The notes under the pieces were generated by a model. The model saw nothing but the letters and a program-made list of their open reading frames with translations. It was not told the origin of the DNA and did not search any database. Shown here piece by piece: positions 1 through 64,000 of a stretch of DNA of 64,000 nucleotides. The translations under genes and the position numbers were made by a program. Source of the DNA: Zasmidium citrigriseum (taxonomy: Eukaryota; Ascomycota; Dothideomycetes; Mycosphaerellales; Mycosphaerellaceae); NCBI GenBank assembly GCA_002786025.1, contig NHNW01000001.1, positions 806,001 to 870,000 of the forward strand, written 5' to 3'. Within the stretch, counting starts at the first letter, position 1; each line of letters begins with the position of its first letter.

Positions 1-269
1 ATTAATTCCGTAAGTAGACCGATACCCTATAGGGGACCTTTAAGCTATATAGTAATATAGAGGTATAAAAGGGCTAAGGAATATACGGCGCTAGTTATTA
101 ATAACTAGAGCTACTCGAGACCGAAGCCTTAAGATAGTCTAATCTTACGAGCCTTAGGTATCTTAAGGGATAAGCCTAAGAGTTAGAACTCTAGAACTAA
201 TAGTATTAGATAACGACTAATACATAACGCCTCTTTTAATAGCCGAGATTAAGACTAGTTAGAAAGATA

Positions 270-1760
270 AAGCCTAAGAGCCTACTAAGAGTACGCTTTA
301 AGGATAAGGTAGAGGTAGAGTAGCTTAAACGTATTACCGTCGAGGCCGCTAAGCTAATACCTACGAAAGCTAATAACTACTATTAAGATCGTCGTAGGAC
401 TAGAGCCTATTAATAACTTAATAGACTCGGATAGACCTAGTAAGAAAGAGATAGTAATACTATCGTAGTTAGCGGCGCCTACTAATCTACTAGAATCTTA
501 TCGATTCTAGTACTAGGTAAGAGGATATATTACGCCGTAGCTAGCGGCTAACTAAATAATAAGGATAGATAAGGTATAAGGCCGACTAAGTAGAATCTCT
601 TCGATTCTAAGTAGATAGCGATAGTACTAAGTAAAGAAAGCGAAGCGGTCTAGCGATATCTACCTTTCCTAACCTCTACCGAAGTAGAGCGGTCTAGCGT
701 CTATTACCTTTCTAGCCTTCGTAGAAGCTAATAGCCTATAAGCTAAAACCCCTTAAGCTAAAAACCCCTTAAGCTAAAAACCCCTTAGGTGCTCGGTTAT
801 TTAGTAAGGTAGATAGTAGCTAGCCTACCGCTCGGTTTAACGTCGTAAAGCTAGACGGAAACTAATACCTATTAGCTATTACTACTACGTTAACGAGGCG
901 GGCGGTAACTAGGTTATCGTCCTACGCTAGTAGGTATTAGAGGTTAATAAAAGGAAGAAGAAGAAGCTAAAGCGAAGAATTAAACTTATAGTCGCGTATA
1001 GGTAGTAGCGCGATATAACGTTAGCGCTAGTAGCGAGGTAAGGTAAGGTATTTAATAGATACAATATTAGAGTAAATAGCGATAATAGTCGGAGTTTATA
1101 GAGTTTAGACTTAGCCGTTTAAGGCGGGTAAGAGGAGGTACTAGAAGTAGTACTTAAAGAGTAAGGACTTAAAGAAGGAAAGGAGATAGTACTAGAGGTA
1201 GCGTTAACGATAGGGACTAGAAGACTAGACTAGAGGATTAGACTAGAAAGTAGGATAATCGATTCGTTATCTATCTAGCCTTATACTTCGAGCGAGTAAA
1301 CTAGTAGCGAGTATACTTACTAATACCCTTCTTACTATTATACTATAGCGTAGCGGCCGTAGTATACTCCTTATATTATACTCTAGCCTAGCTATAGTAA
1401 TAGTAGTATAGCCTCGCCCGTATAATAGATAGCCTAGGTACCTCCTTAATCCTTCTAATATATAAATAGAGGCGCTTCTATAGCTCCTCGAGAGCGTTAA
1501 ACTCGGCTTACGAAAGCGCCTTATAGTACTAGCCCTAGACGCTCGGCTAGTAGTACTAGGTATAAGTACTATATAGCTAGCTACTAATGTTACGAGCTAC
1601 TAGTACTAGTACTAAGACTAGTACTAGTAGTACTTATTAAAGTACGGATACCTCGTCTTCTTCGCTACTCTCTAGTATATCGTATATAGAGGTAGAAGTA
1701 GGAGTAGAGGTAGTAGATTACTAACGGCGAGCGCGACGAGCGTATAGCTAAGCGAGGGTA
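270..1760 (+). pseudogene. RIP-degraded coding remnant, plus strand, unidentified
   Basis: With RIP stops read as Gln, the plus strand gives coding-like stretches in more than one frame. Around 310-500 there is a helical, Arg/Gln-rich segment. From about 1,085 to 1,600 there is a charged segment followed by a Pro/Gln/Ser/Tyr-rich low-complexity segment. A GCG-repeat block at 1,791-1,809 would encode an Ala run. The frames do not join cleanly, so introns or indels intervene. I do not recognise the product. It may belong to the same mobile element as the minus-strand relic or be a second repeated gene. Confidence 0.3.
740..786. repeat. Three tandem copies of a 15-16 bp unit
   Basis: The unit AAGCTAAAAACCCCTT occurs three times head to tail, the first copy one A shorter. 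It is not the telomere unit. A related string (TAAAAACC followed by TTAAGCTA) recurs at about 2,436-2,450, which ties the two places together as parts of one repeated element. Confidence 0.75.
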
Positions 1761-2332
1761 CTAGGTCGACGTACTAGTACTAGTACTAGGGCGGCGGCGG
1801 CGGCGGCGGTAGCGGCGGGCTCTAGCGATACCTCTCTATTTAGTCTATTAGTCTTTATAGTCGAAGTAGGTTCTCGAGGGCGATATATAGATAAATATCT
1901 AGTACTTAAGCTAGTACGGATACGAGCGAATAGCCTATTAGGCTACTACTACTACTCTTCTTATAGCGGTAGTCTATACTATAGTTAGCTACTAGAATTT
2001 ATCTATATCTATAAGGATAGACTTACTCGTTAATAACCTCTTTAGCTAGGGCGAGTACCTTATTAACCTAAGGATCTTCGGCGGTAGATATAATAGTAGT
2101 ATTAGTACTACGACTAGCGTAAGTAACCGATTTACGAATAAAGGCGACGACGGTAACGACTACGATAATAATAAGGAGGAGGAGGAGGGCGATACTTATA
2201 TCGTTATTACTAGATCGAGAAAGGAAAAGAGATAGAATATAAAATCGAAGCTTATTTAAATACTAGCCTACTATTATCGACGCTCTTATTATCTAACGCC
2301 TTATATTATACTACCGCCTAGCTTTACTTAGA

Positions 2333-2441
2333 GTTTTTAGTCTAGATCTAAGTTTTTAGTCTAGATCTAAGTTTAATTAAGACTAAAAACTATATTAGTA
2401 ATAAGCTATAGATATTTAGCTCTACTACTAAGACTAAAAAC
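2333..2441. repeat. Direct and inverted 10-bp repeats (GTTTTTAGTC / GACTAAAAAC)
   Basis: GTTTTTAGTC stands at 2,333-2,342 and 2,352-2,361, within a 19-bp direct duplication. Its reverse complement GACTAAAAAC stands at 2,381-2,390 and 2,432-2,441. The cluster lies just past the 3' end of the minus-strand relic and could be an element end or a transcription-end structure. The function is unknown. Confidence 0.65.
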
Positions 2442-2639
2442 CTTAAGCTACTATAGAACTCGCTCCTTAATCTATAGTAATACCCTCGTTAGCTTCGAGG
2501 AGCTTAGCGTATATATTATCGCTATTATTAATTACCGTATCCTCGAGCTCTCTACGCTCTGCCCCTTTAGTACGCTCTCTAGTATTAGCGCCGTCGATAG
2601 CGTCGATACCGAAGGTAGTATCGTCTAAGACGAGAGTAA

Positions 2640-5600
2640 TACGACCGTAGAGTAGCTTATTAGCCTCGTTAAGATCGGCGACCTTTAGGAGTAGTAGGTT
2701 AGCTCCTATTTAGATAGTTAGCGAGTATATAAGACGATCGACTACTCCTCTACTTACTAGCCTACTAGATATCCTTCGATAAGGCTATCTTCTTACGCTC
2801 CGCTAGCGAAACCTTCTACTACTTAGTAAGCCTATTAGCTAGTAACTTATCCGCTAAACTAAAGATAGTAAACGAGTTATCCTTACGCGAATAACTACTA
2901 GAGTCTTTAATACTAGTACTAGCCTTAAATATATCTATAATTACCCGGATTAGCTTACGGTTACTAGAGACCTTCTTAAACGTCGCCGCTAGATTATACG
3001 TTAAGTTAGTATTCTACTTAATATCTTCTAAGTACTTAAGGTTATATATCTCTAGTAACTCGTTAGTAGTAACGGTAGTACTACGCTTTCTACGCTTATT
3101 AGCTAGATAGGAAGCTAGTATTACCCGCTTTAGGACTAGATTAGCCGTTAGAAGTAACTACTTAAAGTATATTATCTCGCGGGCGTAGTTATTCTAGCTA
3201 GCTCCGAGGAATTAGATAATAAGGTAGTTAAGAACCCGCTTAATATAGCTAATATCCTCTATACGAATCGCCTTATAAAGGGTCTAGAAGTACTCGATCT
3301 CCTTTAGTATTCTATATATTATCGTAAACGCTAGGTCTAGCTTAGTCGCTCTAGTAGTCGTTACTCTAGTAGTCGTCGCTCTAGTAGTCGAAGAAGCCTA
3401 GCTAGCTCTAGTAGTCGTCGCTTTAGTAGTCGAAGAAGTAGCTAGTACTTCGCCTTTCTAAGCGCGAGCTATAAGGGCCTTCTAGTAGATAGAGTCGATA
3501 ATCTCTAGGTATAGCTTTAGGCTTAACTTCTTTACGACCTTCTTAATAGTATCTATTCGGCTATCTTAACTAGTACTAGGACTAAGTAGGTTCTAGTCCC
3601 TTAACTCCTATATAAATAACGCTACGATACGAGAACGGTAGCTATTAAGAAGTATATCTTAATACTAGAAGAACTTAGGCTTCTAGTTTAAGTATCCCTT
3701 AATCTTCTAGAAGTTAGTATCGTTACTAAGGCTATAGTCTAGATACTTACTACCGTCGTCCTTATTATTAGAGCCTTCGGTACCTTTAGTACCCTTACCT
3801 TTACCCTTAGCCTTAGTACCCTCGGTACGTACCTAATAGGTACGAATAACCGTAAAGGAGGCGTTTATTAGGAGGTAGAATAACGCTAGTACTAGTAGTA
3901 TAAACTACTTACGGTTATACGGGTCCTTATACTCGTAGTTCTCTACCTTATCGCTTCGTATACGCTCGATAGTTAACTAATCGCCTTGTACTAGAACGAT
4001 TCGATTCTTATATAACGTCTTACTACGTAGAGACTCTCGCGGAAGGTTAAGAAAGTCTTCGAAGATATTGTTATATACCTTCTTCGTACCCTCTAAGGAA
4101 ACCTCGTCGTTTATAGATATATCGAGCGAGTATACCTTAGCCTTAATAACGTTAAGCTCGTTAATCTTCGGCTAAGCTAGGCGGATAAAAGTACTATTAT
4201 ACTAGCTATTATCTAGCGTAAGACGTAGATAACGACGTAGCTACTCTCTAAGGTACTCTATATATCCTTAGTCTACTAGGCTATTAATAGCGTCGCGGAA
4301 GTCCTCTAGATCGTAATAGCTGCCTTTATTAATCTATTTAAAGGCTCGAACTATATCTCTATAATAAGGAGTAACTTCGTTATTCTAGGCCCTATCTTCG
4401 AGGATTATAATAATATCTTCCTCGATAGACTATTAATCTAGATCTTAATTAGACGCTCGACGACTACCTCGCGCTAGACTATCTAATATATAACTATCTA
4501 ATACCTAACTATCTAATACCTAACCCGGCTCCTAGACCTACTAGCTACGCTACTTCTTAAATATAGCTTTAATCTCCTTATAGTAAATATACTATAGCGC
4601 CTAGTTAATAAAGTACTTAGTAATCTACTCGTTAAAGCTATTATTATAGATCTCCTAGACAATCTAGGTACTATCTAAGGGAATATCGTAATATAGTATA
4701 TCCTAGGTAAGACCGTTCTCCTTTAGAATATATAGATTAACTCGTAAGAAGGACGTCGTTATATTTACCTACTCGTTAGTATCGCTAATACCCTAATACC
4801 TCTTATTCTAGGGACGGTTAAAGTTATTATAGGTAATATCCTAGTTCTTAGTAGTCTTCGCTAGCTTCTTAATAAACTTACGCTATTCTTTAGTATTCTT
4901 ATCTAAGATACGCTAGCCTAAACGGTATCCGCTAACCTATAAAGGATTAGTTAGTAATAGGTATAAACTAGATTTTAAAGATAAGGTAATATATACTATT
5001 CCTATATAATTAAGTATCTAGATCGATTTACGTCTATAGCTACTACCTACTAAGGCTAGGGTTATAGACTTATTAAGCTAAGATAAGGTCCTTATCGCGA
5101 TCGAGTATACGACGATACTAGTAATAATAGAGATACGCTTACCTATTATATTCCTTATATCCTAGTTCTTATAACTACTCTAGCTAGCTCTCTTATTTAG
5201 AAGTAATACCTAGAGTAGCTTATACTAGTCTAGAGTAGTCTCCTCGATAATAGACTCTATCTTAGTAATATCGCGAGGCTCTATACTCTTTACTAGATCG
5301 TACTTATCGAAGAACTCCTTACTAATAAGCCTCTTAAGCTAGGTACGAAGAATAGTAGTACTAATAAGTCCCTCTTTACTATCGTTACTATCGAATAATT
5401 CGGTTAGCTATATTAGCCGTTATCGGTATATCCGAGTACGCTTAAAGCTAACCTAACGGCGTACGAATTAGACTAGGGTTATACTATATACCTTTATACG
5501 CTATAGAAGATCTCTTATCTTATCGTCTAACTTTATTCTTAGTATACGCGAGCGCGTAGGTACTAGATCTAGAGTCTAAGCTACTAGGGTAGTAGGCGTC

Positions 5601-6185
5601 TAAGTAGTAGTATAAGTAGTATAACGACTAGTCGAGGTCTAGCCTACTAGTATACTCGTATAGGCTAGCCTCGACGTAGTAGTATATAGATATAAGTCGC
5701 TAGCTAGGTATTAGCCTTCGAGGAGTTCCTATTACTCCTCGAGGAGCTCTTATCGCTCTATATCTAGCTCGAGGAACTCGAATCTATTAATATCGTCGCT
5801 AAACTAACGCTCTCTATATAGCTCCTTATTATTAAGCTTATCGTTACTTAACTAGCCTTCGTTATCTTCCTACTTATTATCGGAATCCGCCTCGTTACTA
5901 CTCTCGCCTTTACTAGCTTCCTTGTCTTTATCCTAGCTTTCGCTCGTACTAGCTTACTCTTCCTCGTTATCCTTATCTTTATTAGATAATTCTTAGCTAG
6001 GTAGTATTAGCGAGCCTAATAGCGTTAGTATAGGAGATAATTCTTCCTCCTAGATTAACTAAAGGGTTATAGCTACTACTACTACTACCTCTTCTAGCTA
6101 TAGTAGTAAGGTATTTAGGTTTAGGTTAGATAGGTTACTCTCGTTAGAGCTATATAGGCCCTATAGCTAGGTAGCTATAGCTATT
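2640..6185 (-). pseudogene. RIP-destroyed gene resembling the fungal DUF6589 family
   Basis: On the minus strand, reading TAG and TAA as former CAG and CAA, one frame runs almost unbroken from about 6,180 (ATA where an ATG probably stood) to about 2,640. It begins with an acidic, Ser-rich stretch, then charged helical segments, then a conserved-looking core. A Gly-Asp-Gln-Leu-Thr-Ile-Glu-Arg-Ile-Arg motif lies at 3,956-3,985, and an Asn-Phe-Asn ... Asn-Ile-Thr-Thr motif at about 4,755-4,850. This order matches DUF6589 proteins as I remember them; their function is unknown and they are often multicopy. The main break is a 2-bp slip in a TA run at 4,259-4,265. Past about 2,790 two frames look plausible, so the C terminus is uncertain. 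The family call is from memory; the coherent reading frame is direct observation. Confidence 0.45.
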
Positions 6186-6847
6186 AGTATAGAAAGTAGT
6201 ATTAGGAAAGTAGTATCTTAGAACGGTATTACGGCCGCGGGTTAAATTAGCGGTACGGATATACGACTTTAGGAAGAGAAGAAGATAGTATACGGCGTAT
6301 AGATAGATTTTTCTACGACGCTAGCTAGCGAGCTAATTACTAGACCGTCTTATAACGCGGGCGGGTAAGTAAATATTTACTATAGCTAGAAGCTACCTTA
6401 GGTAGCTTACTTAGTATATATTTCCCCTAATAGACGATAATATAATAATATAACGTCGTACGAATATCGTATCTATACTATTAGAATTACTATGTTTAGT
6501 ACTACGAGCTTAGTATAACTTAATTTTCGCGATTTTCTAAGCCTATACTAATATTAACCTAGGAGCTACTAAGATATAACTTTACTAGCCCTTCTAGCTT
6601 TTTTAACCCCCTTCCTAACGTTATATTAATATAATTTTTACATTATTATTTTCGTAATGTCTTGCTCTATAATCTCTAAGTCTTAGACCTCTGTATTTCT
6701 AACGCGTTATAAAGTTAATAGTTTTAGTAGCGTCAAAATGACCAGAGTGTGCAAAAGATCCTCAGACCCTTGCTGCGCAAGGAAGCTAATTAGCCGCACA
6801 GAAACCTCAACCTAACAAAGCGGCGCGCCAATCACTAGCTTCCGGCG

Positions 6848-7096
6848 CTAAAAGCAAGGGTCTGACTTGGGAGGTAGCCCCTCCCGCTTCTTGACAAGGA
6901 CTTCGAATTGAGTATCCATACGACTCACATTAATCTTAGCCAGGTCCAGAAGTTGCATGAGCGGTATATCGAGAACCTGATCAAGTTGGGCGCGAAAGAC
7001 CATAAACTCTGTCATGCGTAAGTTCCTCATTTCTCGAAAGTGTTGATGATATACTGACCTAATCGATGTAGTCATTGGCTGTTGTACCAATTCCAT
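6848..7096 (-). CDS. Hypothetical small protein next to the RIP boundary
   Basis: This is an 82-residue frame with an ATG start that ends about 110 bp from the RIP-mutated block. The middle reads as amphipathic helix rich in Leu, Asp and Arg, with no signal peptide or membrane segment. I recognise no family. It may be a small gene, the last exon of a degraded gene, or chance. The rest of 6,736-7,541 contains only frames lacking an ATG, including a helical, Lys/Glu-rich one on the plus strand at about 7,150-7,400. Confidence 0.25.
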   Translation of the reverse strand: MELVQQPMTTSIRSVYHQHFREMRNLRMTEFMVFRAQLDQVLDIPLMQLLDLAKINVSRMDTQFEVLVKKREGLPPKSDPCF

Positions 7097-7541
7097 TCAT
7101 ATGTCGCAGATCATGCCAGTGACGGAGAGACCAGGAGTCGATGTGAGCAGTGTGATTTCCCCGTCCATCGTTTGACACATCTCGAAGAGGCTGTGGCTGC
7201 TCTGCAAGCCGCGATTGCGATTTGCATCATCTGCTATGGCATCAGGCACCACAAGGTCCAAGAGCTCGAAGCCGAAATGGGCATTTTGAAGCAGAAAGTC
7301 GTCGATGTGCTGTCAGAGCACATTCATCTCAATCGTGGCGACTTGAGCTCCCTGTCAGCACGCCATAGCACGTCGGAATCGATCAAGATGGGGTATTGAC
7401 AGCGAAAGAATGAGTTTGATCACACAATTCGGCCGTTCCATTCGTCAGCTATCATGCAATCCAAGTCTATGAGGGTATAGCCGTCTCCAACTCCAGTCGC
7501 TATGCAGTCATCATCTCGCGTGCTTCGTATGAGCTACCCGC

Positions 7542-8330
7542 TCATGGGCTCGTTGGGTTGCCAGCAAGCCAGATCTTGCTCTTCCTCCGCGAGTCCGAGA
7601 CGTCCAGGCGCTTCCACATACCCACATGCTCAATGCCTTCTTCATCCCAAGTTCCCATGCCCTCATCCCTCTCGAAACCATACCGCTTCCAGACTTTCTG
7701 CACCCCGGTCTGTGCATGAATGTAGACTAGGCCCTTGAAGTTGAGAGCCATACCCTTCTTCATCGCCTCCATCGATGCGGGGTCAAGATGTGGGCCGACC
7801 TCGTATGGGTTCTCACGCGCGTATGCGAGAGCGGTCTCAATCAGCAACTTCGAGATGCCGGCCTTGCGGAACTCTTTGATGACCGCGAGTCTACCCAGCT
7901 TGATATATGCCTCCTTCTCACCACTGCCATTCGTCTGTTGCTGAGTTGGCTCGTGGCCCTCATGCGGTGGATGTGGTGGCGGGACAAGGCGAATGGTGCC
8001 AATCGGAATCTTGGTGCTGTTGCTCGTGCGCCTGTCGCCATTGGAATTGCCATTGGTGGCTTTGGCAGGTATCGAGGCGTATGCAACCCAATGGAAGCTA
8101 CGCGGGTCGTCTTCGTCGAGCTCATTCTCCAGTGGCACCTTCTGCTCTTTCACGAATACCTCCTCGCGGACAATCATGGCATCGATAAAGCCTTGTGGAA
8201 CGGCTCTAGTCGGGTCGGCAGCATCGTTCTTCGGTTGATCGGTCGGCGATTTGGTGGCATCGTAGAGGTTCAATCGCTCTCCAAGAGGCTTGGTGAGGTC
8301 GACGAACTCGGAGCGTCCAAAGCCCGACAT
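7542..8330 (-). CDS. GNAT-family N-acetyltransferase
   Basis: This single-exon gene encodes 262 residues. The GNAT fold is recognisable in order: an N-terminal alpha/beta part with the Ile-Val-Arg-Glu-Glu-Val-Phe-Val-Lys-Glu-Gln stretch, then a beta strand ending in the acetyl-CoA pyrophosphate loop (Leu-Gly-Arg-Leu-Ala-Val ... Arg-Lys-Ala-Gly-Ile-Ser). A C-terminal strand and helix follow (Tyr-Ile-His-Ala-Gln ... Trp-Lys-Arg-Tyr-Gly-Phe) that usually close the acetyl-CoA site. A Pro/Gly/Gln-rich insertion between strands looks disordered. The family transfers acetyl from acetyl-CoA to an amine; the substrate here cannot be told. It is the first intact gene beside the RIP block. Confidence 0.8.
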   Translation of the reverse strand: MSGFGRSEFVDLTKPLGERLNLYDATKSPTDQPKNDAADPTRAVPQGFIDAMIVREEVFVKEQKVPLENELDEDDPRSFHWVAYASIPAKATNGNSNGDRRTSNSTKIPIGTIRLVPPPHPPHEGHEPTQQQTNGSGEKEAYIKLGRLAVIKEFRKAGISKLLIETALAYARENPYEVGPHLDPASMEAMKKGMALNFKGLVYIHAQTGVQKVWKRYGFERDEGMGTWDEEGIEHVGMWKRLDVSDSRRKSKIWLAGNPTSP

Positions 8331-9314
8331 GGTGTGCTATTCGCTTATCGGTGGATTGTAGAGATATTTTAGACTTCAGGTATACGTCTGGTGAATGTGG
8401 TCTAAGATATCCAGTCAGCCAAAGCTCAGCCTCGATCCCTTCGATGTGATGTGCATACAGTCATGCAACTGCTCATGAGATGGTACACAGTTGATGAGGT
8501 GAAGTGGTGCGGCGTGGACGTACCTTCACCTTATCTGTGACACACGCTCTCCACTTTGCCAACCGCCGCTTGTCGGTGGGCGGTGATATCGTGTCGTATC
8601 CAAGCAGAAGGAGTCAGAGGTGGATGGCAGCTGATAATAGTCGGGCAGCGCGGCTATCGATGACTTTCGCTTCACTTGGGCAGGGCCGTGTGGAAGATGC
8701 GGTGCGAGATGTTGGTGCCCTGGAGGTTGGCCTGCATGTCGCGCCCCCGAGTTTGTCGGTGGACAGGATGATCGTTGATGCAGAGGAGAGGCTCTTTGTT
8801 CGGTTTCCAGCGGCTAAAATCCGTAGAAATGAGCAGGTCGGGCGGGTGGAGTGTTGCGTCAGTCGTCACATCAAGGTGTGCTTTGCTCGGAGCAAAGACC
8901 GCCAGGCGCGAATCCCGCTTGTTGAGAATTATTAACCAAATTTTGATGGATTTGGTTAGTCCCGGCGAGCCTCGTCGACACACACCGCTTCGAAGTGTAG
9001 CAGTTCGACCAACAACTCGTAGAACCCTAGCAGGCATCTATTCTCGTTGACAGCTGTCATATCGTTCCCCGTCCACGCTGACGAAAAGTATAGGCAGCAG
9101 TGCAAAACAAGTAGCGCACAGACCATCTGAGTGAATGTATCACAGCTGATTGTCCCCTCATCATCGTGACGGTGGAAGGTGGAGGTGGAGACCACTCAGA
9201 ACAACGTCGATTTCTTGACCCTCTCGAGTCGTCTTTCTGCATTATTCGAATTCTATGCTCAAAAGCCTGGCTTCGATGTCGAGCTTCTTCATCATGTCTC
9301 ATTCATTACACTAC
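8331..9314. other. Intergenic, no supported gene
   Basis: This 984-bp stretch lies between the GNAT gene start and the 3' end of the membrane-protein gene. Several frames of 80-140 codons are open on both strands, but they start at non-ATG codons, read as random composition and lack splice-joined partners. It presumably holds the GNAT promoter. I see no RNA gene. Confidence 0.5.
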
Positions 9315-10684
9315 TCATGGCTCTATCTCATCATTTTCATACGCCAAATGCTCCCTCTTCATCTCATATTTCACCCACAACACAGTCACAACCGCCCATA
9401 TCGCAATGTATGCAAACAAAATGCCAAAGCTGACCCCAAAAGCATAGTGGAACTCCAGCGTCCAGATAACGGCCGATACGCATCCAATGTATATGCAAAC
9501 GCCCAGCAACCACCACAGCGTCAAATAGAGGAAGAATCGTCGAAACATCGAGTTGCTCTCGTATCGTTCGTTATATCGCACTCGGAACTCGCGGTCTTGC
9601 AGTCCGTCTACGGCCATGAAGTCTTCTGCGGCGTAGTAGATGAAGGGGCGGAGGCGGGTTCCTCTGGCTTGGGAATTAATGCCGATGGGGATCTTGAAGG
9701 GTACGAAGGTTGTTATCACCATCAGGATGCCCAGGAACCCCATTATGAAGGATGGCGAATAAAGGTATAGGTGAGGAAGCTCTAGGGAGGATCCGACCAC
9801 GAATGGGATTAATGCCATGATCATGGCCACGCCGTACACCCAGGAGGTCGCATCCAGCTCCCACTTACTCCTCGAGAGTAGCGGCGCGCATTCTTCTCGG
9901 CGGAAGAACAATCTCCAAACGCGCGCGAGCAGGATCCAGAGCTCGCCGAACCCGAAGCAAATAATGGCATATCCAAGAATGTCCTTGTCGTACTCTAGCT
10001 TCGGGATTGGGCATTCGCGGTTGGGGAACTGTTCTCTACATTGCCGCCGCCGATCGCTTCTGTGGGAGTTGTACCATGTATACTGAATGGAAGGTCAGTC
10101 TCTTTCTCTCTACAAGATTTGCCCTTCGGAGTACGTACGTAGATAATACAAGGAATTACCAGGTCGAAGAGCAATATCATGGGCAATCCCAGGGTAATAC
10201 CGAGATGCTGCCACGGATGTGCCTCCTTCTGCGCCAGCTTGGTTTCCTTTCGCCTCAGCGGAGGCAGACTTCTTCCACTTCTCCTCGAGGTCGCAGATAT
10301 GGCTGAAGCCATTGTCTCGCCGCGACTGTGCTGAGGCCGTTCAGCAGTCTGGGGGGAGATATCTGACGGCCGTGTCGCTGCATCGTCCCACTCGCCAAAA
10401 TCGCTGTCGGATAGGACAGACGAATCTCGTATACTGCCGAATAATCTGGATTCGACCGACTCCCTCTTATTCCGTCCTTCCATATCAAGGGCCGCGCTCA
10501 GGCGTTTTGGATCTGGCGTAGACGCCGAAGTCTCCGTCTCTTTCTCGATGGCATCTTTTTCGGGATCGCTGGATGTCGCTCCGCCGTCTTCGGGAGGTTG
10601 TTCTACGCGTATTTCCGCGTCTGATTGATCCCTCATCCACGAGGTCTCCTTCTCGATCGCCGCCTTCTCGTCCGTGGGGTCCAT
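9315..10684 (-). CDS. Fungal multi-pass membrane protein, two exons
   Basis: Exons are 10684-10139 and 10082-9315. The 56-nt intron (10083-10138) has a GTACGT donor, a CTGAC branch site and a CAG acceptor, and splicing keeps the frame. The first ~130 residues are acidic, Ser/Thr-rich and probably cytosolic. A basic segment (Arg-Arg-Lys-Glu-Thr-Lys) then leads to about six hydrophobic helices. A Cys-containing loop follows helix 1, and a long charged loop (Gln-Asp-Arg-Glu-Phe-Arg-Val-Arg-Tyr) separates helices 4 and 5. I know such proteins as conserved and uncharacterised in filamentous ascomycetes. The start is uncertain: the frame is open and coding-like upstream (Lys-Tyr-Trp-Cys-Val-Gly), so a further 5' exon may exist; 10684 is the first in-frame ATG. 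Confidence 0.75.
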
Positions 10685-11790
10685 CTTGCCGACGGGATCC
10701 AATGGATAGCTCTCGATCGCCCCTGCTGCTCCTATGCCGACACACCAGTATTTGCGGTCACCGTTGACGTTCGCACCAGTTGTGGGAAGGCATAATCAAA
10801 CAATGGAGGACAATTGAAGCGGATCGAACTCTGTCGTCTAGTAAAGGGGAGCGGATCTCTTCAAGTAAACATTAGTCAGGTCCATACAGTTTCAGCTATG
10901 TTTCCACGAGTAGCTCGACGACAAAACGAGGCGGGCGCGAGGGAAGGGCAACCCATCCTTTTAAACACTCCACACACGAAACCGCCCAAGCTGCAGAAAC
11001 GGTTGCCGCCACGAAACCGTGCAACTCCCGTTCGGCAGGGGCATGCCTGAGTAAGAGGGCCGAGAAATCTTTGTTGAACCTTGTGCCTGGTCTTTGACGT
11101 CGTGGCGATCTGCAGATCTCGTCGGGTTGCCGTGGCCTTCCGAGTCCTGACAACCCGACGACTTTTGCGATGCTTGCGAACTGGGCGGATGACCTGGTGT
11201 CTGGTGATATCAAGGTAGCTTCTGCTGCCAGTCCCGAGCACACGTGTGTATTGTTCTGCACATAAAGATGCTCCGTACGGCCTCCGAGAGAGATCAACGC
11301 TTCGCTAGCGAAAGCCAGCCCACCTCCACGGAAAGGAGAACCACCGGCCGAAGTGCCTACTACCACTTCGGGATCCGGCGTGACGAGGTTGATGATGACT
11401 TCTGTACGACTTTTGTGAGCAGGCGGACTGCTGACTGATGCCGTATCAATGGCTTGCCGCTGGCTCCAAACGAGAGGCCACCGACCACTGCTGGCGATGC
11501 CACCACACTCCGGCCAATGCGGCTCGCCTTCAATACATCTTCTTGCGGACGAGGTACGCCTGTCGAAGCTGGCGCAGCTTAGGGTATGAGCAAGTTTCAA
11601 TGTTCTTGACTTCCGGATTACGGGCCATTGGGCACATACAAATATCGAGATACGAATAGGAGCTCTACCTGCCTAGGACTGCCACCGCTTCTTTCCAAGG
11701 CTCTTGCCAAACGACTTTCACATGCTCTATGCACTATCAAGGAAGCTCGATACCAAGACGAAGGTCTAGAGCCAATGCTGCAGCTACACA
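10685..11790. other. Intergenic, no supported gene
   Basis: About 1.1 kb lies between the promoter side of the membrane-protein gene and the 3' end of the methyltransferase gene. A long minus-strand open frame at about 10,896-11,600 has no ATG and no recognisable motif and is not called. A possible short 5' exon of the membrane-protein gene may lie at 10,690-10,800. Confidence 0.45.
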
Positions 11791-12618
11791 CTACTTCTGA
11801 GCTACAAGCAAAAGCGTTTCATGATCGAATCCGTCGCCATCCGCGGTTTCTGGGTCAAACCTCTTCATCAGCTCCTCGTACAGCGCATTCCCTTCGGCCT
11901 CGCTCCAGCTAGCTGCTGCCATCATGACCACGGCTTTGCACATGTGAGCCCGAGCTTCTGGAGACATGTCCTTGAACAGGATTCTGATGGTGATTTTGTC
12001 GACTTTGACATGCTCGGCCTTGAAACCGGCGTCTACGAATTGGTTTCGAAACCATTCAATTGTCTTCCAGTCTTTTGGTACGGGACCTGTGAAAGGCGGA
12101 GCGTCTGGGCGGATCTTGTGGATGGCATCGTTTGCGAATGATACCCAGCCATAGCTGACGAACTGTGCAGAAAGTGCGACGCCCCCGGTCTCCGTCGTTC
12201 GAAAGATCTCCTTGGTCACCAGGTCAGGCCGCAGTGTCGTTGGATGCAGCATACTGGTGATCGAGTGACTGAACATCTCATTCGAAAACTCTAAGGCCTC
12301 GGAATCCATAACTTTGGACTTCACACCCTCGAGACCCGGACGCTTCTTGACTTCTTTGATCATCTCCGGTGAGAGATCGGTCGCATAGATGGTAGGTGTC
12401 CCACCAACCTCAGCATTCTTCACCACGAGAGAAGAGCAGACACCATTTCCGCAAGCATTGTCATGGACGATTGAGGCCGATGTGATCGGCATTGGGTTCC
12501 TCGCCAGGAGGGAGCCAGCCATCTGATACCACACTGGACCGAATTCGTCGTAGAAAGGGGCCATGTGATCGAAGTGGGCCCTCAAGGAGAACTTGGCATC
12601 TTCAGGTACGGCTGCCAT
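11791..12618 (-). CDS. Class I SAM-dependent methyltransferase (orphan)
   Basis: This is a single exon of 275 residues, the usual size for a one-domain fungal small-molecule methyltransferase. Motif I is the variant Asp-Asn-Ala-Cys-Gly-Asn-Gly at about residue 53, where the SAM-binding loop usually reads Asp-x-Gly-x-Gly-x-Gly. Motif II follows in Tyr-Ala-Thr-Asp-Leu-Ser-Pro-Glu-Met, whose Asp would hold the SAM ribose. The first 30 residues (His-Phe-Asp-His-Met-Ala-Pro-Phe-Tyr-Asp) resemble the UbiE-like entry helix. Relatives act on secondary metabolites, but no polyketide or peptide synthase lies nearby, so the substrate is unknown. It is divergent from MDM10 across a 565-bp spacer. Confidence 0.8.
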   Translation of the reverse strand: MAAVPEDAKFSLRAHFDHMAPFYDEFGPVWYQMAGSLLARNPMPITSASIVHDNACGNGVCSSLVVKNAEVGGTPTIYATDLSPEMIKEVKKRPGLEGVKSKVMDSEALEFSNEMFSHSITSMLHPTTLRPDLVTKEIFRTTETGGVALSAQFVSYGWVSFANDAIHKIRPDAPPFTGPVPKDWKTIEWFRNQFVDAGFKAEHVKVDKITIRILFKDMSPEARAHMCKAVVMMAAASWSEAEGNALYEELMKRFDPETADGDGFDHETLLLVAQK

Positions 12619-13183
12619 GGTAGAAGATGTGGTCAGACCTTCTCAGCACGACGATGAAGCATCTACAGCTGAGACGAGATGATACTCGGTCGCTGATATA
12701 TGGCTGTCAGCTTGATGCGGATCATTCTCCCCAATCGATATCCAGTGCGCACTCGTACATCAAGGTTGGTTAGACCAAATCGCTACGAGATCTGTCAGCT
12801 CTCGGCTACATATTCAAGAAGTATCCGAGGGCTTGATCACTGTTGCTTCGACATGCTGCCGGTGGTATAGGACTTCGTTCGTCGTTGTAGCAGATCATTG
12901 CTGGACCGGGCTCATGAGCCATGGTATGTCAAGATGCGACACACACGAGTAGGCAACGAATCACATGGAAACATCTTGAGCATTCAGAAGTAGAAATGAC
13001 GAACGGAAAAGGACATCAAAGATTGAATATCGAGTTTAATCAAAATTTGACGTCGTCGCGTAATCAATTCCTTCCAAGCTGTCCCTGAACTTCACCCTCT
13101 GACTTCACCTGCTGCACCCACCATGGCAGCAGCCCACAATGTCCCGCCTGTGAGCCAGCCAAGATGAAAATCCTCGCGACATC
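12619..13183. promoter_or_regulatory. Divergent intergenic region, methyltransferase / MDM10
   Basis: 565 bp separate the two divergent starts. A short upstream ATG at 13162, out of frame with MDM10 and overlapping its start, could act as an upstream open reading frame. I see no other gene or recognisable operator. Confidence 0.4.
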
Positions 13184-14347
13184 ATGCTGGATTTCATGGA
13201 CTATGTCCAAGCCGCCTTCTACCGCACCTCGCGCTGGAACGTCGACAACAGCTATGCCTCCCTGAACACCACCTCGACCAACATCCTCGACTTCCGAATC
13301 CCCTCCGGCATCCGCCTCCACGTATCCTCGCTTTCCGCACCAAACTTCGCGACGAGCTATACTCTGGGCAGTAGAGGGGTTGTCGATGGCTCGCTGAGTT
13401 TCCTGTACACGAGTCTTGGATTGCAGGTCGCGAGTCGGAGTAGCGAGGTCTACTTGAGCGGTCTGGTGAGGGGATACAGGCATTTGCAAGAGCTGAAGAG
13501 GCCGGATGAGAAGTGGGAACATGAGCTCGGCAATGGGCGCAAGGAGGCGCTTTTGTATGGGAGGTTGTATCTGCCGTCGAGCACACTGGAAGCGCTGTAC
13601 CTGAGGAGGATATCGCCTACTCGACTGCTGAGGGTCAATTGCGTCTCCGATGGGAACCTACCAAATGGTGGCACGTTGCTTGCGGTCTTGCAGAACGACT
13701 ACGGCAAGTATAGCACTGAGTACCTCTACTCCACCGATTCGGCACTGCTTGGAGTGAGGGGCCTCTACAACTTTGGCTACGACCCACGGTTTCCGAATTT
13801 CCAACCTGCGTCTCGACATCCAGCTCATCCATGGGATCACCAGAATGGAAGGCTCAGTGCTGGAGCAGAGGCGTACTTCAGTCCACTGAACAAAAGCGGA
13901 GGTATCAGCACTGGCTTGAGGTTCACTACTCTTCCAATCCACACCGGCTTCCCATACACCATGGCTTTGACGATCAACCCGCTGATGGGGAATTTGAGCT
14001 CCACATACGCAGTCAAGGCTGGCTCGAACTTGGCTCTCTGCTCTCGCTTCGACTTCAATGTGTACAGCTACGAAAGTGAAGTGGTGGTGGGCATGGAGCT
14101 GTGGCATCGCAAGCAGCCAGAGCCGGAGGTGATGTGGGCGGCCGAGAAGCTGAAACCTGGCTGGGCAAAGAACGATGCAGATGTCAACGGAGTTTTGAAG
14201 GCTCGGGTGGACAATCATGGCAAGGTCGGCTTGCTGTGGGAGTGTCGTGCGAAGGAGTTGCTTCTGAGTCTAGGAGCTGGAATCGACTTGAAGAAGCGAG
14301 AGAGGATGTTGGGGAGTGTAGGCATCGATATTAGCTATTCGAGTTGA
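13184..14347 (+). CDS. mdm10: Mdm10, ERMES beta-barrel of the mitochondrial outer membrane
   Basis: This is a single exon of 387 residues. The N-terminus (Met-Leu-Asp-Phe-Met-Asp-Tyr-Val ... Thr-Ser-Arg-Trp) and the Leu-Asp-Phe-Arg-Ile-Pro-Ser-Gly-Ile motif at about residue 36 are typical of fungal Mdm10. Next come Ser-Tyr-Thr-Leu-Gly, Leu-Tyr-Gly-Arg-Leu-Tyr-Leu-Pro and a C-terminal run of alternating strands. Mdm10 anchors the ER-mitochondria encounter structure, which links the two organelles for phospholipid exchange, and it also assists TOM complex assembly at the SAM complex. It is slightly shorter than many homologues (400-490), through shorter loops rather than truncation. A second Met at codon 5 is an alternative start. 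Confidence 0.93.
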   Translation: MLDFMDYVQAAFYRTSRWNVDNSYASLNTTSTNILDFRIPSGIRLHVSSLSAPNFATSYTLGSRGVVDGSLSFLYTSLGLQVASRSSEVYLSGLVRGYRHLQELKRPDEKWEHELGNGRKEALLYGRLYLPSSTLEALYLRRISPTRLLRVNCVSDGNLPNGGTLLAVLQNDYGKYSTEYLYSTDSALLGVRGLYNFGYDPRFPNFQPASRHPAHPWDHQNGRLSAGAEAYFSPLNKSGGISTGLRFTTLPIHTGFPYTMALTINPLMGNLSSTYAVKAGSNLALCSRFDFNVYSYESEVVVGMELWHRKQPEPEVMWAAEKLKPGWAKNDADVNGVLKARVDNHGKVGLLWECRAKELLLSLGAGIDLKKRERMLGSVGIDISYSS

Positions 14348-14949
14348 ATGAACCCTACTCAAATCGCTGCCCGACAGTGGCCATCAATCCCGTCAACGAT
14401 CAATCTCCGTCCCTGACGCATTGCTCTTCTGGATCCTTCTCCCGCCCATTTCAAACCCGTCCAGCTGGCACCGCTACTGTGGCTGGCCTTTCGATCCGCC
14501 TGGCACACTGCATGGCAACATGAAACACGCAGCACGCAAGAGCTCCGCTTGTCATGCAATTGACGCATGTCTAGCAGTGGCATACATCCCCATAGTTCAC
14601 CCGTCCATCTCGTCACGTCCCGCATAGCTCCCACTGGTTTTTGACTTGGTCCCAACGTGCAGGATACCCAGCAAGCGGGTCAAGCAAACACGTTCATGCA
14701 CTGACACTGGCCTCGCCCGACGGATAGCTGCATCGCCTGGGCAGCACCGCTCGGTATGTCTCAAATCTGCGGCAGCTACTGGCGTTGGGACAAAGGGCTG
14801 GTGGCTAGCAGGCGCATGCGAACGATTCTGCGAACAGTCGTTCGTGGTATATAGCTTTTTTCCCTGTCGTGTTACCAGTTCGCATATTTTCTGTGATCTT
14901 TGAGTTGCACAGCATCAGCATTCGATAGATACGGCTGCTTTTCGCCACG
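14348..14949. other. Intergenic, no supported gene
   Basis: 602 bp between MDM10 and the next plus-strand gene. It presumably holds the MDM10 3' end and the downstream promoter and leader. I see no conserved frame or RNA gene. Confidence 0.5.
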
Positions 14950-15921
14950 ATGGACGTCGACGTCGCGAATGCCTCTGGCTTCTCAGCTTCTCCTTTCGAC
15001 GGTGATTGGAATCTGTCTTCCGACAATCAGAATGGAGGGTTGGGCGCCATCGAGCAGTTCAACGCGAACTTCGATACGAACAATGGCACCATCGATCCGC
15101 ATCTGACAATGAGCAACCCTTCCACGCCGAAGAACGACTACAACAACGCATACAATGGCCACATCAACGGTCTTGACCAAACGCTCAGCCCAGCACCATC
15201 GTCATACGAATCGTTCCAGCCTCAGTTCGAAGGCATGACTCCGTACTACCAATCTGTTGAGCCGAACCCGAATCCAATCTACCATCCGTCGCCACTGCGA
15301 TACAACCACCGTCGCTCCGTCTCCGAACCGCCAGGCGGCCCAGGAATGCCTCCACCACCACCGCCCATGATTCTTCATCGCGACAACCACTGCCTTGGCC
15401 ATCCTATGCAGACGAAGGCGGTTCCACTCAAGAGCGTGCCAAGAGGAAGCAAGCAACGTCCACACCCATACTCTCGCAAGACAAGAGAAATGCACCGGCC
15501 AGACGTCCGACGAGCACAGACTCAGCCCGTTCGCGCTGCTCCAACAAGTACACCACATCTGATGCCACCACATTACATGCCTCCACAAGCCATCATGCAG
15601 GAGCAGCACGGGGTGACTTCTCGTGTCTGTACTCCAACTCCGGATATGTTCATGTCGCCGCCGAACATCGATCCAGCTTTGACGGGCGTGCCATCTCCGA
15701 TGCAGACGCCACGGATGAAGAGTGATCCGAACAAAACTTTGCTGATTCCGATTGCGGTGGATGAGTTGCGAGCGATGGTGTTTGAGGCGGTGCAGCAGGC
15801 GGTTGCGGGTTCTGAGGCCAGGAAAGAGAATGTTGATGTCGGTAGTGTTGGGACTGAGGATACCAGTGAGGTCAAGAAGGTGGAGGATGAGGGTGAAGTC
15901 ATCGCTGGGATCGATCCGTGA
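14950..15921 (+). CDS. Low-complexity protein, unknown function
   Basis: This is a single exon of 323 residues. The N-terminal 100 residues are Asn/Ser/Asp-rich. Next come Arg-Arg-Ser-Val-Ser-Glu-Pro-Pro (a likely kinase or 14-3-3 type site, about residue 122), a run of seven prolines, and a basic segment at 160-195 (Pro-His-Pro-Tyr-Ser-Arg-Lys-Thr-Arg) that could be a nuclear localisation signal. After a Pro/Met-rich stretch, the only clearly folded-looking part is a short helix at about 270-290 (Val-Asp-Glu-Leu-Arg-Ala-Met-Val-Phe-Glu-Ala-Val-Gln-Gln-Ala). It ends in an acidic tail. The composition suggests a nuclear regulatory or scaffold protein, but I recognise no family. Confidence 0.7.
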   Translation: MDVDVANASGFSASPFDGDWNLSSDNQNGGLGAIEQFNANFDTNNGTIDPHLTMSNPSTPKNDYNNAYNGHINGLDQTLSPAPSSYESFQPQFEGMTPYYQSVEPNPNPIYHPSPLRYNHRRSVSEPPGGPGMPPPPPPMILHRDNHCLGHPMQTKAVPLKSVPRGSKQRPHPYSRKTREMHRPDVRRAQTQPVRAAPTSTPHLMPPHYMPPQAIMQEQHGVTSRVCTPTPDMFMSPPNIDPALTGVPSPMQTPRMKSDPNKTLLIPIAVDELRAMVFEAVQQAVAGSEARKENVDVGSVGTEDTSEVKKVEDEGEVIAGIDP

Positions 15922-16125
15922 GTCTGCTGTCATTGCCGTGCAGAATGCTCGCTGACCAAGTCTAGGTGATGCTCTGGATGGCGTGCTGGAGGCGAGCCTT
16001 GATAACCATTTGCCTTTTTGCAGCGAGAGTATCGATTGGTGTATTGTTTCCTCTGTCGGGTGTGCGTGGAGGGCAGAGTGGAGTGTCGATAACGATCGGA
16101 ATGCAATGAAGCCTGGGCCGCTTCT

Positions 16126-16563
16126 TCACCCATCCTCCTCCTCATCCTTCACCTTCCCCTGATTCCACACCTCCCAAATCTGATCCACAATCATATCCCC
16201 AAAACCCTTTCCCTCCTCAACATCCTCCTCAATCTCTTTCCGTCGCTGCAACTTCCACGACTCCCGTGCGCCACGGCTCTCTTTCTGAAGCTCTGCAACC
16301 ACACTCTGCTGCTCCTGCTCTTGTTCTCGCTTTTGAAACCTCCCAGGCTGTCGACTGACGTGCTGCCAGATCGTCCGTCCACTCGATTCCGCGACGAGAT
16401 AGTTTGCTGAGTAGCCCGTGACGCCTACGAGTCCTAAGGTGTAGATGTCGAGCTTTCGAGGTGGGAGCAGGGCGAGAATTGGGCATGCGACGACGGCGAC
16501 TAATGCGGCGTTGTGGACTGCTTTGGCGTATCTTTCTTGCTGGGATGGAGGAGGTTGCGCCAT
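16126..16563 (-). CDS. Small conserved fungal membrane protein
   Basis: This is 145 residues in one exon. Two short hydrophobic stretches lie at residues 18-34 and 39-56, joined by Pro-Pro-Arg-Lys-Leu-Asp-Ile-Tyr-Thr. A charged, Gln/Glu/Arg-rich probable coiled coil (75-120) follows, then a short amphipathic tail (Asp-Gln-Ile-Trp-Glu-Val-Trp-Asn-Gln). I recall proteins of this layout in many ascomycetes annotated, without good reason, as rhomboid-like; no rhomboid catalytic residues are visible. A mitochondrial or ER location is a guess. It is convergent with the preceding gene, about 200 bp between stops. Confidence 0.65.
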   Translation of the reverse strand: MAQPPPSQQERYAKAVHNAALVAVVACPILALLPPRKLDIYTLGLVGVTGYSANYLVAESSGRTIWQHVSRQPGRFQKREQEQEQQSVVAELQKESRGARESWKLQRRKEIEEDVEEGKGFGDMIVDQIWEVWNQGKVKDEEEDG

Positions 16564-17277
16564 GGTGTTGCGATGCTGTGATGAAGGAGCATGGCTTCGA
16601 GAAAGATTTCATGGAAGCATTGAAGTCTGAGCGTCATTGCGCTTTGGCGGCCGCTAATGAAGCCCATCAATATTTGGTAAGGCCGGAGCTTCGTCCTGTA
16701 ACCAGAACTCTAAGTGCATCTTTCGCTTTTGCAATACATCAAACGCTGCAGATGTCATTGTACTCGATTGCATCAACATGCACCATCTTCATAAAGCTTT
16801 AGAATTTGGATCTCAGTTTCATTCACCTACCGCAAGGCTGGATGGCTCGGTCTTGGCATTCCTTGGCATGATGCTCAAGATGCTGGCAATCGCCAGAAGA
16901 GAACTCTACACGGCAGAGACTTGTTCTTGAGTATGCTCGAATCGAGCGTGATCGTTCTCAGATCTTTCTGATTCAGTCTTGTGCTAAACACATCGAAGGG
17001 CCGCTCACAATGCTTGATCGGGGACGAGCTGCGTTGCAACTCTTGAATTTCAACAAATCGAAGCTCTGAGAACACAGAAAGCTCTCAAATGCATTTTGAA
17101 GACGTGGGAGGGCGTGGGAAAGCGTTGGTTGTGTACAGAACCAGATCTGTCGTCACGAGAACGCTCTGTACTCCTTACATGGTCCATCTCTAATTTGGCC
17201 CCACAGGCAAGCTATCATATTCGTGAAAAGGCTTTTTAGCTCTCCATAATCAGCCAATCAACGGCTGGCAATCGTTG
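16564..17277. other. Intergenic, no supported gene
   Basis: 714 bp upstream of the tRNA gene. Short frames only. It contains the promoter of the minus-strand small membrane protein. Confidence 0.5.
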
Positions 17278-17284
17278 GGCATTG

Positions 17285-17295
17285 TAGCAAAGTGG
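17285..17295 (+). promoter_or_regulatory. Pol III A box of the tRNA gene
   Basis: TAGCAAAGTGG fits the A-box consensus and forms the D-arm region. It lies before both introns. Confidence 0.8.
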
Positions 17296-17378
17296 TTACT
17301 GCGATTGACTCGAATTAAGCTCTTGAGAAGTCTCTTCTCTGGAGTGACAATACGATATCAATTCCCTTCGGGGGCGTA

Positions 17379-17389
17379 GGTTCGAATCC
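17379..17389 (+). promoter_or_regulatory. Pol III B box of the tRNA gene
   Basis: GGTTCGAATCC is a perfect B-box consensus in the T-arm. It ends two bases before the second intron, so that intron does not interrupt the promoter. Confidence 0.9.
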
Positions 17390-17391
17390 TG

Positions 17392-17444
17392 GTATGTGTG
17401 CTCAACAGTACTACCCTATCAAACATCTACTAACGTTCTTCCAG
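17392..17444 (+). other. Spliceosomal-type intron inside the tRNA-Ser gene
   Basis: This 53-nt insertion begins with GTATGT, contains a perfect TACTAAC branch sequence at 17428-17434 and ends with CCAG. Those are the donor, branch and acceptor signals of the mRNA introns in this window, at the same length. It separates position 64 of the T-stem from the last T-stem base and the 3' acceptor strand. Only its removal restores the acceptor stem and T-stem; the unspliced downstream sequence cannot pair with GGCATTG. Whether it is removed by the spliceosome or by the tRNA endonuclease cannot be told from sequence, but the signals point to the spliceosome. Confidence 0.8.
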
Positions 17445-17470
17445 CCAATGTCGTAAAGTTGAAACAACTC

Positions 17471-17477
17471 TTTTTTT
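17471..17477 (+). terminator. Pol III terminator of the tRNA gene
   Basis: A run of seven T starts 17 bases after the discriminator base, on the sense strand. That is the standard Pol III stop signal. No such run lies inside either intron. Confidence 0.8.
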
Positions 17478-18916
17478 GCACTTTTGGACGCTGCCAATTT
17501 TTTTTTTTGGCGACTGCCTTTCTCCTCGCAGGTTACTCGAGGACAACACATCTTTTCAATCGTTGAATGGACAAAAGGTACGTCTATCCTGCACAGGAGG
17601 TATAGAGAGTGGCAAAATATGCCTGGCGATATGTTATTAACGATACAAGGGCTGAGGATTCGACTTTAGTTCCGGTTGAACATTTTTGGCTTTCATGAAG
17701 CTGTAGAAGAATCTGAAAATGATCTTGGTCTAGCTACACCGCGTGTGCTTCCATTCTGGACGAGAGATCTGCTTTGATATCTTGTTTCTTGGCCAAATGC
17801 ACGAGGTGCCTACGTCGATCAAACGACAACGGCCCTTCATTCATTCATATGTCTTGTGACGTGACATGTACTGAAGAGTTAAATTGATTCGTATGTACAC
17901 ATTCTAGAGAATTCTGTTCCTCTGTCATGCGCAAGAAACTCGTACAGAAGCAAAGTCCCGTCTGGACCTTATCTTTCTCACCATGTGTCGAAGTCATCAA
18001 ACGAATTTGAAGCAGAGGTCAATTTTCTGAGGAGGAAACGTGGGATAGATCCACCATTTGGTTGGGGGAGATCGTTCATATTGGATCATGTACTTGCCAA
18101 CTCGATCGAAGGCTTTATCAATCTACGTTCAAGCCTCAGCCTAGTTTCTCTTAGTAACTCGCGACACGGGCATGTTGCAGCCATATGCCTCTGTCATCAT
18201 CGTCCCGCTGTGGGCAGGATACAACAGCCACTTCTGTTGGAAGGTAGGATGTGTATCAGAGCATTCGCAAGGTCTAGGTCGCCTGATACGAGGAAGCCAA
18301 CAATCAGCGTTGCACCGGAGAGCGATGATGGCGATGCCTAGTGAAAGAGTCCAGACCTTCACGTTGGCAGCTTGGAAGGCATCATCCTTGATTTTCGTGG
18401 CTTACCGCTTGCTCTGAACACCGCCTCAGCTTGGCGTTGAACAACCACCTGAAACTGCAACTCAACGTATCAGTTCTCGATCACGAGCACGACCATCCGC
18501 CTACCACGTCATTTGCTCATCGGGACTTGAAACGACTCCTGGACTGCTATGTCCCTATTTCCTCATTGGTGGCTGATACACCGGAGAGCGAAGTGAAGTG
18601 ATCTTGGGCAGCATTCCAGCGCGCATTCCAAAAGCAATGATCGACCCAGTCACCCGGAAAGTGCCATCCTATCCTATGGGCTGGAGATCTCGTCGTGCGA
18701 TCTGATTGCTGACTTGAAGCAGGCATTCCCCAGTCCCGAGAACGCCAAGAACGCCTTGACAGCACACTGTGTGACACCAAGATGCACCCCAGCGTCATCA
18801 AGGATCATCATGTGTGTTACATCTTGTGAGATGGAGGCGAAGGTGCAAGCCACAGGATATAAGGATATCGGGATATCGCAAGTGCCCAGAGTAAAGTTGA
18901 ATGACTCGCATACAAC
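17478..18916. other. Gene-poor stretch with weak coding-like remnants
   Basis: 1.4 kb between the tRNA and the RS-rich gene. A plus-strand frame at about 18,390-18,598, without an ATG, reads as plausible protein (Leu-Asn-Asn-His-Leu-Lys-Leu-Gln-Leu-Asn-Val-Ser). A minus-strand frame at 18,141-18,362 looks like a small secreted protein that has lost its ATG. These may be decayed genes. I see no intact gene. Confidence 0.35.
18141..18362 (-). pseudogene. Possible small secreted Cys-containing protein, start codon lost
   Basis: The frame of 73 codons opens with a signal-peptide-like stretch (Lys-Val-Trp-Thr-Leu-Ser-Leu-Gly-Ile-Ala-Ile-Ile-Ala-Leu). A short mature part follows with five cysteines in total, including Cys-Glu-Cys, and a Lys-Arg near the end. 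The codon where Met would stand is GTG, and no in-frame ATG follows an upstream stop. Either the start has mutated, or an upstream exon exists that I cannot see. Small secreted Cys-rich proteins are common fungal effector-like genes, but no function can be given. Confidence 0.25.
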
Positions 18917-19519
18917 ATGGACCCGAAGATTATCGAGTTGGGGCTGAAGGGGATCTTTTCTGTTGTCGATAGTCAGTGATCATTCAACACCATGTTGATC
19001 GTTTTGAATGCTGACGATATCCAGAGTCGGTAGGAGACAAGATTCTTGACCCAATCTCGCGATTCGGACGATCGAAGAGCTCGAAGAAGCAGCCTAGCAA
19101 GTCACGAAGCGAGAGAGAGCCAACGAGGGAGCCTCGAAGGGAGAGTCGAAGAGAGCCTGAACCAGCGCGAAGAAGCTCTCGAAGAACGGAAAGAAGCCCA
19201 AGGCGAAGTCGAAGCCCTCGAAGAAGTCCCACAGGACGTTACAAGCCTGAGCGAGCGTATGATCGCGACATAGCTCCACCAAGAAGAAGTCCTACCGAGC
19301 GATACAGGCCGCAAAGGGGATGGGATCAAGATCCGATGTACTCGCCAAGAAGATCTCTGGACACTAGAGATAGTCGAACAACGTCCATGTCTGAGCCAAG
19401 GTAATCATGACCGCGCTTTTCGTTTGGATGACAGGCTGACCGGTCGCAGAGGACGTCGACACCGAAACTCATTACCGCCGAGAGAGCCGTCTAGAAGACC
19501 GTCAAGATATCCGAAGTAG
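18917..19519 (+). CDS. Arg/Ser/Pro-rich small protein, three exons
   Basis: Exons are 18917-18971, 19025-19400 and 19450-19519. Introns are 53 nt (GTCAGT donor, GCTGAC branch, CCAG) and 49 nt (GTAATC donor, GCTGAC branch, GCAG), and phases match at both joins. The product is 166 residues. It has a short ordered-looking N-terminus (Met-Asp-Pro-Lys-Ile-Ile-Glu-Leu-Gly-Leu-Lys-Gly-Ile-Phe), then a strongly basic tract dense in Arg-Arg, Ser-Pro and Arg-Ser pairs (Ser-Pro-Arg-Arg-Ser-Arg-Ser-Pro-Arg-Arg), then an Arg/Pro tail. RS-like tracts occur in splicing factors and other SR-kinase targets, but there is no RNA-recognition motif. No family is recognised. It is easily missed because no single frame spans it. 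Confidence 0.65.
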
Positions 19520-20214
19520 CAGATGAGATTGAGCGTCCATTGTCTTTCCACGAAGTCTAGCGGCGGCCTCCGACCTTCGAGTCCTCCGAACGATTGACAA
19601 TTCCGGCATTCGCAGCCTCTTACCTTCGAGGCTCGCCACCGTGTCCCAAAGCATGTGAACGCGATAAGGTCGTCGAACAGCCATTGGGAATCCTTCAGTC
19701 GATGCGGGCTCGTAAGGTTCTCAAGCATGGCATGTTGCTGTCTGGGTGAAGACTCTTTTGCAGGCCTTCAGGTAGCCGGATATAACTCTGTATCCATCAT
19801 GTATTTCCAGAGATTCTGCCTCTGTCAGTGATAGAACCCGCAATCAAGTCCATGACCCTCGTCAGATCTGCCTTGAATTGGATGAGACTCATTCGTACAA
19901 ACGAATTCAGAAACAGACATCGCTTCTCACTGGCACTGCATGGTGTGTGACAGTGCGTTTGGGTAAGGATTGAGTAAGGTAATCTGCCTCGCTGTCTGTT
20001 GCTCGAACGGAGCAGCGGCCCCGGGTAAGAACGAAGCAAAAAGCGGGGCTCGCCGACGCGTTTGATTGGCTGGCGGACCTCTCGACATTCACTTCGCCCT
20101 ACGCCTATCTGAATAATCACGAGCATCCTTCTGCTCCACCTCTTTTCTTGTAATTGTACAGTTCTCTTTCCTCGCAATGTCCTCGCCTCCTCCAGGATAA
20201 GCCACACCGCCGCA
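19520..20214. other. Intergenic, promoter region of cnxABC
   Basis: 695 bp with no supported gene on either strand. The minus-strand open frames here overlap the cnxABC start and read as antisense noise. Confidence 0.5.
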
Positions 20215-23200
20215 ATGGCATCCGCATCCGCCCCGCGAGCGCTATCACGAGCCGTACGCAGAAAACGATGGCCACAACCGTGTGCCTCGACCTCGACCCG
20301 GCACATTGCCACTGCGCCCGCCGTCGAGTACAATGAGCCCGAGCCGCCCTTTCCAGAACCCGCGCCTACACTGCCGTCAAGGACACAGCGCCAGCAAGAC
20401 ATCCGCAACGCGAAGCCTTTCTCCGACTTCCTAACAGACACCTTCAACCGCCAGCATGACTACCTCCGAATATCGCTTACGGAGAGATGCAACCTTCGGT
20501 GTCTATATTGCATGCCAGAGGAGGGCATTCAACTCTCCCCGAACAAGGACCTCCTCACCACCGCCGAGATATACTACCTGTCGGCACTCTTCGTCAACCA
20601 AGGTGTAAATAAGATCAGGCTGACTGGAGGCGAACCGACTGTGAGAAAGGACATAATACCACTCATGCAGCAGATTGGCAGTCTGAGGCGTGACGGCTTG
20701 AAAGAGATTGCCTTGACAACCAATGGCATTTCGTTACATCGGAAGCTGGAGGACATGGTCGAGGCCGGCTTGACTGGGGTCAACATCAGTCTGGACACAT
20801 TGGATCCGCACCAGTTTGTGCTTCTCACACGAAGACAAGGCTTCGATGCCGTCATGAAGAGCATCAATCGCGTAAAAGACATGAATAAGCTGGGCGCTGG
20901 CATTAAGCTCAAAATCAACTGTGTAGCGATGCGTGGCTTGAACGACCACCAAATCCTACCGTTTGTCGAGATGACAAGACATGAGGATGTCGAAGTTCGA
21001 TTCATCGAGTACATGCCATTCGACGGCAATAAATGGTCGGAGAGGAAGATGCTTCCATACACCGAGATGCTGGACCTAATCCGCACCAAATATCCCGACA
21101 TCGAACGTCTCAAAGGTGCCAAAAACGACACTTCAAAGACATGGCAAGTCCCTGGCTTTCAGGGAAAAGTTGGCTTCATCACCAGCATGACGCACAACTT
21201 CTGCGGGACTTGCAACCGACTGAGGATCACCTCTGATGGTAATCTCAAAGTATGTTTGCATGGCGAAGCCGAAGTCAGTCTTCGGGATATGTTACGAAAG
21301 GACCATAACGCCGAGCCCATGGACGAAGCGGCGTTTGAAGCTCTACGCCAGCTTGAGCTCGATCGGCGGAAACAGAACGACTTGCGCTTTGACGGCGAAG
21401 AGGGCTGGATCACCAAGGAGCGAGAGCTTCTTGACATAATAGGCGCTGCTGTCAAGCGGAAGAAGGCCAAGCACGCCGGCATTGGAGAGCTTGAGAATAT
21501 GAAGAACCGGCCGATGATCTTGATTGGTGGGTAGGATTACTTGTTCCTCGTTTTCACAACATGAGAAGAATGGCGAAAGCCGCACGAAACCACAAATTAC
21601 GATATCACGAATCTATGAGCTTATTGCGCGGAGCTTGTATTTCGTACTTATACTGCCCATCAAAGTTTGCGTGTGTATTGACTGACATCGGGTAGGTGAG
21701 CAATCACGGAGAACACAGACAGCGCCTTCATCGTTAAAACGAAAGCGAAGATCTCTGGTAACTGGATCGCATGCACCGTGGTCGACTGTACCTCTTCATC
21801 TGCTGGGTCCGACGGCAGTGGCTCTCGCACATGCTCGCTGCTATTCATCAGAGAGTCGGAAACCTGAGGACGATTCAGAAGATGCGTCGCAAGCTGTGGA
21901 AAAGGATAACACCGCCACGCCGTCGAGATTGAGTTCGATGCTCGGATTCCAGAGCCTGAGCGGCCTATTTCAACAGCCTACGAGAGGCAGATATAGCAGT
22001 CGCAGAAGGCCGGAAACTACGCAATCGCCCGAATCGAATGTGAACTCGCAGACTTCAGACGGGGACAAGCCCACGCCTGATCCTACCTTCGTCCCGTTGG
22101 TTTTACAACACTCACTAGCGGACGCATCGAGCGCCGATACTGCTAGTGCAGCAAGCACACGCGATGCACGCGGTACGGAAGATCGGCCTGTTCTTGTGCC
22201 AAATAGTCGAGCAGACACGATCAGAAAAACGAATCGCCAACCAGGTGATTACGCATTCAGAAAGACGAACAGGCCACCAAGAATGTCCGCCAAGGCTTCT
22301 GCCCAACACTCGAACTCTTATCCTCTTCGCCAACGCCGAAGTCCAGTACGGCGCCGAGAGAACCCATTCGAAATGGGAGGTTTTGCTCTTACAAGCGAAG
22401 AGCGTGAAGACTTCAGGGCTGTCGACCCACCAGTTGCCACAAATGCTATGCAGAAAGACAGCTCAGGACTCAGCAGCGACGATGCGGCGTCAGTGGACTC
22501 TATACTTGATCCTGGGATGACAAATTTGTCCTTCCAAGCTGAGAAGAAGTCAGGCCCGTCGTTGAGTGCATCATCAAGTAAAGCAAAGCCGAACGTGACG
22601 AAGTCTACGAACAACACATCTTCTGCTGCACCACCGAAAAGCACAACACTCACGCACGTGACTTCGAGCGGAGAAGCACACATGGTCGACGTTGGTGCGA
22701 AGGAGAGCACCAGGAGAATCGCAGTCGCCCATGCTAGAGTGACCTTCTCAAACACGGAACCATTTCGACTCATTTTCGAGAATACAAACAAGAAAGGAGA
22801 CGTGCTCAGCGTGGCTCGTGTTGCAGGAATCATGGCTTCGAAGCGAACAGCCGACCTCATTCCTCTGTGCCACCCCATTCCAATCTCCAAGGTAGAGGTC
22901 AATGTCGAGCTTCAAGTCCCTCGTTCTCTCTCATACTTGAGGGGCCTCAATGGCTACGGTGCAGTCGCGATCCATGCTGTGGTTGAATGTGTTGGTCCAA
23001 CAGGGGTGGAAATGGAAGCCTTGACCGCCGCGTCCGGGGCAGCATTGACTGTCTACGACATGTGCAAAGCCGTCGATCGCGACATGACTCTGACAACTAC
23101 CAAGGTAGTGTACAAGAGTGGCGGTCGAAGTGGTGATCACATTCATCACAAATGGGCCGAGTACCGTGGCAGGGACTTTTTGAAAGAAAGAGGCATCGAT

Positions 23201-23392
23201 ATCGAGCAGGCCAACAAGGCGACGAAACCGTCTACATCGGACGAGAAGGTCGAGCAAAAGCGATCGCGGCGTGCCCGCATGGTGACTCAGAAGAAGCCAC
23301 CCGTCAGGCTTACTGAACCTCACGGAGGCCCCTCAGACTTGCGAGATCAAGGTCAAAGAGATTGGCACCCCCATGGTATCAGGAGCGTTTAG
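20215..23392 (+). CDS. cnxABC: Molybdenum cofactor biosynthesis fusion protein, MoaA-MoaC (cnxABC)
   Basis: Proposed exons are 20215-21526 and 21696-23392, giving 1,002 residues. The MoaA half has a mitochondrial-type Arg/Ser/Ala leader, the radical-SAM cluster Cys92-x3-Cys96-x2-Cys99, the Gly-Gly-Glu-Pro motif, and the C-terminal cluster Cys330-x2-Cys333-x13-Cys347. The MoaC half follows a long disordered linker and carries Met-Val-Asp-Val, Leu-Cys-His-Pro-Ile-Pro, and Val-Glu-Met-Glu-Ala-Leu-Thr-Ala. Together these convert GTP to cyclic pyranopterin monophosphate, the first step of molybdopterin synthesis, needed for nitrate reductase among others. The MoaA frame alone ends at 21,534 in Gly-Gly-stop, inside the intron, so unspliced RNA would make a complete MoaA. 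The MoaC frame has no ATG before about 21,940, which supports splicing to the MoaA part. Confidence 0.88.
21527..21695 (+). other. cnxABC intron containing the MoaA stop codon
   Basis: The donor GTGGGT overlaps the final Gly-Gly codons of MoaA. A CTGAC branch lies at about 21,681-21,685, then the TAG acceptor. The phase is 1 on both sides, giving Ile-Gly-Glu-Gln-Ser across the join. At 169 nt it is about three times the length of most introns here. Retention leaves a MoaA protein ending Met-Ile-Leu-Ile-Gly-Gly; removal fuses MoaA to MoaC and erases that end. Confidence 0.7.
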
Positions 23393-23434
23393 CGTCTATG
23401 TCTACAGCAAATTATATATTATCCAGCGCTCTCG

Positions 23435-24178
23435 TCACATTGACGGCTGGCTGGATTGAACATTACCCGAAGGTGCATTCGTCCTCAAGAACTGAAGTAT
23501 CATAGCCTGATCTTCATCCGACTTCGGTATATCGTGACCTCCAGCGTGCTTGAGGAACTGCGAGCGTTGGCAGACCTTGATCAAGGCCTCGCTCCTCTCG
23601 CTGCGAACCAAGGGGTCCTTTTCGCCAATGACATGAAGCATCGGCATGTCTATGCCTGCATCATATAGAGAATCATACTGAGGAAACCTCGCTCGAAACC
23701 CCGAATAAATCACACCCGCTAACGGAGTGGGCAGTTGCGGAGGCATATGCTTCCTCAAAGGATGACTCGCCAATTTCTCCTGCAGAAGAGCACAAAGCAT
23801 CCCAGCAAAACAAGCCCCCTGACTAAACCCCCAAATCGCATGCACAGGACCTTTCTCCTGCAGCAGATTCCCGATGAAATGAAGACTCTTCTCCAAACCA
23901 TAGAAACCCCCCGTCTCATTATTCTGCCAATTCCCATCCCGAGCGAACCACCACGCTCGATGACCTGAGTTTCCCATTGCAGTTACGAGATCCGTCCAGG
24001 CTTGATTTTCTGGTTTGGAGATGTCCATCTGCGAGGCGATGTCGACTTCGTGGGGGCCATCGGGGAAGATGAAGTCGTATTCTGGGAGGGCTTTTGTGAT
24101 GCGCCGGAGTTGGTGGGCGTGGACTTGGCCGTTGGAGGTGAAGCCGTGGAGGCAGAGGACTTTTAGTCGTGTTGACAT
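23435..24178 (-). CDS. FSH-family serine hydrolase
   Basis: This is 247 residues from the ATG at 24178, where homologues begin (Met-Ser-Thr-Arg-Leu-Lys-Val-Leu-Cys-Leu-His-Gly-Phe). An upstream extension of the frame is not supported. The alpha/beta-hydrolase features are the oxyanion strand with His-Gly-Phe, the nucleophile elbow Gly-Phe-Ser-Gln-Gly, a late Gly-Glu-Lys-Asp-Pro-Leu-Val acid loop, and Ala-Gly-Gly-His-Asp for the catalytic His. This is the FSH1 pattern shared by yeast Fsh1-3 and human OVCA2. These are small esterases whose substrates are mostly unknown. It is divergent from the MFS transporter with a 326-bp spacer. Confidence 0.85.
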   Translation of the reverse strand: MSTRLKVLCLHGFTSNGQVHAHQLRRITKALPEYDFIFPDGPHEVDIASQMDISKPENQAWTDLVTAMGNSGHRAWWFARDGNWQNNETGGFYGLEKSLHFIGNLLQEKGPVHAIWGFSQGACFAGMLCALLQEKLASHPLRKHMPPQLPTPLAGVIYSGFRARFPQYDSLYDAGIDMPMLHVIGEKDPLVRSERSEALIKVCQRSQFLKHAGGHDIPKSDEDQAMILQFLRTNAPSGNVQSSQPSM

Positions 24179-24504
24179 TATTGGTTTTATTATGTTTGTC
24201 GACTGTTGTTGATGAGGTGAGGTTGAGTCGATGTGGCAGGGATTGCCGAGGCTTTGGGTTTTGCGCTGTCTTCCTTTGGCAAGCGTCGATTGTCCTGCAG
24301 GTTCACGACATGTACCACGCACAACTCGGAATTGGCGCAATGGCGGTGTCACGGTTGAGATGGCGGCTGCAGGATGCGAAGCTCACGCTGTCGCTGCTTT
24401 TCCACGCCCTGTCATGTTCTGGATGGCACGATCCCGGATGACACATTCTCCCTGGATACCAACGCTAGATCAGTAAACAGGCGGCTCTCTTTGCGACAGA
24501 GGGA
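24179..24504. promoter_or_regulatory. Divergent promoter, FSH hydrolase / MFS transporter
   Basis: 326 bp between two divergent start codons. No specific operator recognised. Confidence 0.4.
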
Positions 24505-26207
24505 ATGGCGACCGGCGAGCGCCAGCCACTGCTTGGACAAGAAAACAGCAATGGCAGAGAAGACATATCATCAGAGGGCACCGCCAGATGGAGCCTCCTT
24601 CCAAAACTCCAAGTCACAGAGCCTCGATTCCGCTTCCTACCACTGGTCGGCTGCTTGATCGTCCTGGTCAACGATGTGGAGTACTACTTCAAGGAAGTCG
24701 GATACTTCCGGGCGCTGGAAGCTCTCTATTGCATTGAATACTACCAAGAAGTCGATCCCAAAATCGCAGCGCTAGGACGAGGTATTCCGGAGAGCATGTG
24801 TAAACTTGGACCCATTGAGAAGGAGGTCTCCACGGCGAATGGCATTGTTATGCTCACCAGAATGGTTTCGTCTCTGATCGGGACTATGCCGTTGGGGTAT
24901 CTGTCTGACAGGCTGGGGCGTCGATTTGCCCTCGTCATGCACAAGGTCGGCACGACACTGTACACGCTGATCGTCCTTGTCACATGTGAGTTTTCAAGTT
25001 TCAGTCGAGGAACATGGTGTTGATGAACAGCAGACATCGGCTATCCTAAGATACCAATCTGGGTCAGTTTTCTTGGTGGACTTTCAGGCTTGATTGGCGC
25101 GAATATCGACCTCAATCTGGCGGTCATGCTGGCTTCATACACCGATGTCATGATCTCACCTTCGCAGAGATCGACAGCATATTTCTTAACGAGTTCGATG
25201 CAATTCGTTGCACAGCTTGGCAGTCCAGCTGCAGCAGGGGCGGCCACGAACATTGACGGCAAAGGTGGGACTCCTGAGGTCTCACTCGCTCTCTCCTTTG
25301 CTTTGGCGATAACCGGCCTACTGATATCATTCTTCCTCTGGCCGGAGACACTGGACGTGAATGGAAAGTCTCAAGCAAGATCAGGTGCTCGAGACGACGA
25401 TGAACGTTCCGGCAAGACAACGTATACTGGCTTGATTAGTGAGAAAGCAAAATCTGTATGGAACAACTTACAACGGAGCGCTGAAGGTGTTGGCACGACA
25501 AGCTTACTGCTGCTTGCCATGTCTATTTTGCTGGTATCGACCGCTATCAAGTCAATCGACTGGCTTGGTCTCATCCAGTATCCTGTCATTCGGTTCGACT
25601 GGCAGTACAAACAGGTGAGTCCATTTACATCACAACAAAATTGGCACTCACTGATTCGCATCTGCAACAGTCGACTTTCATCATGACGATCCAAGCAGCA
25701 GTCTACGTCTTCACCTACTTCGTCCTCTTGCCAAGCTCAAGCCGACTTGGGACTCACCTCGGATACAGCCCTTCCGCCACCGCGCTGTTCATCATGCTCG
25801 CATGCATTGCCTTTCTCGAGGCTGGCTCGATCCTGATGGGTTTCTCAACTACCCCTCTACAGTTCATTGGCGCCGTCTGCCTATTCGCTTTGGGCGCTGG
25901 ACTGCCATCCGTCATTCAGACATACATCGCCAACCTCGTGGACAACAACAGTGTCGGAAAGCTCCTTGCCGTCGTCTCGCTCTTCCAGGTCGGCGGTAAG
26001 GCGTGCGCGACTGGAATCGGGCCGGCCATTATCAATGCTGGAATCGATTCTGACGATGACCGCTTGAAGGGCTCGATTTTCTTCTTTGCTGCCGGGGTCT
26101 TCATTCTGGCTGGATTGGCGCTCTCCATCGTTGCTCTGATTGCTCGATTATCCAAGCAGTATTCTGAAAGCCGCTGTGATGAGGGTCAGGATCGAGATCA
26201 AGAATGA
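24505..26207 (+). CDS. Major facilitator superfamily transporter, three exons
   Basis: Exons are 24505-24985, 25034-25614 and 25671-26207, giving 532 residues. Introns are 48 nt (GTGAGT donor) and 56 nt (GTGAGT to ACAG). The first acceptor is a tandem CAGCAG, so an alternative end three bases earlier would add one residue. The protein has about twelve hydrophobic helices split by a long hydrophilic central loop (residues ~285-320). The MFS signature Gly-Tyr-Leu-Ser-Asp-Arg-Leu-Gly-Arg-Arg lies between helices 2 and 3. An unusual Cys/Tyr-rich loop follows helix 1. Substrate unknown; the fold fits a proton-coupled drug or metabolite transporter. Confidence 0.85.
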
Positions 26208-27024
26208 GGCCACGATGTTGTTGTACGCCCGACGAGGGTCCGTCGCTGCGATGCATATCTACTCTGGTCCAGCATCAACAACTCGAGCCCAACCACATGC
26301 TCTTGAAGTACTTGCATATGCAGTACTGCAAGAGCTGGCGGCCCCTGCGATGATCAATAAGAAGCAGCGTCGAGCCTCAGGTTCGGCTATGGAAGCTGAA
26401 GATAAAATTCTTTGCGAGTCTGCCTTGACTCAACGCACGATTCTGAAGGAAAATAAAAATACTTGATGGACCAAGACAGCCGACGCCCAAAGACCAAAGA
26501 TCGATGTGATTGTCTGGAATACTGCTTGCTGTTGAAGAGAGTTATCACAGACGCAATCTTGGCGCTCCGCGTTCTGGGGCCGGGGTCTTCGATCTTCTCT
26601 ACAGAACATTCTGTTGTGACGACCCGGCATTGCTATGGAGCACCGACAAGCTACCAGATACGCAGTGTAGTTGAAGGCTCCTGTTGCTCTCTTGTGGTGC
26701 GCATCGAGAGCTCTTCAGCTGCTCCTGAGAGTGAGAAGTCGACTGCACGAAAATTTGCGTGTCGAACCGGTGCAGGCTAGTGCTCGTACTCTGCGTTCAA
26801 TCTTGATAAGCGGCGCAGTAGATATTCATGAGACCCCATGGTCGAGCCAACAGAACGATATGGACGCCTCCCTCAAGTTTCGGGAGGATACCTGCATTGC
26901 TCATCTAGTACGAATGTGAGACTGAAGGCGCCCCTGAAGCTCATCTCCGAAAGACTGTGGAAAGTGCTCTCAAGTCCCAGACGGCCATCGGAGACGACTG
27001 AGTCACATAAACCTTCCCGTCTAT
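26208..27024. other. Intergenic between convergent genes, no supported gene
   Basis: 817 bp containing the 3' ends of the MFS and Sng1-type genes. Frames of up to about 105 codons exist on both strands but have no recognisable motif or splice partner. Confidence 0.45.
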
Positions 27025-28575
27025 CTACTTGTAATACTCGTGCACATGATGCTGACTCTTCCACCGCATGAAGTAGCACGCGAAGGGGAACAGCGCGGTA
27101 TTGACAGCGCCCCAGGCAATCAAAATGCCAAAATCCAACCCTATTCGACTATGCAGATCGAAAAGGATCTGTCGGCTGCCCTCGACGATGGAATGCAAAG
27201 GCCATGCGTAACCCCAGTGGTAGAATCCCGGCTCGATATCGATATCGTAAAAGGAGGTCGAGACGTTCGTGATGACCCAGAAAATGAGCCAGAGTCCCGT
27301 CCAGGGTTGCCCGACGACCATGGCGACGTTCTCGCAGGCCAGCCCTAGGGCGATCATGCCGAAGAAGTTGAGCATCCAGTACACTGGGAAGGTGCCGTGT
27401 CCGTAGGCGTCGGGGTTGGAGTAGCCGCCATCAGTCCGGGTGACCTGTGTCTCGCTTGTGACCGGGTTTCCACCCGAGAAGTTGATTCCCAAGGCCAGCG
27501 AGATCAAAGAGTAGGCCAGACTGAGCATGAAGTACGCTGCCACAGTGCTGGACCATCGCCAGATGATGAGCTGATAGAACTTGAGCGGCGGGTGGCCTTC
27601 CGGCTTGAGGTATTTGAAGTGGATGGGCAGGTAGAATGCGAAGCTGAAGAAGGATAATATAATCAGGTAGATCAAGCCAATGGAGACGGCCGGAATGGAA
27701 GTGTACGGGTAGAAGGGCCGGAGATTGAACATGGAGAACCCGATAGCTGGACTGAGAGCTTGCGGCACTCTTGCTGCATTCTGGACCAATGTGTTGTTGG
27801 TGGTGGCATTCTGCATAACCATCCTTGCCCACTCCTGCCCAACTTGCGAGGTTGCTTGCGTCATAAAGGTTGACGTCTGTGGACCAATGAAATCGTACCA
27901 GTTTGTGTCATCCCGCGAATCGGTATAGACTAGCTGGCAAGCGCCGAGCGGGTCGTAGGAGGTGTTGCCGTTCTGTATCGCCGAATACAACATGGCTGTC
28001 GCATTTGGATTGATGATGATGGCAGCCCACGCGTCCCAGTTGTACACTGCTTGTCGAACCTGGATTGGGTCGTAGTCGAAGTCTGCCGCCGGCAAGCTGC
28101 CATATCCTAGATGCGGTTGACCACTATGTACAAGCTGATTCGCAAGCCGTACAATCATCGGTCCCACGAGAGGCTGAACGCCCGAGGTGTTGTATGGAGC
28201 GACTTGGGCATCGAAGTCGATCACGTAGACCACCAAGCTCAAGAGGTTCTGCTCGACATTGTAGAAGACGGCCCAGTAGATGGAGAGAACGCCCAAGATG
28301 AAGATCATCAAGACGGTGGTCGTAATCGTCCACTTGATCATGGCCTCGTGGCGGACATGCTTCAGACTGGGATGCCAGAAGCCCACAGGCTTGGGTTGTT
28401 CACTTTCTTCCTCCTCGTCTTTGGCATGGTCCGCAGATCCAGATCCAGCCATCGCGCCTTCGCCACTTGGGGAATCCTTCTCCTCGCCGATGTCATTCGC
28501 GTTGTCGCTCGAGTCTCCCGCTGCCTGGTGGGAAAATGTGCGCGGCTGGCTCGCGGCACGAGTGGGATGGCTCAT
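27025..28575 (-). CDS. Sng1/DUF3533-family membrane protein
   Basis: This is one exon of 516 residues. The N-terminal 80 residues are acidic and disordered. A first transmembrane helix (about 97-117) is followed by a long extracytosolic domain with several Asn-x-Thr/Ser sites (about 118-285). Five more helices follow (about 293-500), with Pro-Phe-Tyr-Pro-Tyr-Thr-Ser-Ile-Pro just before the second. This one-plus-five layout and the Gln-Asn-Gly-Asn-Thr-Ser-Tyr-Asp motif match yeast Sng1, which confers resistance to nitrosoguanidine and affects plasma-membrane lipid asymmetry. The mechanism is not established. It is divergent from the Zn2Cys6-bZIP regulator. Confidence 0.85.
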   Translation of the reverse strand: MSHPTRAASQPRTFSHQAAGDSSDNANDIGEEKDSPSGEGAMAGSGSADHAKDEEEESEQPKPVGFWHPSLKHVRHEAMIKWTITTTVLMIFILGVLSIYWAVFYNVEQNLLSLVVYVIDFDAQVAPYNTSGVQPLVGPMIVRLANQLVHSGQPHLGYGSLPAADFDYDPIQVRQAVYNWDAWAAIIINPNATAMLYSAIQNGNTSYDPLGACQLVYTDSRDDTNWYDFIGPQTSTFMTQATSQVGQEWARMVMQNATTNNTLVQNAARVPQALSPAIGFSMFNLRPFYPYTSIPAVSIGLIYLIILSFFSFAFYLPIHFKYLKPEGHPPLKFYQLIIWRWSSTVAAYFMLSLAYSLISLALGINFSGGNPVTSETQVTRTDGGYSNPDAYGHGTFPVYWMLNFFGMIALGLACENVAMVVGQPWTGLWLIFWVITNVSTSFYDIDIEPGFYHWGYAWPLHSIVEGSRQILFDLHSRIGLDFGILIAWGAVNTALFPFACYFMRWKSQHHVHEYYK

Positions 28576-28737
28576 ACTGAGCAGTAGGCAAAAGAACAGA
28601 CGAGAAGGGAGAACAGGACAAGAGGGCGTGCTCCGTGTGCTTGGGCCCGTTCCACTTACCTCGCGCTACAATGGATGATTGCCAACGGTATGGTGATTGT
28701 GGATCTCGTCGTGTGAGTTTGGAAGAGCGGCAAAGTG

Positions 28738-28747
28738 TTGACGTCAA
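28738..28747. promoter_or_regulatory. Palindromic CRE site (TTGACGTCAA)
   Basis: A perfect 10-bp palindrome with the TGACGTCA core bound by ATF/CREB-type bZIP dimers. It lies 163 bp upstream of the Sng1-type gene and about 560 bp upstream of the regulator gene, whose own bZIP basic region is of ATF/Jun type. Autoregulation or control of the neighbour is an inference. Confidence 0.6.
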
Positions 28748-28874
28748 ACGCACGTCGAGCCAAAGGTGCTACTGGAGCGTGCTTACAACAACTGCACCTA
28801 GCCTACCCTACCTTGCGTTCACGTTCCTCGCTGGAAAGGGGGCCAAGTCGGACTTTCGCATGTTCTGGCAATCA

Positions 28875-28906
28875 GGCGTTCTGGCGTTCTGGCGTTCAGG
28901 CGTCCC
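28875..28906. repeat. Four tandem copies of an 8-bp unit (GGCGTTCT)
   Basis: Two perfect copies, one with a terminal change (GGCGTTCA) and one diverged (GGCGTCCC). It lies between the CRE site and the regulator gene. Confidence 0.7.
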
Positions 28907-29306
28907 GACTTCCAAGCGCCTGGACGCTGGAGTATAGAGCTTCCTGTGCATACCCAAGTGGGATGCCGATCGCAAAGGAAACGGCTCCTGGCCCCAAGCC
29001 GGACTGGATACCGTGGAATTCCAAATCCTCAGATCGACGTCTCCATGCAAGACAAGACGGAGCTAGCCCCGAGGAAACCTCACGGAGCAAGCTGGACTTT
29101 CGACCATTTGTCTTTGCTTGCTGAGGAGACAAGAGCTCAAGAAAACGGCCAAGGTGAAGCATGCAGCCTCGGACAATGCGGAACGGTCGGCTGTCGTCCA
29201 TGAGGACGGAGTGTACTCCTTTGCTCGCCGCATGCAACGCCCATGTTGGAATACATTATGCGGCTGAACCTCGTCCTCAGGCCTTCATGGACACCAGAAT
29301 AGCGCC

Positions 29307-30479
29307 ATGATCCCCGGCAGGAAGAGGACGGCCAAAGCGGTAAGTCTTGCAGACACGTGTATATGAACTGATTGTGACTAACTCCATAATCAGTGCGACC
29401 ATTGTCGGCGACGAAAGGCCAAGTGCTGCGGAACGGACCCTTGTAGCTCATGTACTAGCATTGGGTATGTATGTTATCAAGTTGTAAAGACACCGGAGGC
29501 TGAGATTGCTAGGCTTCATTGTTCCTACGGCCACACGACCAAGCAACACCGTGGTCCGGCTTACGTGGCGCAACTAGAGGACAAGGTTAAAGAGCTAGAG
29601 ACGAAGTTATCAGAATTCTACAAGTTGTCTGCTAGTCTCCAAGATCAGACACGCGACCCATCGCCTATAGATTGCCTTGCTATCGATGGCAGCAGCCCGA
29701 AGACCGCACCAGTCTGGCAGGAAACGATTCCAACAGATGACAATGGCCGTGGTCCGCAATGCTTGACTGATGTCCTGGTTGGATCTTTCGTTGGTGACAA
29801 TAGCGGCATGTGGGATTCGGCCGTCAGTACGGAAAGTGGCCATCCCCACAATTCGACCCTTTCGCCAACGACGACAACTCTCACGTCCCCGTTGGCAAGC
29901 TCCGCAAGTGAAACCTCGGGGGCTCACGATAGCTTGCCACTTTCATTTGCTTCCTATCCAGACTTTGCGTGCCACGCCACCCACAGCTGGCTAGAGTCTG
30001 GCGAAGACTCATGCTTCACTCTAGACGGCAACAGCTGGAATGCCGAGCCCTGCCTGGCCAGCCCATGTACGTGTGAACACCACGTCGATTCTTGCCGTTT
30101 GAACAGTCGTTCACACAACGAGCAACAAATCGAAGAGGGACACGGTACGCAGCATGCAAAGTTGACGTTGCCAGGGGCTGACGCCAACGAATTTGAGATG
30201 GAACAACCGTCCTCCAGCCATTGCATTTCGCGCTCGAATAGCACGGACAAGCACACAACGTCACCCTCTCGTCGCGAGCGGAATCGTGTTGCAGCAGCGA
30301 AATGCCGTTCAAAGAAAAAAGTGAAGGTGGGCCAATTAGAAGCAGACGCAGCTCGACTTGAAAAGGACAACGCTTTCCTAAGGAAACTATCGCTGGAGCT
30401 GCACACGCAACAGTCGCACTTGCGAGGGCTTGCGCTCCAGCACAGTATGCACAACGATTGCTGTACACAGATTCCATGA
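29307..30479 (+). CDS. Transcription factor with both a Zn2Cys6 cluster and a bZIP domain
   Basis: Exons are 29307-29339, 29394-29464 and 29513-30479, giving 356 residues. Introns are 54 nt (GTAAGT, GACTAAC, TCAG) and 48 nt (GTATGT to GCTAG), with matching phases. Residues 12-38 form a complete binuclear zinc cluster, Cys12-x2-Cys15-x6-Cys22-x5-Cys28-x2-Cys31-x6-Cys38, followed by a short coiled coil (about 53-72), as is usual after such clusters. A Ser/Thr-rich middle follows. Residues 288-331 form a bZIP: basic region Arg-Arg-Glu-Arg-Asn-Arg-Val-Ala-Ala-Ala-Lys-Cys-Arg (Asn292-x7-Arg300), then Leu310, 317, 324 and 331 at exact heptads. The basic region is ATF/Jun-like and predicts binding to TGACGTCA sites. 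Both DNA-binding domains look intact. Target genes are unknown. Confidence 0.85.
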
Positions 30480-30937
30480 CGACTGGGGATGGCCGCGAAA
30501 TCACCACCCGGTCTTCAGCCGTATATGAACAAATCAGCCGTGGAGAAAGCAAGCCGCAACCGACGCTTTTTCATCACCAAGAGTGGATATCTAGGCATTG
30601 GTCCCAAGACCATGAGAACTGGCAACAAGTCGTTCCTTCTCTATGGTGGCAAAAGGCCATTCTTATTCCATCCGACGACAGGACAATGCTTTTTTTTTTG
30701 CCGGGTCTTGTTACGTGCACGGTATCGTGCATGGCGAGGTTATCAAAGAGCACGAATCGAAGCGTAATCCAAGCGGAATCTTTGAGAGATACGGCAGAAG
30801 GCAACATTGCAATACCGATTTCCCTGATGTAGCTGGCGGAGAGCTATCAAACGTACGCCTGTACATACTGATCTTCTCCAAACTCATCCAGACTGAGCCT
30901 GCTTCAGGGACTGTCGTGGTTGATACACTGCTCTAGA
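30480..30937. other. Intergenic between convergent genes, nothing recognised
   Basis: 458 bp between the stop codons of the regulator and the cutinase. It includes a T-run near 30,690. No gene seen. Confidence 0.5.
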
Positions 30938-31673
30938 TCATTCCCCGGCGTTCTGGACCACGAAATGAGCAGCTTCCAGCGCGTCTTTGGCGTAGCTCAA
31001 ATGCGCCGGCAGAATCAATATCCCATGATCACAGATATCATCCAGCGGGTCACAGAGGACCAACACCTTGTTCGATGGGACACCGTCAACGGGCTCTCCA
31101 TCATCTGGATCGCCAAAGATCTGAAATGACTGTCAGCCGTCTGGATGCTTGCGCAGGCGGGAGGAGGCTCCTCACCACAACGCTGCTGATACCCTGAGTC
31201 TGTCCCGCGAGAAGCTTGGCCGCGTTATGAACCAGTTGCCCGCCCTGGCTATAGCCAGACAGTACAATGCTGGTATCCGGGCATCGACTTTGAGCGAGTT
31301 GTACGAGATGGGCCATGTTTTGGGATCCCTGAGGCGAACCACCCGCGAGGAAGCCCGGAATATCGGCCGGATAGTCGACCTACGGACCATCAGAATCGAT
31401 TCAACGAGAGTGACGGTATTTGAGACTCACCCCCTGAACGGCCACGTTCTCCGGCCCAGCCATGCCCGCCACGGCTTGGAAGAAGGGAGGTCCTGCGAGA
31501 CTGCCAACATTGCCGAATTCCAGAGTACCGCGAGCGAAAATGATCGTTATGTCACGGCATGGTGTTCCGTCGAGAAGATCGTTTTGGATCGGCGAGCCGA
31601 TGAATTGGCGCTTCGCAATTGGACTTGCGATTGCGACGGACATCGAAACGAGGGCAAAAGCGACTCGCTTCAT
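30938..31673 (-). CDS. Secreted cutinase, three exons
   Basis: Exons are 31673-31431, 31379-31176 and 31120-30938, giving 209 residues. Introns are 51 nt (GTGAGT to GTAG) and 55 nt (GTGAGG, CTGAC, TCAG). A signal peptide (Met-Lys-Arg-Val-Ala-Phe-Ala-Leu-Val-Ser) is followed by a Lys-Arg processing site near residue 22. The mature enzyme has Thr-Pro-Cys-Arg-Asp ... Phe-Ala-Arg-Gly-Thr, the nucleophile in Gly-Tyr-Ser125-Gln-Gly, Asp176 in Cys172-x3-Asp-x2-Cys179, and His189 in Pro-Ala-His-Leu-Ser-Tyr. That is a full catalytic triad and both expected disulfides. Cutinases hydrolyse the polyester of plant cuticle, which suggests a plant-associated lifestyle. An ATG 33 bases upstream would put a poor leader ahead of the signal peptide, so 31673 is preferred. 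Confidence 0.92.
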
Positions 31674-31756
31674 TCTGGATTGAAGGCGCCGAACGAGGGA
31701 CTTCACTGGATCTGAATGAAGATTTTCAAAGTCCTAGAGGAAGTACTTAAGTACCC

Positions 31757-32430
31757 ACTCTCAAGAGGCTATACGACTTCGAAATGGCCAAGGACATCTG
31801 GGATACCATACTCGCATACTTTCCGGACTCGACCGTCAAAGAGCCCGAGACCAAACTCGAAATGAAGTTTCGAAAACCTTCATCTTGGGCAAACTTGCTA
31901 AATACGATGACCGAGGGACGGATTCGATGCATCTCAGCCTGGTTGGTCAAAGAAGTGGTGTAGAGCAGGGTAATGCCATATGACAAGCTTTCAACCAGAG
32001 TCATGGGTGTACAACGCGTTCTTCTGCAATGAGGGCAAGCGAAGCTGAGCGCGATTATTGATCACTTCTGGATGAGTTCGTCCTCGTCATTTCGCAATGC
32101 TGTCGCAACGCTTCCGCGATATCCCTGTGGGCTGGGCGATCACGGGAGGATTCTGTGCCGAAGAGCCGCATGTGAGGGAAGGTTTCGTCTGGAAGCCTGA
32201 CTTGAAACGGATCATATTGCTCGGATTGGGCAACCGCATGGCCGGCGGTATTCGAGGCTCAGGCGCATCTTGTTGAATGTTCCCGACTACCGGTGTGGGA
32301 GTTCATGCGGGTTCACTCACACCATGCCGTTGTTGAAAAGACCGCCATCATGGACGAGAGTAGTCCTGAGAGATCGAACGAAGTCATACGTGATTCGTTG
32401 AAGAACGAACAAAGACTGGCATATCAACGG
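31757..32430 (+). pseudogene. Unrecognised coding-like relic or multi-exon gene
   Basis: Three stretches read as convincing protein on the plus strand, in frames that I could not join with good splice sites. About 31,757-31,966 contains Trp-Asp-Thr-Ile-Leu-Ala-Tyr-Phe-Pro-Asp. About 32,098-32,276 contains Val-Gly-Trp-Ala-Ile-Thr-Gly-Gly-Phe-Cys-Ala-Glu-Glu-Pro-His. About 32,324-32,431 is charged and helical, with Glu-Lys-Thr-Ala-Ile-Met-Asp-Glu-Ser-Ser. The first has an ATG at 31785 within it. No family is recognised. It could be a gene with unusual splice sites or the decayed remains of one. It fills most of the 1.1-kb gap between the cutinase and the MDR gene; 32,432-32,840 holds nothing I can support. 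Confidence 0.35.
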
Positions 32431-32840
32431 TAGTGCTGGGGAACGCCAGAAACCCGCTGAAGCCTCAACGATTCGATTGAGAAGAGAAATGCAAACATTG
32501 AGGTGATCCACAGATTGATGTCGACCATAGACAGATCCTCATCCTCTTAATCAAGAAACACCGCTTGTGGGCGACCTGCACTAGAGGACGGAAGTATCAG
32601 TCGACATCGATCCTTATGTCCAGAATCCGATCTTGTACGAAACCGACAGCGAGAGAAACTTCTACAGCCTGACATCCGGTTGGTCTCCGCCACCGAGTTC
32701 GTACCGACCACGAACAACATCTCCGTCGACCACCTTGGTGAGCCTAATACATGCCTGCTTCACTGACCATCCTTCGTTCTCCGATTGCAACACTTCACCT
32801 GACAACAGCAAATTTGATCCCCAGCCTCGAACAACACAAC

Positions 32841-34099
32841 ATGCAAGCACTCGTCGTCCTCCCCCAGGAAAAAGCCGTCCGAGTCGAGGAAATCCCCATC
32901 CCAACCTGCAAACCGAACGAAATCCTCGTCAAGGTGCACGCAGTTGCGCTGAATAAAGTCGACTATCTCTACACAGCCAAGCCAGTCGCTGCGCAGGAAC
33001 GACGAGTCGTTGGAAGTGATTTCGCTGGGACCATCGAGAGAGTTGGCGAAGATGTTGTGAAGCTGGAAGACAAGAGGACTGTGGTCGAGGCGAGGGTCGC
33101 TGGGTTTGTTCAGGGTGGTATGTCCATTCTTCCTCGAGAGCATACAGAGAGTTAGGCTGACGCAAATATCGAAAAGCTGCCTCGATCAACGAACGTCCCG
33201 GTGCCTTCGCGGAGTATGTGGCCGTCGAGTACGATCTCACCTGGTGCATACCAGCCCACATGAGCTTCGAAGAAGCGGCATCCGTCAGTTTATGTGGTCT
33301 CACTGCCGCTCAGGGGCTCTTCTACAGGATGAAAATGCCTTGCCCTTTCTATCAGACCGAAGGATTCAATTGGCTTGAACCCCCAGCCTACGACCCCGTC
33401 AATGTCTTCGTGTACGGCGCCACGACCTCCGTAGGCCTATACGCCGCGCAGCTTATCAGACTCTCCGAGAAGTTCTCCGGCAAAAAGATTCGTCTATTGG
33501 GCGCTGCGAGTTCTTCGAAGCATGAGTTCCTCCGGCAAGCACCGTACAACTACGACGTACTGGTCGATTATAGAGACGAAGACTGGCCACAGAAGATCAA
33601 AGCCGCGACAGAGGACGGCCAAGGTGTGCAATATGCGCTTGATGCCTTCTCTGTTAGCCCAAGTGTTGAAATGACGGAGAAGACTTTCGCACATCAAGGG
33701 CGCTTCGCTGTGTTCCGTGCGCCAGCGATTGGTGGTTTCGACGTTGAAAAGCTGAGGATAAAGCCTATGATTGGGGCTGTTTGGGAGGGGTTGGGCGTGG
33801 AGATTGGATACCAAGGTGAGTGATCTCTTCTGATGCTTGGATCTGACAGTGCTGACATATATTTCTCAGGGGCTTCGATTCCTGCCAATGCTGAGGCAAG
33901 GAAATTTGCGGTCGAGTTCTATAAGTATCTCAGTTCAGGAGAAGTAGTGCTTTCCCCGAATCCAGTTCGTCGCCTGTCCGGCGGCTTGAAGGGCATCGCG
34001 GACACTGGCTTGGATCTCGTGGGTCCGAATTCTTTAAAGCAGCGGCCTCTCAGCGCTGAGAAGGCAGTGTTCACCCTGCAAAGGAGTCAGCAGATATAG
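32841..34099 (+). CDS. MDR-superfamily reductase (quinone oxidoreductase / trans-enoyl reductase type), three exons
   Basis: Exons are 32841-33117, 33177-33815 and 33870-34099, giving 381 residues. Introns are 59 nt (GTATGT, GCTGAC, AAAG) and 54 nt (GTGAGT to TCAG). The N-terminal GroES-like domain has Gly-Ser-Asp-Phe-Ala-Gly-Thr-Ile-Glu but lacks the catalytic zinc ligands of alcohol dehydrogenases. The nucleotide-binding domain has Val-Tyr-Gly-Ala-Thr-Thr-Ser-Val-Gly, an NADPH-loop variant seen in fungal trans-acting enoyl reductases. Such proteins often assist polyketide synthases, but no synthase is present here, so it may equally be a stand-alone quinone or enone reductase. Confidence 0.82.
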
Positions 34100-34581
34100 C
34101 ACCTCATTCAATTAACATGAGCGCTGGATGCAGTGCCATGCCGATCTGGGAAGGAGCGGCCGTGCCAAGACTTCATGTGATACTTATGTGTCAGCTGAAT
34201 TAAGCCGTTGGGAGCCGGAGTGAACAATCTTTGGTAGCGGGACTGGAATCACGACATCGTTGAGCATTCGATGAACAGCTTCGTCTCAGGCGCTGTGACC
34301 AAATCAGTGGAGGACTTTCGAACGCCGTTCATGCGACCAGTTTGAACTCGTGTCTTGTCGAGGTTATGGATTGTCGAGGTTATGGACAAGCGTCGTTGGG
34401 GACATGTAGGCAATACGCTTGTTCGTGAAGACGTCACATAGCTTGTTTGGGTATCGAGACGCCGCAGTCACGCCTTTTGTAGTAGTTCCGCCTGTTAAAA
34501 TGGCCATACGCCCTCTCTGTTGAATACATTGCCCCGCACGCCTTCTTATCCAGTGATTTAACAGCCACCGAGACTGGATCT
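34100..34581. other. Intergenic between convergent genes, nothing recognised
   Basis: 482 bp between the stop codons of the MDR gene and the glycine-cleavage H gene. A short direct repeat (GTCGAGGTTATGGA) occurs twice near 34,355-34,385. No gene seen. Confidence 0.45.
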
Positions 34582-35297
34582 TTATTTGCTCTCTGCCTCT
34601 TCCGTGAAGGTCTTGTATGCACTCGCATCCATCAATGCCTGGATCTCGTCTGGCGTGCTGACCTTGATCTTGGCCAACCAACCGTCTCCCTCTGGGCTCT
34701 TGTTGATCGTTGCTGGCTTCTCTTCGAGGACGCTGTTGGCTTCGATGATTTCGCCGCTGATTGGGGTCATGATGTCGGAGCTGTTCAATAAGATGTTGTT
34801 AGTCGTTGTCGTTGCTTGTTCAATGCCCGACTTGTCTCCTTCCACTTACGCAGACTTGACGGACTCGACAGCACCGATTGAGTCGCTTTGGCTAACCTCC
34901 AGACCAACCTGTGGCAGCTCGACAAACACAACATCACCAAGGGCATGTGCAGCGTATTCAGAAATTCCAATGGTACCTATCGGGGACCGAGTCAGATCAA
35001 CACCCTCATCGTTCAATCATTGAATATAGCATACCAACAGTCCCATCCTCAGAAAGCTCAACCCACTCATGGTCCTCAGTATACCTCTTCTCCCATGCTA
35101 CAAAACCATCAGCACTTTCGCCCTCATCCCCAATGGCCGACCACCTCACCTTTCGCACTAGCAGTGAAGCTCCGAAGCGCAGGTCGGAACTGCCTCTGAG
35201 CTCTGAGACGAAGGTATTGCGGTCGGCTGCACCGTGTGAGGCTGCTGCAGGAGGCAATTGAGCGGGCGAAGGTCCGGCCAACGAGAGAGGCTGCCAT
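34582..35297 (-). CDS. gcvH: Glycine cleavage system H protein, mitochondrial, four exons
   Basis: Exons are 35297-35150, 35097-35035, 34976-34850 and 34780-34582, giving 178 residues. Introns are 52, 58 and 69 nt, all with GT and AG ends and matching phases. The first 50 residues form a mitochondrial presequence rich in Arg, Ser and Ala with no acids ([10 protein letters not shown]). The mature domain starts at Lys-Arg-Tyr-Thr-Glu-Asp-His-Glu-Trp and contains [10 protein letters not shown] and Glu-Ser-Val-Lys-Ser-Ala, whose Lys carries lipoate. H protein shuttles the aminomethyl group between the P, T and L proteins of glycine decarboxylase. The presequence frame is only found by splicing exon 1, since the exon-2 frame read straight through gives a false N-terminus. 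Confidence 0.93.
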
Positions 35298-35486
35298 GGC
35301 GTTTGGTGTGTGTTGTGGTAGGGAAAAGGACGTGAGGGAGTGCGGTCACCGAAGTGGTTGGAGTTGGAGGTTGATCGGCGGCGGGCCGAAGATGCGGCTG
35401 CTGCGGAGGTGGGCTTGCGCTTGGAGTCGACTTCACTTCTTGACATGTGACATTTTCATGGGAGAGATTCGAACACATATTCGAGG
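35298..35486. promoter_or_regulatory. Short bidirectional promoter, H protein / mitochondrial bS6
   Basis: Only 189 bp separate two divergent start codons, and both products are mitochondrial matrix proteins. A shared promoter and coordinated expression are likely. No named element recognised. Confidence 0.55.
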
Positions 35487-35958
35487 ATGTTGTACGAATT
35501 AATAGGCGTGGTATGCATCGCATCACCAATCGATAACTTTGTATGCTAATACACGATAGGTCCGCCCCGGCCGCAGCATCAACGAGATCAAAGAGTACGC
35601 ACGCCTCCTAACCCTCCTTCACCCCTCCCAATCCTAACAACCTCACCCCAGAATCACCCGAACAACAGGAAACATCATCCTCTCCGCCGGCGGCGTAGTC
35701 CGCGGCATCACAAACTGGGGCACCTTCATGCTTCCCAAACCCGCGCGAAAGCAAGGCGCAACCTACCGCGACGGCCACTACTTCATCCTTCGATTCGATT
35801 CGAGCGCGAAGACGCAGCATGCCGTGCGGCGGACATTAGGATTAGATCCGAGGATGATCAGATATAGTGTGGTGCAATTGGGGAGTACGTTGGAAGAGAT
35901 CAAGGATGTCGCTGGGAAGGCGGATTGGAATGGGATCAGTTCGGGGAGTCGGGATTAG
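35487..35958 (+). CDS. mrp17: Mitochondrial small-subunit ribosomal protein bS6m (MRP17), three exons
   Basis: Exons are 35487-35510, 35560-35594 and 35652-35958, giving 121 residues. The first two exons encode only about 20 residues (Met-Leu-Tyr-Glu-Leu-Ile-Gly-Val-Val-Arg-Pro-Gly). Introns are 49 nt (GTATGC, GCTAAT, ATAG) and 57 nt (GTACGC to CCAG). The S6 fold is evident: the N-terminal strand, then Gly-Gly-Val-Val-Arg-Gly-Ile-Thr-Asn-Trp-Gly, Gly-His-Tyr-Phe-Ile-Leu-Arg-Phe-Asp, and Arg-Arg-Thr-Leu-Gly-Leu-Asp-Pro-Arg-Met-Ile-Arg. The length matches fungal homologues. As in yeast Mrp17 there is no long presequence; the N-terminus begins directly with the domain. Confidence 0.93.
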
Positions 35959-36340
35959 ATGATGAGGGAGAAGGCATTGTGCTGTGGAAAATAACGTGTA
36001 AAATATGGATGGAAATGGGATGACTTCAGCGTTGCATTGGGCGGCGTTCAGGACAAGGGGCTCTGACGAGAGAGCTGAGCGATCTGTGATACCAGGTGCT
36101 CACAGAGGCCTCGAGTTGAGGCATGCGGGATTGCAACGGAGCGATCACTGCGATCGAAAAGAATGCCCACGCGAATGGGCTGTTCATACATGCGTACTTT
36201 AGTCGAGAGCAGGAGCCTTCCAGACAGAAGCGCTGGTCAGACGATGGTCCACCTTCTAAGATCCCATCATGAATCGAATCCCGCCTTTTGTGAATCCCCA
36301 AATCAACGCTCCCTCCAACGCCTCGCTAAAAGCATTCCAC
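35959..36340. other. Intergenic between convergent genes, nothing recognised
   Basis: 382 bp between MRP17 and the end of the coding-like SAP18 extension. No gene supported. Confidence 0.5.
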
Positions 36341-36466
36341 CTAGAAATGGCCCCTGCCGAGTGGGATATTGTTCGGATTATCCGGGTCGAAGTAGGAATC
36401 CTGTCTCCTCTTAGCCCGCTCGAACATGTCGACAACAGAGGGTGACGACTCAGGCGAGCCTTCCTC
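36341..36466 (-). other. In-frame coding-like extension after the SAP18 stop codon
   Basis: Immediately after the TAG that ends SAP18, the same frame stays open for 41 codons to a second TAG. It reads as plausible protein: acidic Ser-rich start, then Asp-Met-Phe-Glu-Arg-Ala-Lys-Arg-Arg-Gln and Asp-Pro-Asp-Asn-Pro-Asn-Asn-Ile-Pro-Leu-Gly-Arg. It might be a readthrough extension. It could also be an alternative last exon, since the sequence before it ends ...TACTAG and can serve as an acceptor. Chance is also possible. Confidence 0.35.
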
Positions 36467-37267
36467 CTAGTAAGGTCGCGGTCCCCTCCCTCTGCCGTAG
36501 CCGCCACGCCCGCCGCCGTAGTCACCACCAGGAGGCCGCTCGCCTCGACGCCATTCTCCAGGCGGCGGGCCCATGCCGAATCCACCGCCACCTCGACCTC
36601 CGTAGCCACCCCGATAGCCTCCACCGCCTCGTCCATACCCACCACCGTATCCATTCTCTCGCGGAGGTGGGCCTCTCGGTCCGCCGAAGTCTCTGGGTGG
36701 TCCTCTCGATGGTGGCGGTATTGGAGCCACGCGACCGTCCTGGCCAGGCGGATAAATCGAGCAAACCACATAATCCCCAATCACAAACCGCGCATCCGAA
36801 AGCGTCTTGAGCGCATCCCCTTCCAAACTACTCTTCAAACCCTCCATATCCCCATCTTCCAACTCCGCCGCACTCCCCCCAATAACCACGCTCCCCAAAG
36901 GCTTGTCAATCCACTTCCCACGTCCACCCTCCACCAACGTCGCGCGCGTATCGGGAAAGATGAGCTTATACTGTATCCGCGTGCCCACAGCCGGGTTGGG
37001 CAGGACATTTGGTGGTAGGACCGAAGACATCAGCCCTGTGAGTTCGGCGAGTGTGCAGTTGGGCCATGTGTAGACTTGCAGGCTTTTCTGTCGGATATTG
37101 CTGGGGAGGAGGGAGGAGTAGTCGGCGATTCCGGTGGTGTCGGCTGGGGGTGCGACGCTGAATTCCCAGGGATCGAACATGCGGGCTTCGCGCCAGAAGA
37201 GGCGGAGGAGGAAGGGGGAGGTGACGGCGCGGTCGATGTCGGTTTTGGAGTCGGGTTGGAGCGCCAT
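36467..37267 (-). CDS. sap18: SAP18-domain protein with C-terminal RGG tail
   Basis: This is one exon of 266 residues. Residues ~10-160 form the SAP18 ubiquitin-like domain: Arg-Ala-Val-Thr-Ser-Pro-Phe-Leu-Leu-Arg-Leu-Phe, then Leu-Gln-Val-Tyr-Thr-Trp-Pro-Asn-Cys-Thr-Leu-Ala-Glu-Leu, and Ile-Gly-Asp-Tyr-Val-Val-Cys-Ser-Ile. The last 80 residues are a Gly/Arg/Tyr-rich RGG tract with Glu-Trp-Arg-Arg-Gly-Glu-Arg, common in fungal SAP18 and typical of RNA-binding tails. In animals SAP18 belongs both to the Sin3 histone deacetylase complex and to the ASAP splicing complex; the RGG tail fits an RNA role. It is divergent from PRP18, a splicing factor. Confidence 0.9.
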   Translation of the reverse strand: MALQPDSKTDIDRAVTSPFLLRLFWREARMFDPWEFSVAPPADTTGIADYSSLLPSNIRQKSLQVYTWPNCTLAELTGLMSSVLPPNVLPNPAVGTRIQYKLIFPDTRATLVEGGRGKWIDKPLGSVVIGGSAAELEDGDMEGLKSSLEGDALKTLSDARFVIGDYVVCSIYPPGQDGRVAPIPPPSRGPPRDFGGPRGPPPRENGYGGGYGRGGGGYRGGYGGRGGGGFGMGPPPGEWRRGERPPGGDYGGGRGGYGRGRGPRPY

Positions 37268-37528
37268 GGTGTGTTGTCTGAAGGTTGGAGAAGCTTGTCG
37301 CTACATCGATTAGAGGATGTTGAGATGCCGAGGTTGCTAGCCGTGGAAGGGATGTTCGGTGTGTGTTGATGAGTAGCTCTGCATGTGATGCGGTTGAAAG
37401 TGAAGGCGAAGCTTCAGAAGCTCAGTCAATCAATTTCGCGGGCGGGCTCTCAATCAAAACTTTATTCAAGCGCTTGACTTCACCTTCTTCCTCTTCCACC
37501 ACTCAATCCACTTCACAACACCCTCAAC
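37268..37528. promoter_or_regulatory. Short bidirectional promoter, SAP18 / PRP18
   Basis: 261 bp between divergent starts of two genes tied to mRNA processing. A shared promoter is likely. The stretch just before PRP18 is pyrimidine-rich. Confidence 0.5.
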
Positions 37529-38611
37529 ATGGATTTCGCCAGTTTGATGAAATCCCAAATCGCCTCGTCGACCAAACCAAAAGACGAAGAAAACGGCAAG
37601 AAATACCTCAAACGCTCCGAGATCGAAGCACAACGACAAGCCGACTACCAGCGCGAGCAAGAAGAACTCGAGAAGGCAAGACAAGAGCGCCTGGAGAAGA
37701 AGCGCAAGCGAGATGAAGAAGAGGCCGAACGGAATCGCGCTCGCGAGGAGAAGAAGCAGAGGCTAGCAGAGGAGAGCAAGCGACTCCGTGAAGAGGAAGA
37801 AGAGGCAGAGGAGCGAGCACGGCGAAAGAGACTTGGCCTCCCAGAAGTCGAAAAGAAATCAGAAAGCAAAGACGACACACCCCTCCAAGACGACGAACAA
37901 GACATCCCCGAAGAAGACCTCCTACTCAGACTCCGCGAACTAAACGAACCCCGATTCCTCTTCGGCGAAACGCACAACCAACGCCTCAGACGCTACCGCA
38001 AACTCCTCGAGAAATCCCTCGCGCCAAAACTCAGCAATGGACCTATACCAACAACCCTCGCCCTGGTGCCCGAAGCAGAAATGAAAGTCCCAGAATCAGT
38101 ACCCAAAGACCCCTCTCAGAGAGACTTCTTATTGCGGCAAATCGCAAGTTACTTCGACATGCTGCTCTCCGAATGGCAATCCGCCCTCGCGCGCCGCAGC
38201 AGAGAAGTCAAAGACTCCTCGTCCGGAAAGCAAGCCTTCAACTCCTTCGTCGCGGCGCGGGACAACCTGCGCCCACTCTTCAAAAAGATGGAGACCAAAG
38301 ACCTGCCCGACACACTCCTCGCACCGATCCTGGAAATCGTGCATCTAGCGCAACTAAAGCGGTACGTCAACGCCAATGATGCGTATTTGAGATTGTCGAT
38401 CGGTAAGGCGGCGTGGCCGATTGGTGTCACGATGGTGGGTATTCATGAAAGGAGTGCGAGAGAGAAGTTGCACGAGACGGAGAAGACGGGGGGACAGGCG
38501 CATATTTTGAGCGATGAGGTTACTAGAAAGATGTTGCAGGGGATTAAGCGGTGTTTGAGTTTTGCGCAGACGAGGTGGCCGCCGGAGGATGTTGGGCAGT
38601 TGATGGGGTAG
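37529..38611 (+). CDS. prp18: Pre-mRNA splicing factor Prp18
   Basis: This is one exon of 360 residues. The N-terminal third is a highly charged Glu/Arg/Lys coiled coil (about 25-120). A short motif at about 130-160 (Leu-Arg-Glu-Leu-Asn-Glu-Pro-Arg-Phe-Leu-Phe-Gly-Glu) is the splicing-factor motif also found in Prp4. The C-terminal helical Prp18 domain (about 190-350) ends with the most conserved part, Asn-Asp-Ala-Tyr-Leu-Arg-Leu-Ser-Ile-Gly-Lys-Ala-Ala-Trp-Pro-Ile-Gly-Val-Thr-Met. Prp18 acts with Slu7 and the U5 snRNP in 3' splice-site choice at the second step. Length and order are normal for the family. Confidence 0.93.
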   Translation: MDFASLMKSQIASSTKPKDEENGKKYLKRSEIEAQRQADYQREQEELEKARQERLEKKRKRDEEEAERNRAREEKKQRLAEESKRLREEEEEAEERARRKRLGLPEVEKKSESKDDTPLQDDEQDIPEEDLLLRLRELNEPRFLFGETHNQRLRRYRKLLEKSLAPKLSNGPIPTTLALVPEAEMKVPESVPKDPSQRDFLLRQIASYFDMLLSEWQSALARRSREVKDSSSGKQAFNSFVAARDNLRPLFKKMETKDLPDTLLAPILEIVHLAQLKRYVNANDAYLRLSIGKAAWPIGVTMVGIHERSAREKLHETEKTGGQAHILSDEVTRKMLQGIKRCLSFAQTRWPPEDVGQLMG

Positions 38612-38798
38612 AGTGATGCTATGACTGAGACGACATGAACTTTTTAACTTGAGGTCTTCCCATTATTCCTACTCGTATCAGGTGAACTTCGAGTCTTGAA
38701 TTCATCGGTAAGTAGCTTGGAGATGCTGCTCGCAGTTGAGAAGCAAAGTCTCCCTCGAAGTCCCCCGTACCCATCATACAAACCCCCTCGGTATTATC

Positions 38799-41634
38799 CT
38801 ACTGCCACAACGGCGCAACAGTCTCCACCGCCCTCTCAACAACCGCCTTGACCCGATCCTTCAACGCCGCCTTCTTACACTCAATCTCCAACTTCTCCAG
38901 CCAGACCAACGCAACCGCCTCATCAACCCGGATCTCCACACCAGGAACCGGGATCCCCAGAGCATGCAGTCTCGTCAGCTCCATCGCCTCCGCCTTCTCC
39001 CTCACAACCTCATCCATAGCCTCATCACCTTCACCGTTAGGAATCCTCGGTTTCGAGATGGGATTAACAGCATCGACGCCAAATTGACTCTCAAGAAACA
39101 TGAACAATCTGTTCAGCCTCTCCTCCGGCGTAAGATCAGCATGAGGATTCTTCCTCGCGAAAGCACCATTCATCTTCTTCGTCTCAGCGGTACTACCCCC
39201 AAACCCATCATGGTGATGTTCATGCCCCTGACTACTCTGCTTGACAGCCGCAGGGGAACTCTCCACAGTAAGCAGCACAGCCATGACAGCGTCGGCGATA
39301 CTGTCATTCGTCGCGTTGCCTTCCCATTCGACTTCCACTTCGCCTTGGGCTTTGCAGTTGACGCGCACGGCGCCGCCCATCACGTCAAGAGAGGTGTCTT
39401 GGTGGCGGGGGAATTCTTCGTCGGCGGCTTCTTTGCTGGATGTGCCGTTGGTCTCGACTTTCTCGGGAGTGAGGATGGTGATGGTGCCGAAGGTGCCTTC
39501 GAGAGCCCATTTGATTAGGTCGACGCTGGCAGAGGCGAGGGTGATTCTTTGCCGGCAGACGATTGTGGTGGTTGTGAGGCCGGCGTATTCTTTTAGGTCT
39601 TCGGGGGCCATGAGGGAGAGTTTGAAGTCGTTTTGGACGAGGACGCCGCTGACTACTTGGGACTCTGCTTTGAGCTTCTTGCTCTCGCCTTCTTCGTCTT
39701 CTGAGTCGTTTGAGTCTGGTGGACTTGGGAGTAGTGTTGGTGGTTGGATTTGACTTGCTAGTCTTCCCACGACTCTCGCGACTTTGTCTTGTCGGAAGGG
39801 AATGCGGACCTCTTCGCAGTTGGCGGGTGAGTAGACCTTCATCTTCTGCAGGCCAAGCAGTCTGCTCTTGAGACGATTCATGTTGTGTCTCTCTCCATGC
39901 ACCAGGATCACGACAGGGGCGTTGACCTCTTCAATGAATTCGCGGTTCTCCTGCCCATCGACGTGCACGGCAAAGTTGAACTCCTGGACTCCGCATCTTC
40001 TCGGGATCATCTGAGTCTCGCCGTCACCAGCGCCAGGCCGCTTTCCCAGTGTCATGCCAGCACTACGGTTGGTGGTCACAGCTGGTATACTGTCAGGCTC
40101 AAGCATGATCTGCTTGGCCATTGTCCCTTCAACGCTGTATCCGGTGATGATGACACCGTTCTTGGCGTCTGGCGCCCAGCGTTCCAGTAAAGCTCTACTT
40201 GGACCGTTCTGCAACATGCCTGGACTGGCGAGCACCACACTTCCTCCAACATCCTCGAATCGATCCACACCCTTGAGCGCACGGACATACTGGAAGTCCC
40301 AAGGTCCAGCACTGCCGCCATCACCAGCAGTTGCAGCACTCGCCTGAAACTTGGCCTTGATGTTGTCGTTCATGTCGTCAACGTAAGTCTGATACACGAC
40401 CATGACCTTCCTTGCAAGACCAGAGGCATAGTAGATTGGGAAGCGTCGATATTCCTCATGCCGCTGCCAGTAGTCCTCTAGAATGAGGAGAAGCTCTTGA
40501 GTGTTACCGACAGCAGTGGTTGGCATCAATACTCTGCCACCACGGTTGAGGATGGTGGTAATGGACTTGATAAGTGCATTCTCACGCTCTTGTCGTGGTG
40601 TTCGTGTGGAGATACCGAATGTCGATTCCGTTATCAAGCAGTCGATTTTGACGTTCTTTGGGACAGAAGCAGGGATGAGATGACGGTCATTCTCTCTGCT
40701 GTAGTCACCCGTGAAGAGGATGTTGAGGCCGGCAATCTCGATGAGATACATGCAAGCTCCAAGGACATGACCGGCCGGGTAGGGCGTGAATCGAATGCCA
40801 TTGTGGGAGTGGGTGGTGTGGAAGCTGATGGTTTGGATTAAGGGAAGCGTTGAGAGAATGTCCTGTTCAGTGTAGAGCTGGCTGACATATCCATCCGTTC
40901 CTGATGTCGATGATCCTGGGGTATGAGTGTTGTGAACGCGAACAGCGTCTTGAGTCGTCCACTTGTAAATGGCTTTGGTTGGGTGAGTCATGTAAACCTT
41001 GCCAGCGAAGTTTGTCTTTGCGAGGACATAAGGTAGTGAGGCCGAGTGGTCTTGATGAAAGCTGTGACATGGCGTGTTAGCATCATACCTTCTTCTGGGC
41101 TTGATGTCTTCAAGGCTAGATACAACTCAGGCAGTCACCGCGGCAGACAAGCAAAGGGAGGACTATTTCGTATACATCTGGTATACCGTTGCTATCAAGA
41201 AGCTATACAGTCCTGGGGAGGGAACTGGTTTCTGCAGAGGGGTGTTTTCAAGTGAGAGTGAGAGGGGTCAGTCCGCTAAAGTACGCGCCCAGCTCATGTC
41301 GCGTGCCCGCCGCCTCGCTGTATGCCACGATGACTGCCTCCACCACATCCTTCGCTATGACAAATAGAAAGAAAACTTACTGTGATATCAAGAGCAGGTC
41401 TACGGTGCTGAGGTCAAACTCGTCGTAGAACGGCAGTGCTCCTAGGCCTTCATATGAAGGGTGTATGCCCGCGTCCAGCATCACCGTCTTGCCCTTGTAT
41501 TGTATGATATGACATGACCGGCCCACTTCGTTGCCTCCACCCAGTGCGAGGAAAGTCAACTCATCTGAAGGGTCGACTGGGTCGTCGTCCTCGGCCTGGG
41601 CATTCATAGCCGCGTGCGGTCGTTTCGCGGCCAT
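38799..41634 (-). CDS. ysh1: mRNA 3'-end processing endonuclease Ysh1/CPSF73, two exons
   Basis: Exons are 41634-41381 and 41061-38799, giving 838 residues. The 319-nt intron (GTAAGT, GCTAAC, ACAG) splits the first His codon of the metal-binding motif: the join creates Ile-Ser-His-Phe-His-Gln-Asp-His. Further metallo-beta-lactamase features are Ala-Gly-His-Val-Leu-Gly-Ala and Leu-Phe-Thr-Gly-Asp-Tyr-Ser-Arg-Glu. The beta-CASP domain follows, with [17 protein letters not shown] and Val-His-Gly-Glu-Arg-His-Asn-Met. The C-terminal third, with an acidic insert, is the part that usually binds other subunits. Ysh1 cuts pre-mRNA at the poly(A) site. This intron is far longer than the 45-80 nt norm here. 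Confidence 0.95.
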
Positions 41635-42183
41635 GTCGGTGGATGAGCGCGCACGAGGCGCGACAGTCGGGCAAAATTCGTCGCAGTCTAGATGGATATC
41701 CGTCCAGTTGGTCCAGAATTCCTAGTTGATTCGCACTCTTGCACGCGTTTTGGGGATGATTGTTGTCGGTTGAGTGAGGCTGAGTGAAGTTGAGTCGAGC
41801 ATCTGAAGCAAGGAGGTGCTCTTGAAGTCGAGTTTCAGCACGGGCCCACTGGCGGCACCAGCCGACTGTCTGCCTTCGCAGTCACGTTGGAGCCATGCTG
41901 CTCGCTGCAACCACACCATCCACCACTCGCCCGCACCCACGGCCCACTATCGCCGCCACCTGCGCCAGACTGCCCCGTAATACACCGAACCGACCGCTCG
42001 AATCTTTCCGCGACATCTTCTCGAGGACACGCGCGCCGCCAACCGCCCTCTGATGACGAGCGACGACGAGTAACGGGCAACGAGGAGGCGCGGCGCACCT
42101 CACGCGAGGACGCTCCTGACCGAGCCTGCGCCCTCCATCCATCTCCATTCCCACCGGCGACGCTGCCCGTATCGACTGCGAAA
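41635..42183. promoter_or_regulatory. Divergent region, YSH1 / TAF4
   Basis: 549 bp between divergent starts. From about 41,890 the TAF4 frame is already open but reads as Pro/Arg-rich noise, which I take as 5' leader. Two general mRNA-synthesis genes share this region. Confidence 0.45.
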
Positions 42184-44001
42184 ATGTCGTACTCCATGTC
42201 GCCGCCGGCGCAAAAGCCGCCGCCCTTCCCCCAGCAGCAGTATCAGCCCGCCGGTTCACCTCCCGCCCAGTCACCCTACGGCGCCCCGCCCCCCAAGCGA
42301 CAGCGCCTGTCACCGGATCCGCGTTCACCTCCAAATGGCACGCCGACGTCTTATGGCTTCCCGCCCTACGCATACGGTCCGCAGAGCGTGCAGTCTCCAT
42401 ACAGTCCCTCGAGCTACGCCGGGTCACCGCAGAGTTCCTTCCACACGCCGCAGGCCTATCCGCATCAGCAGCTCCCCTACTCTCCGCAGTCGCAGACACC
42501 GGTTCAGACCCCACAACAAAGACCTTCGCAGATCAGTCCTCCACCACCGACCAGCTCGCGAGAGATGCCTCCTCCACCTCGACCCGTGAAGGAAGATCGA
42601 GAGAATTTCGAGGACATTGGTGATATGCTCTCTGGAAGTGGGATCAATCTGAAGGAAGAGGAGAACTACTTGCATGGCATGTGGAACAACAGACTGGGCG
42701 CGAGTGATAGCTTTGGGACGAATCGGTCGACCTCATTCGGCTCGAGTACCATGAGTCCGAACAACAGCTTCAACCAGATCAGCCAGGGCATGTCATTGAC
42801 AAGTTCAGGTTCGAATGGAGCAGCAGCTGGTACCATGGGACAGCCGCGATCGCAGGAAGAAATCGAGGAAGAGGCCAAAAGCAAGCGCGCCGAAGCTGCG
42901 CGGAGAAAGGCAGAGCGGGATCAGCATCACCTCAACAACCAGTTCTTACTTGGCAACTGTCTGAGGAAGAGGATGCATGACAGGGCAGCAGAATGTGCGG
43001 TGCGACTGGACGTACAAGGCGTGTACCTGCGCAACCCGGAGCAGCAACTACATGCTCAGGTTATGGTGAACGGCGAGAAGACTGACGGAGTGGTGGAGAT
43101 CAAGCCTGAGAGTAAGATCGAGGTTGGGGTGCCCTACGAGTCCATTCTCTCCCTCATCAGCTTGGCCGCTGGCGAGCGGCTTCGAGGCTTAGTGGATGAA
43201 GCTTACGGTATAGCACGTGCGAGACAGTACGGAGATCATGGCCGTGTAGTTCCACCCGAATTTGCAGACATTGCAGAAGGTGAAGGCAAGAAGAGTCAGG
43301 AGACCGTCGTGCCCGAGAGTGTCACTGGCTCATCATGGGACAAGACGCAAGACTCCTCTACAATGGTGAACGGGGACTCGCAAATGAATGGAGACAAAGA
43401 GACTCCGCAACCTATGCAGACCGTAGCATTCCAAGGCACGCTCAACGCTCGCCTCCGTGAGCTGGCAGACAGAGATCGCCAGGCCGAGAAGGAGCGAGCA
43501 AAGAAGCGCGAAGCGCGCAAGAAGAAGCAAGCCGCTGAAGGTGGAAAGGGGGCTACAGCAGAGACCCCGACGGAGACACCTGTAGCCACTCCTGTCGAAG
43601 CCGCCGCGCCTCCCAAAATGAGCAAGAAGGAAATGAACAAGAAGCAGAAAGAAGCCCAGAACCAGGAAACTCATGCGTTCAACCAATCAAACCAGACTGC
43701 AGCCATGATGGCAATGGGAAAGAAGACTGCCAAGTACTCCTGGATGTCTGGAGGTGCCGCCAATAAGCCCACCAACAGATTCGCCAAACCAGCGACCAAC
43801 AGCGGGACGGCGACACCCAAGACCCAAGAAGATCCTGCTTCCTCAGCAGTGGTCAAGAAAGAAGACATCCGAGTTCCGACCTGGGGCGATTGGCGAGAAG
43901 TAGACGCCAAAGACATCCAGATGCGTGACTGGGCATGGGTGCTGGAGCGAGACGCCAAAGAACCCAAGGCACTCCAGCGGGCACTGATGAAGCTTCGCTG
44001 A
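42184..44001 (+). CDS. taf4: TFIID subunit TAF4
   Basis: This is one exon of 606 residues from the ATG at 42184 (Met-Ser-Tyr-Ser-Met-Ser-Pro-Pro). The first 140 residues are a Pro/Gln/Ser/Tyr-rich disordered region, as in other TAF4 proteins. The C-terminal TAF4 domain follows: Asp-Ile-Gly-Asp-Met-Leu-Ser-Gly-Ser-Gly-Ile-Asn-Leu-Lys-Glu-Glu-Glu, then a histone-fold-like stretch (Pro-Tyr-Glu-Ser-Ile-Leu-Ser-Leu-Ile-Ser). A long Lys/Glu helix comes next (about 420-450), then a conserved end (Val-Pro-Thr-Trp-Gly-Asp-Trp-Arg-Glu ... Arg-Ala-Leu-Met-Lys-Leu-Arg). TAF4 pairs with TAF12 in the TFIID core. The frame is open for about 98 codons upstream, but that part lacks conservation-like features. 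Confidence 0.9.
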   Translation: MSYSMSPPAQKPPPFPQQQYQPAGSPPAQSPYGAPPPKRQRLSPDPRSPPNGTPTSYGFPPYAYGPQSVQSPYSPSSYAGSPQSSFHTPQAYPHQQLPYSPQSQTPVQTPQQRPSQISPPPPTSSREMPPPPRPVKEDRENFEDIGDMLSGSGINLKEEENYLHGMWNNRLGASDSFGTNRSTSFGSSTMSPNNSFNQISQGMSLTSSGSNGAAAGTMGQPRSQEEIEEEAKSKRAEAARRKAERDQHHLNNQFLLGNCLRKRMHDRAAECAVRLDVQGVYLRNPEQQLHAQVMVNGEKTDGVVEIKPESKIEVGVPYESILSLISLAAGERLRGLVDEAYGIARARQYGDHGRVVPPEFADIAEGEGKKSQETVVPESVTGSSWDKTQDSSTMVNGDSQMNGDKETPQPMQTVAFQGTLNARLRELADRDRQAEKERAKKREARKKKQAAEGGKGATAETPTETPVATPVEAAAPPKMSKKEMNKKQKEAQNQETHAFNQSNQTAAMMAMGKKTAKYSWMSGGAANKPTNRFAKPATNSGTATPKTQEDPASSAVVKKEDIRVPTWGDWREVDAKDIQMRDWAWVLERDAKEPKALQRALMKLR

Positions 44002-44604
44002 GTAGAAGCATGGTCTCGTATTATTGATTTCGTTGGCGGGCATGGTCTCTGGGTAGAGCTGCGTTCAGCGTCGGAGTCGAAGGGTGGAAGCGATTTGCAT
44101 GCTTTGGCTTTTTTCGACTCCCCCTTCTTCCGTCAGAAAAGTCTGAGATATCCATCCCCCAGCATTTCTCGAAAGACCAGAGCAAATTGAAAAGATGATT
44201 CAATTCCCCAAACTTCGTGCCACGAGACTGTCTTGGCTGTGTGACTGACCGTTGTAGTACCAGTATCATTAGCTGCTTCAGCAAACATGGACCTCAAAAG
44301 AAGATGCTACACATCGACGAGTGTAGCTGACGCCACGATATCACAAGCAAACAAATCACGGTGGACTGACGTGGCAAGTGATCTCTCAATTGAGAGTGAA
44401 GATGTTGCTGTAGCGTATTGGCACATTCCTCACTTTCCTGACCTTGCTTGAACTTTCCCTCATTGACACCCCTGAAACACGCGTCTTGCGTGCGTGAGAT
44501 CATACCGCTGCTAAACATCAGTAAACAGACAGACCTGAGAATTATCTTCCTACGACAAGACTCTCTACACAACCCATCTATCCACCCTGCAGAAGCAAGA
44601 CAAG
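44002..44604. other. Intergenic, no supported gene
   Basis: 603 bp between TAF4 and the secreted-protein gene. It holds the TAF4 3' end and the downstream promoter. No gene or RNA recognised. Confidence 0.5.
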
Positions 44605-45197
44605 ATGCATCTCCAAACCCTCGCCTACCTCCTCCTCGCCGCCACATCCACAACCGCCCACCCACACGCCTCCGCCGACGCAGAAGCGATAGATGCAGCA
44701 GCACCAACCCTCGACGAATTCCTCTCCTCGCCCATGACTTTCGAAAAACGGCAGTCGAACAGCACAACCTCTGCCCCCTCCGCCACAGTCCAACTCTGCA
44801 CTTCCCCAAATTTCGAGGGTGAATGCGCCTCCGTAACCTGGCCCGTCAACACGTGTATCGACCTCCGAGGCTACGCGGGCGTGACGCAGTCCTTCGAAGT
44901 CGGCGAAGGTTTCGATTGTCTTTTGATGCAGTAAGCCATCCTCCCATATCCTCACCCGTCTTCTTCTGTCGTTTTTCTTTTGGGTTTGTGCTGATGTGTG
45001 ATTCTAGGGGCAAATGCGACGCAACGAAACCCTACGTCGAGATTGGCGATGACGAGGACGAGGACGATGGGAGTGATTTGACGGGGTTTGAGTGGATTGG
45101 GGAGGCGAAGAGTTATATGTGTTTTACGGAGATTGAGGCGTTGAGGAGGTTTGTGAGGATTGCGAGGTTGAGGGTTGCGGGTGGGAGGGTTGTTTGA
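44605..45197 (+). CDS. Secreted beta-gamma-crystallin-like protein, two exons
   Basis: Exons are 44605-44930 and 45008-45197, giving 171 residues. The 77-nt intron (GTAAGC to CTAG) joins in frame. A signal peptide covers residues 1-18 (Met-His-Leu-Gln-Thr-Leu-Ala-Tyr-Leu-Leu-Leu-Ala). A propeptide ending at Lys-Arg (about 48-49) suggests Kex2 cleavage. The mature protein has six cysteines. Its core, Val-Gln-Leu-Cys-Thr-Ser-Pro-Asn-Phe-Glu-Gly-Glu-Cys ... Gly-Val-Thr-Gln-Ser-Phe-Glu-Val-Gly, matches the beta-gamma-crystallin motif, where a Greek-key strand is followed by a Ser that helps bind calcium. An acidic loop (Gly-Asp-Asp-Glu-Asp-Glu-Asp-Asp) follows. The role is unknown; small secreted proteins of this kind are cell-wall or host-interaction candidates. 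Confidence 0.78.
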
Positions 45198-45505
45198 GTC
45201 TGTTTGAAGATTGGTTGAGAGGAGGGGATGGCATGGGATCGTGAGGATGGCGAAGGGGGAAAAAGCTGGCCTGACGAAAGGGCAAGCCTAGGAGCACGAG
45301 GTTCGATTCGAGTATATTGGCAGTTCTGAGAAATGGTATTGCTGTTCGTGAAATTGATTCATTGATGACTGATGGAGTCGACTGCAACTCAGTTCAGCTC
45401 GTTTGTCCTAAGAGATAAGACAGGAGTATGTTGAGTACAAGCTTCAAGGAAACAGTCAATCTTTCATCATCCTCCCGTCTCCCCAATTTGACCCAATCTT
45501 CCTAA
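45198..45505. other. Intergenic between convergent genes, nothing recognised
   Basis: 308 bp between two stop codons. A B-box-like string near 45,300 is not part of a tRNA. Confidence 0.5.
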
Positions 45506-47356
45506 TCAAACAGACAACTTGTTCATCGCATCCTCAACCTTCTTCGTGAATACCGCTGGCGGATTCGCGTGATCCACCTGTGCACCAGTCTCACGCTGCA
45601 AGATCGCAAGACTCACCGACCTGCCCAGCTTCGTCCCAATCCCATCCAACTGGCCGACCTGCTCAAAGTTGAGACTCGTACTCAGCCAGCGCTTCATCCA
45701 CTCCAGTCGCTCGGGCTTCTCGAAGGGACAATGCATCAGAATCGTCTTGATGACTCTCTCGGGTTCCTTGCCCTCGAGCTCATCTCCATGGACATCGTAG
45801 CCGCCACGTTCGAGGAAGTCAGGGTCGAGTAGGGCGGTCATCTTGTCCATGAGACAGCTTGCTACGCCCTTCATGTAGTGTCGATAGTCCGTGTACACCT
45901 CGACTTGGGCGGTGTAGCGATACATCCCCTCTGTGTCGTTATAGTCTTCGGCAACTGCGAATCCAACGACTTTGTCGGGCAACACGATATCCTCTTGTTG
46001 CCTCTTCTTCTTGCTAGCCTTGATCACTTCTCCCTTCTGACAGGCCACGATGAAGGGCAGCTTGGAGAAGATGGCATCGCTGTATCGCTGCACCATATCA
46101 TCTCTCGTGCGGTCCTCAGTCTCCGGCGTGGCACAGCTGTTGCGCACATAGTGATTGTAGATGTCCCGAATCTCTGCCATATCCTCAGGCCTTGCGGATC
46201 GGATGAACAGTCTCGGCATTGATGGGCGCAGGCGCTTGTTGTTACGTGCCCGATCGCTGTTGCAAGGCTTCGCCATGAGTCGCTTTTGTCTGTCGGTCTT
46301 TCGCTGCTTCGTCTCTTTCTTAGACTTCTCAATGGCAAAGTCATATTTTTGTCGATTGTCATGATGGTTGATGCCTCCTGAATCGTTCTCGCGTGCAAGA
46401 CGCTCTTCCTTTGTCTCGTCTGGGTCGATACCGGCGATTGATGGATGCAGCTTTCGGAGATCCTCGAGAAATTGTCGGCCTTGCAACAGCTCCCACCAGG
46501 GCCTCACGCCCTCAAGATCTTCCTCGTGTTGCGGCGAAGGCTTGTTCGACTTGATCATCTCATCCCAGAATGTTTGGGGATCTTGCCTGCCATAGTTTGT
46601 TGGGACCCAGTAGTGAGGGACAATATCTCCCATGAGCTGGGTATTTTGGTCTTGTGAACTCGAGAATGTGAAAGCAGTCCCATCCACCACCTCGACGGCC
46701 TCGATGTTGATGCCGCGATTGGGAGTGTCGGGTAGTATCTTCTCGCTGCTGTCGACCCATCTCTGGACCTGTTCTTCCGACTGATCAGGTCGGAAGGCGG
46801 GACGACTGTCCCAGTCGAGTGGAGCAGGTTCCCAGCTGTTGTCCCAACTCGTGAGCTTGACGCCATTGGCATTACCGTCAGTGGCGCGACCCCAGCCCTG
46901 GTTGTCACTGCCCCAGCTATCCTGCTTGTTGGACGGCCACTTGGAATTTGTCTCGTTGTCCCAGTCCGTCTCCCATTTGTTCTCCTGAGGCTCTGTCCAT
47001 CGCTTAGGATCCGGTTTGGGGAAGTCTTTCTTGGAAGGCCATCCTCTGGCGCGACCTGTGGGCGGCGGGTTCGAGAATTGGTTAGGAGATTTCTTGAAAG
47101 ATTGATTGGGCTTTGTTTTCTGCTGTCGCCTGTGCGGTGGAACCGCCGTGTTGAGCGTGGCCATTTCCTCGTGTTGTGGTTGAGTGGTGTAGAGGTCGGC
47201 GGACGAGGGCGGTGTTTTGTCGCCTGCATGCGACAATGGTGGCGTGTTTGCGATTGTGCGCGGCGCAGAGTCACAGGCAGCTTGCGCTAGCGGCGGCGGA
47301 GGGGCCTGTGCGTAAATCGCGAGGAAGGTGTTCCTGCCACGCCATGCCGCTTCCAT
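45506..47356 (-). CDS. Large fungal protein with C-terminal GNAT-type domain
   Basis: This is one exon. From the ATG at 47356 it is 616 residues; from the ATG at 47164 it is 552. The N-terminal half is Trp/Asn/Asp/Pro-rich and disordered, with many Trp-Asp and Trp-Gly repeats. A Trp-Trp-Glu-Leu-Leu-Gln-Gly-Arg motif and a basic linker (Lys-Lys-Glu-Thr-Lys-Gln-Arg-Lys) follow. The C-terminal ~230 residues look like a GNAT fold: Phe-Ile-Arg-Ser-Ala-Arg-Pro-Glu-Asp-Met-Ala-Glu-Ile, Val-Val-Gly-Phe-Ala-Val-Ala-Glu-Asp-Tyr, and Ala-Gln-Val-Glu-Val-Tyr-Thr-Asp. Substrate unknown. The upstream gene's stop lies only 8 bases before the first ATG, so the downstream ATG may be the real start. Confidence 0.7.
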   Translation of the reverse strand: MEAAWRGRNTFLAIYAQAPPPPLAQAACDSAPRTIANTPPLSHAGDKTPPSSADLYTTQPQHEEMATLNTAVPPHRRQQKTKPNQSFKKSPNQFSNPPPTGRARGWPSKKDFPKPDPKRWTEPQENKWETDWDNETNSKWPSNKQDSWGSDNQGWGRATDGNANGVKLTSWDNSWEPAPLDWDSRPAFRPDQSEEQVQRWVDSSEKILPDTPNRGINIEAVEVVDGTAFTFSSSQDQNTQLMGDIVPHYWVPTNYGRQDPQTFWDEMIKSNKPSPQHEEDLEGVRPWWELLQGRQFLEDLRKLHPSIAGIDPDETKEERLARENDSGGINHHDNRQKYDFAIEKSKKETKQRKTDRQKRLMAKPCNSDRARNNKRLRPSMPRLFIRSARPEDMAEIRDIYNHYVRNSCATPETEDRTRDDMVQRYSDAIFSKLPFIVACQKGEVIKASKKKRQQEDIVLPDKVVGFAVAEDYNDTEGMYRYTAQVEVYTDYRHYMKGVASCLMDKMTALLDPDFLERGGYDVHGDELEGKEPERVIKTILMHCPFEKPERLEWMKRWLSTSLNFEQVGQLDGIGTKLGRSVSLAILQRETGAQVDHANPPAVFTKKVEDAMNKLSV

Positions 47357-47364
47357 CTTGATGG

Positions 47365-47651
47365 TCAGATGTCCGGCAGGAGAATGAAGTCGGGTCCTTT
47401 CTCTGCACAACAGTCAGTTAATAGTCTCATTCACTTATTCATCAATCAGGCAACTTACTGCGCTCTCGTGGCGGAGGCTTCTTCTTTTCTTTCTTCGCTC
47501 GCTTCTCTTCATACGCCCGCCAAGCGGCACTATGCTTCTTAGCCTTTTTGTCTCGCTCGTCGCTTGAATGCTTCCAGAGAAAGTAGACGACGCCGATGAC
47601 AAGTGTCGTGAACGAGAAGAGTGAACCTCTCTTTCCCTTCTCACGTGGCAT
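47365..47651 (-). CDS. Small single-pass membrane protein, two exons
   Basis: Exons are 47651-47459 and 47402-47365, giving 76 residues. The 56-nt intron (GTAAGT, CTGAC, GCAG) replaces a false read-through end with Lys-Lys-Gly-Pro-Asp-Phe-Ile-Leu-Leu-Pro-Asp-Ile-stop. The protein has a basic N-terminus (Met-Pro-Arg-Glu-Lys-Gly-Lys-Arg), one hydrophobic helix (about 11-27), and a long basic helix (Asp-Lys-Lys-Ala-Lys-Lys ... Lys-Lys-Glu-Lys-Lys-Lys-Pro-Pro-Pro). The shape fits a tail-exposed ER or mitochondrial-membrane microprotein. No family name is known to me. Confidence 0.7.
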
Positions 47652-47910
47652 TGGCCAAGGGGTCTTCTTGTTCCGCGAGAGCTGACGCTTCGCGGCAGGA
47701 TGATCAAGGGAAGTACGAACCAGGAAGATCGAATCAAGAGTATTTGTTGCAATTTCGGTGTTGTTGTTGGTGTTCGTGTCTGAAGAGTCGTCGAAGAGGT
47801 CGTCAGATGTCTAGGGGGGGTCCGCACGTGACTCGTGACTGAAGTGAACTGTTTGGCCTGGTTTCCTCTCACGTCTTCCTCTTCAACACCGGACACAAAA
47901 CATCGCCACC
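47652..47910. promoter_or_regulatory. Short bidirectional promoter, small membrane protein / ARL2
   Basis: 259 bp between divergent starts. No specific operator recognised. Confidence 0.45.
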
Positions 47911-48742
47911 ATGCTGTCGATCTTGAGAAAAGCTCGTCTGAAGGACAAGGAGATGCGGATCTTGATGCTGTAAGTGGTAGTCGTGCCTAATGAAGAGCGA
48001 GAGCTGATTTTCATGTGAAAGGGGGTTGGACAACGCAGGCAAGACCACAATCGTCAAGAAGATCATGAAGGAAGATGTGAACGAAGTGAGCCCAACACTT
48101 GGCTTCATCATCAAAACGATCGACTACGAAGGGTGAGGCGCCATCGTGCTATCTCTTTCTGCATGTGCTAATGAAATGATTGAAAGATACAAACTGAACA
48201 TCTGTCCGTGGCCCTACTTTCCTGGACGAAATCGCCTGCTAATCGGTCATCAGGGGATGTCGGCGGCCAGAAGACGCTTCGCACATACTGGAAGAACTAC
48301 TTTGAGAAGACCGACACGCTCATCTGGGTGGTAGACTCCACCGACAGAGAGCGTATTGATGACTGTCGCCAGGAGCTCAAAGGGCTTCTCCTGCAAGAAG
48401 TACCCTCACCCCCTCCGTCTGGCTCCTCGTAGTATTCACTGACATGTTCCAGCGTCTCATGGGTGCGTCCCTTCTCGTCTTCAAGAACAAAAGCGATGTG
48501 CCTGGCTGTATGACCGAAGGCGACATCCGGGAGGTGAGTGAAGAGATCTCCCTCGGCTGCTCCTCCGGCTGCTCCAAAATTGGACTCTCTCTTACCTAAG
48601 CATTTTTCAGGGATTGCAACTGGACAGCATCCGGACACACAAATGGCACATTCTGCCTTGTTCGGCAATGACAGGTCTCAATCTGGAGGAAGGCCTCCAA
48701 TGGGTGGTCCAAGACGCGAAAGATCGATTGTTCCTCTTCTGA
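47911..48742 (+). CDS. arl2: ADP-ribosylation-factor-like GTPase Arl2 (Cin4), six exons
   Basis: Exons are 47911-47969, 48022-48132, 48187-48203, 48254-48399, 48453-48533 and 48611-48742, giving 181 residues. All five introns (50-77 nt) have GT and AG ends, and phases match throughout. Exon 3 is a 17-nt micro-exon. GTPase motifs are Gly-Leu-Asp-Asn-Ala-Gly-Lys-Thr (P-loop), Pro-Thr-Leu-Gly-Phe (switch I), Ile-Trp-Asp-Val-Gly-Gly-Gln (switch II, created by joining exons 3 and 4) and Asn-Lys-Ser-Asp. The Arl2 type is indicated by Met-Leu-Ser-Ile-Leu-Arg-Lys at the N-terminus, which lacks the Gly2 needed for myristoylation, and by Leu-Asn-Ile-Trp-Asp-Val. Arl2/Cin4 works with tubulin cofactors in tubulin folding and microtubule stability. 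Confidence 0.92.
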
Positions 48743-49250
48743 AAACAGATCAATTGGACTCCAGCCCTCTGGCAAGGCGACGATTGAGTTCAGGTACGGC
48801 ATACTGTTCTGGTATAGCGCTTGTCCAACGGCGCACCGCGTCAACAACCTGCAACGACGCCACATGTGCATCTTTGCATGGACAACCCGGTTGGACGCGC
48901 GATTGGCGGCATGAGAAGCTTCTGTCGGTTTCAAACGCGGCATGAGATTTCAATGGCAATAGCAAACACTCTGCATTGGGAAGCTGCAAAGGCCGCAGGA
49001 GAGCGGCCGGGTGTTGAGAGCGTTCTGCATTCCAGGTCGGCAGCAACGGGCAATCAGAAATGTCCAGGAGGCGCGCGTAGAAGGGATCTGACGGAGCGTG
49101 TCGTCTTTCATCTACGTATCTGATTAATCGTACCCGTCGACCACCGTGTTTAACTTTCCACAGCCCTGAGCAGCCCCGGTCTGTTGACCTTTCGCATGCT
49201 CACCATCCCTGTCACCCTCCCTTAGCCTCGTCCATGCTGCCATTGTTGTG
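48743..49250. other. Intergenic, no supported gene
   Basis: 508 bp between ARL2 and the DUF4045-gelsolin gene. Frames on both strands are short and unremarkable. Confidence 0.5.
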
Positions 49251-52200
49251 ATGGACAACACCGCCCGCCCTCCCGACGGCAACGGGTCAATGCGAGACCC
49301 GGTGAACGACAGCGATCTCGACCCCGCCGCCTTCCTCAAGAGCGTGCGAGAGCTGTCGGAGAAGCGCGATCGCGAGGACCAGGAGCGCTTCAGGAAGCTG
49401 GAGGAGGAAGTGCAGAAGGGCCGCGAGGAGCGTGCAGCGCGACGACTGGGTACGTGTGTCTTGTAGAATCTTTGCAAGCTGGAGCTCGGGCGGCGTTTGC
49501 GACTGTTTGGCAGTGGTTGCTGTGTTGACAGCAGCGCGGGCCCATCTCTGCTACACAAAGCCACCGACTCTCCGCCAACGCGCGCAAGGGCTGACCATTG
49601 ACCAGAACGAGCTCGCTCCATCTCGCCGGAGAAACAAAAATCACAACAAACGCCCTCGTCCCCCGCTACTCGCCCGCTGTCGCGCACCACCACCAATGCC
49701 AGCGTGCTCAGCTCGCCGCCCGTCACTATGACCCCTCCCTCCTCTTTTGCCGAATCTCGAGACCCAACTGCGCGCAACTCAACCATGGAGCCCGAAAAGC
49801 CTTCCGCACCAGAAGGAGAGAATGTGCCTGATTTCAAGGGATTTGGTTCGATAAAGCGATCGAGCACTGCATCTACCGCCTCGAGTGTCAGATCCAACAG
49901 AGATTCCACCTCAACCCCTACTCCCAGCGCCTCGAATCTCGCTCGATCCGGCACACTATCCTGGCAGCAGCGGCCGCGACCAGGCTCGAAACTGGGTGGA
50001 AGCAGACCTTCGTCAATGGTAGTCTCAGGAAGCAAGCCAGCTGTCGAGCCAGCAGACGAGCCAGAGCCGACCAGGGATCAAATCGCTGCATCGCTGGGAG
50101 CACGCGACCCCTCCTGGTTCAAGCAAACGGCAGATCGTGGCATTGGTTCTGCGGCATACAGAAAGAGCAATGACGAGTCGCCTTCAAGAGAGAACATGGT
50201 ATCAGGGCGGAGAGGTCTCCCTGGCATGTCCAGAGAATCGTCCGCAGAACCAGAGAGTCTGAGCAGTCCACGCACATCAGAAAGCGTGCGGTCAGACGCT
50301 ATCAACAGAGGATCCTCAATACGTGAGAGCACATTCTCGACCAGCAGCAGCAGGGACTCGGGAATGTCAACATCTAGCCGGAAACCTGACCTCAAATCGC
50401 TGATTGCCGCAGACGAAGACCAGCAACGAGCCTCGCCAAGCTTCGATCAGACTTCAATTGCAAGTGGTGACTCTGGTAGCGTCGCGCGTACTTTGACCAT
50501 GTCCAATTCCCAGGCACGATTGACAAACATCACCGACAGGCCTGCGTCTCCCACCAAGGGAGTCGGTGGATTCGTTCAGAGCGCCATGATGAAGCGATCA
50601 GACAGTCAAAACAAGCGATGGAGCGCACAGCCGGGTGCCAGTCTTAGTAGGACGAATTCCGTTGCAAGCTCGAAAGGCGGATTGGGTGGATTGCAAGGAT
50701 CGCATAGCATGCCGAAGCTTGAACCACCAACCACGACTCGTGAGCAGAGACAGGAGACTTCGTCAAGACCGACGAGCTCCAGCAATGATTTGACTGCCCT
50801 CAATGTGAACACTTCAGAAGACAGCGAGGGGTTTGTCAAACCAGCACTGCCCCATCACAGCAGAAGCAAATCGGTTGCTTCGAACTATAGCGCGAACGAC
50901 GATGGGACAAGCATTCCTCAATCTCCTGGGAGTCCTTCGAAGCGATGGAGCCCGAACAAATCTAGCTGGATCGAGAGCTCTATCTCCAGACCAGAGTCGC
51001 CCAAGCCTGCACCATCACGCAATTCTCAGCCCAGCTGGATGGCAGACCTTGCAAAAGCAAGAGCGCAACGTGCGAGTACAGAGATTGCGCCGCTTGGAGA
51101 GTCGCAGAAGGGGCCTGGAGAGGACGGTTCAAGACCAGGATCGCCCACGAAGACAACGCCGTTTGGTCAGAGCATGCTTAAGCGTTCAGAGTCCAGAGAC
51201 ATCAACACTCCCCAGTCCGCGACTCCCACCAACAAATTTCGACCTCTGCGGCTGGCTGACAAGTTCACGACGTCTCCAGCAGAGCCTTCGCCAACTGCAG
51301 ATAAGCCAAAGGACATCGCGAGCTCTCCTACCAAAGCTCTGGATGACCCCATCCAATTAGAGCCAAAGAAAAGTTTCTTGCAAGAGGCACACGAGCCATC
51401 TGAAATAGGCGCAGAGCCTGCGAAATCGCCACCGCCTGTTATTTCAGAGAAGCCCGCAGTCATGCAGAGACCAGAACTCGAACCCGAACCTGCTAAGTTG
51501 CCATCACCTCCACCCATCACAGAACCCGCTACTCCTGAGGCAAAGAACGTTCGACCGAGCCGCAGTCAAACGCTGAAGTCTCCACCGCCAGCGATGAACA
51601 AGACCAAATCGAAACCCGATACTCCTCCAAAGCTGCCAACTACAGACTTCCGCAGTCAACTGAAGTCACGTCCGCGCCCTGAGTCGAAGCCCAAAGAGGA
51701 GCCCGAGTTCTTGTCGAAGTTTGGCAATTTGCGTAAGACCCAGCAAGAACGCTATGTCGCGCCAGATGTGCTTAAGGATAATATCTTGCGGGGCAAGTCG
51801 GGACTGGCCACGACCGGCGGACCAACGAAGACCGAGCGTCGAGATGAGTTGAAGGAGAGCCTGCTGGCCAAGAAGGGTGACATGCAAAAGGCCAAGGAAG
51901 AAGGCCGTGACCTGCCTGGTCAGGCGCATGAAAGGAAACTCAGCAACGCACCACAAGCACCTCAGGCACCGTCAAAACCTGAAGCACTAGCCAAGAGAGA
52001 GTTGCTGGGACGTTCGGACAGCGCGAGAAGTGTACAAACCATGGAGAAGACTAGAGAAGCAACGCCCGAAGCCCTGTCACGGCACAAGAGCTTGAAGGAA
52101 AAGACCGTTACTGAGGCACCGAAAGCGCCATCGCCGCAAGAGGGACCGACACCAACGCTGCCACCTTTGAGCAAACAGACCAGCGAGTCTAGTATTCCCG

Positions 52201-54953
52201 AGAGCAAGTCGGTACCTGAGAAGTCCAAGCTGGCCGCACGATTCAACCCTGGACTTGCTGGTATGCTTGCTCGGGGGCCGCCATCGAATCCAACTTCTCG
52301 ACCCGAGAGTCCTGCAACGCCTGGCTTCTCAGCTCCTCAAAATGTGCCAAGCGAGCCCTCTGTTCCTGGTGAGCCTCTACAAGATGTACGCAAAGATCGA
52401 GCAAAGGGTCCGAAACGGCGCAAAGGTGCTGCAAAGGCCACTACGTCTGCCGTCGAGCCTTCTTCATCTGCCCCTGCTGCGGCATCTGACGTCAAGGATG
52501 CAGTTGAAAGCCAGCCCGAGATCCAGATGCCAAAGCCAGTGGGCGTGTCATCCATGATGCGGTCATCGTTGAACAGGTCGCCTCCTTCAGGCGGCGAACA
52601 GGTTGAGGAGCAACGAAATAGCGAGGCTCAGCAATCTGATTCACACACCTTGGCCGAAGCAGCTGCACCGTCCACCAAACCTAAGCCATCTGCATTACCT
52701 GGCTCAGCTGCTTCTGTCATGATGGCCTCTTTGAACAAGGGTCCACGACCAATTAGTATTGGTCCATATCCGCAGGAGCCCGAACAAGCCACGCAAGCGG
52801 AACAAGCTGAAGAAGCGCCTGCGAAGAAGAAGCCAGCTGCTCTACCTGGGTCTGCAGCATCAATCATGAGGGCATCTTTGAGCAAGAGCCCGCAGCCAGA
52901 CAAAGACTTTCAAGAGGAAGAGAAGCCGAGCACGCCTACCAAGCCGTCCTTCACCCGTGGAGCTGTCGATCTCCAGAAGCCTTCAACGCCTGTCAAGAGT
53001 CCTTCGCTGATGGGAAGAGGTTCATTCACCCCCGATAGGTCATCAAACAGCGAGCCAGTCGCACAAAGTGCCGTGCCTGTTTTTAAGGGTTTTGGGCCGA
53101 GAAGATCACCGAGAGCATCTTCACCAGAGGAAAACAAGGAGAACGCTCGAGATAGTACCTCTTCTGTCAAGTCAGCCGCCACTCAGTGGGGACAGAGGTC
53201 CTCCACTCCAAGAAGTGGGACTCCTTCTCAAATCCAGCTGCCCACCAGGAAGGACGAGGAGGCTGCCATGAAGTCGGCTGGACTGCTCGCTTCAAGCCCG
53301 AAAAAGACTGGTCTTGGAATCACTGTGGACAAGAACGGTGACAAACAATCACCACCAGCCTCTGCTGGCTTGCCACCGAAACCGGCGAAGTCTTCGCGGA
53401 CGGTTAGTGGCCAGCTCGCGGAGGCTTCACCCAACAAAGGTGAGTGACCACACTGGCGGCGAATCCCTTATCCACCTTGCTTGCTTGACCTTTATATTCT
53501 GACGAAGAGCCGTGCAGTCACGTAGCGCTTCCAGTGTCCCTGATGACTAACAACCTGCAAAGGTCTGGCGAGCAGTCCCACTCAAGATCAACAAATCAAC
53601 GGTATTGGCAGCACTGCGACAGGCAGCATCCTTAAGACTGCTTTTGGAATAGTTCCCAAGTACCGGGAGCCCCTGGCCATCGACACGCAAACGGTGCTGG
53701 CAACTGGCGAGTTTAGTGCGGACAATGTCAAAACATTACGCAAAAGTGTACAGATCGTGTCTCCGGACGGGACTTCAAAGCCGCTGGCGGCGCAAGAGGA
53801 GTACACACACTTCGACGAATCGACATACCTTTGCCTGCACACCTTCACGAATCCCAAGGGTACCAAGATCTCGCAGATATACTTATGGGCTGGATCCTCT
53901 GCATCAGAGAGCAACATCGAGGCTGCGAACGTCGTTGCGAAGAAGGTCTCCAAGGAGAACGGCTCTGCGACTGTTCGACTTGTCCGGCAAGGCCTGGAAC
54001 CTGCTTCTTTCCTTCACTCCATGGGCGGCATATTTGTAACTCGTCGAGGCAGCCGGGACAACGCTACGAAGCAGTACATCCTATGCGGACGCAAATATCT
54101 GGGCCATATCGTGTTCGACGAGGTGGACTTTGCAATCGAGTCGCTCTGCGCAGGCTTCGTCTTTCTGGTCTCCTACCCAGTCACATTACAACAAACCAAG
54201 CTATATCTCTGGAAAGGACCTTCTTGCTCGGCTGAGGAATTGAGCGCCGCTCGACTGGCTGCAATGGACTTGAGCGAAAACGGCGAGATCATCGAAGTAG
54301 ACGGCGGCGTCGAGTTCCCATCCTTCCTCAAAGTCTTCGGCGCCAACACCACCAAATGGAACGTTCCTAAGACGTCCGAAATATGGCAAGCCAAAGCCTC
54401 ATCTCCTGACAAATTCAAAGCTCGACTCTTCCGCATCCAACAAGCAGAAGCCAAAACAGGCCTCCTCACAACTCTATGGAACCGTCGTCCAAGCTGGAAC
54501 AGCCTCTCGCCCGCTCGCTCGCCAGCACGAGACGCAGAGGAAGTCAAAGTCGAAGCCAAAGAGATCACACCATTCACACAAGAACAACTTGAAGCAGATG
54601 GGATTTACCTTCTCGACGCGCACAGCGAGTTGTACGTCCTCATCGGCCCTTTGCTGTCTTCCCTTCCAGATCGAATTCGTGATGCGCTTCTGGGACAGAC
54701 GCTGTTGTTCGCATCAGACTACGCTATCATGTCAGCTTCGTTGGAGGACCGAAGAACGATACCGAAGTGTTCGGTGTTATTCTCTGGTGTCCCACGCGTT
54801 ATCAAGATGCTCTTTAGGCATTGGGACGAAGGACGAGGACTCTGGGGCACTGCTGGCCTGATGGCAGGGTCAAGTTCGATGACGCTGAGTCCGGGAAGAG
54901 AAGTGAAAGTCTTGCCACTGGATGAGATGTTAACAGAGGTTTGCCGGGATTAG
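49251..54953 (+). CDS. DUF4045 / gelsolin-repeat protein, three exons
   Basis: Exons are 49251-49449, 49606-53439 and 53563-54953, giving 1,807 residues. Introns are 156 nt (GTACGT, CTGAC, CCAG) and 123 nt (GTGAGT, CTAAC, AAAG), longer than the local norm. Exon 1 encodes a charged helix (Glu-Lys-Arg-Asp-Arg-Glu-Asp-Gln-Glu-Arg-Phe). Residues ~70-1,345 are a Ser/Pro/Lys/Glu-rich disordered region (DUF4045). Repeated units such as Leu-Pro-Gly-Ser-Ala-Ala-Ser-x-Met-x-Ala-Ser-Leu occur near 1,000-1,060, and Phe-Lys-Gly-Phe-Gly occurs at both ends of the region. The C-terminal ~450 residues are gelsolin-like repeats, with Ile-Tyr-Leu-Trp-Ala-Gly-Ser-Ser-Ala-Ser and Leu-Tyr-Leu-Trp-Lys-Gly-Pro-Ser-Cys-Ser. 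Gelsolin repeats bind actin and calcium, so a role in cortical actin is likely. Confidence 0.87.
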
Positions 54954-55119
54954 AAAGCGAATGAACGGCATTTTGTGGAGCGTTTGGGAAAACACATGTA
55001 TAGAATCACTGGGTGGCGGCATTGTGAGCGTTCGTGTATACAACTTTGATGATCGCACATGGAAAGAATCATCTCGAAGACTCAATGCTTATTCTCTGTA
55101 TCACTCAGTCATGCTCATG

Positions 55120-57720
55120 TTAAACGTCCAACATGTCATCGTCATCATCTGGAAGTTCATCAACCCCAGCCTCTGTCTGCACTCCAGCATCAAGGTCAAA
55201 GACCCTCCACTCCCGCCCCTTGTTCCCAAACACCACGCAGATCAATTTGCCTTTTCTCCCGCCAACGACCAGCTTCATGGGTCTGAAAGGCCCCTTTTCT
55301 GGAAAGACTTGTTGGACTTCGGAATCGAAGCCTTCCTCACTCGCACTAATAGTATGTTTGACGATCCTTGTCTGTGCATCTTCCGATTTGAAGAGCGTGA
55401 GGAAGGAGGCTTCGGTGTGAGGGATCCATTTCGCGTCGAGGAGCTGGCCTGGTGGGAAGGCGTGGGTGGTGAGTTTGCAAGATGGAGATGGTGGGAAGGC
55501 TGATGGCCGCTTCGAGGGTGTCGTTGGCGTGGAGTGAGAGATTGAGAGGACGTGGAGATGGGACGGAGAGTCGGGATGTAGCGCGAGGAGGCGAGTGGTG
55601 TTGGTTTGCGGCGTGTTCTCTTCAGGGACCGACATCTTCATGTCCAAAATTGTTGTCCCGGGCTGCAGGGGAAGAGTCACTGATGATGGTCGTGAGAGCA
55701 TTCGACTTTGCCAGTCTGTGATCTGCTTCAGCACGACCCGGACGTGACCCATCAGTGCGGCTGTCAGAGCTGGTAGATTGACCAAAGATACGGGGTCGTG
55801 GACCTCCTTGATCTTCAACTCTTCTTCTGCCTTCAACGTGCCCAAACGTTTCAGTGCCTCCTTCGTCCGCTCGTAGCTGATATCTCGGATGACAGGCATT
55901 TGGAAAAACTCTCCTTTGCTGCAGCTCTTTGCCACGAAAGGTTTGGGGTTCCTTGGTTTCTCTTTGCCGTCTTCGTCGTATTCAGGTTCTTCTTCGACGG
56001 GGTGTTCCATCATATCAGGACGTATTTCAACGTAGGAAGCCAATTTACTGCGCATCAGCGTGTCCTTGATATAAGGTAGAATGAGTGCGTAGTCCAGGTT
56101 CGGCACTTCTCGTTCCTCCTGCTCAATGGCGCTGGCCGTGAGAGGGCCCGCAGCGGCAACTTCGATCTCCATCTTGAGCCACTTGTGGAAAGCGCGGAAC
56201 TGCCTGTGCTCCGTTTGGATGATGAGCTGCATCTTCTGTGCAACCAACCGCAGGCTATCGATGTGCTCGAGGATCTTGGTGAAGAGCGCGGCTGGGCAGT
56301 CGAACTTGCTCGAGCCTTCGTGGAAATTGGCGAGCCCGCGCAAAGTGGTGACTGCGATGCTGAAACGGTCGAGGGCAGGCAGCAGATTGATGAAGATGTG
56401 ATTTTGGAGGTGTGTATACATCGAGTTCATCGTTTGGTCCCAGGTCAAGCAGTGTCGCCCTCGAAGAACATCTACCAGCCACTCTCTTACGGGCTCGGTG
56501 AATCCCCCGGTCATGGCTGAATGGAATAGGTTCAGAACAGGATCGGATTCAATCTCGCCCTCCAGGAACCGCGATAAGCTTCCGAGCAATTTCTCTGGAA
56601 ACTCGAAACTGGTGGAGAAATCATGTTCGACGCAGCGAACCGTCTGTACGATGTAGTCCAGCAAGATCTGGATTCGTTTCGTGTTTGTGGCAATCACATG
56701 AAGTAGCGGTCCACCCAATGCCGACAGTGGCAGGTCCATCAAACTGAGGTTCAGGCCAGAGTGTTCAGTCTCGGATAAGATTGCGTGGCTGGCGCTTTGC
56801 GGATGTGCAGCGTGTAGAATGGGCTTTCCCGGCACACTGCTGGCGCCGACTTTGACTGTCTCGTCAAGTAGGACTTGCACCGCTCCATCATCCTGACAGA
56901 CCAATGTGCTTTGGACAACGTTCGAAGTGGTGTCGGTGCGAGTGTGGAATAGATTGTTCGTGGCTTGTTGAGATCCAAACTTGTTCATGGCCCCGAAGAC
57001 TTTTGTGTTTGGCGTCGAGTGAGTCTGAATGGTGCTCAGCCTTGGTAGGACCTTGGTCACATCAAGTGTTGTGATTGCCCGAGGTAGATCTGTCAAGGCG
57101 GCGTTGCTGGTCTGCTTTGCCTTTGCTGCAGCTCCTTCGCCATCGTCGACCTCGTCGTACCAGTCGTCAGTCGTCAACTCCTCGACAACTTTCCGCTTGG
57201 CGTTCCTTCCAATATCATGACCCATCCAGCCGAAACATCCGACCTTCATCGGTTCAGGCTTTGGCGGCTCAGGTTCCGGTTCCGGCTCCGGCTGAGGTTC
57301 CTGCGGTGGTTGAACTTGTTGATTATTAGTCGGGGGCTTGGGCGGATCCTTGATTCTCAAGTCTAGCAGCCATTCCTCATTCTCGCCGCCCTCAGGCTGC
57401 AAGCTGACGACTTGCATCTGCTTGCCAGTCCCTCCATCGTAGATCGCGTAGTGGCCATCGCTCCAACCCACGCCAAGACAGGTGCCATCAGCTTTCCAGC
57501 TCAAGGCCGTGACCTCGACTTCCTTGGCTTTCTGTCTGATGTTGAAAGCCAACTGGCCATTGGTAATGCGGAAGACGCTGACATCCCAGGTACTCGTTAC
57601 GATGGCGAGGAGGTCGTGGCAGTGTGAGTAGGCCGTGAAGGGGAATTTGATGGGAGCGGGAAAGCGTTTGCTGGCAAGTTGCTCCAATCTCGGATTTGGA
57701 TTGGTGTCATCGACCGCCAT
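55120..57720 (-). CDS. apc4: Anaphase-promoting complex subunit 4 (Apc4)
   Basis: This is one exon of 866 residues from the ATG at 57720; the frame upstream lacks an ATG. The N-terminal WD40-like domain opens with Pro-Ile-Lys-Phe-Pro-Phe-Thr-Ala-Tyr and has Asp-Val-Ser-Val-Phe-Arg-Ile and Ala-Leu-Ser-Trp-Lys-Ala-Asp-Gly-Thr-Cys-Leu-Gly-Val-Gly-Trp-Ser-Asp-Gly, the Apc4 hallmark. A Pro/Glu repeat insert lies at about 150-170 (Gln-Pro-Glu-Pro-Glu-Pro-Glu-Pro). The helical Apc4 long domain spans about 400-600, with Trp-Asp-Gln-Thr-Met-Asn-Ser-Met-Tyr and Phe-Arg-Ala-Phe-His-Lys-Trp-Leu. It ends in an acidic tail (Glu-Leu-Pro-Asp-Asp-Asp-Asp-Asp). Apc4 is a platform subunit of the cell-cycle ubiquitin ligase. 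Confidence 0.9.
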   Translation of the reverse strand: MAVDDTNPNPRLEQLASKRFPAPIKFPFTAYSHCHDLLAIVTSTWDVSVFRITNGQLAFNIRQKAKEVEVTALSWKADGTCLGVGWSDGHYAIYDGGTGKQMQVVSLQPEGGENEEWLLDLRIKDPPKPPTNNQQVQPPQEPQPEPEPEPEPPKPEPMKVGCFGWMGHDIGRNAKRKVVEELTTDDWYDEVDDGEGAAAKAKQTSNAALTDLPRAITTLDVTKVLPRLSTIQTHSTPNTKVFGAMNKFGSQQATNNLFHTRTDTTSNVVQSTLVCQDDGAVQVLLDETVKVGASSVPGKPILHAAHPQSASHAILSETEHSGLNLSLMDLPLSALGGPLLHVIATNTKRIQILLDYIVQTVRCVEHDFSTSFEFPEKLLGSLSRFLEGEIESDPVLNLFHSAMTGGFTEPVREWLVDVLRGRHCLTWDQTMNSMYTHLQNHIFINLLPALDRFSIAVTTLRGLANFHEGSSKFDCPAALFTKILEHIDSLRLVAQKMQLIIQTEHRQFRAFHKWLKMEIEVAAAGPLTASAIEQEEREVPNLDYALILPYIKDTLMRSKLASYVEIRPDMMEHPVEEEPEYDEDGKEKPRNPKPFVAKSCSKGEFFQMPVIRDISYERTKEALKRLGTLKAEEELKIKEVHDPVSLVNLPALTAALMGHVRVVLKQITDWQSRMLSRPSSVTLPLQPGTTILDMKMSVPEENTPQTNTTRLLALHPDSPSHLHVLSISHSTPTTPSKRPSAFPPSPSCKLTTHAFPPGQLLDAKWIPHTEASFLTLFKSEDAQTRIVKHTISASEEGFDSEVQQVFPEKGPFRPMKLVVGGRKGKLICVVFGNKGREWRVFDLDAGVQTEAGVDELPDDDDDMLDV

Positions 57721-57955
57721 TTGGGAGGGTTGAGAGTGGTTGTGTTCCAGACATTTGTGTTTTGATCTCAAGGACAGGAAGTCGAAGCAAGCGACGGATT
57801 GAGGTCAAGAGCGACTCAGACTAGCGTGTTTAACGCGCGATCACGTGAAGAAACGGCGTAAAAATTGGGTCTTGACAGACGGGAGGCCTTTCTGCTGGGG
57901 CTCTAAACAATTCATTTCTCTAATTACTTTCATTCCTGCTTCGTCCAACATCCGC

Positions 57956-59527
57956 TCAGACAATGGTGTAGCTCTCGGCTACTGACCTGATGTCCTTGCT
58001 GTATCCCACGTCCTGGTTCATGTTCAACAAGCTGACGCTGTTCACGTCGACGTCCACCCACGGCCGACTCTTCGCAAACCGCACCTGCATCGGGAAGAAT
58101 TCGCTCTCGGAAGACGCCTGCGCCTCGATCTCAAAACTACCACTTGGGTTGCTGTCGTCCACATCGCCAATCGTCCAATCTATGCTGTCTCCACTGACCT
58201 CGTAGACCGCATCGAAGCTGGACACCGATGGCTCGGCTGTTGCGTAGGGAATGACAACTGTGACGTCCTTCAGAGGATCAGAACCGGTAAGTTCGTACTC
58301 GACGGTGATGCTGTAGGTATTGGCCGAAAGCTCAGAAGTCCACACAGTGAATTTGATCGGTGGTTCAGCGACATCGTCTGGCTTAGCGACCAGTCGCCAT
58401 CGCATGACTTGGATGCTGTTGTTGGCTGGGAAGCCCTTGGTGGTGTCTGTGAGCTGGATTGTGTTGTTGTTCTTGAACTGCGCCTTGTCGACCTTGGGAT
58501 GTGCGTTGAGTTGCGCTCCCTTGGTGTCGCCGAGTGCAAGATCAAGCTTGATTTGCGTCAGGCTTGGATCGGTGATCCGCAGCTGAAGGTCACCCTTGAC
58601 TTCGAATTGTTCGACAGCACCCTCTCTCGAAAGACGCGCAGATATGGCTTCGGCAACTGTAACAGAGATGCCTTCCCTGTCAATGCTGCCTCTCGCAGCG
58701 GGTACAGATGGCTGGACAGGCTGAGCAGCTGGGGTGGGAACACCAGCGAGCGGTGCACTAGCTTCTGCCTCTGGGCCCAGATCACCACGGACTTGCTCGA
58801 ACATGGTGTTTGTGGTCTTCTTCTTGCCCAGCTGCATACCCTTGCCTCTGGTGGCCAGTGGTTTATTGAAAGTCTGGTTCTTAGCAGCATTGTACGAATC
58901 GTAGGAGTCGGTCATGCTTGGAGCGGTAGGTGGTGGGGTGTATGTGGGATACGACGGTGTTCTCGGCATTCCTCCCATGCTGCCGCTTCCAACCCTGGCA
59001 GCCCGAGACATCTCCTTGCGCTGCATCTCCAATTGCTTTGCCTTCCGTTTTCGCTCTTCCGAGGCCTCAAGCTCCTTGTTGCGGGCAATGATTTCCTGAA
59101 TGCGCTCTTCGTGCGATTCCATGTCCAAGAATGTCTTGATTTGGCTCAAAGTCAGGTTCTCCCGGTAGCCAAGCGTCACGACCTCGTCGAAGGCTGAAAG
59201 GAGCTCGTAAGAGCATCGTGCAATTTCCCGCTCGTCGAGACTCTTGCATATCGAGCCAACGACCTGGGCGAATAGGTGGAGTGTGGAGATGTCTTGGAGG
59301 ATGTTGGATTGTCGGTTGGTGATCAGGACCATGTATAACTCGTCCAATGGCTGGTAGACGAATCTGACGTTGTCCTGTTCGACGGTGGTGTGCTGGGAGG
59401 CCGTGTCTGCGAGCTTTGGGAAAGATGCCAGGAGCGCCTCGACTCTGGAGCGTTGCATCTGGCGGAACTGTCGGGCGAGGATGGGCTTCCCCGAGCGGGT
59501 GGTGATGGCGGCGCTGAGGACGACCAT
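57956..59527 (-). CDS. ret2: Coatomer delta subunit (delta-COP, Ret2)
   Basis: This is one exon of 523 residues. The N-terminal longin domain (1-135) reads Met-Val-Val-Leu-Ser-Ala-Ala-Ile-Thr-Thr-Arg-Ser-Gly-Lys ... Leu-Tyr-Met-Val-Leu-Ile-Thr-Asn. A charged linker helix at 145-180 (Arg-Asn-Lys-Glu-Leu-Glu-Ala-Ser-Glu-Glu-Arg) is followed by a Pro/Thr/Tyr-rich stretch. The C-terminal mu-homology domain (about 280-523) ends Ser-Tyr-Thr-Ile-Val. Delta-COP with beta-COP forms part of the COPI coat for Golgi-to-ER retrieval. Length and domain order are normal. Its stop lies 235 bp upstream of the APC4 start, both genes reading the same way. Confidence 0.94.
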   Translation of the reverse strand: MVVLSAAITTRSGKPILARQFRQMQRSRVEALLASFPKLADTASQHTTVEQDNVRFVYQPLDELYMVLITNRQSNILQDISTLHLFAQVVGSICKSLDEREIARCSYELLSAFDEVVTLGYRENLTLSQIKTFLDMESHEERIQEIIARNKELEASEERKRKAKQLEMQRKEMSRAARVGSGSMGGMPRTPSYPTYTPPPTAPSMTDSYDSYNAAKNQTFNKPLATRGKGMQLGKKKTTNTMFEQVRGDLGPEAEASAPLAGVPTPAAQPVQPSVPAARGSIDREGISVTVAEAISARLSREGAVEQFEVKGDLQLRITDPSLTQIKLDLALGDTKGAQLNAHPKVDKAQFKNNNTIQLTDTTKGFPANNSIQVMRWRLVAKPDDVAEPPIKFTVWTSELSANTYSITVEYELTGSDPLKDVTVVIPYATAEPSVSSFDAVYEVSGDSIDWTIGDVDDSNPSGSFEIEAQASSESEFFPMQVRFAKSRPWVDVDVNSVSLLNMNQDVGYSKDIRSVAESYTIV

Positions 59528-60039
59528 GGCGGGCGATTGATCTCTGTATCAATTGGGGAGAGACTGTGGTCGTTGCTTGTATTGCAGTAAGTTTGGTGAA
59601 GCCAGCTTGTCTCCTTCCTCCCTCCGCGCTCACAGGCTTGGCAGTCCCGAATCCTTGCAGCGGATGGTCCCGCAGACCCGTGCGCCGCGCACCACTTGAA
59701 CGCCGCTTTCAGTTCACTCCACCCTTCACTTCCTTCCTTCCGACTTCCACTCACTCGACACCGCGACCACCGACCACGCACCACCGACACCGCCCCGACG
59801 CCGCCAAACAACGCCATCCGCCGCCACCGCATCTACGCACCGCAAACACATGTCCGATCACGCCCACTCGACATCTGACAAAGGCCCGCAAACCGGACAA
59901 GGAGCGCTGCTTTGACGCGCTTTCCGACGTGTTCTTCACTTCCATCTTCTGTGACTCACCATCCACTTGACACCCGAAAGCACTGGACTGTAAAAGACGC
60001 GTCCATTTCCGAGCGTGCGCTCGACCGCCCATATTCAAA
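59528..60039. promoter_or_regulatory. Divergent region, RET2 / acidic-protein gene
   Basis: 512 bp between divergent starts. No operator recognised; C-rich tracts lie in the half nearer the plus-strand gene. Confidence 0.4.
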
Positions 60040-62568
60040 ATGACTTCCGCTTTCCCATCCCTGGCAGCCCCTGCACTTGAAGACACCATGGAGGTTTCTT
60101 CGTCGCCCGCTGGCAATGTCTTCGATAACGACATCGATATTGACATCGACTATGAGTACAGCGGTACTGCGCACTTGACTGATGATGAGCGAATGCTCGA
60201 AGACGGCGATCCAACGCGCCCACCAACCGCCACCGATGAGATGATGGATGATGGAGATCAAGACACCACCGTAGTTGAAGAAGTCATGCAAGACGATATC
60301 CCAAATGACCAATCTGTTCAGCCGGACCTGGCTGATGAGGAGCTGATCGACTACGATGACGAGGATTACCAGACTGTAGATCAATCGTTTTACGATGATA
60401 CCACCCTGCAAAATACCGAAGCCAGCTTTGCTGCACCTGCTGAAGCTGTAGCCGAGCCAGAGAAAGTCGATGAAGAAGTCATCAGAGAGCCAGAGTTGCT
60501 CACAGAGGAGCAAACGATTTTCGAGAAACAAGCCGCCATTCCTCCGGTTGAGGGCAGCCAAGCAGCCGCGGTCGAGGCTCCTGTGTACGAGGGAGCAACC
60601 TCTGAGCATCAAAACGCGGCAAACGCCGAAATTGAAAACGCCGTATCGGCAAGCCAGGAACAGCAATCAAAAGCTGTCGAAGATGGCGCCGCGGTTGCTG
60701 GCGAAACCACAGCCGAAGCCGGCGAGGACCTGCCCGAAGAGACCGATATGGCCGCGGCCGAGCAAGGGCAAGACGGCGATGCCGAAGCTTCGTTGAAGCC
60801 TCTGCCTCAGTTTGCGGGCTCGCTAGATACATCTGCTCGCGACGTGCCTGACGGACCCCCGACACCTACTGACACTGGGCTCCACCCCCTGACCATCAAC
60901 TATCACTCTCACTCCATGCCCATGTTCAAGTCTAGCAGACAACCAGATGGACTGCTGAAGAATGACAATCTTGCGAGCATTGGCTTGTCAAACCTGATGC
61001 AAGATTGCAAGGACCGACTCAAGCTCAAATTAGGTGAGGAAATACCAGAAGACTATGAACTTGTTCTTAGCTTCGATCGCTTGGGCTTGATGCTCGTCGA
61101 GGTATGTAACGTCCCATCTACCATCAAATGGCGTCCACTAATGTCTTGTCAGGGCAATGCATCCTCGTATAACACCAGTCTGAATGACATTATCGACCTT
61201 TGGAAGCAGTTGCACTACATCGATGGCTTCGCAGATGAAGATATACCAGCGCTTTCCGTGACACTTACTTCACAACCCAAGTTTACTGCCGCTGTAGGCA
61301 TGCTGCAGAAAGCTGTCAATGACGGCCAGGGCATCTCCAGCTTCGCGCCATCATACGCCGCAGATCACGAAACCTACGAAGACGATGATCAAGAAGCTCA
61401 TGTGACTGATGGTCATACCGCCCAAGAAGGTCTGGAGCTGGCCGCTGATGAAGAAGAGCATTACGAAGAGCATGCGGAATATGCTCAAGATGAAACCAAC
61501 GAAAACAACTCTTTCCAAGAATATGAAGGTAATGAATATCCCGTGGAGGCCAACGAGGAGGACCAGGCCGAGCAGTATCCCGAGACCGGCTACCAGGGCG
61601 AGTTCAACTTCGCCGACTTCGACCAGCACGAGGAGTATCCGGATCCAGAGGACTTTGACCAGGACGAAGAGCATGGAGCTCACGCCGAGGCCACCGCAGA
61701 GACCTTTGACGGCCCGGAGGATTCTGAGAAGCCAGCACACGAGGGTCACATCGAGTTAGAGGAGAACAAGACCGCTGAGGTTGTCAAGCCTGATTCTGCA
61801 GCAAGCTCAACAACCGTTCGCGGTGATACAGCGAACAATTCAACTGGTGAGTACGACGAAGACTTGATAGACTGGGACGACGATATCCTGACCGCCACCT
61901 CAGAGAACGATGCGGACCGTGACAACGACGACTTCTCTGCCCTCCTCAATGACTACGATGACGCCGCCGGCGAAGACGAAGCCAAGGACGCTCTTGCGTC
62001 TGGTGAGGAGGCCAAGAAGCAATCAAACACTGTTTCAGCCGAGAGCGAAGACCCGGCCTTGCCACCTTCAGAAGACCATCAGGACGCAGCAAACGGCCTT
62101 GAATCCGAGGACTTCTTCAACGCGGACATCACTGCTCAGCCCGAAGGTGACGAGCCTGCTGCCGAGCACGGCGATGAGCAGGTTCACGAGAATCCCGATG
62201 AATCGCTCATTGAGTATGACGACGAACCCCTCGATGAGGCTGACTACGTAGACTACAACAATCAAGACGACGAGAACCACACAGTTGAAGAGGACGAGCA
62301 GTTCCACACTGCCTTAGACCTGCTTGAGGGCGACGAAACCGACCAAGGACCAGAGACTGCCGACGCTGCTGAACCCGCCGGCCAATCTAACCAACAAGCC
62401 TACCCCGAAGACGACATTGGCTTTGACGATGACGAGCCCGAGCCAGAGACCACGAACAAAGGCAGCACGAGCTCTCCACATGGAAAGCGATCTTTCGAAG
62501 ACCATGCCGACGAGGATGAGCTGAACTTTGACGAGGAGCCAGAGCTGAAGAAGGCACGCTCAGACTAG
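60040..62568 (+). CDS. Very acidic fungal protein, unknown function, probable hidden intron
   Basis: The frame is open for 842 codons, but 61,102-61,152 looks like a 51-nt intron (GTATGT, CCACTAATG branch region, TGTCAG) whose length is a multiple of three and which has no stop. With it removed the protein has 825 residues, and Leu-Met-Leu-Val-Glu joins Gly-Asn-Ala-Ser-Ser. The only folded-looking part is about residues 285-430: Leu-Thr-Ile-Asn-Tyr-His, Ile-Pro-Glu-Asp-Tyr-Glu-Leu-Val-Leu-Ser-Phe-Asp and Ile-Asp-Leu-Trp-Lys-Gln-Leu. The rest is Glu/Asp-rich disorder with recurring Ile-Asp-Tyr-Asp-Asp and Ile-Asp-Trp-Asp-Asp, and a basic patch near the end (His-Gly-Lys-Arg-Ser-Phe-Glu). I recognise no family. 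Acidic proteins of this sort are often nuclear, which is inference only. Confidence 0.7.
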   Translation: MTSAFPSLAAPALEDTMEVSSSPAGNVFDNDIDIDIDYEYSGTAHLTDDERMLEDGDPTRPPTATDEMMDDGDQDTTVVEEVMQDDIPNDQSVQPDLADEELIDYDDEDYQTVDQSFYDDTTLQNTEASFAAPAEAVAEPEKVDEEVIREPELLTEEQTIFEKQAAIPPVEGSQAAAVEAPVYEGATSEHQNAANAEIENAVSASQEQQSKAVEDGAAVAGETTAEAGEDLPEETDMAAAEQGQDGDAEASLKPLPQFAGSLDTSARDVPDGPPTPTDTGLHPLTINYHSHSMPMFKSSRQPDGLLKNDNLASIGLSNLMQDCKDRLKLKLGEEIPEDYELVLSFDRLGLMLVEVCNVPSTIKWRPLMSCQGNASSYNTSLNDIIDLWKQLHYIDGFADEDIPALSVTLTSQPKFTAAVGMLQKAVNDGQGISSFAPSYAADHETYEDDDQEAHVTDGHTAQEGLELAADEEEHYEEHAEYAQDETNENNSFQEYEGNEYPVEANEEDQAEQYPETGYQGEFNFADFDQHEEYPDPEDFDQDEEHGAHAEATAETFDGPEDSEKPAHEGHIELEENKTAEVVKPDSAASSTTVRGDTANNSTGEYDEDLIDWDDDILTATSENDADRDNDDFSALLNDYDDAAGEDEAKDALASGEEAKKQSNTVSAESEDPALPPSEDHQDAANGLESEDFFNADITAQPEGDEPAAEHGDEQVHENPDESLIEYDDEPLDEADYVDYNNQDDENHTVEEDEQFHTALDLLEGDETDQGPETADAAEPAGQSNQQAYPEDDIGFDDDEPEPETTNKGSTSSPHGKRSFEDHADEDELNFDEEPELKKARSD

Positions 62569-63392
62569 GTCCTTTCTGGGTCTGCCAGTCTTGTACCACG
62601 CCAGCTTCTGGCTCTCGGTTAGACGCTTCAGCAAATCCATACCGCGAGGGTGGACATCACCATGACAGCATCCCCACATACTAACCGCACTACTAACATC
62701 CACCCCCAAGCACAGACATCTCCGACACCCAGACGACCAAAAGCACAGCATCCATCTACTCGAAGATTCGAGCGTGATACCTGACGGATCGAGGTAAGTA
62801 ATTTCAGTTTTTATTCAGCGAGCGGCGCAGATGGAGGAGGACGGCGAGCAGCATCGGAAAAGCGGGAGCAGACGAGCGAGCAGATCCACATTTCGAAGAT
62901 GAGGAGGGAGGCACGAGACGCAGAGAGGCTTTGCGACTTTGCAGCATTTTGGGATATGGCGTTTCACGATCTTGAGATACCCAGACACTTGCATGGGAGA
63001 CGGCGCTGGAGGAGTCTGGTCTAGGAAGCGTAAAGGCACGTTCTGCTTGCTTCCACCCTGGGCCTTCTGCAGAGGCCCTTCGACCTTCTACTTCGACCTT
63101 CTATGCTGCCTGAGTTAGTCGGGCAGTGCTTTCGATATTGAATTGGATTGAGTGTGAAATTTGATTTTCTTTGAAGCAACCAATGCCTCCCAAGATTCAT
63201 CATTCCAATCGTCCAGGCTAACTAATAGGCTGCATGCTTTTGAACGTACATGCGCCCGATTCCAGAGCCCCATCGACCGATGAAGTCCTTGTCACATACA
63301 CACGCTTCCAAACAGCCTGCTTTCGTAATCGTACATCGTCGTTGAAAAGAAAAGAAACGCCTGCCATTCCATTCCAGTCGTTAAACACGCTT
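62569..63392. other. Intergenic between convergent genes, no supported gene
   Basis: 824 bp between the acidic-protein gene and the edge gene. Short frames on both strands, none with a motif or splice partner. Confidence 0.5.
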
Positions 63393-64000
63393 TTATGCCG
63401 CTCCAGGGGTCGAGACGAGGGGCATATTCTTATAGATAGTGCCAGTCAGTCGTCCCGTACCTCCTGGCAGCCATCCATCATACTCAGCCTCCTCCGCCTT
63501 CTCCCGATCCTCCCAGCCCTCGCGGATCTGCCACGCCAGAAGCATGGCAACCAACTCTCTGTTCGGGATGTGCTGCACGATCTTACCCAAGCACCGATCC
63601 GACGTACACATCATAGCCGGGGCCAGGGCGCTCTGCCGTGCGCGGAACCAGACCGAGAGGTGGTGGTCGTCGGTCGCGGTGATGGCAAATTGGTCAAAGG
63701 TGTTATTGTTCGTCAAGCGAGCGTACCCACAAGACTTGAGCTCGATTGACTGAAGGGTCGTCTCCGGCCGAGGTGGTGGTTGCTCTTCCCACGGCTGAGG
63801 TTGCGGGAGGTAGTCGCTGAAGATGGGGCCAGGAGAGATCTTGTTCAGGAGTTCCGGCCAGGAACCTTCACGCATCGACGAGCTCCAGTGCAGATTCTGT
63901 TGGACATCGTTGTTTGTGAAAGGCTGGAAGGCAGGGCCCTGCTGCACGTTGTTACCCATGCCGATATGTGGAGCACCGAATACTGGCTGTGCGTTCGCAG
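63393..64000 (-). CDS. Unidentified protein, 5' part beyond the window edge
   Basis: The minus-strand frame is open from the right edge to a stop at 63,393, about 202 codons here. An internal ATG at 63959 could be a start, but the codons before it (Ala-Gln-Pro-Val-Phe-Gly-Ala-Pro-His-Ile-Gly) read as normal coding sequence, so the gene probably continues past 64,000. The visible part has a Gln/Asn/Pro-rich N-terminal stretch, then a folded-looking core (Gly-Tyr-Ala-Arg-Leu-Thr-Asn-Asn-Asn-Thr, Leu-Ser-Val-Trp-Phe-Arg-Ala-Arg, Ala-Met-Leu-Leu-Ala-Trp-Gln-Ile-Arg-Glu-Gly-Trp), and a short loose tail. I recognise no family. Confidence 0.6.
   Translation of the reverse strand, partial: ANAQPVFGAPHIGMGNNVQQGPAFQPFTNNDVQQNLHWSSSMREGSWPELLNKISPGPIFSDYLPQPQPWEEQPPPRPETTLQSIELKSCGYARLTNNNTFDQFAITATDDHHLSVWFRARQSALAPAMMCTSDRCLGKIVQHIPNRELVAMLLAWQIREGWEDREKAEEAEYDGWLPGGTGRLTGTIYKNMPLVSTPGAA

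Follow-up and report, generated by a model that had tools for sequence, protein, structure and literature searches.

Spliceosome-type introns in tRNA genes of Zasmidium citrigriseum, and a tRNA-Ser(CGA) gene carrying introns of two kinds

Introduction

The introns of eukaryotic nuclear tRNA genes are usually taught as being of a single kind, placed in the anticodon loop and excised by the tRNA endonuclease. Among other structured non-coding RNAs, spliceosomal introns have been described in U3 snoRNA (PMC5832005) and in fungal rRNA genes (PMC11782384), hosts that resemble the present one in being structured non-coding RNAs and differ from it in not being tRNAs. The U6 genes of fungi (Schizosaccharomyces pombe and others) offer a further likeness, that of a short spliceosomal intron lodged in a Pol III RNA (PMC5832005). 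According to titles cited by that paper, U6 of S. pombe is interrupted by an intron whose splicing is impaired in pre-mRNA splicing mutants. The paper itself singles out U3 and U6 as the only small structured RNAs in which interruption is known to be frequent. Here, by contrast with U6, the hosts are tRNAs, many genes are concerned with up to three introns each, and many of the RNAs would require a second splicing system. Finally, Cyanidioschyzon merolae, with its permuted and intron-containing genes, shares with the present case a large proportion of disrupted tRNA genes, but these depend on bulge-helix-bulge cleavage (PMC3978253).

Spliceosomal introns in structured non-coding RNA were thus already known, and what is new here, at least to us, is the host molecule, a tRNA, and the extent of the phenomenon: no earlier report of spliceosomal introns in nuclear tRNA genes was found in the open-licence literature searched. 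This article describes a tRNA-Ser(CGA) gene located in a 64,000-nucleotide stretch of Zasmidium citrigriseum DNA (the whole of which is called the window), together with the other tRNA and U6 genes of the same assembly that are interrupted in a similar manner. Among named records, a protein encoded in the window is most similar to one of Zasmidium cellare (54% identity over its length), with Fulvia, Dothistroma and Lecanosticta among those that come next; a record lacking a species name reaches 63%. Zasmidium belongs to the Mycosphaerellales, and the protein similarity agrees with that placement.

Anatomy of the tRNA-Ser(CGA) gene

Once joined, the tRNA-Ser(CGA) predicted by ARAGORN is 81 nt long and made of three exons (17278-17314, 17357-17391 and 17445-17453). 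The features of the gene are as follows.

17278..17314, + strand: exon 1, with the acceptor 5' strand, D arm, and anticodon stem and loop up to position 37 (ARAGORN)
17285..17295, + strand: A box (TAGCAAAGTGG), assigned by eye
17315..17356, + strand: anticodon-loop intron of the ordinary type, 42 nt, at 37/38 (ARAGORN)
17357..17391, + strand: exon 2, with the rest of the anticodon arm, the long variable arm and the T arm through position 64
17379..17389, + strand: B box GGTTCGAATCC (sequence)
17392..17444, + strand: spliceosome-type intron, 53 nt, between T-stem positions 64/65 (ARAGORN, blind deletion scans)
17392..17397, + strand: 5' splice site GTATGT (sequence)
17428..17434, + strand: branch site TACTAAC, whose predicted branch A (17433) is at a distance of 11 nt from the final base of the intron
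17442..17444, + strand: 3' splice site CAG (sequence)
17445..17453, + strand: exon 3, with position 65, the acceptor 3' strand CAATGTC and the discriminator G
17471..17477, + strand: T7 run, putative Pol III terminator (sequence)

A long variable arm and G73 are identity features of tRNA-Ser, and the joined molecule has both within a complete cloverleaf. As in genes read from an internal promoter, A and B boxes lie inside the gene and a T run follows it, all three having been named in the preliminary description of this DNA; the A box was assigned from the usual consensus. The same description had announced a Ser(CGA) gene with an anticodon-loop intron and a 53-nt insert bearing GTATGT, TACTAAC and CCAG, and both ARAGORN and the coordinates bear it out: at the level of the DNA, it is confirmed that 17278-17453 holds a tRNA-Ser(CGA) gene interrupted by two unlike introns. 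The 42-nt intron is of the sort removed by the SEN endonuclease in eukaryotes generally, whereas the 53-nt intron lies at 64/65, carries spliceosomal signals and has no bulge-helix-bulge. Its GTATGT...CAG ends and the branch site close to the 3' splice site are those of U2-type introns, and the insertion is best read as an intron of spliceosome type lying within a Pol III tRNA gene.

In silico excision of the 53-nt intron

Taken unspliced with 60 bases on each side, the gene gave no tRNA with ARAGORN even with introns allowed, and Rfam at its gathering score found no tRNA in the whole window. When 17392-17444 was cut out, ARAGORN called a complete tRNA-Ser(CGA), so that the earlier claim of a tRNA restored by excision of exactly this segment holds. 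The choice of segment was also examined by a blind deletion scan, made without any intron motif. Only 32 of the 10,812 single deletions of 40-90 nt in the gene yielded any tRNA, and the top score was reached solely by the 53-nt deletion at 17392-17444 and its one-base shift, the two being indistinguishable; a wider blind scan, with deletions of 35-130 nt, had the same winner. For comparison, the strict intron motif occurs in the window at about 1.1e-5 of (start, length) pairs, a rate that includes the 53-nt intron itself and any real mRNA introns.

What does the insert do to the fold of the RNA? It had been proposed that it abolishes both the acceptor stem and the last T-stem pair. The second half of this proposal stands, since the predicted fold of the unspliced RNA loses that pair together with the direct stacking of the acceptor on the T stem, but the first does not, because all seven acceptor pairs are retained in that fold around an enlarged loop. 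The ViennaRNA minimum for the unmodified spliced sequence is not a cloverleaf, and minimum-energy folds proved uninformative on the cloverleaf. The case for this gene becomes much stronger because at least 17 other tRNA genes and three U6 genes are interrupted alike.

Interrupted tRNA genes across the assembly

In the 44.4-Mb assembly (148 contigs), 18 tRNA genes carry 28 spliceosome-type introns, with one to three per gene.

Ser(CGA): 1 intron, T arm
Ser(TGA): 1 intron, variable region
Leu(CAA): 1 intron, T arm
Leu(CAG): 1 intron, variable region
Pro(CGG): 2 introns, D arm and variable region
Gln(CTG), two genes: 1 intron each, anticodon stem
Glu(TTC): 1 intron, acceptor 3' strand
Arg(TCT): 2 introns, acceptor 5' strand and T arm
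Arg(CCG): 2 introns, D arm and T arm
Arg(CCT): 3 introns, acceptor 5' strand, T arm and acceptor 3' strand
Val(AAC): 1 intron, D arm
Val(CAC): 1 intron, variable region
Lys(CTT): 1 intron, acceptor 3' strand
His(GTG): 2 introns, both in the T arm
Asp(GTC): 3 introns, D arm, T arm and acceptor 3' strand
Initiator Met 1: 2 introns, acceptor 5' strand and D arm
Initiator Met 2: 2 introns, D arm and anticodon stem

The list was drawn from B-box loci, from an Rfam tRNA search (63 of 1309 candidates scored) and from places matching the initiator anticodon arm. The introns measure 50-78 nt (median 54); 27 are GT-AG and one is GC-AG. All 28 have a predicted branch A 9-12 nt ahead of the 3' splice site, a regularity partly built in by the selection of some candidate loci with intron motifs, including a looser branch motif; in one initiator intron the branch motif is poor (ATAAC). 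For eight genes (the two initiators, Val CAC, Lys, Ser TGA, His, Arg CCT and Asp), placement by hand contributed to the choice of splice sites.

With anticodon introns of up to 70 nt allowed, ARAGORN makes no tRNA call on 13 of the 18 unspliced genes; the other five are called at 100.6-105.0, but three of these calls misidentify the tRNA and two, although correct in the anticodon, have an odd structure. Allowing anticodon introns of up to 150 nt adds unspliced calls, with long introns, at L059, L063 and L074. After excision every one of the 18 genes is called, with scores of 105.5-120.6. Of 119 B-box loci, 12 are rescued at a score of at least 107 by the real intron motif (50 candidates), and none by any of five swapped motifs (14-24 candidates apiece, 92 together). 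In the motif-removal trial an AT-rich repeat, L083, likewise exceeded the threshold and was dropped; one motif-removal run was confined to loci of at least 40% G+C. Each of the 18 genes is followed, at no more than 51 nt, by a run of 4-7 T, as expected of Pol III terminators.

Not all members of the set are equally secure, the weakest being Ser(TGA) and the third intron of Arg(CCT). Decoys slid along the sequence tied or beat the true score in 4 of 20 cases for Ser(TGA), 2 of 20 for both Leu(CAG) and Val(AAC), and 1 of 20 for one Gln(CTG) gene (L098). Arg(CCT) is the least fixed, as the motif run preferred another third intron and kept the first one in, and the joined acceptor stem has several G-U pairs. 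As drawn by ARAGORN, Lys(CTT) and His(GTG) have a variable arm and an anticodon intron whose placing is doubtful.

Without intron removal, 20 distinct tRNAs scored at least 106.5 in the 148 fetched loci presumed to be nuclear, four loci on C41 and C51 having been taken as mitochondrial and set aside from this count; several of the 20 belong to a tRNA-like family with a doubtful anticodon. The figures of 18 interrupted and 20 uninterrupted genes are both lower bounds from a sample and do not amount to a census. Like ends (about GCTGATCTGGTCYAATGGTAAGAC...GCTGGTTCGACTCCGGCGGTCAGCA) and very unlike middles characterize the tRNA-like loci L089 (C78:193900-196200), L085, L086, L107, L109 and L021, several of which lie in one 2.3-kb stretch of C78. 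The loci called Ala(TGC) (L007, C98:129384) and Thr(AGT) (L130, C65:454565) have ends that look identical and middles that differ, for which reason one of these identities is probably mistaken.

The B-box pattern GGTTCGANTCC occurs at 133 places against 79 in a reversed control, the places fetched being these apart from some copies of AT-rich repeats and about six unlisted ones. Two other patterns show no excess over their reversed controls, namely GGTTCGANCCC (52 against 58) and GGTTCAANYCC (110 against 129), a minority of places having been read for each. The AT-rich repeats (L015-L018, L032, L033 and others, on several contigs) contain paired B-box sites about 207-209 bases apart. Nine further loci (L068, L069, L051, L023, L024, L097, L027, L077 and L078) have a B box and tRNA-like 3' surroundings without a resolvable 5' half, and are perhaps further multi-intron tRNA genes or relics.

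Intron positions and sequences

Counted on the spliced sequences, the 28 introns are distributed over the acceptor 5' strand (3), D arm (6), anticodon stem (3), variable region (4), T arm (8) and acceptor 3' strand (4). Inspection by eye reveals some shared sites: the two Gln genes are both cut at 28/29, Arg TCT and CCG at 62/63, Leu CAA and His at 63/64, and Glu, Lys and Asp at 69/70. When each intron was submitted to a blind scan (40-90 nt, with the other introns of the gene removed), the deletion carrying the motif came top or tied in 14 of the 28 cases and was beaten in the remaining 14, mostly in loops, the variable region and the anticodon stem, regions in which structure alone is a poor guide to the ends. 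In Arg(CCT) and His(GTG), inspection by eye shows that one intron cuts the T stem beside the T loop and that its final AG supplies the G of the B box, which therefore remains readable in the DNA.

An origin as an introner-like element was considered for the window intron and rejected: it matches only itself, with no near-identical copies in the genome. Nor were the first 21 tRNA introns more similar to one another than shuffled sequences, the best pair (the two Gln copies) scoring 14 and the maximum of 20 shuffles being 14 as well. A selective lack of T runs was also discarded, as TTTT is present in 2 of the 28 introns against 8.7% of random segments, and there is no depletion.

Initiator tRNA genes and paralogues

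The motif GGCTCATAACC, which represents the initiator anticodon arm, occurs at 13 places in the assembly, all of which were read. Two of these, on C67 and C72, are initiator-Met genes, each with two introns whose sites differ between the genes. Their spliced forms are perfect cloverleaves (scores 117.9 and 117.5), and their exons are identical at 68 of 72 positions, the four differences making up two compensatory acceptor pairs. No uninterrupted initiator-Met gene was present among the 13 places, a search that a cut or altered anticodon arm would escape. Every cell requires an initiator tRNA, and since no uninterrupted one with this loop was found, a complete assembly would imply that both genes have to be spliced. 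Exact scans with an initiator-tRNA pattern also matched 4 stretches in a bacterial and 6 in a viral collection; the four that bear names come from Micromonospora or Actinoplanes.

The exons of Ser(CGA) are conserved as well. Two Ser(AGA) genes are related to it, one on C83 that has the anticodon intron and lacks the 64/65 intron, and one on C67 that has neither. As joined, Ser(CGA) and the C83 gene agree at all but 6 of their 81 positions. Two compensatory acceptor pairs (5, 6 and their partners) account for four of these; the others are position 34, which is the first base of the anticodon, and position 37, at which the limit of the intron is ambiguous. A second intact Ser(CGA), which the preliminary description had named as something that could overturn it, did not appear in the assembly when the gene and its spliced form served as queries, and only the two Ser(AGA) relatives were matched, at 92-94%. 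Used as DNA queries, spliced Gln(CTG) and Glu(TTC) found only their own genes, the Gln query missing its own paralogue and the Glu query an uninterrupted Glu(TTC) gene on C13; such negatives, that for Ser(CGA) included, therefore exclude near-identical copies only.

U6 genes

Three U6 genes were found, each with an mRNA-type intron of 56-58 nt that begins with GTAAGT and occupies one common site. The fungal U6 introns to which the preliminary description had appealed as a parallel thus have counterparts in this very genome.

C117:112082: U6 gene (L043)
C72:164981: U6 gene (L044)
C59:490950: U6 gene (L045)

Further U6 genes could exist, because 47 of 2195 candidates were scored. In two of the three, the B box GTTCGAATC is inside the intron; the intron of S. 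pombe U6 contains the B box.

Proposed processing pathway and its alternatives

Ser(CGA) is very probably a working gene whose Pol III pre-tRNA loses its extra intron to the major spliceosome before tRNA processing. The analysis shows the anatomy of the gene, the exact recovery of cloverleaves on excision, the recurrence of such introns and the conservation of exons between paralogues; that Pol III transcribes the gene, that the intron is spliced out and in which order the steps occur is what we infer from sequence. Directed by the A and B boxes inside the gene, Pol III would transcribe it as far as the T7 run, yielding a precursor with two introns of unlike kinds. The nuclear major spliceosome would then remove the 53-nt intron at 64/65 as it does any ordinary short fungal spliceosomal intron, whereupon the T stem would re-form and stack on the acceptor stem. 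Only a tRNA folded normally in this way would be open to RNase P and RNase Z, to CCA addition and export, and to the tRNA splicing endonuclease, which takes out the 42-nt intron. The spliceosome is placed first because tRNA-processing enzymes need a folded tRNA; some early 5' processing is possible, however, since the unspliced RNA can pair its acceptor strands in the predicted fold.

Could the interrupted genes simply be dead copies, with intact genes elsewhere doing the work? Some acceptors do have uninterrupted genes, such as Glu(TTC) on C13 and the two Ser(AGA), and the assembly may be incomplete and the survey is a sample. Yet the exons give complete cloverleaves, the acceptor differences between the two initiators and between Ser(CGA) and Ser(AGA) are compensatory, and a downstream T run has been kept in all 18 genes; moreover, the only initiators among the 13 anticodon-arm places are the two interrupted ones, and no intact Ser(CGA) was found in the assembly, which together make decay of the set highly improbable. 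It is likewise very unlikely that the loci are parts of longer Pol II transcripts from whose spliced RNA the tRNA is cut. Pol II transcripts are admittedly the normal home of spliceosomal introns, but the window gene has A and B boxes and the set has downstream T runs, U6 is a Pol III RNA interrupted in the same way, and the window gene stands between open reading frames ending at 15921 and starting at 20215 (frames of at least 300 aa being those listed).

The insertions might also be tRNA-endonuclease introns at odd sites, cut at a bulge-helix-bulge as in Cyanidioschyzon or archaea, and tRNA genes disrupted by such motifs are indeed reported as common in C. merolae (PMC3978253). This is extremely unlikely here: the central helix of such a motif is in register at just one of the 28 introns and is impossible at 17391/17445, so that this potential refutation, also foreseen in the preliminary description, is not favoured, and 27 of the 28 introns combine GT-AG ends with a sequence resembling a branch site 9-12 nt upstream of the 3' end, for which an endonuclease has no need. 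Removal by the spliceosome from a Pol III precursor is thus the reading that we retain.

Implications

With at least 18 genes interrupted, part of the tRNA set, the initiator included, would depend on the spliceosome. It is likely, if less assured than the account of the single gene, that the spliceosome is a general tRNA-processing machine in this lineage, on which much of the nuclear tRNA set and every initiator-Met gene depend. The placement of the introns in the acceptor, D, anticodon-stem, variable and T regions would then tie the spliceosome to translation by way of tRNA, and suggests that it is able to act on many short Pol III transcripts. If this is true, standard tRNA finders overlook such genes, and tRNA counts in genomes of this kind may be wrong. 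These genes also offer a natural test case for the spread of introns into non-coding genes and for the order of tRNA processing steps. Finally, and again if the reading is true, spliceosome inhibition in such a fungus would halt translation through the loss of tRNA as well as through the loss of mRNA.
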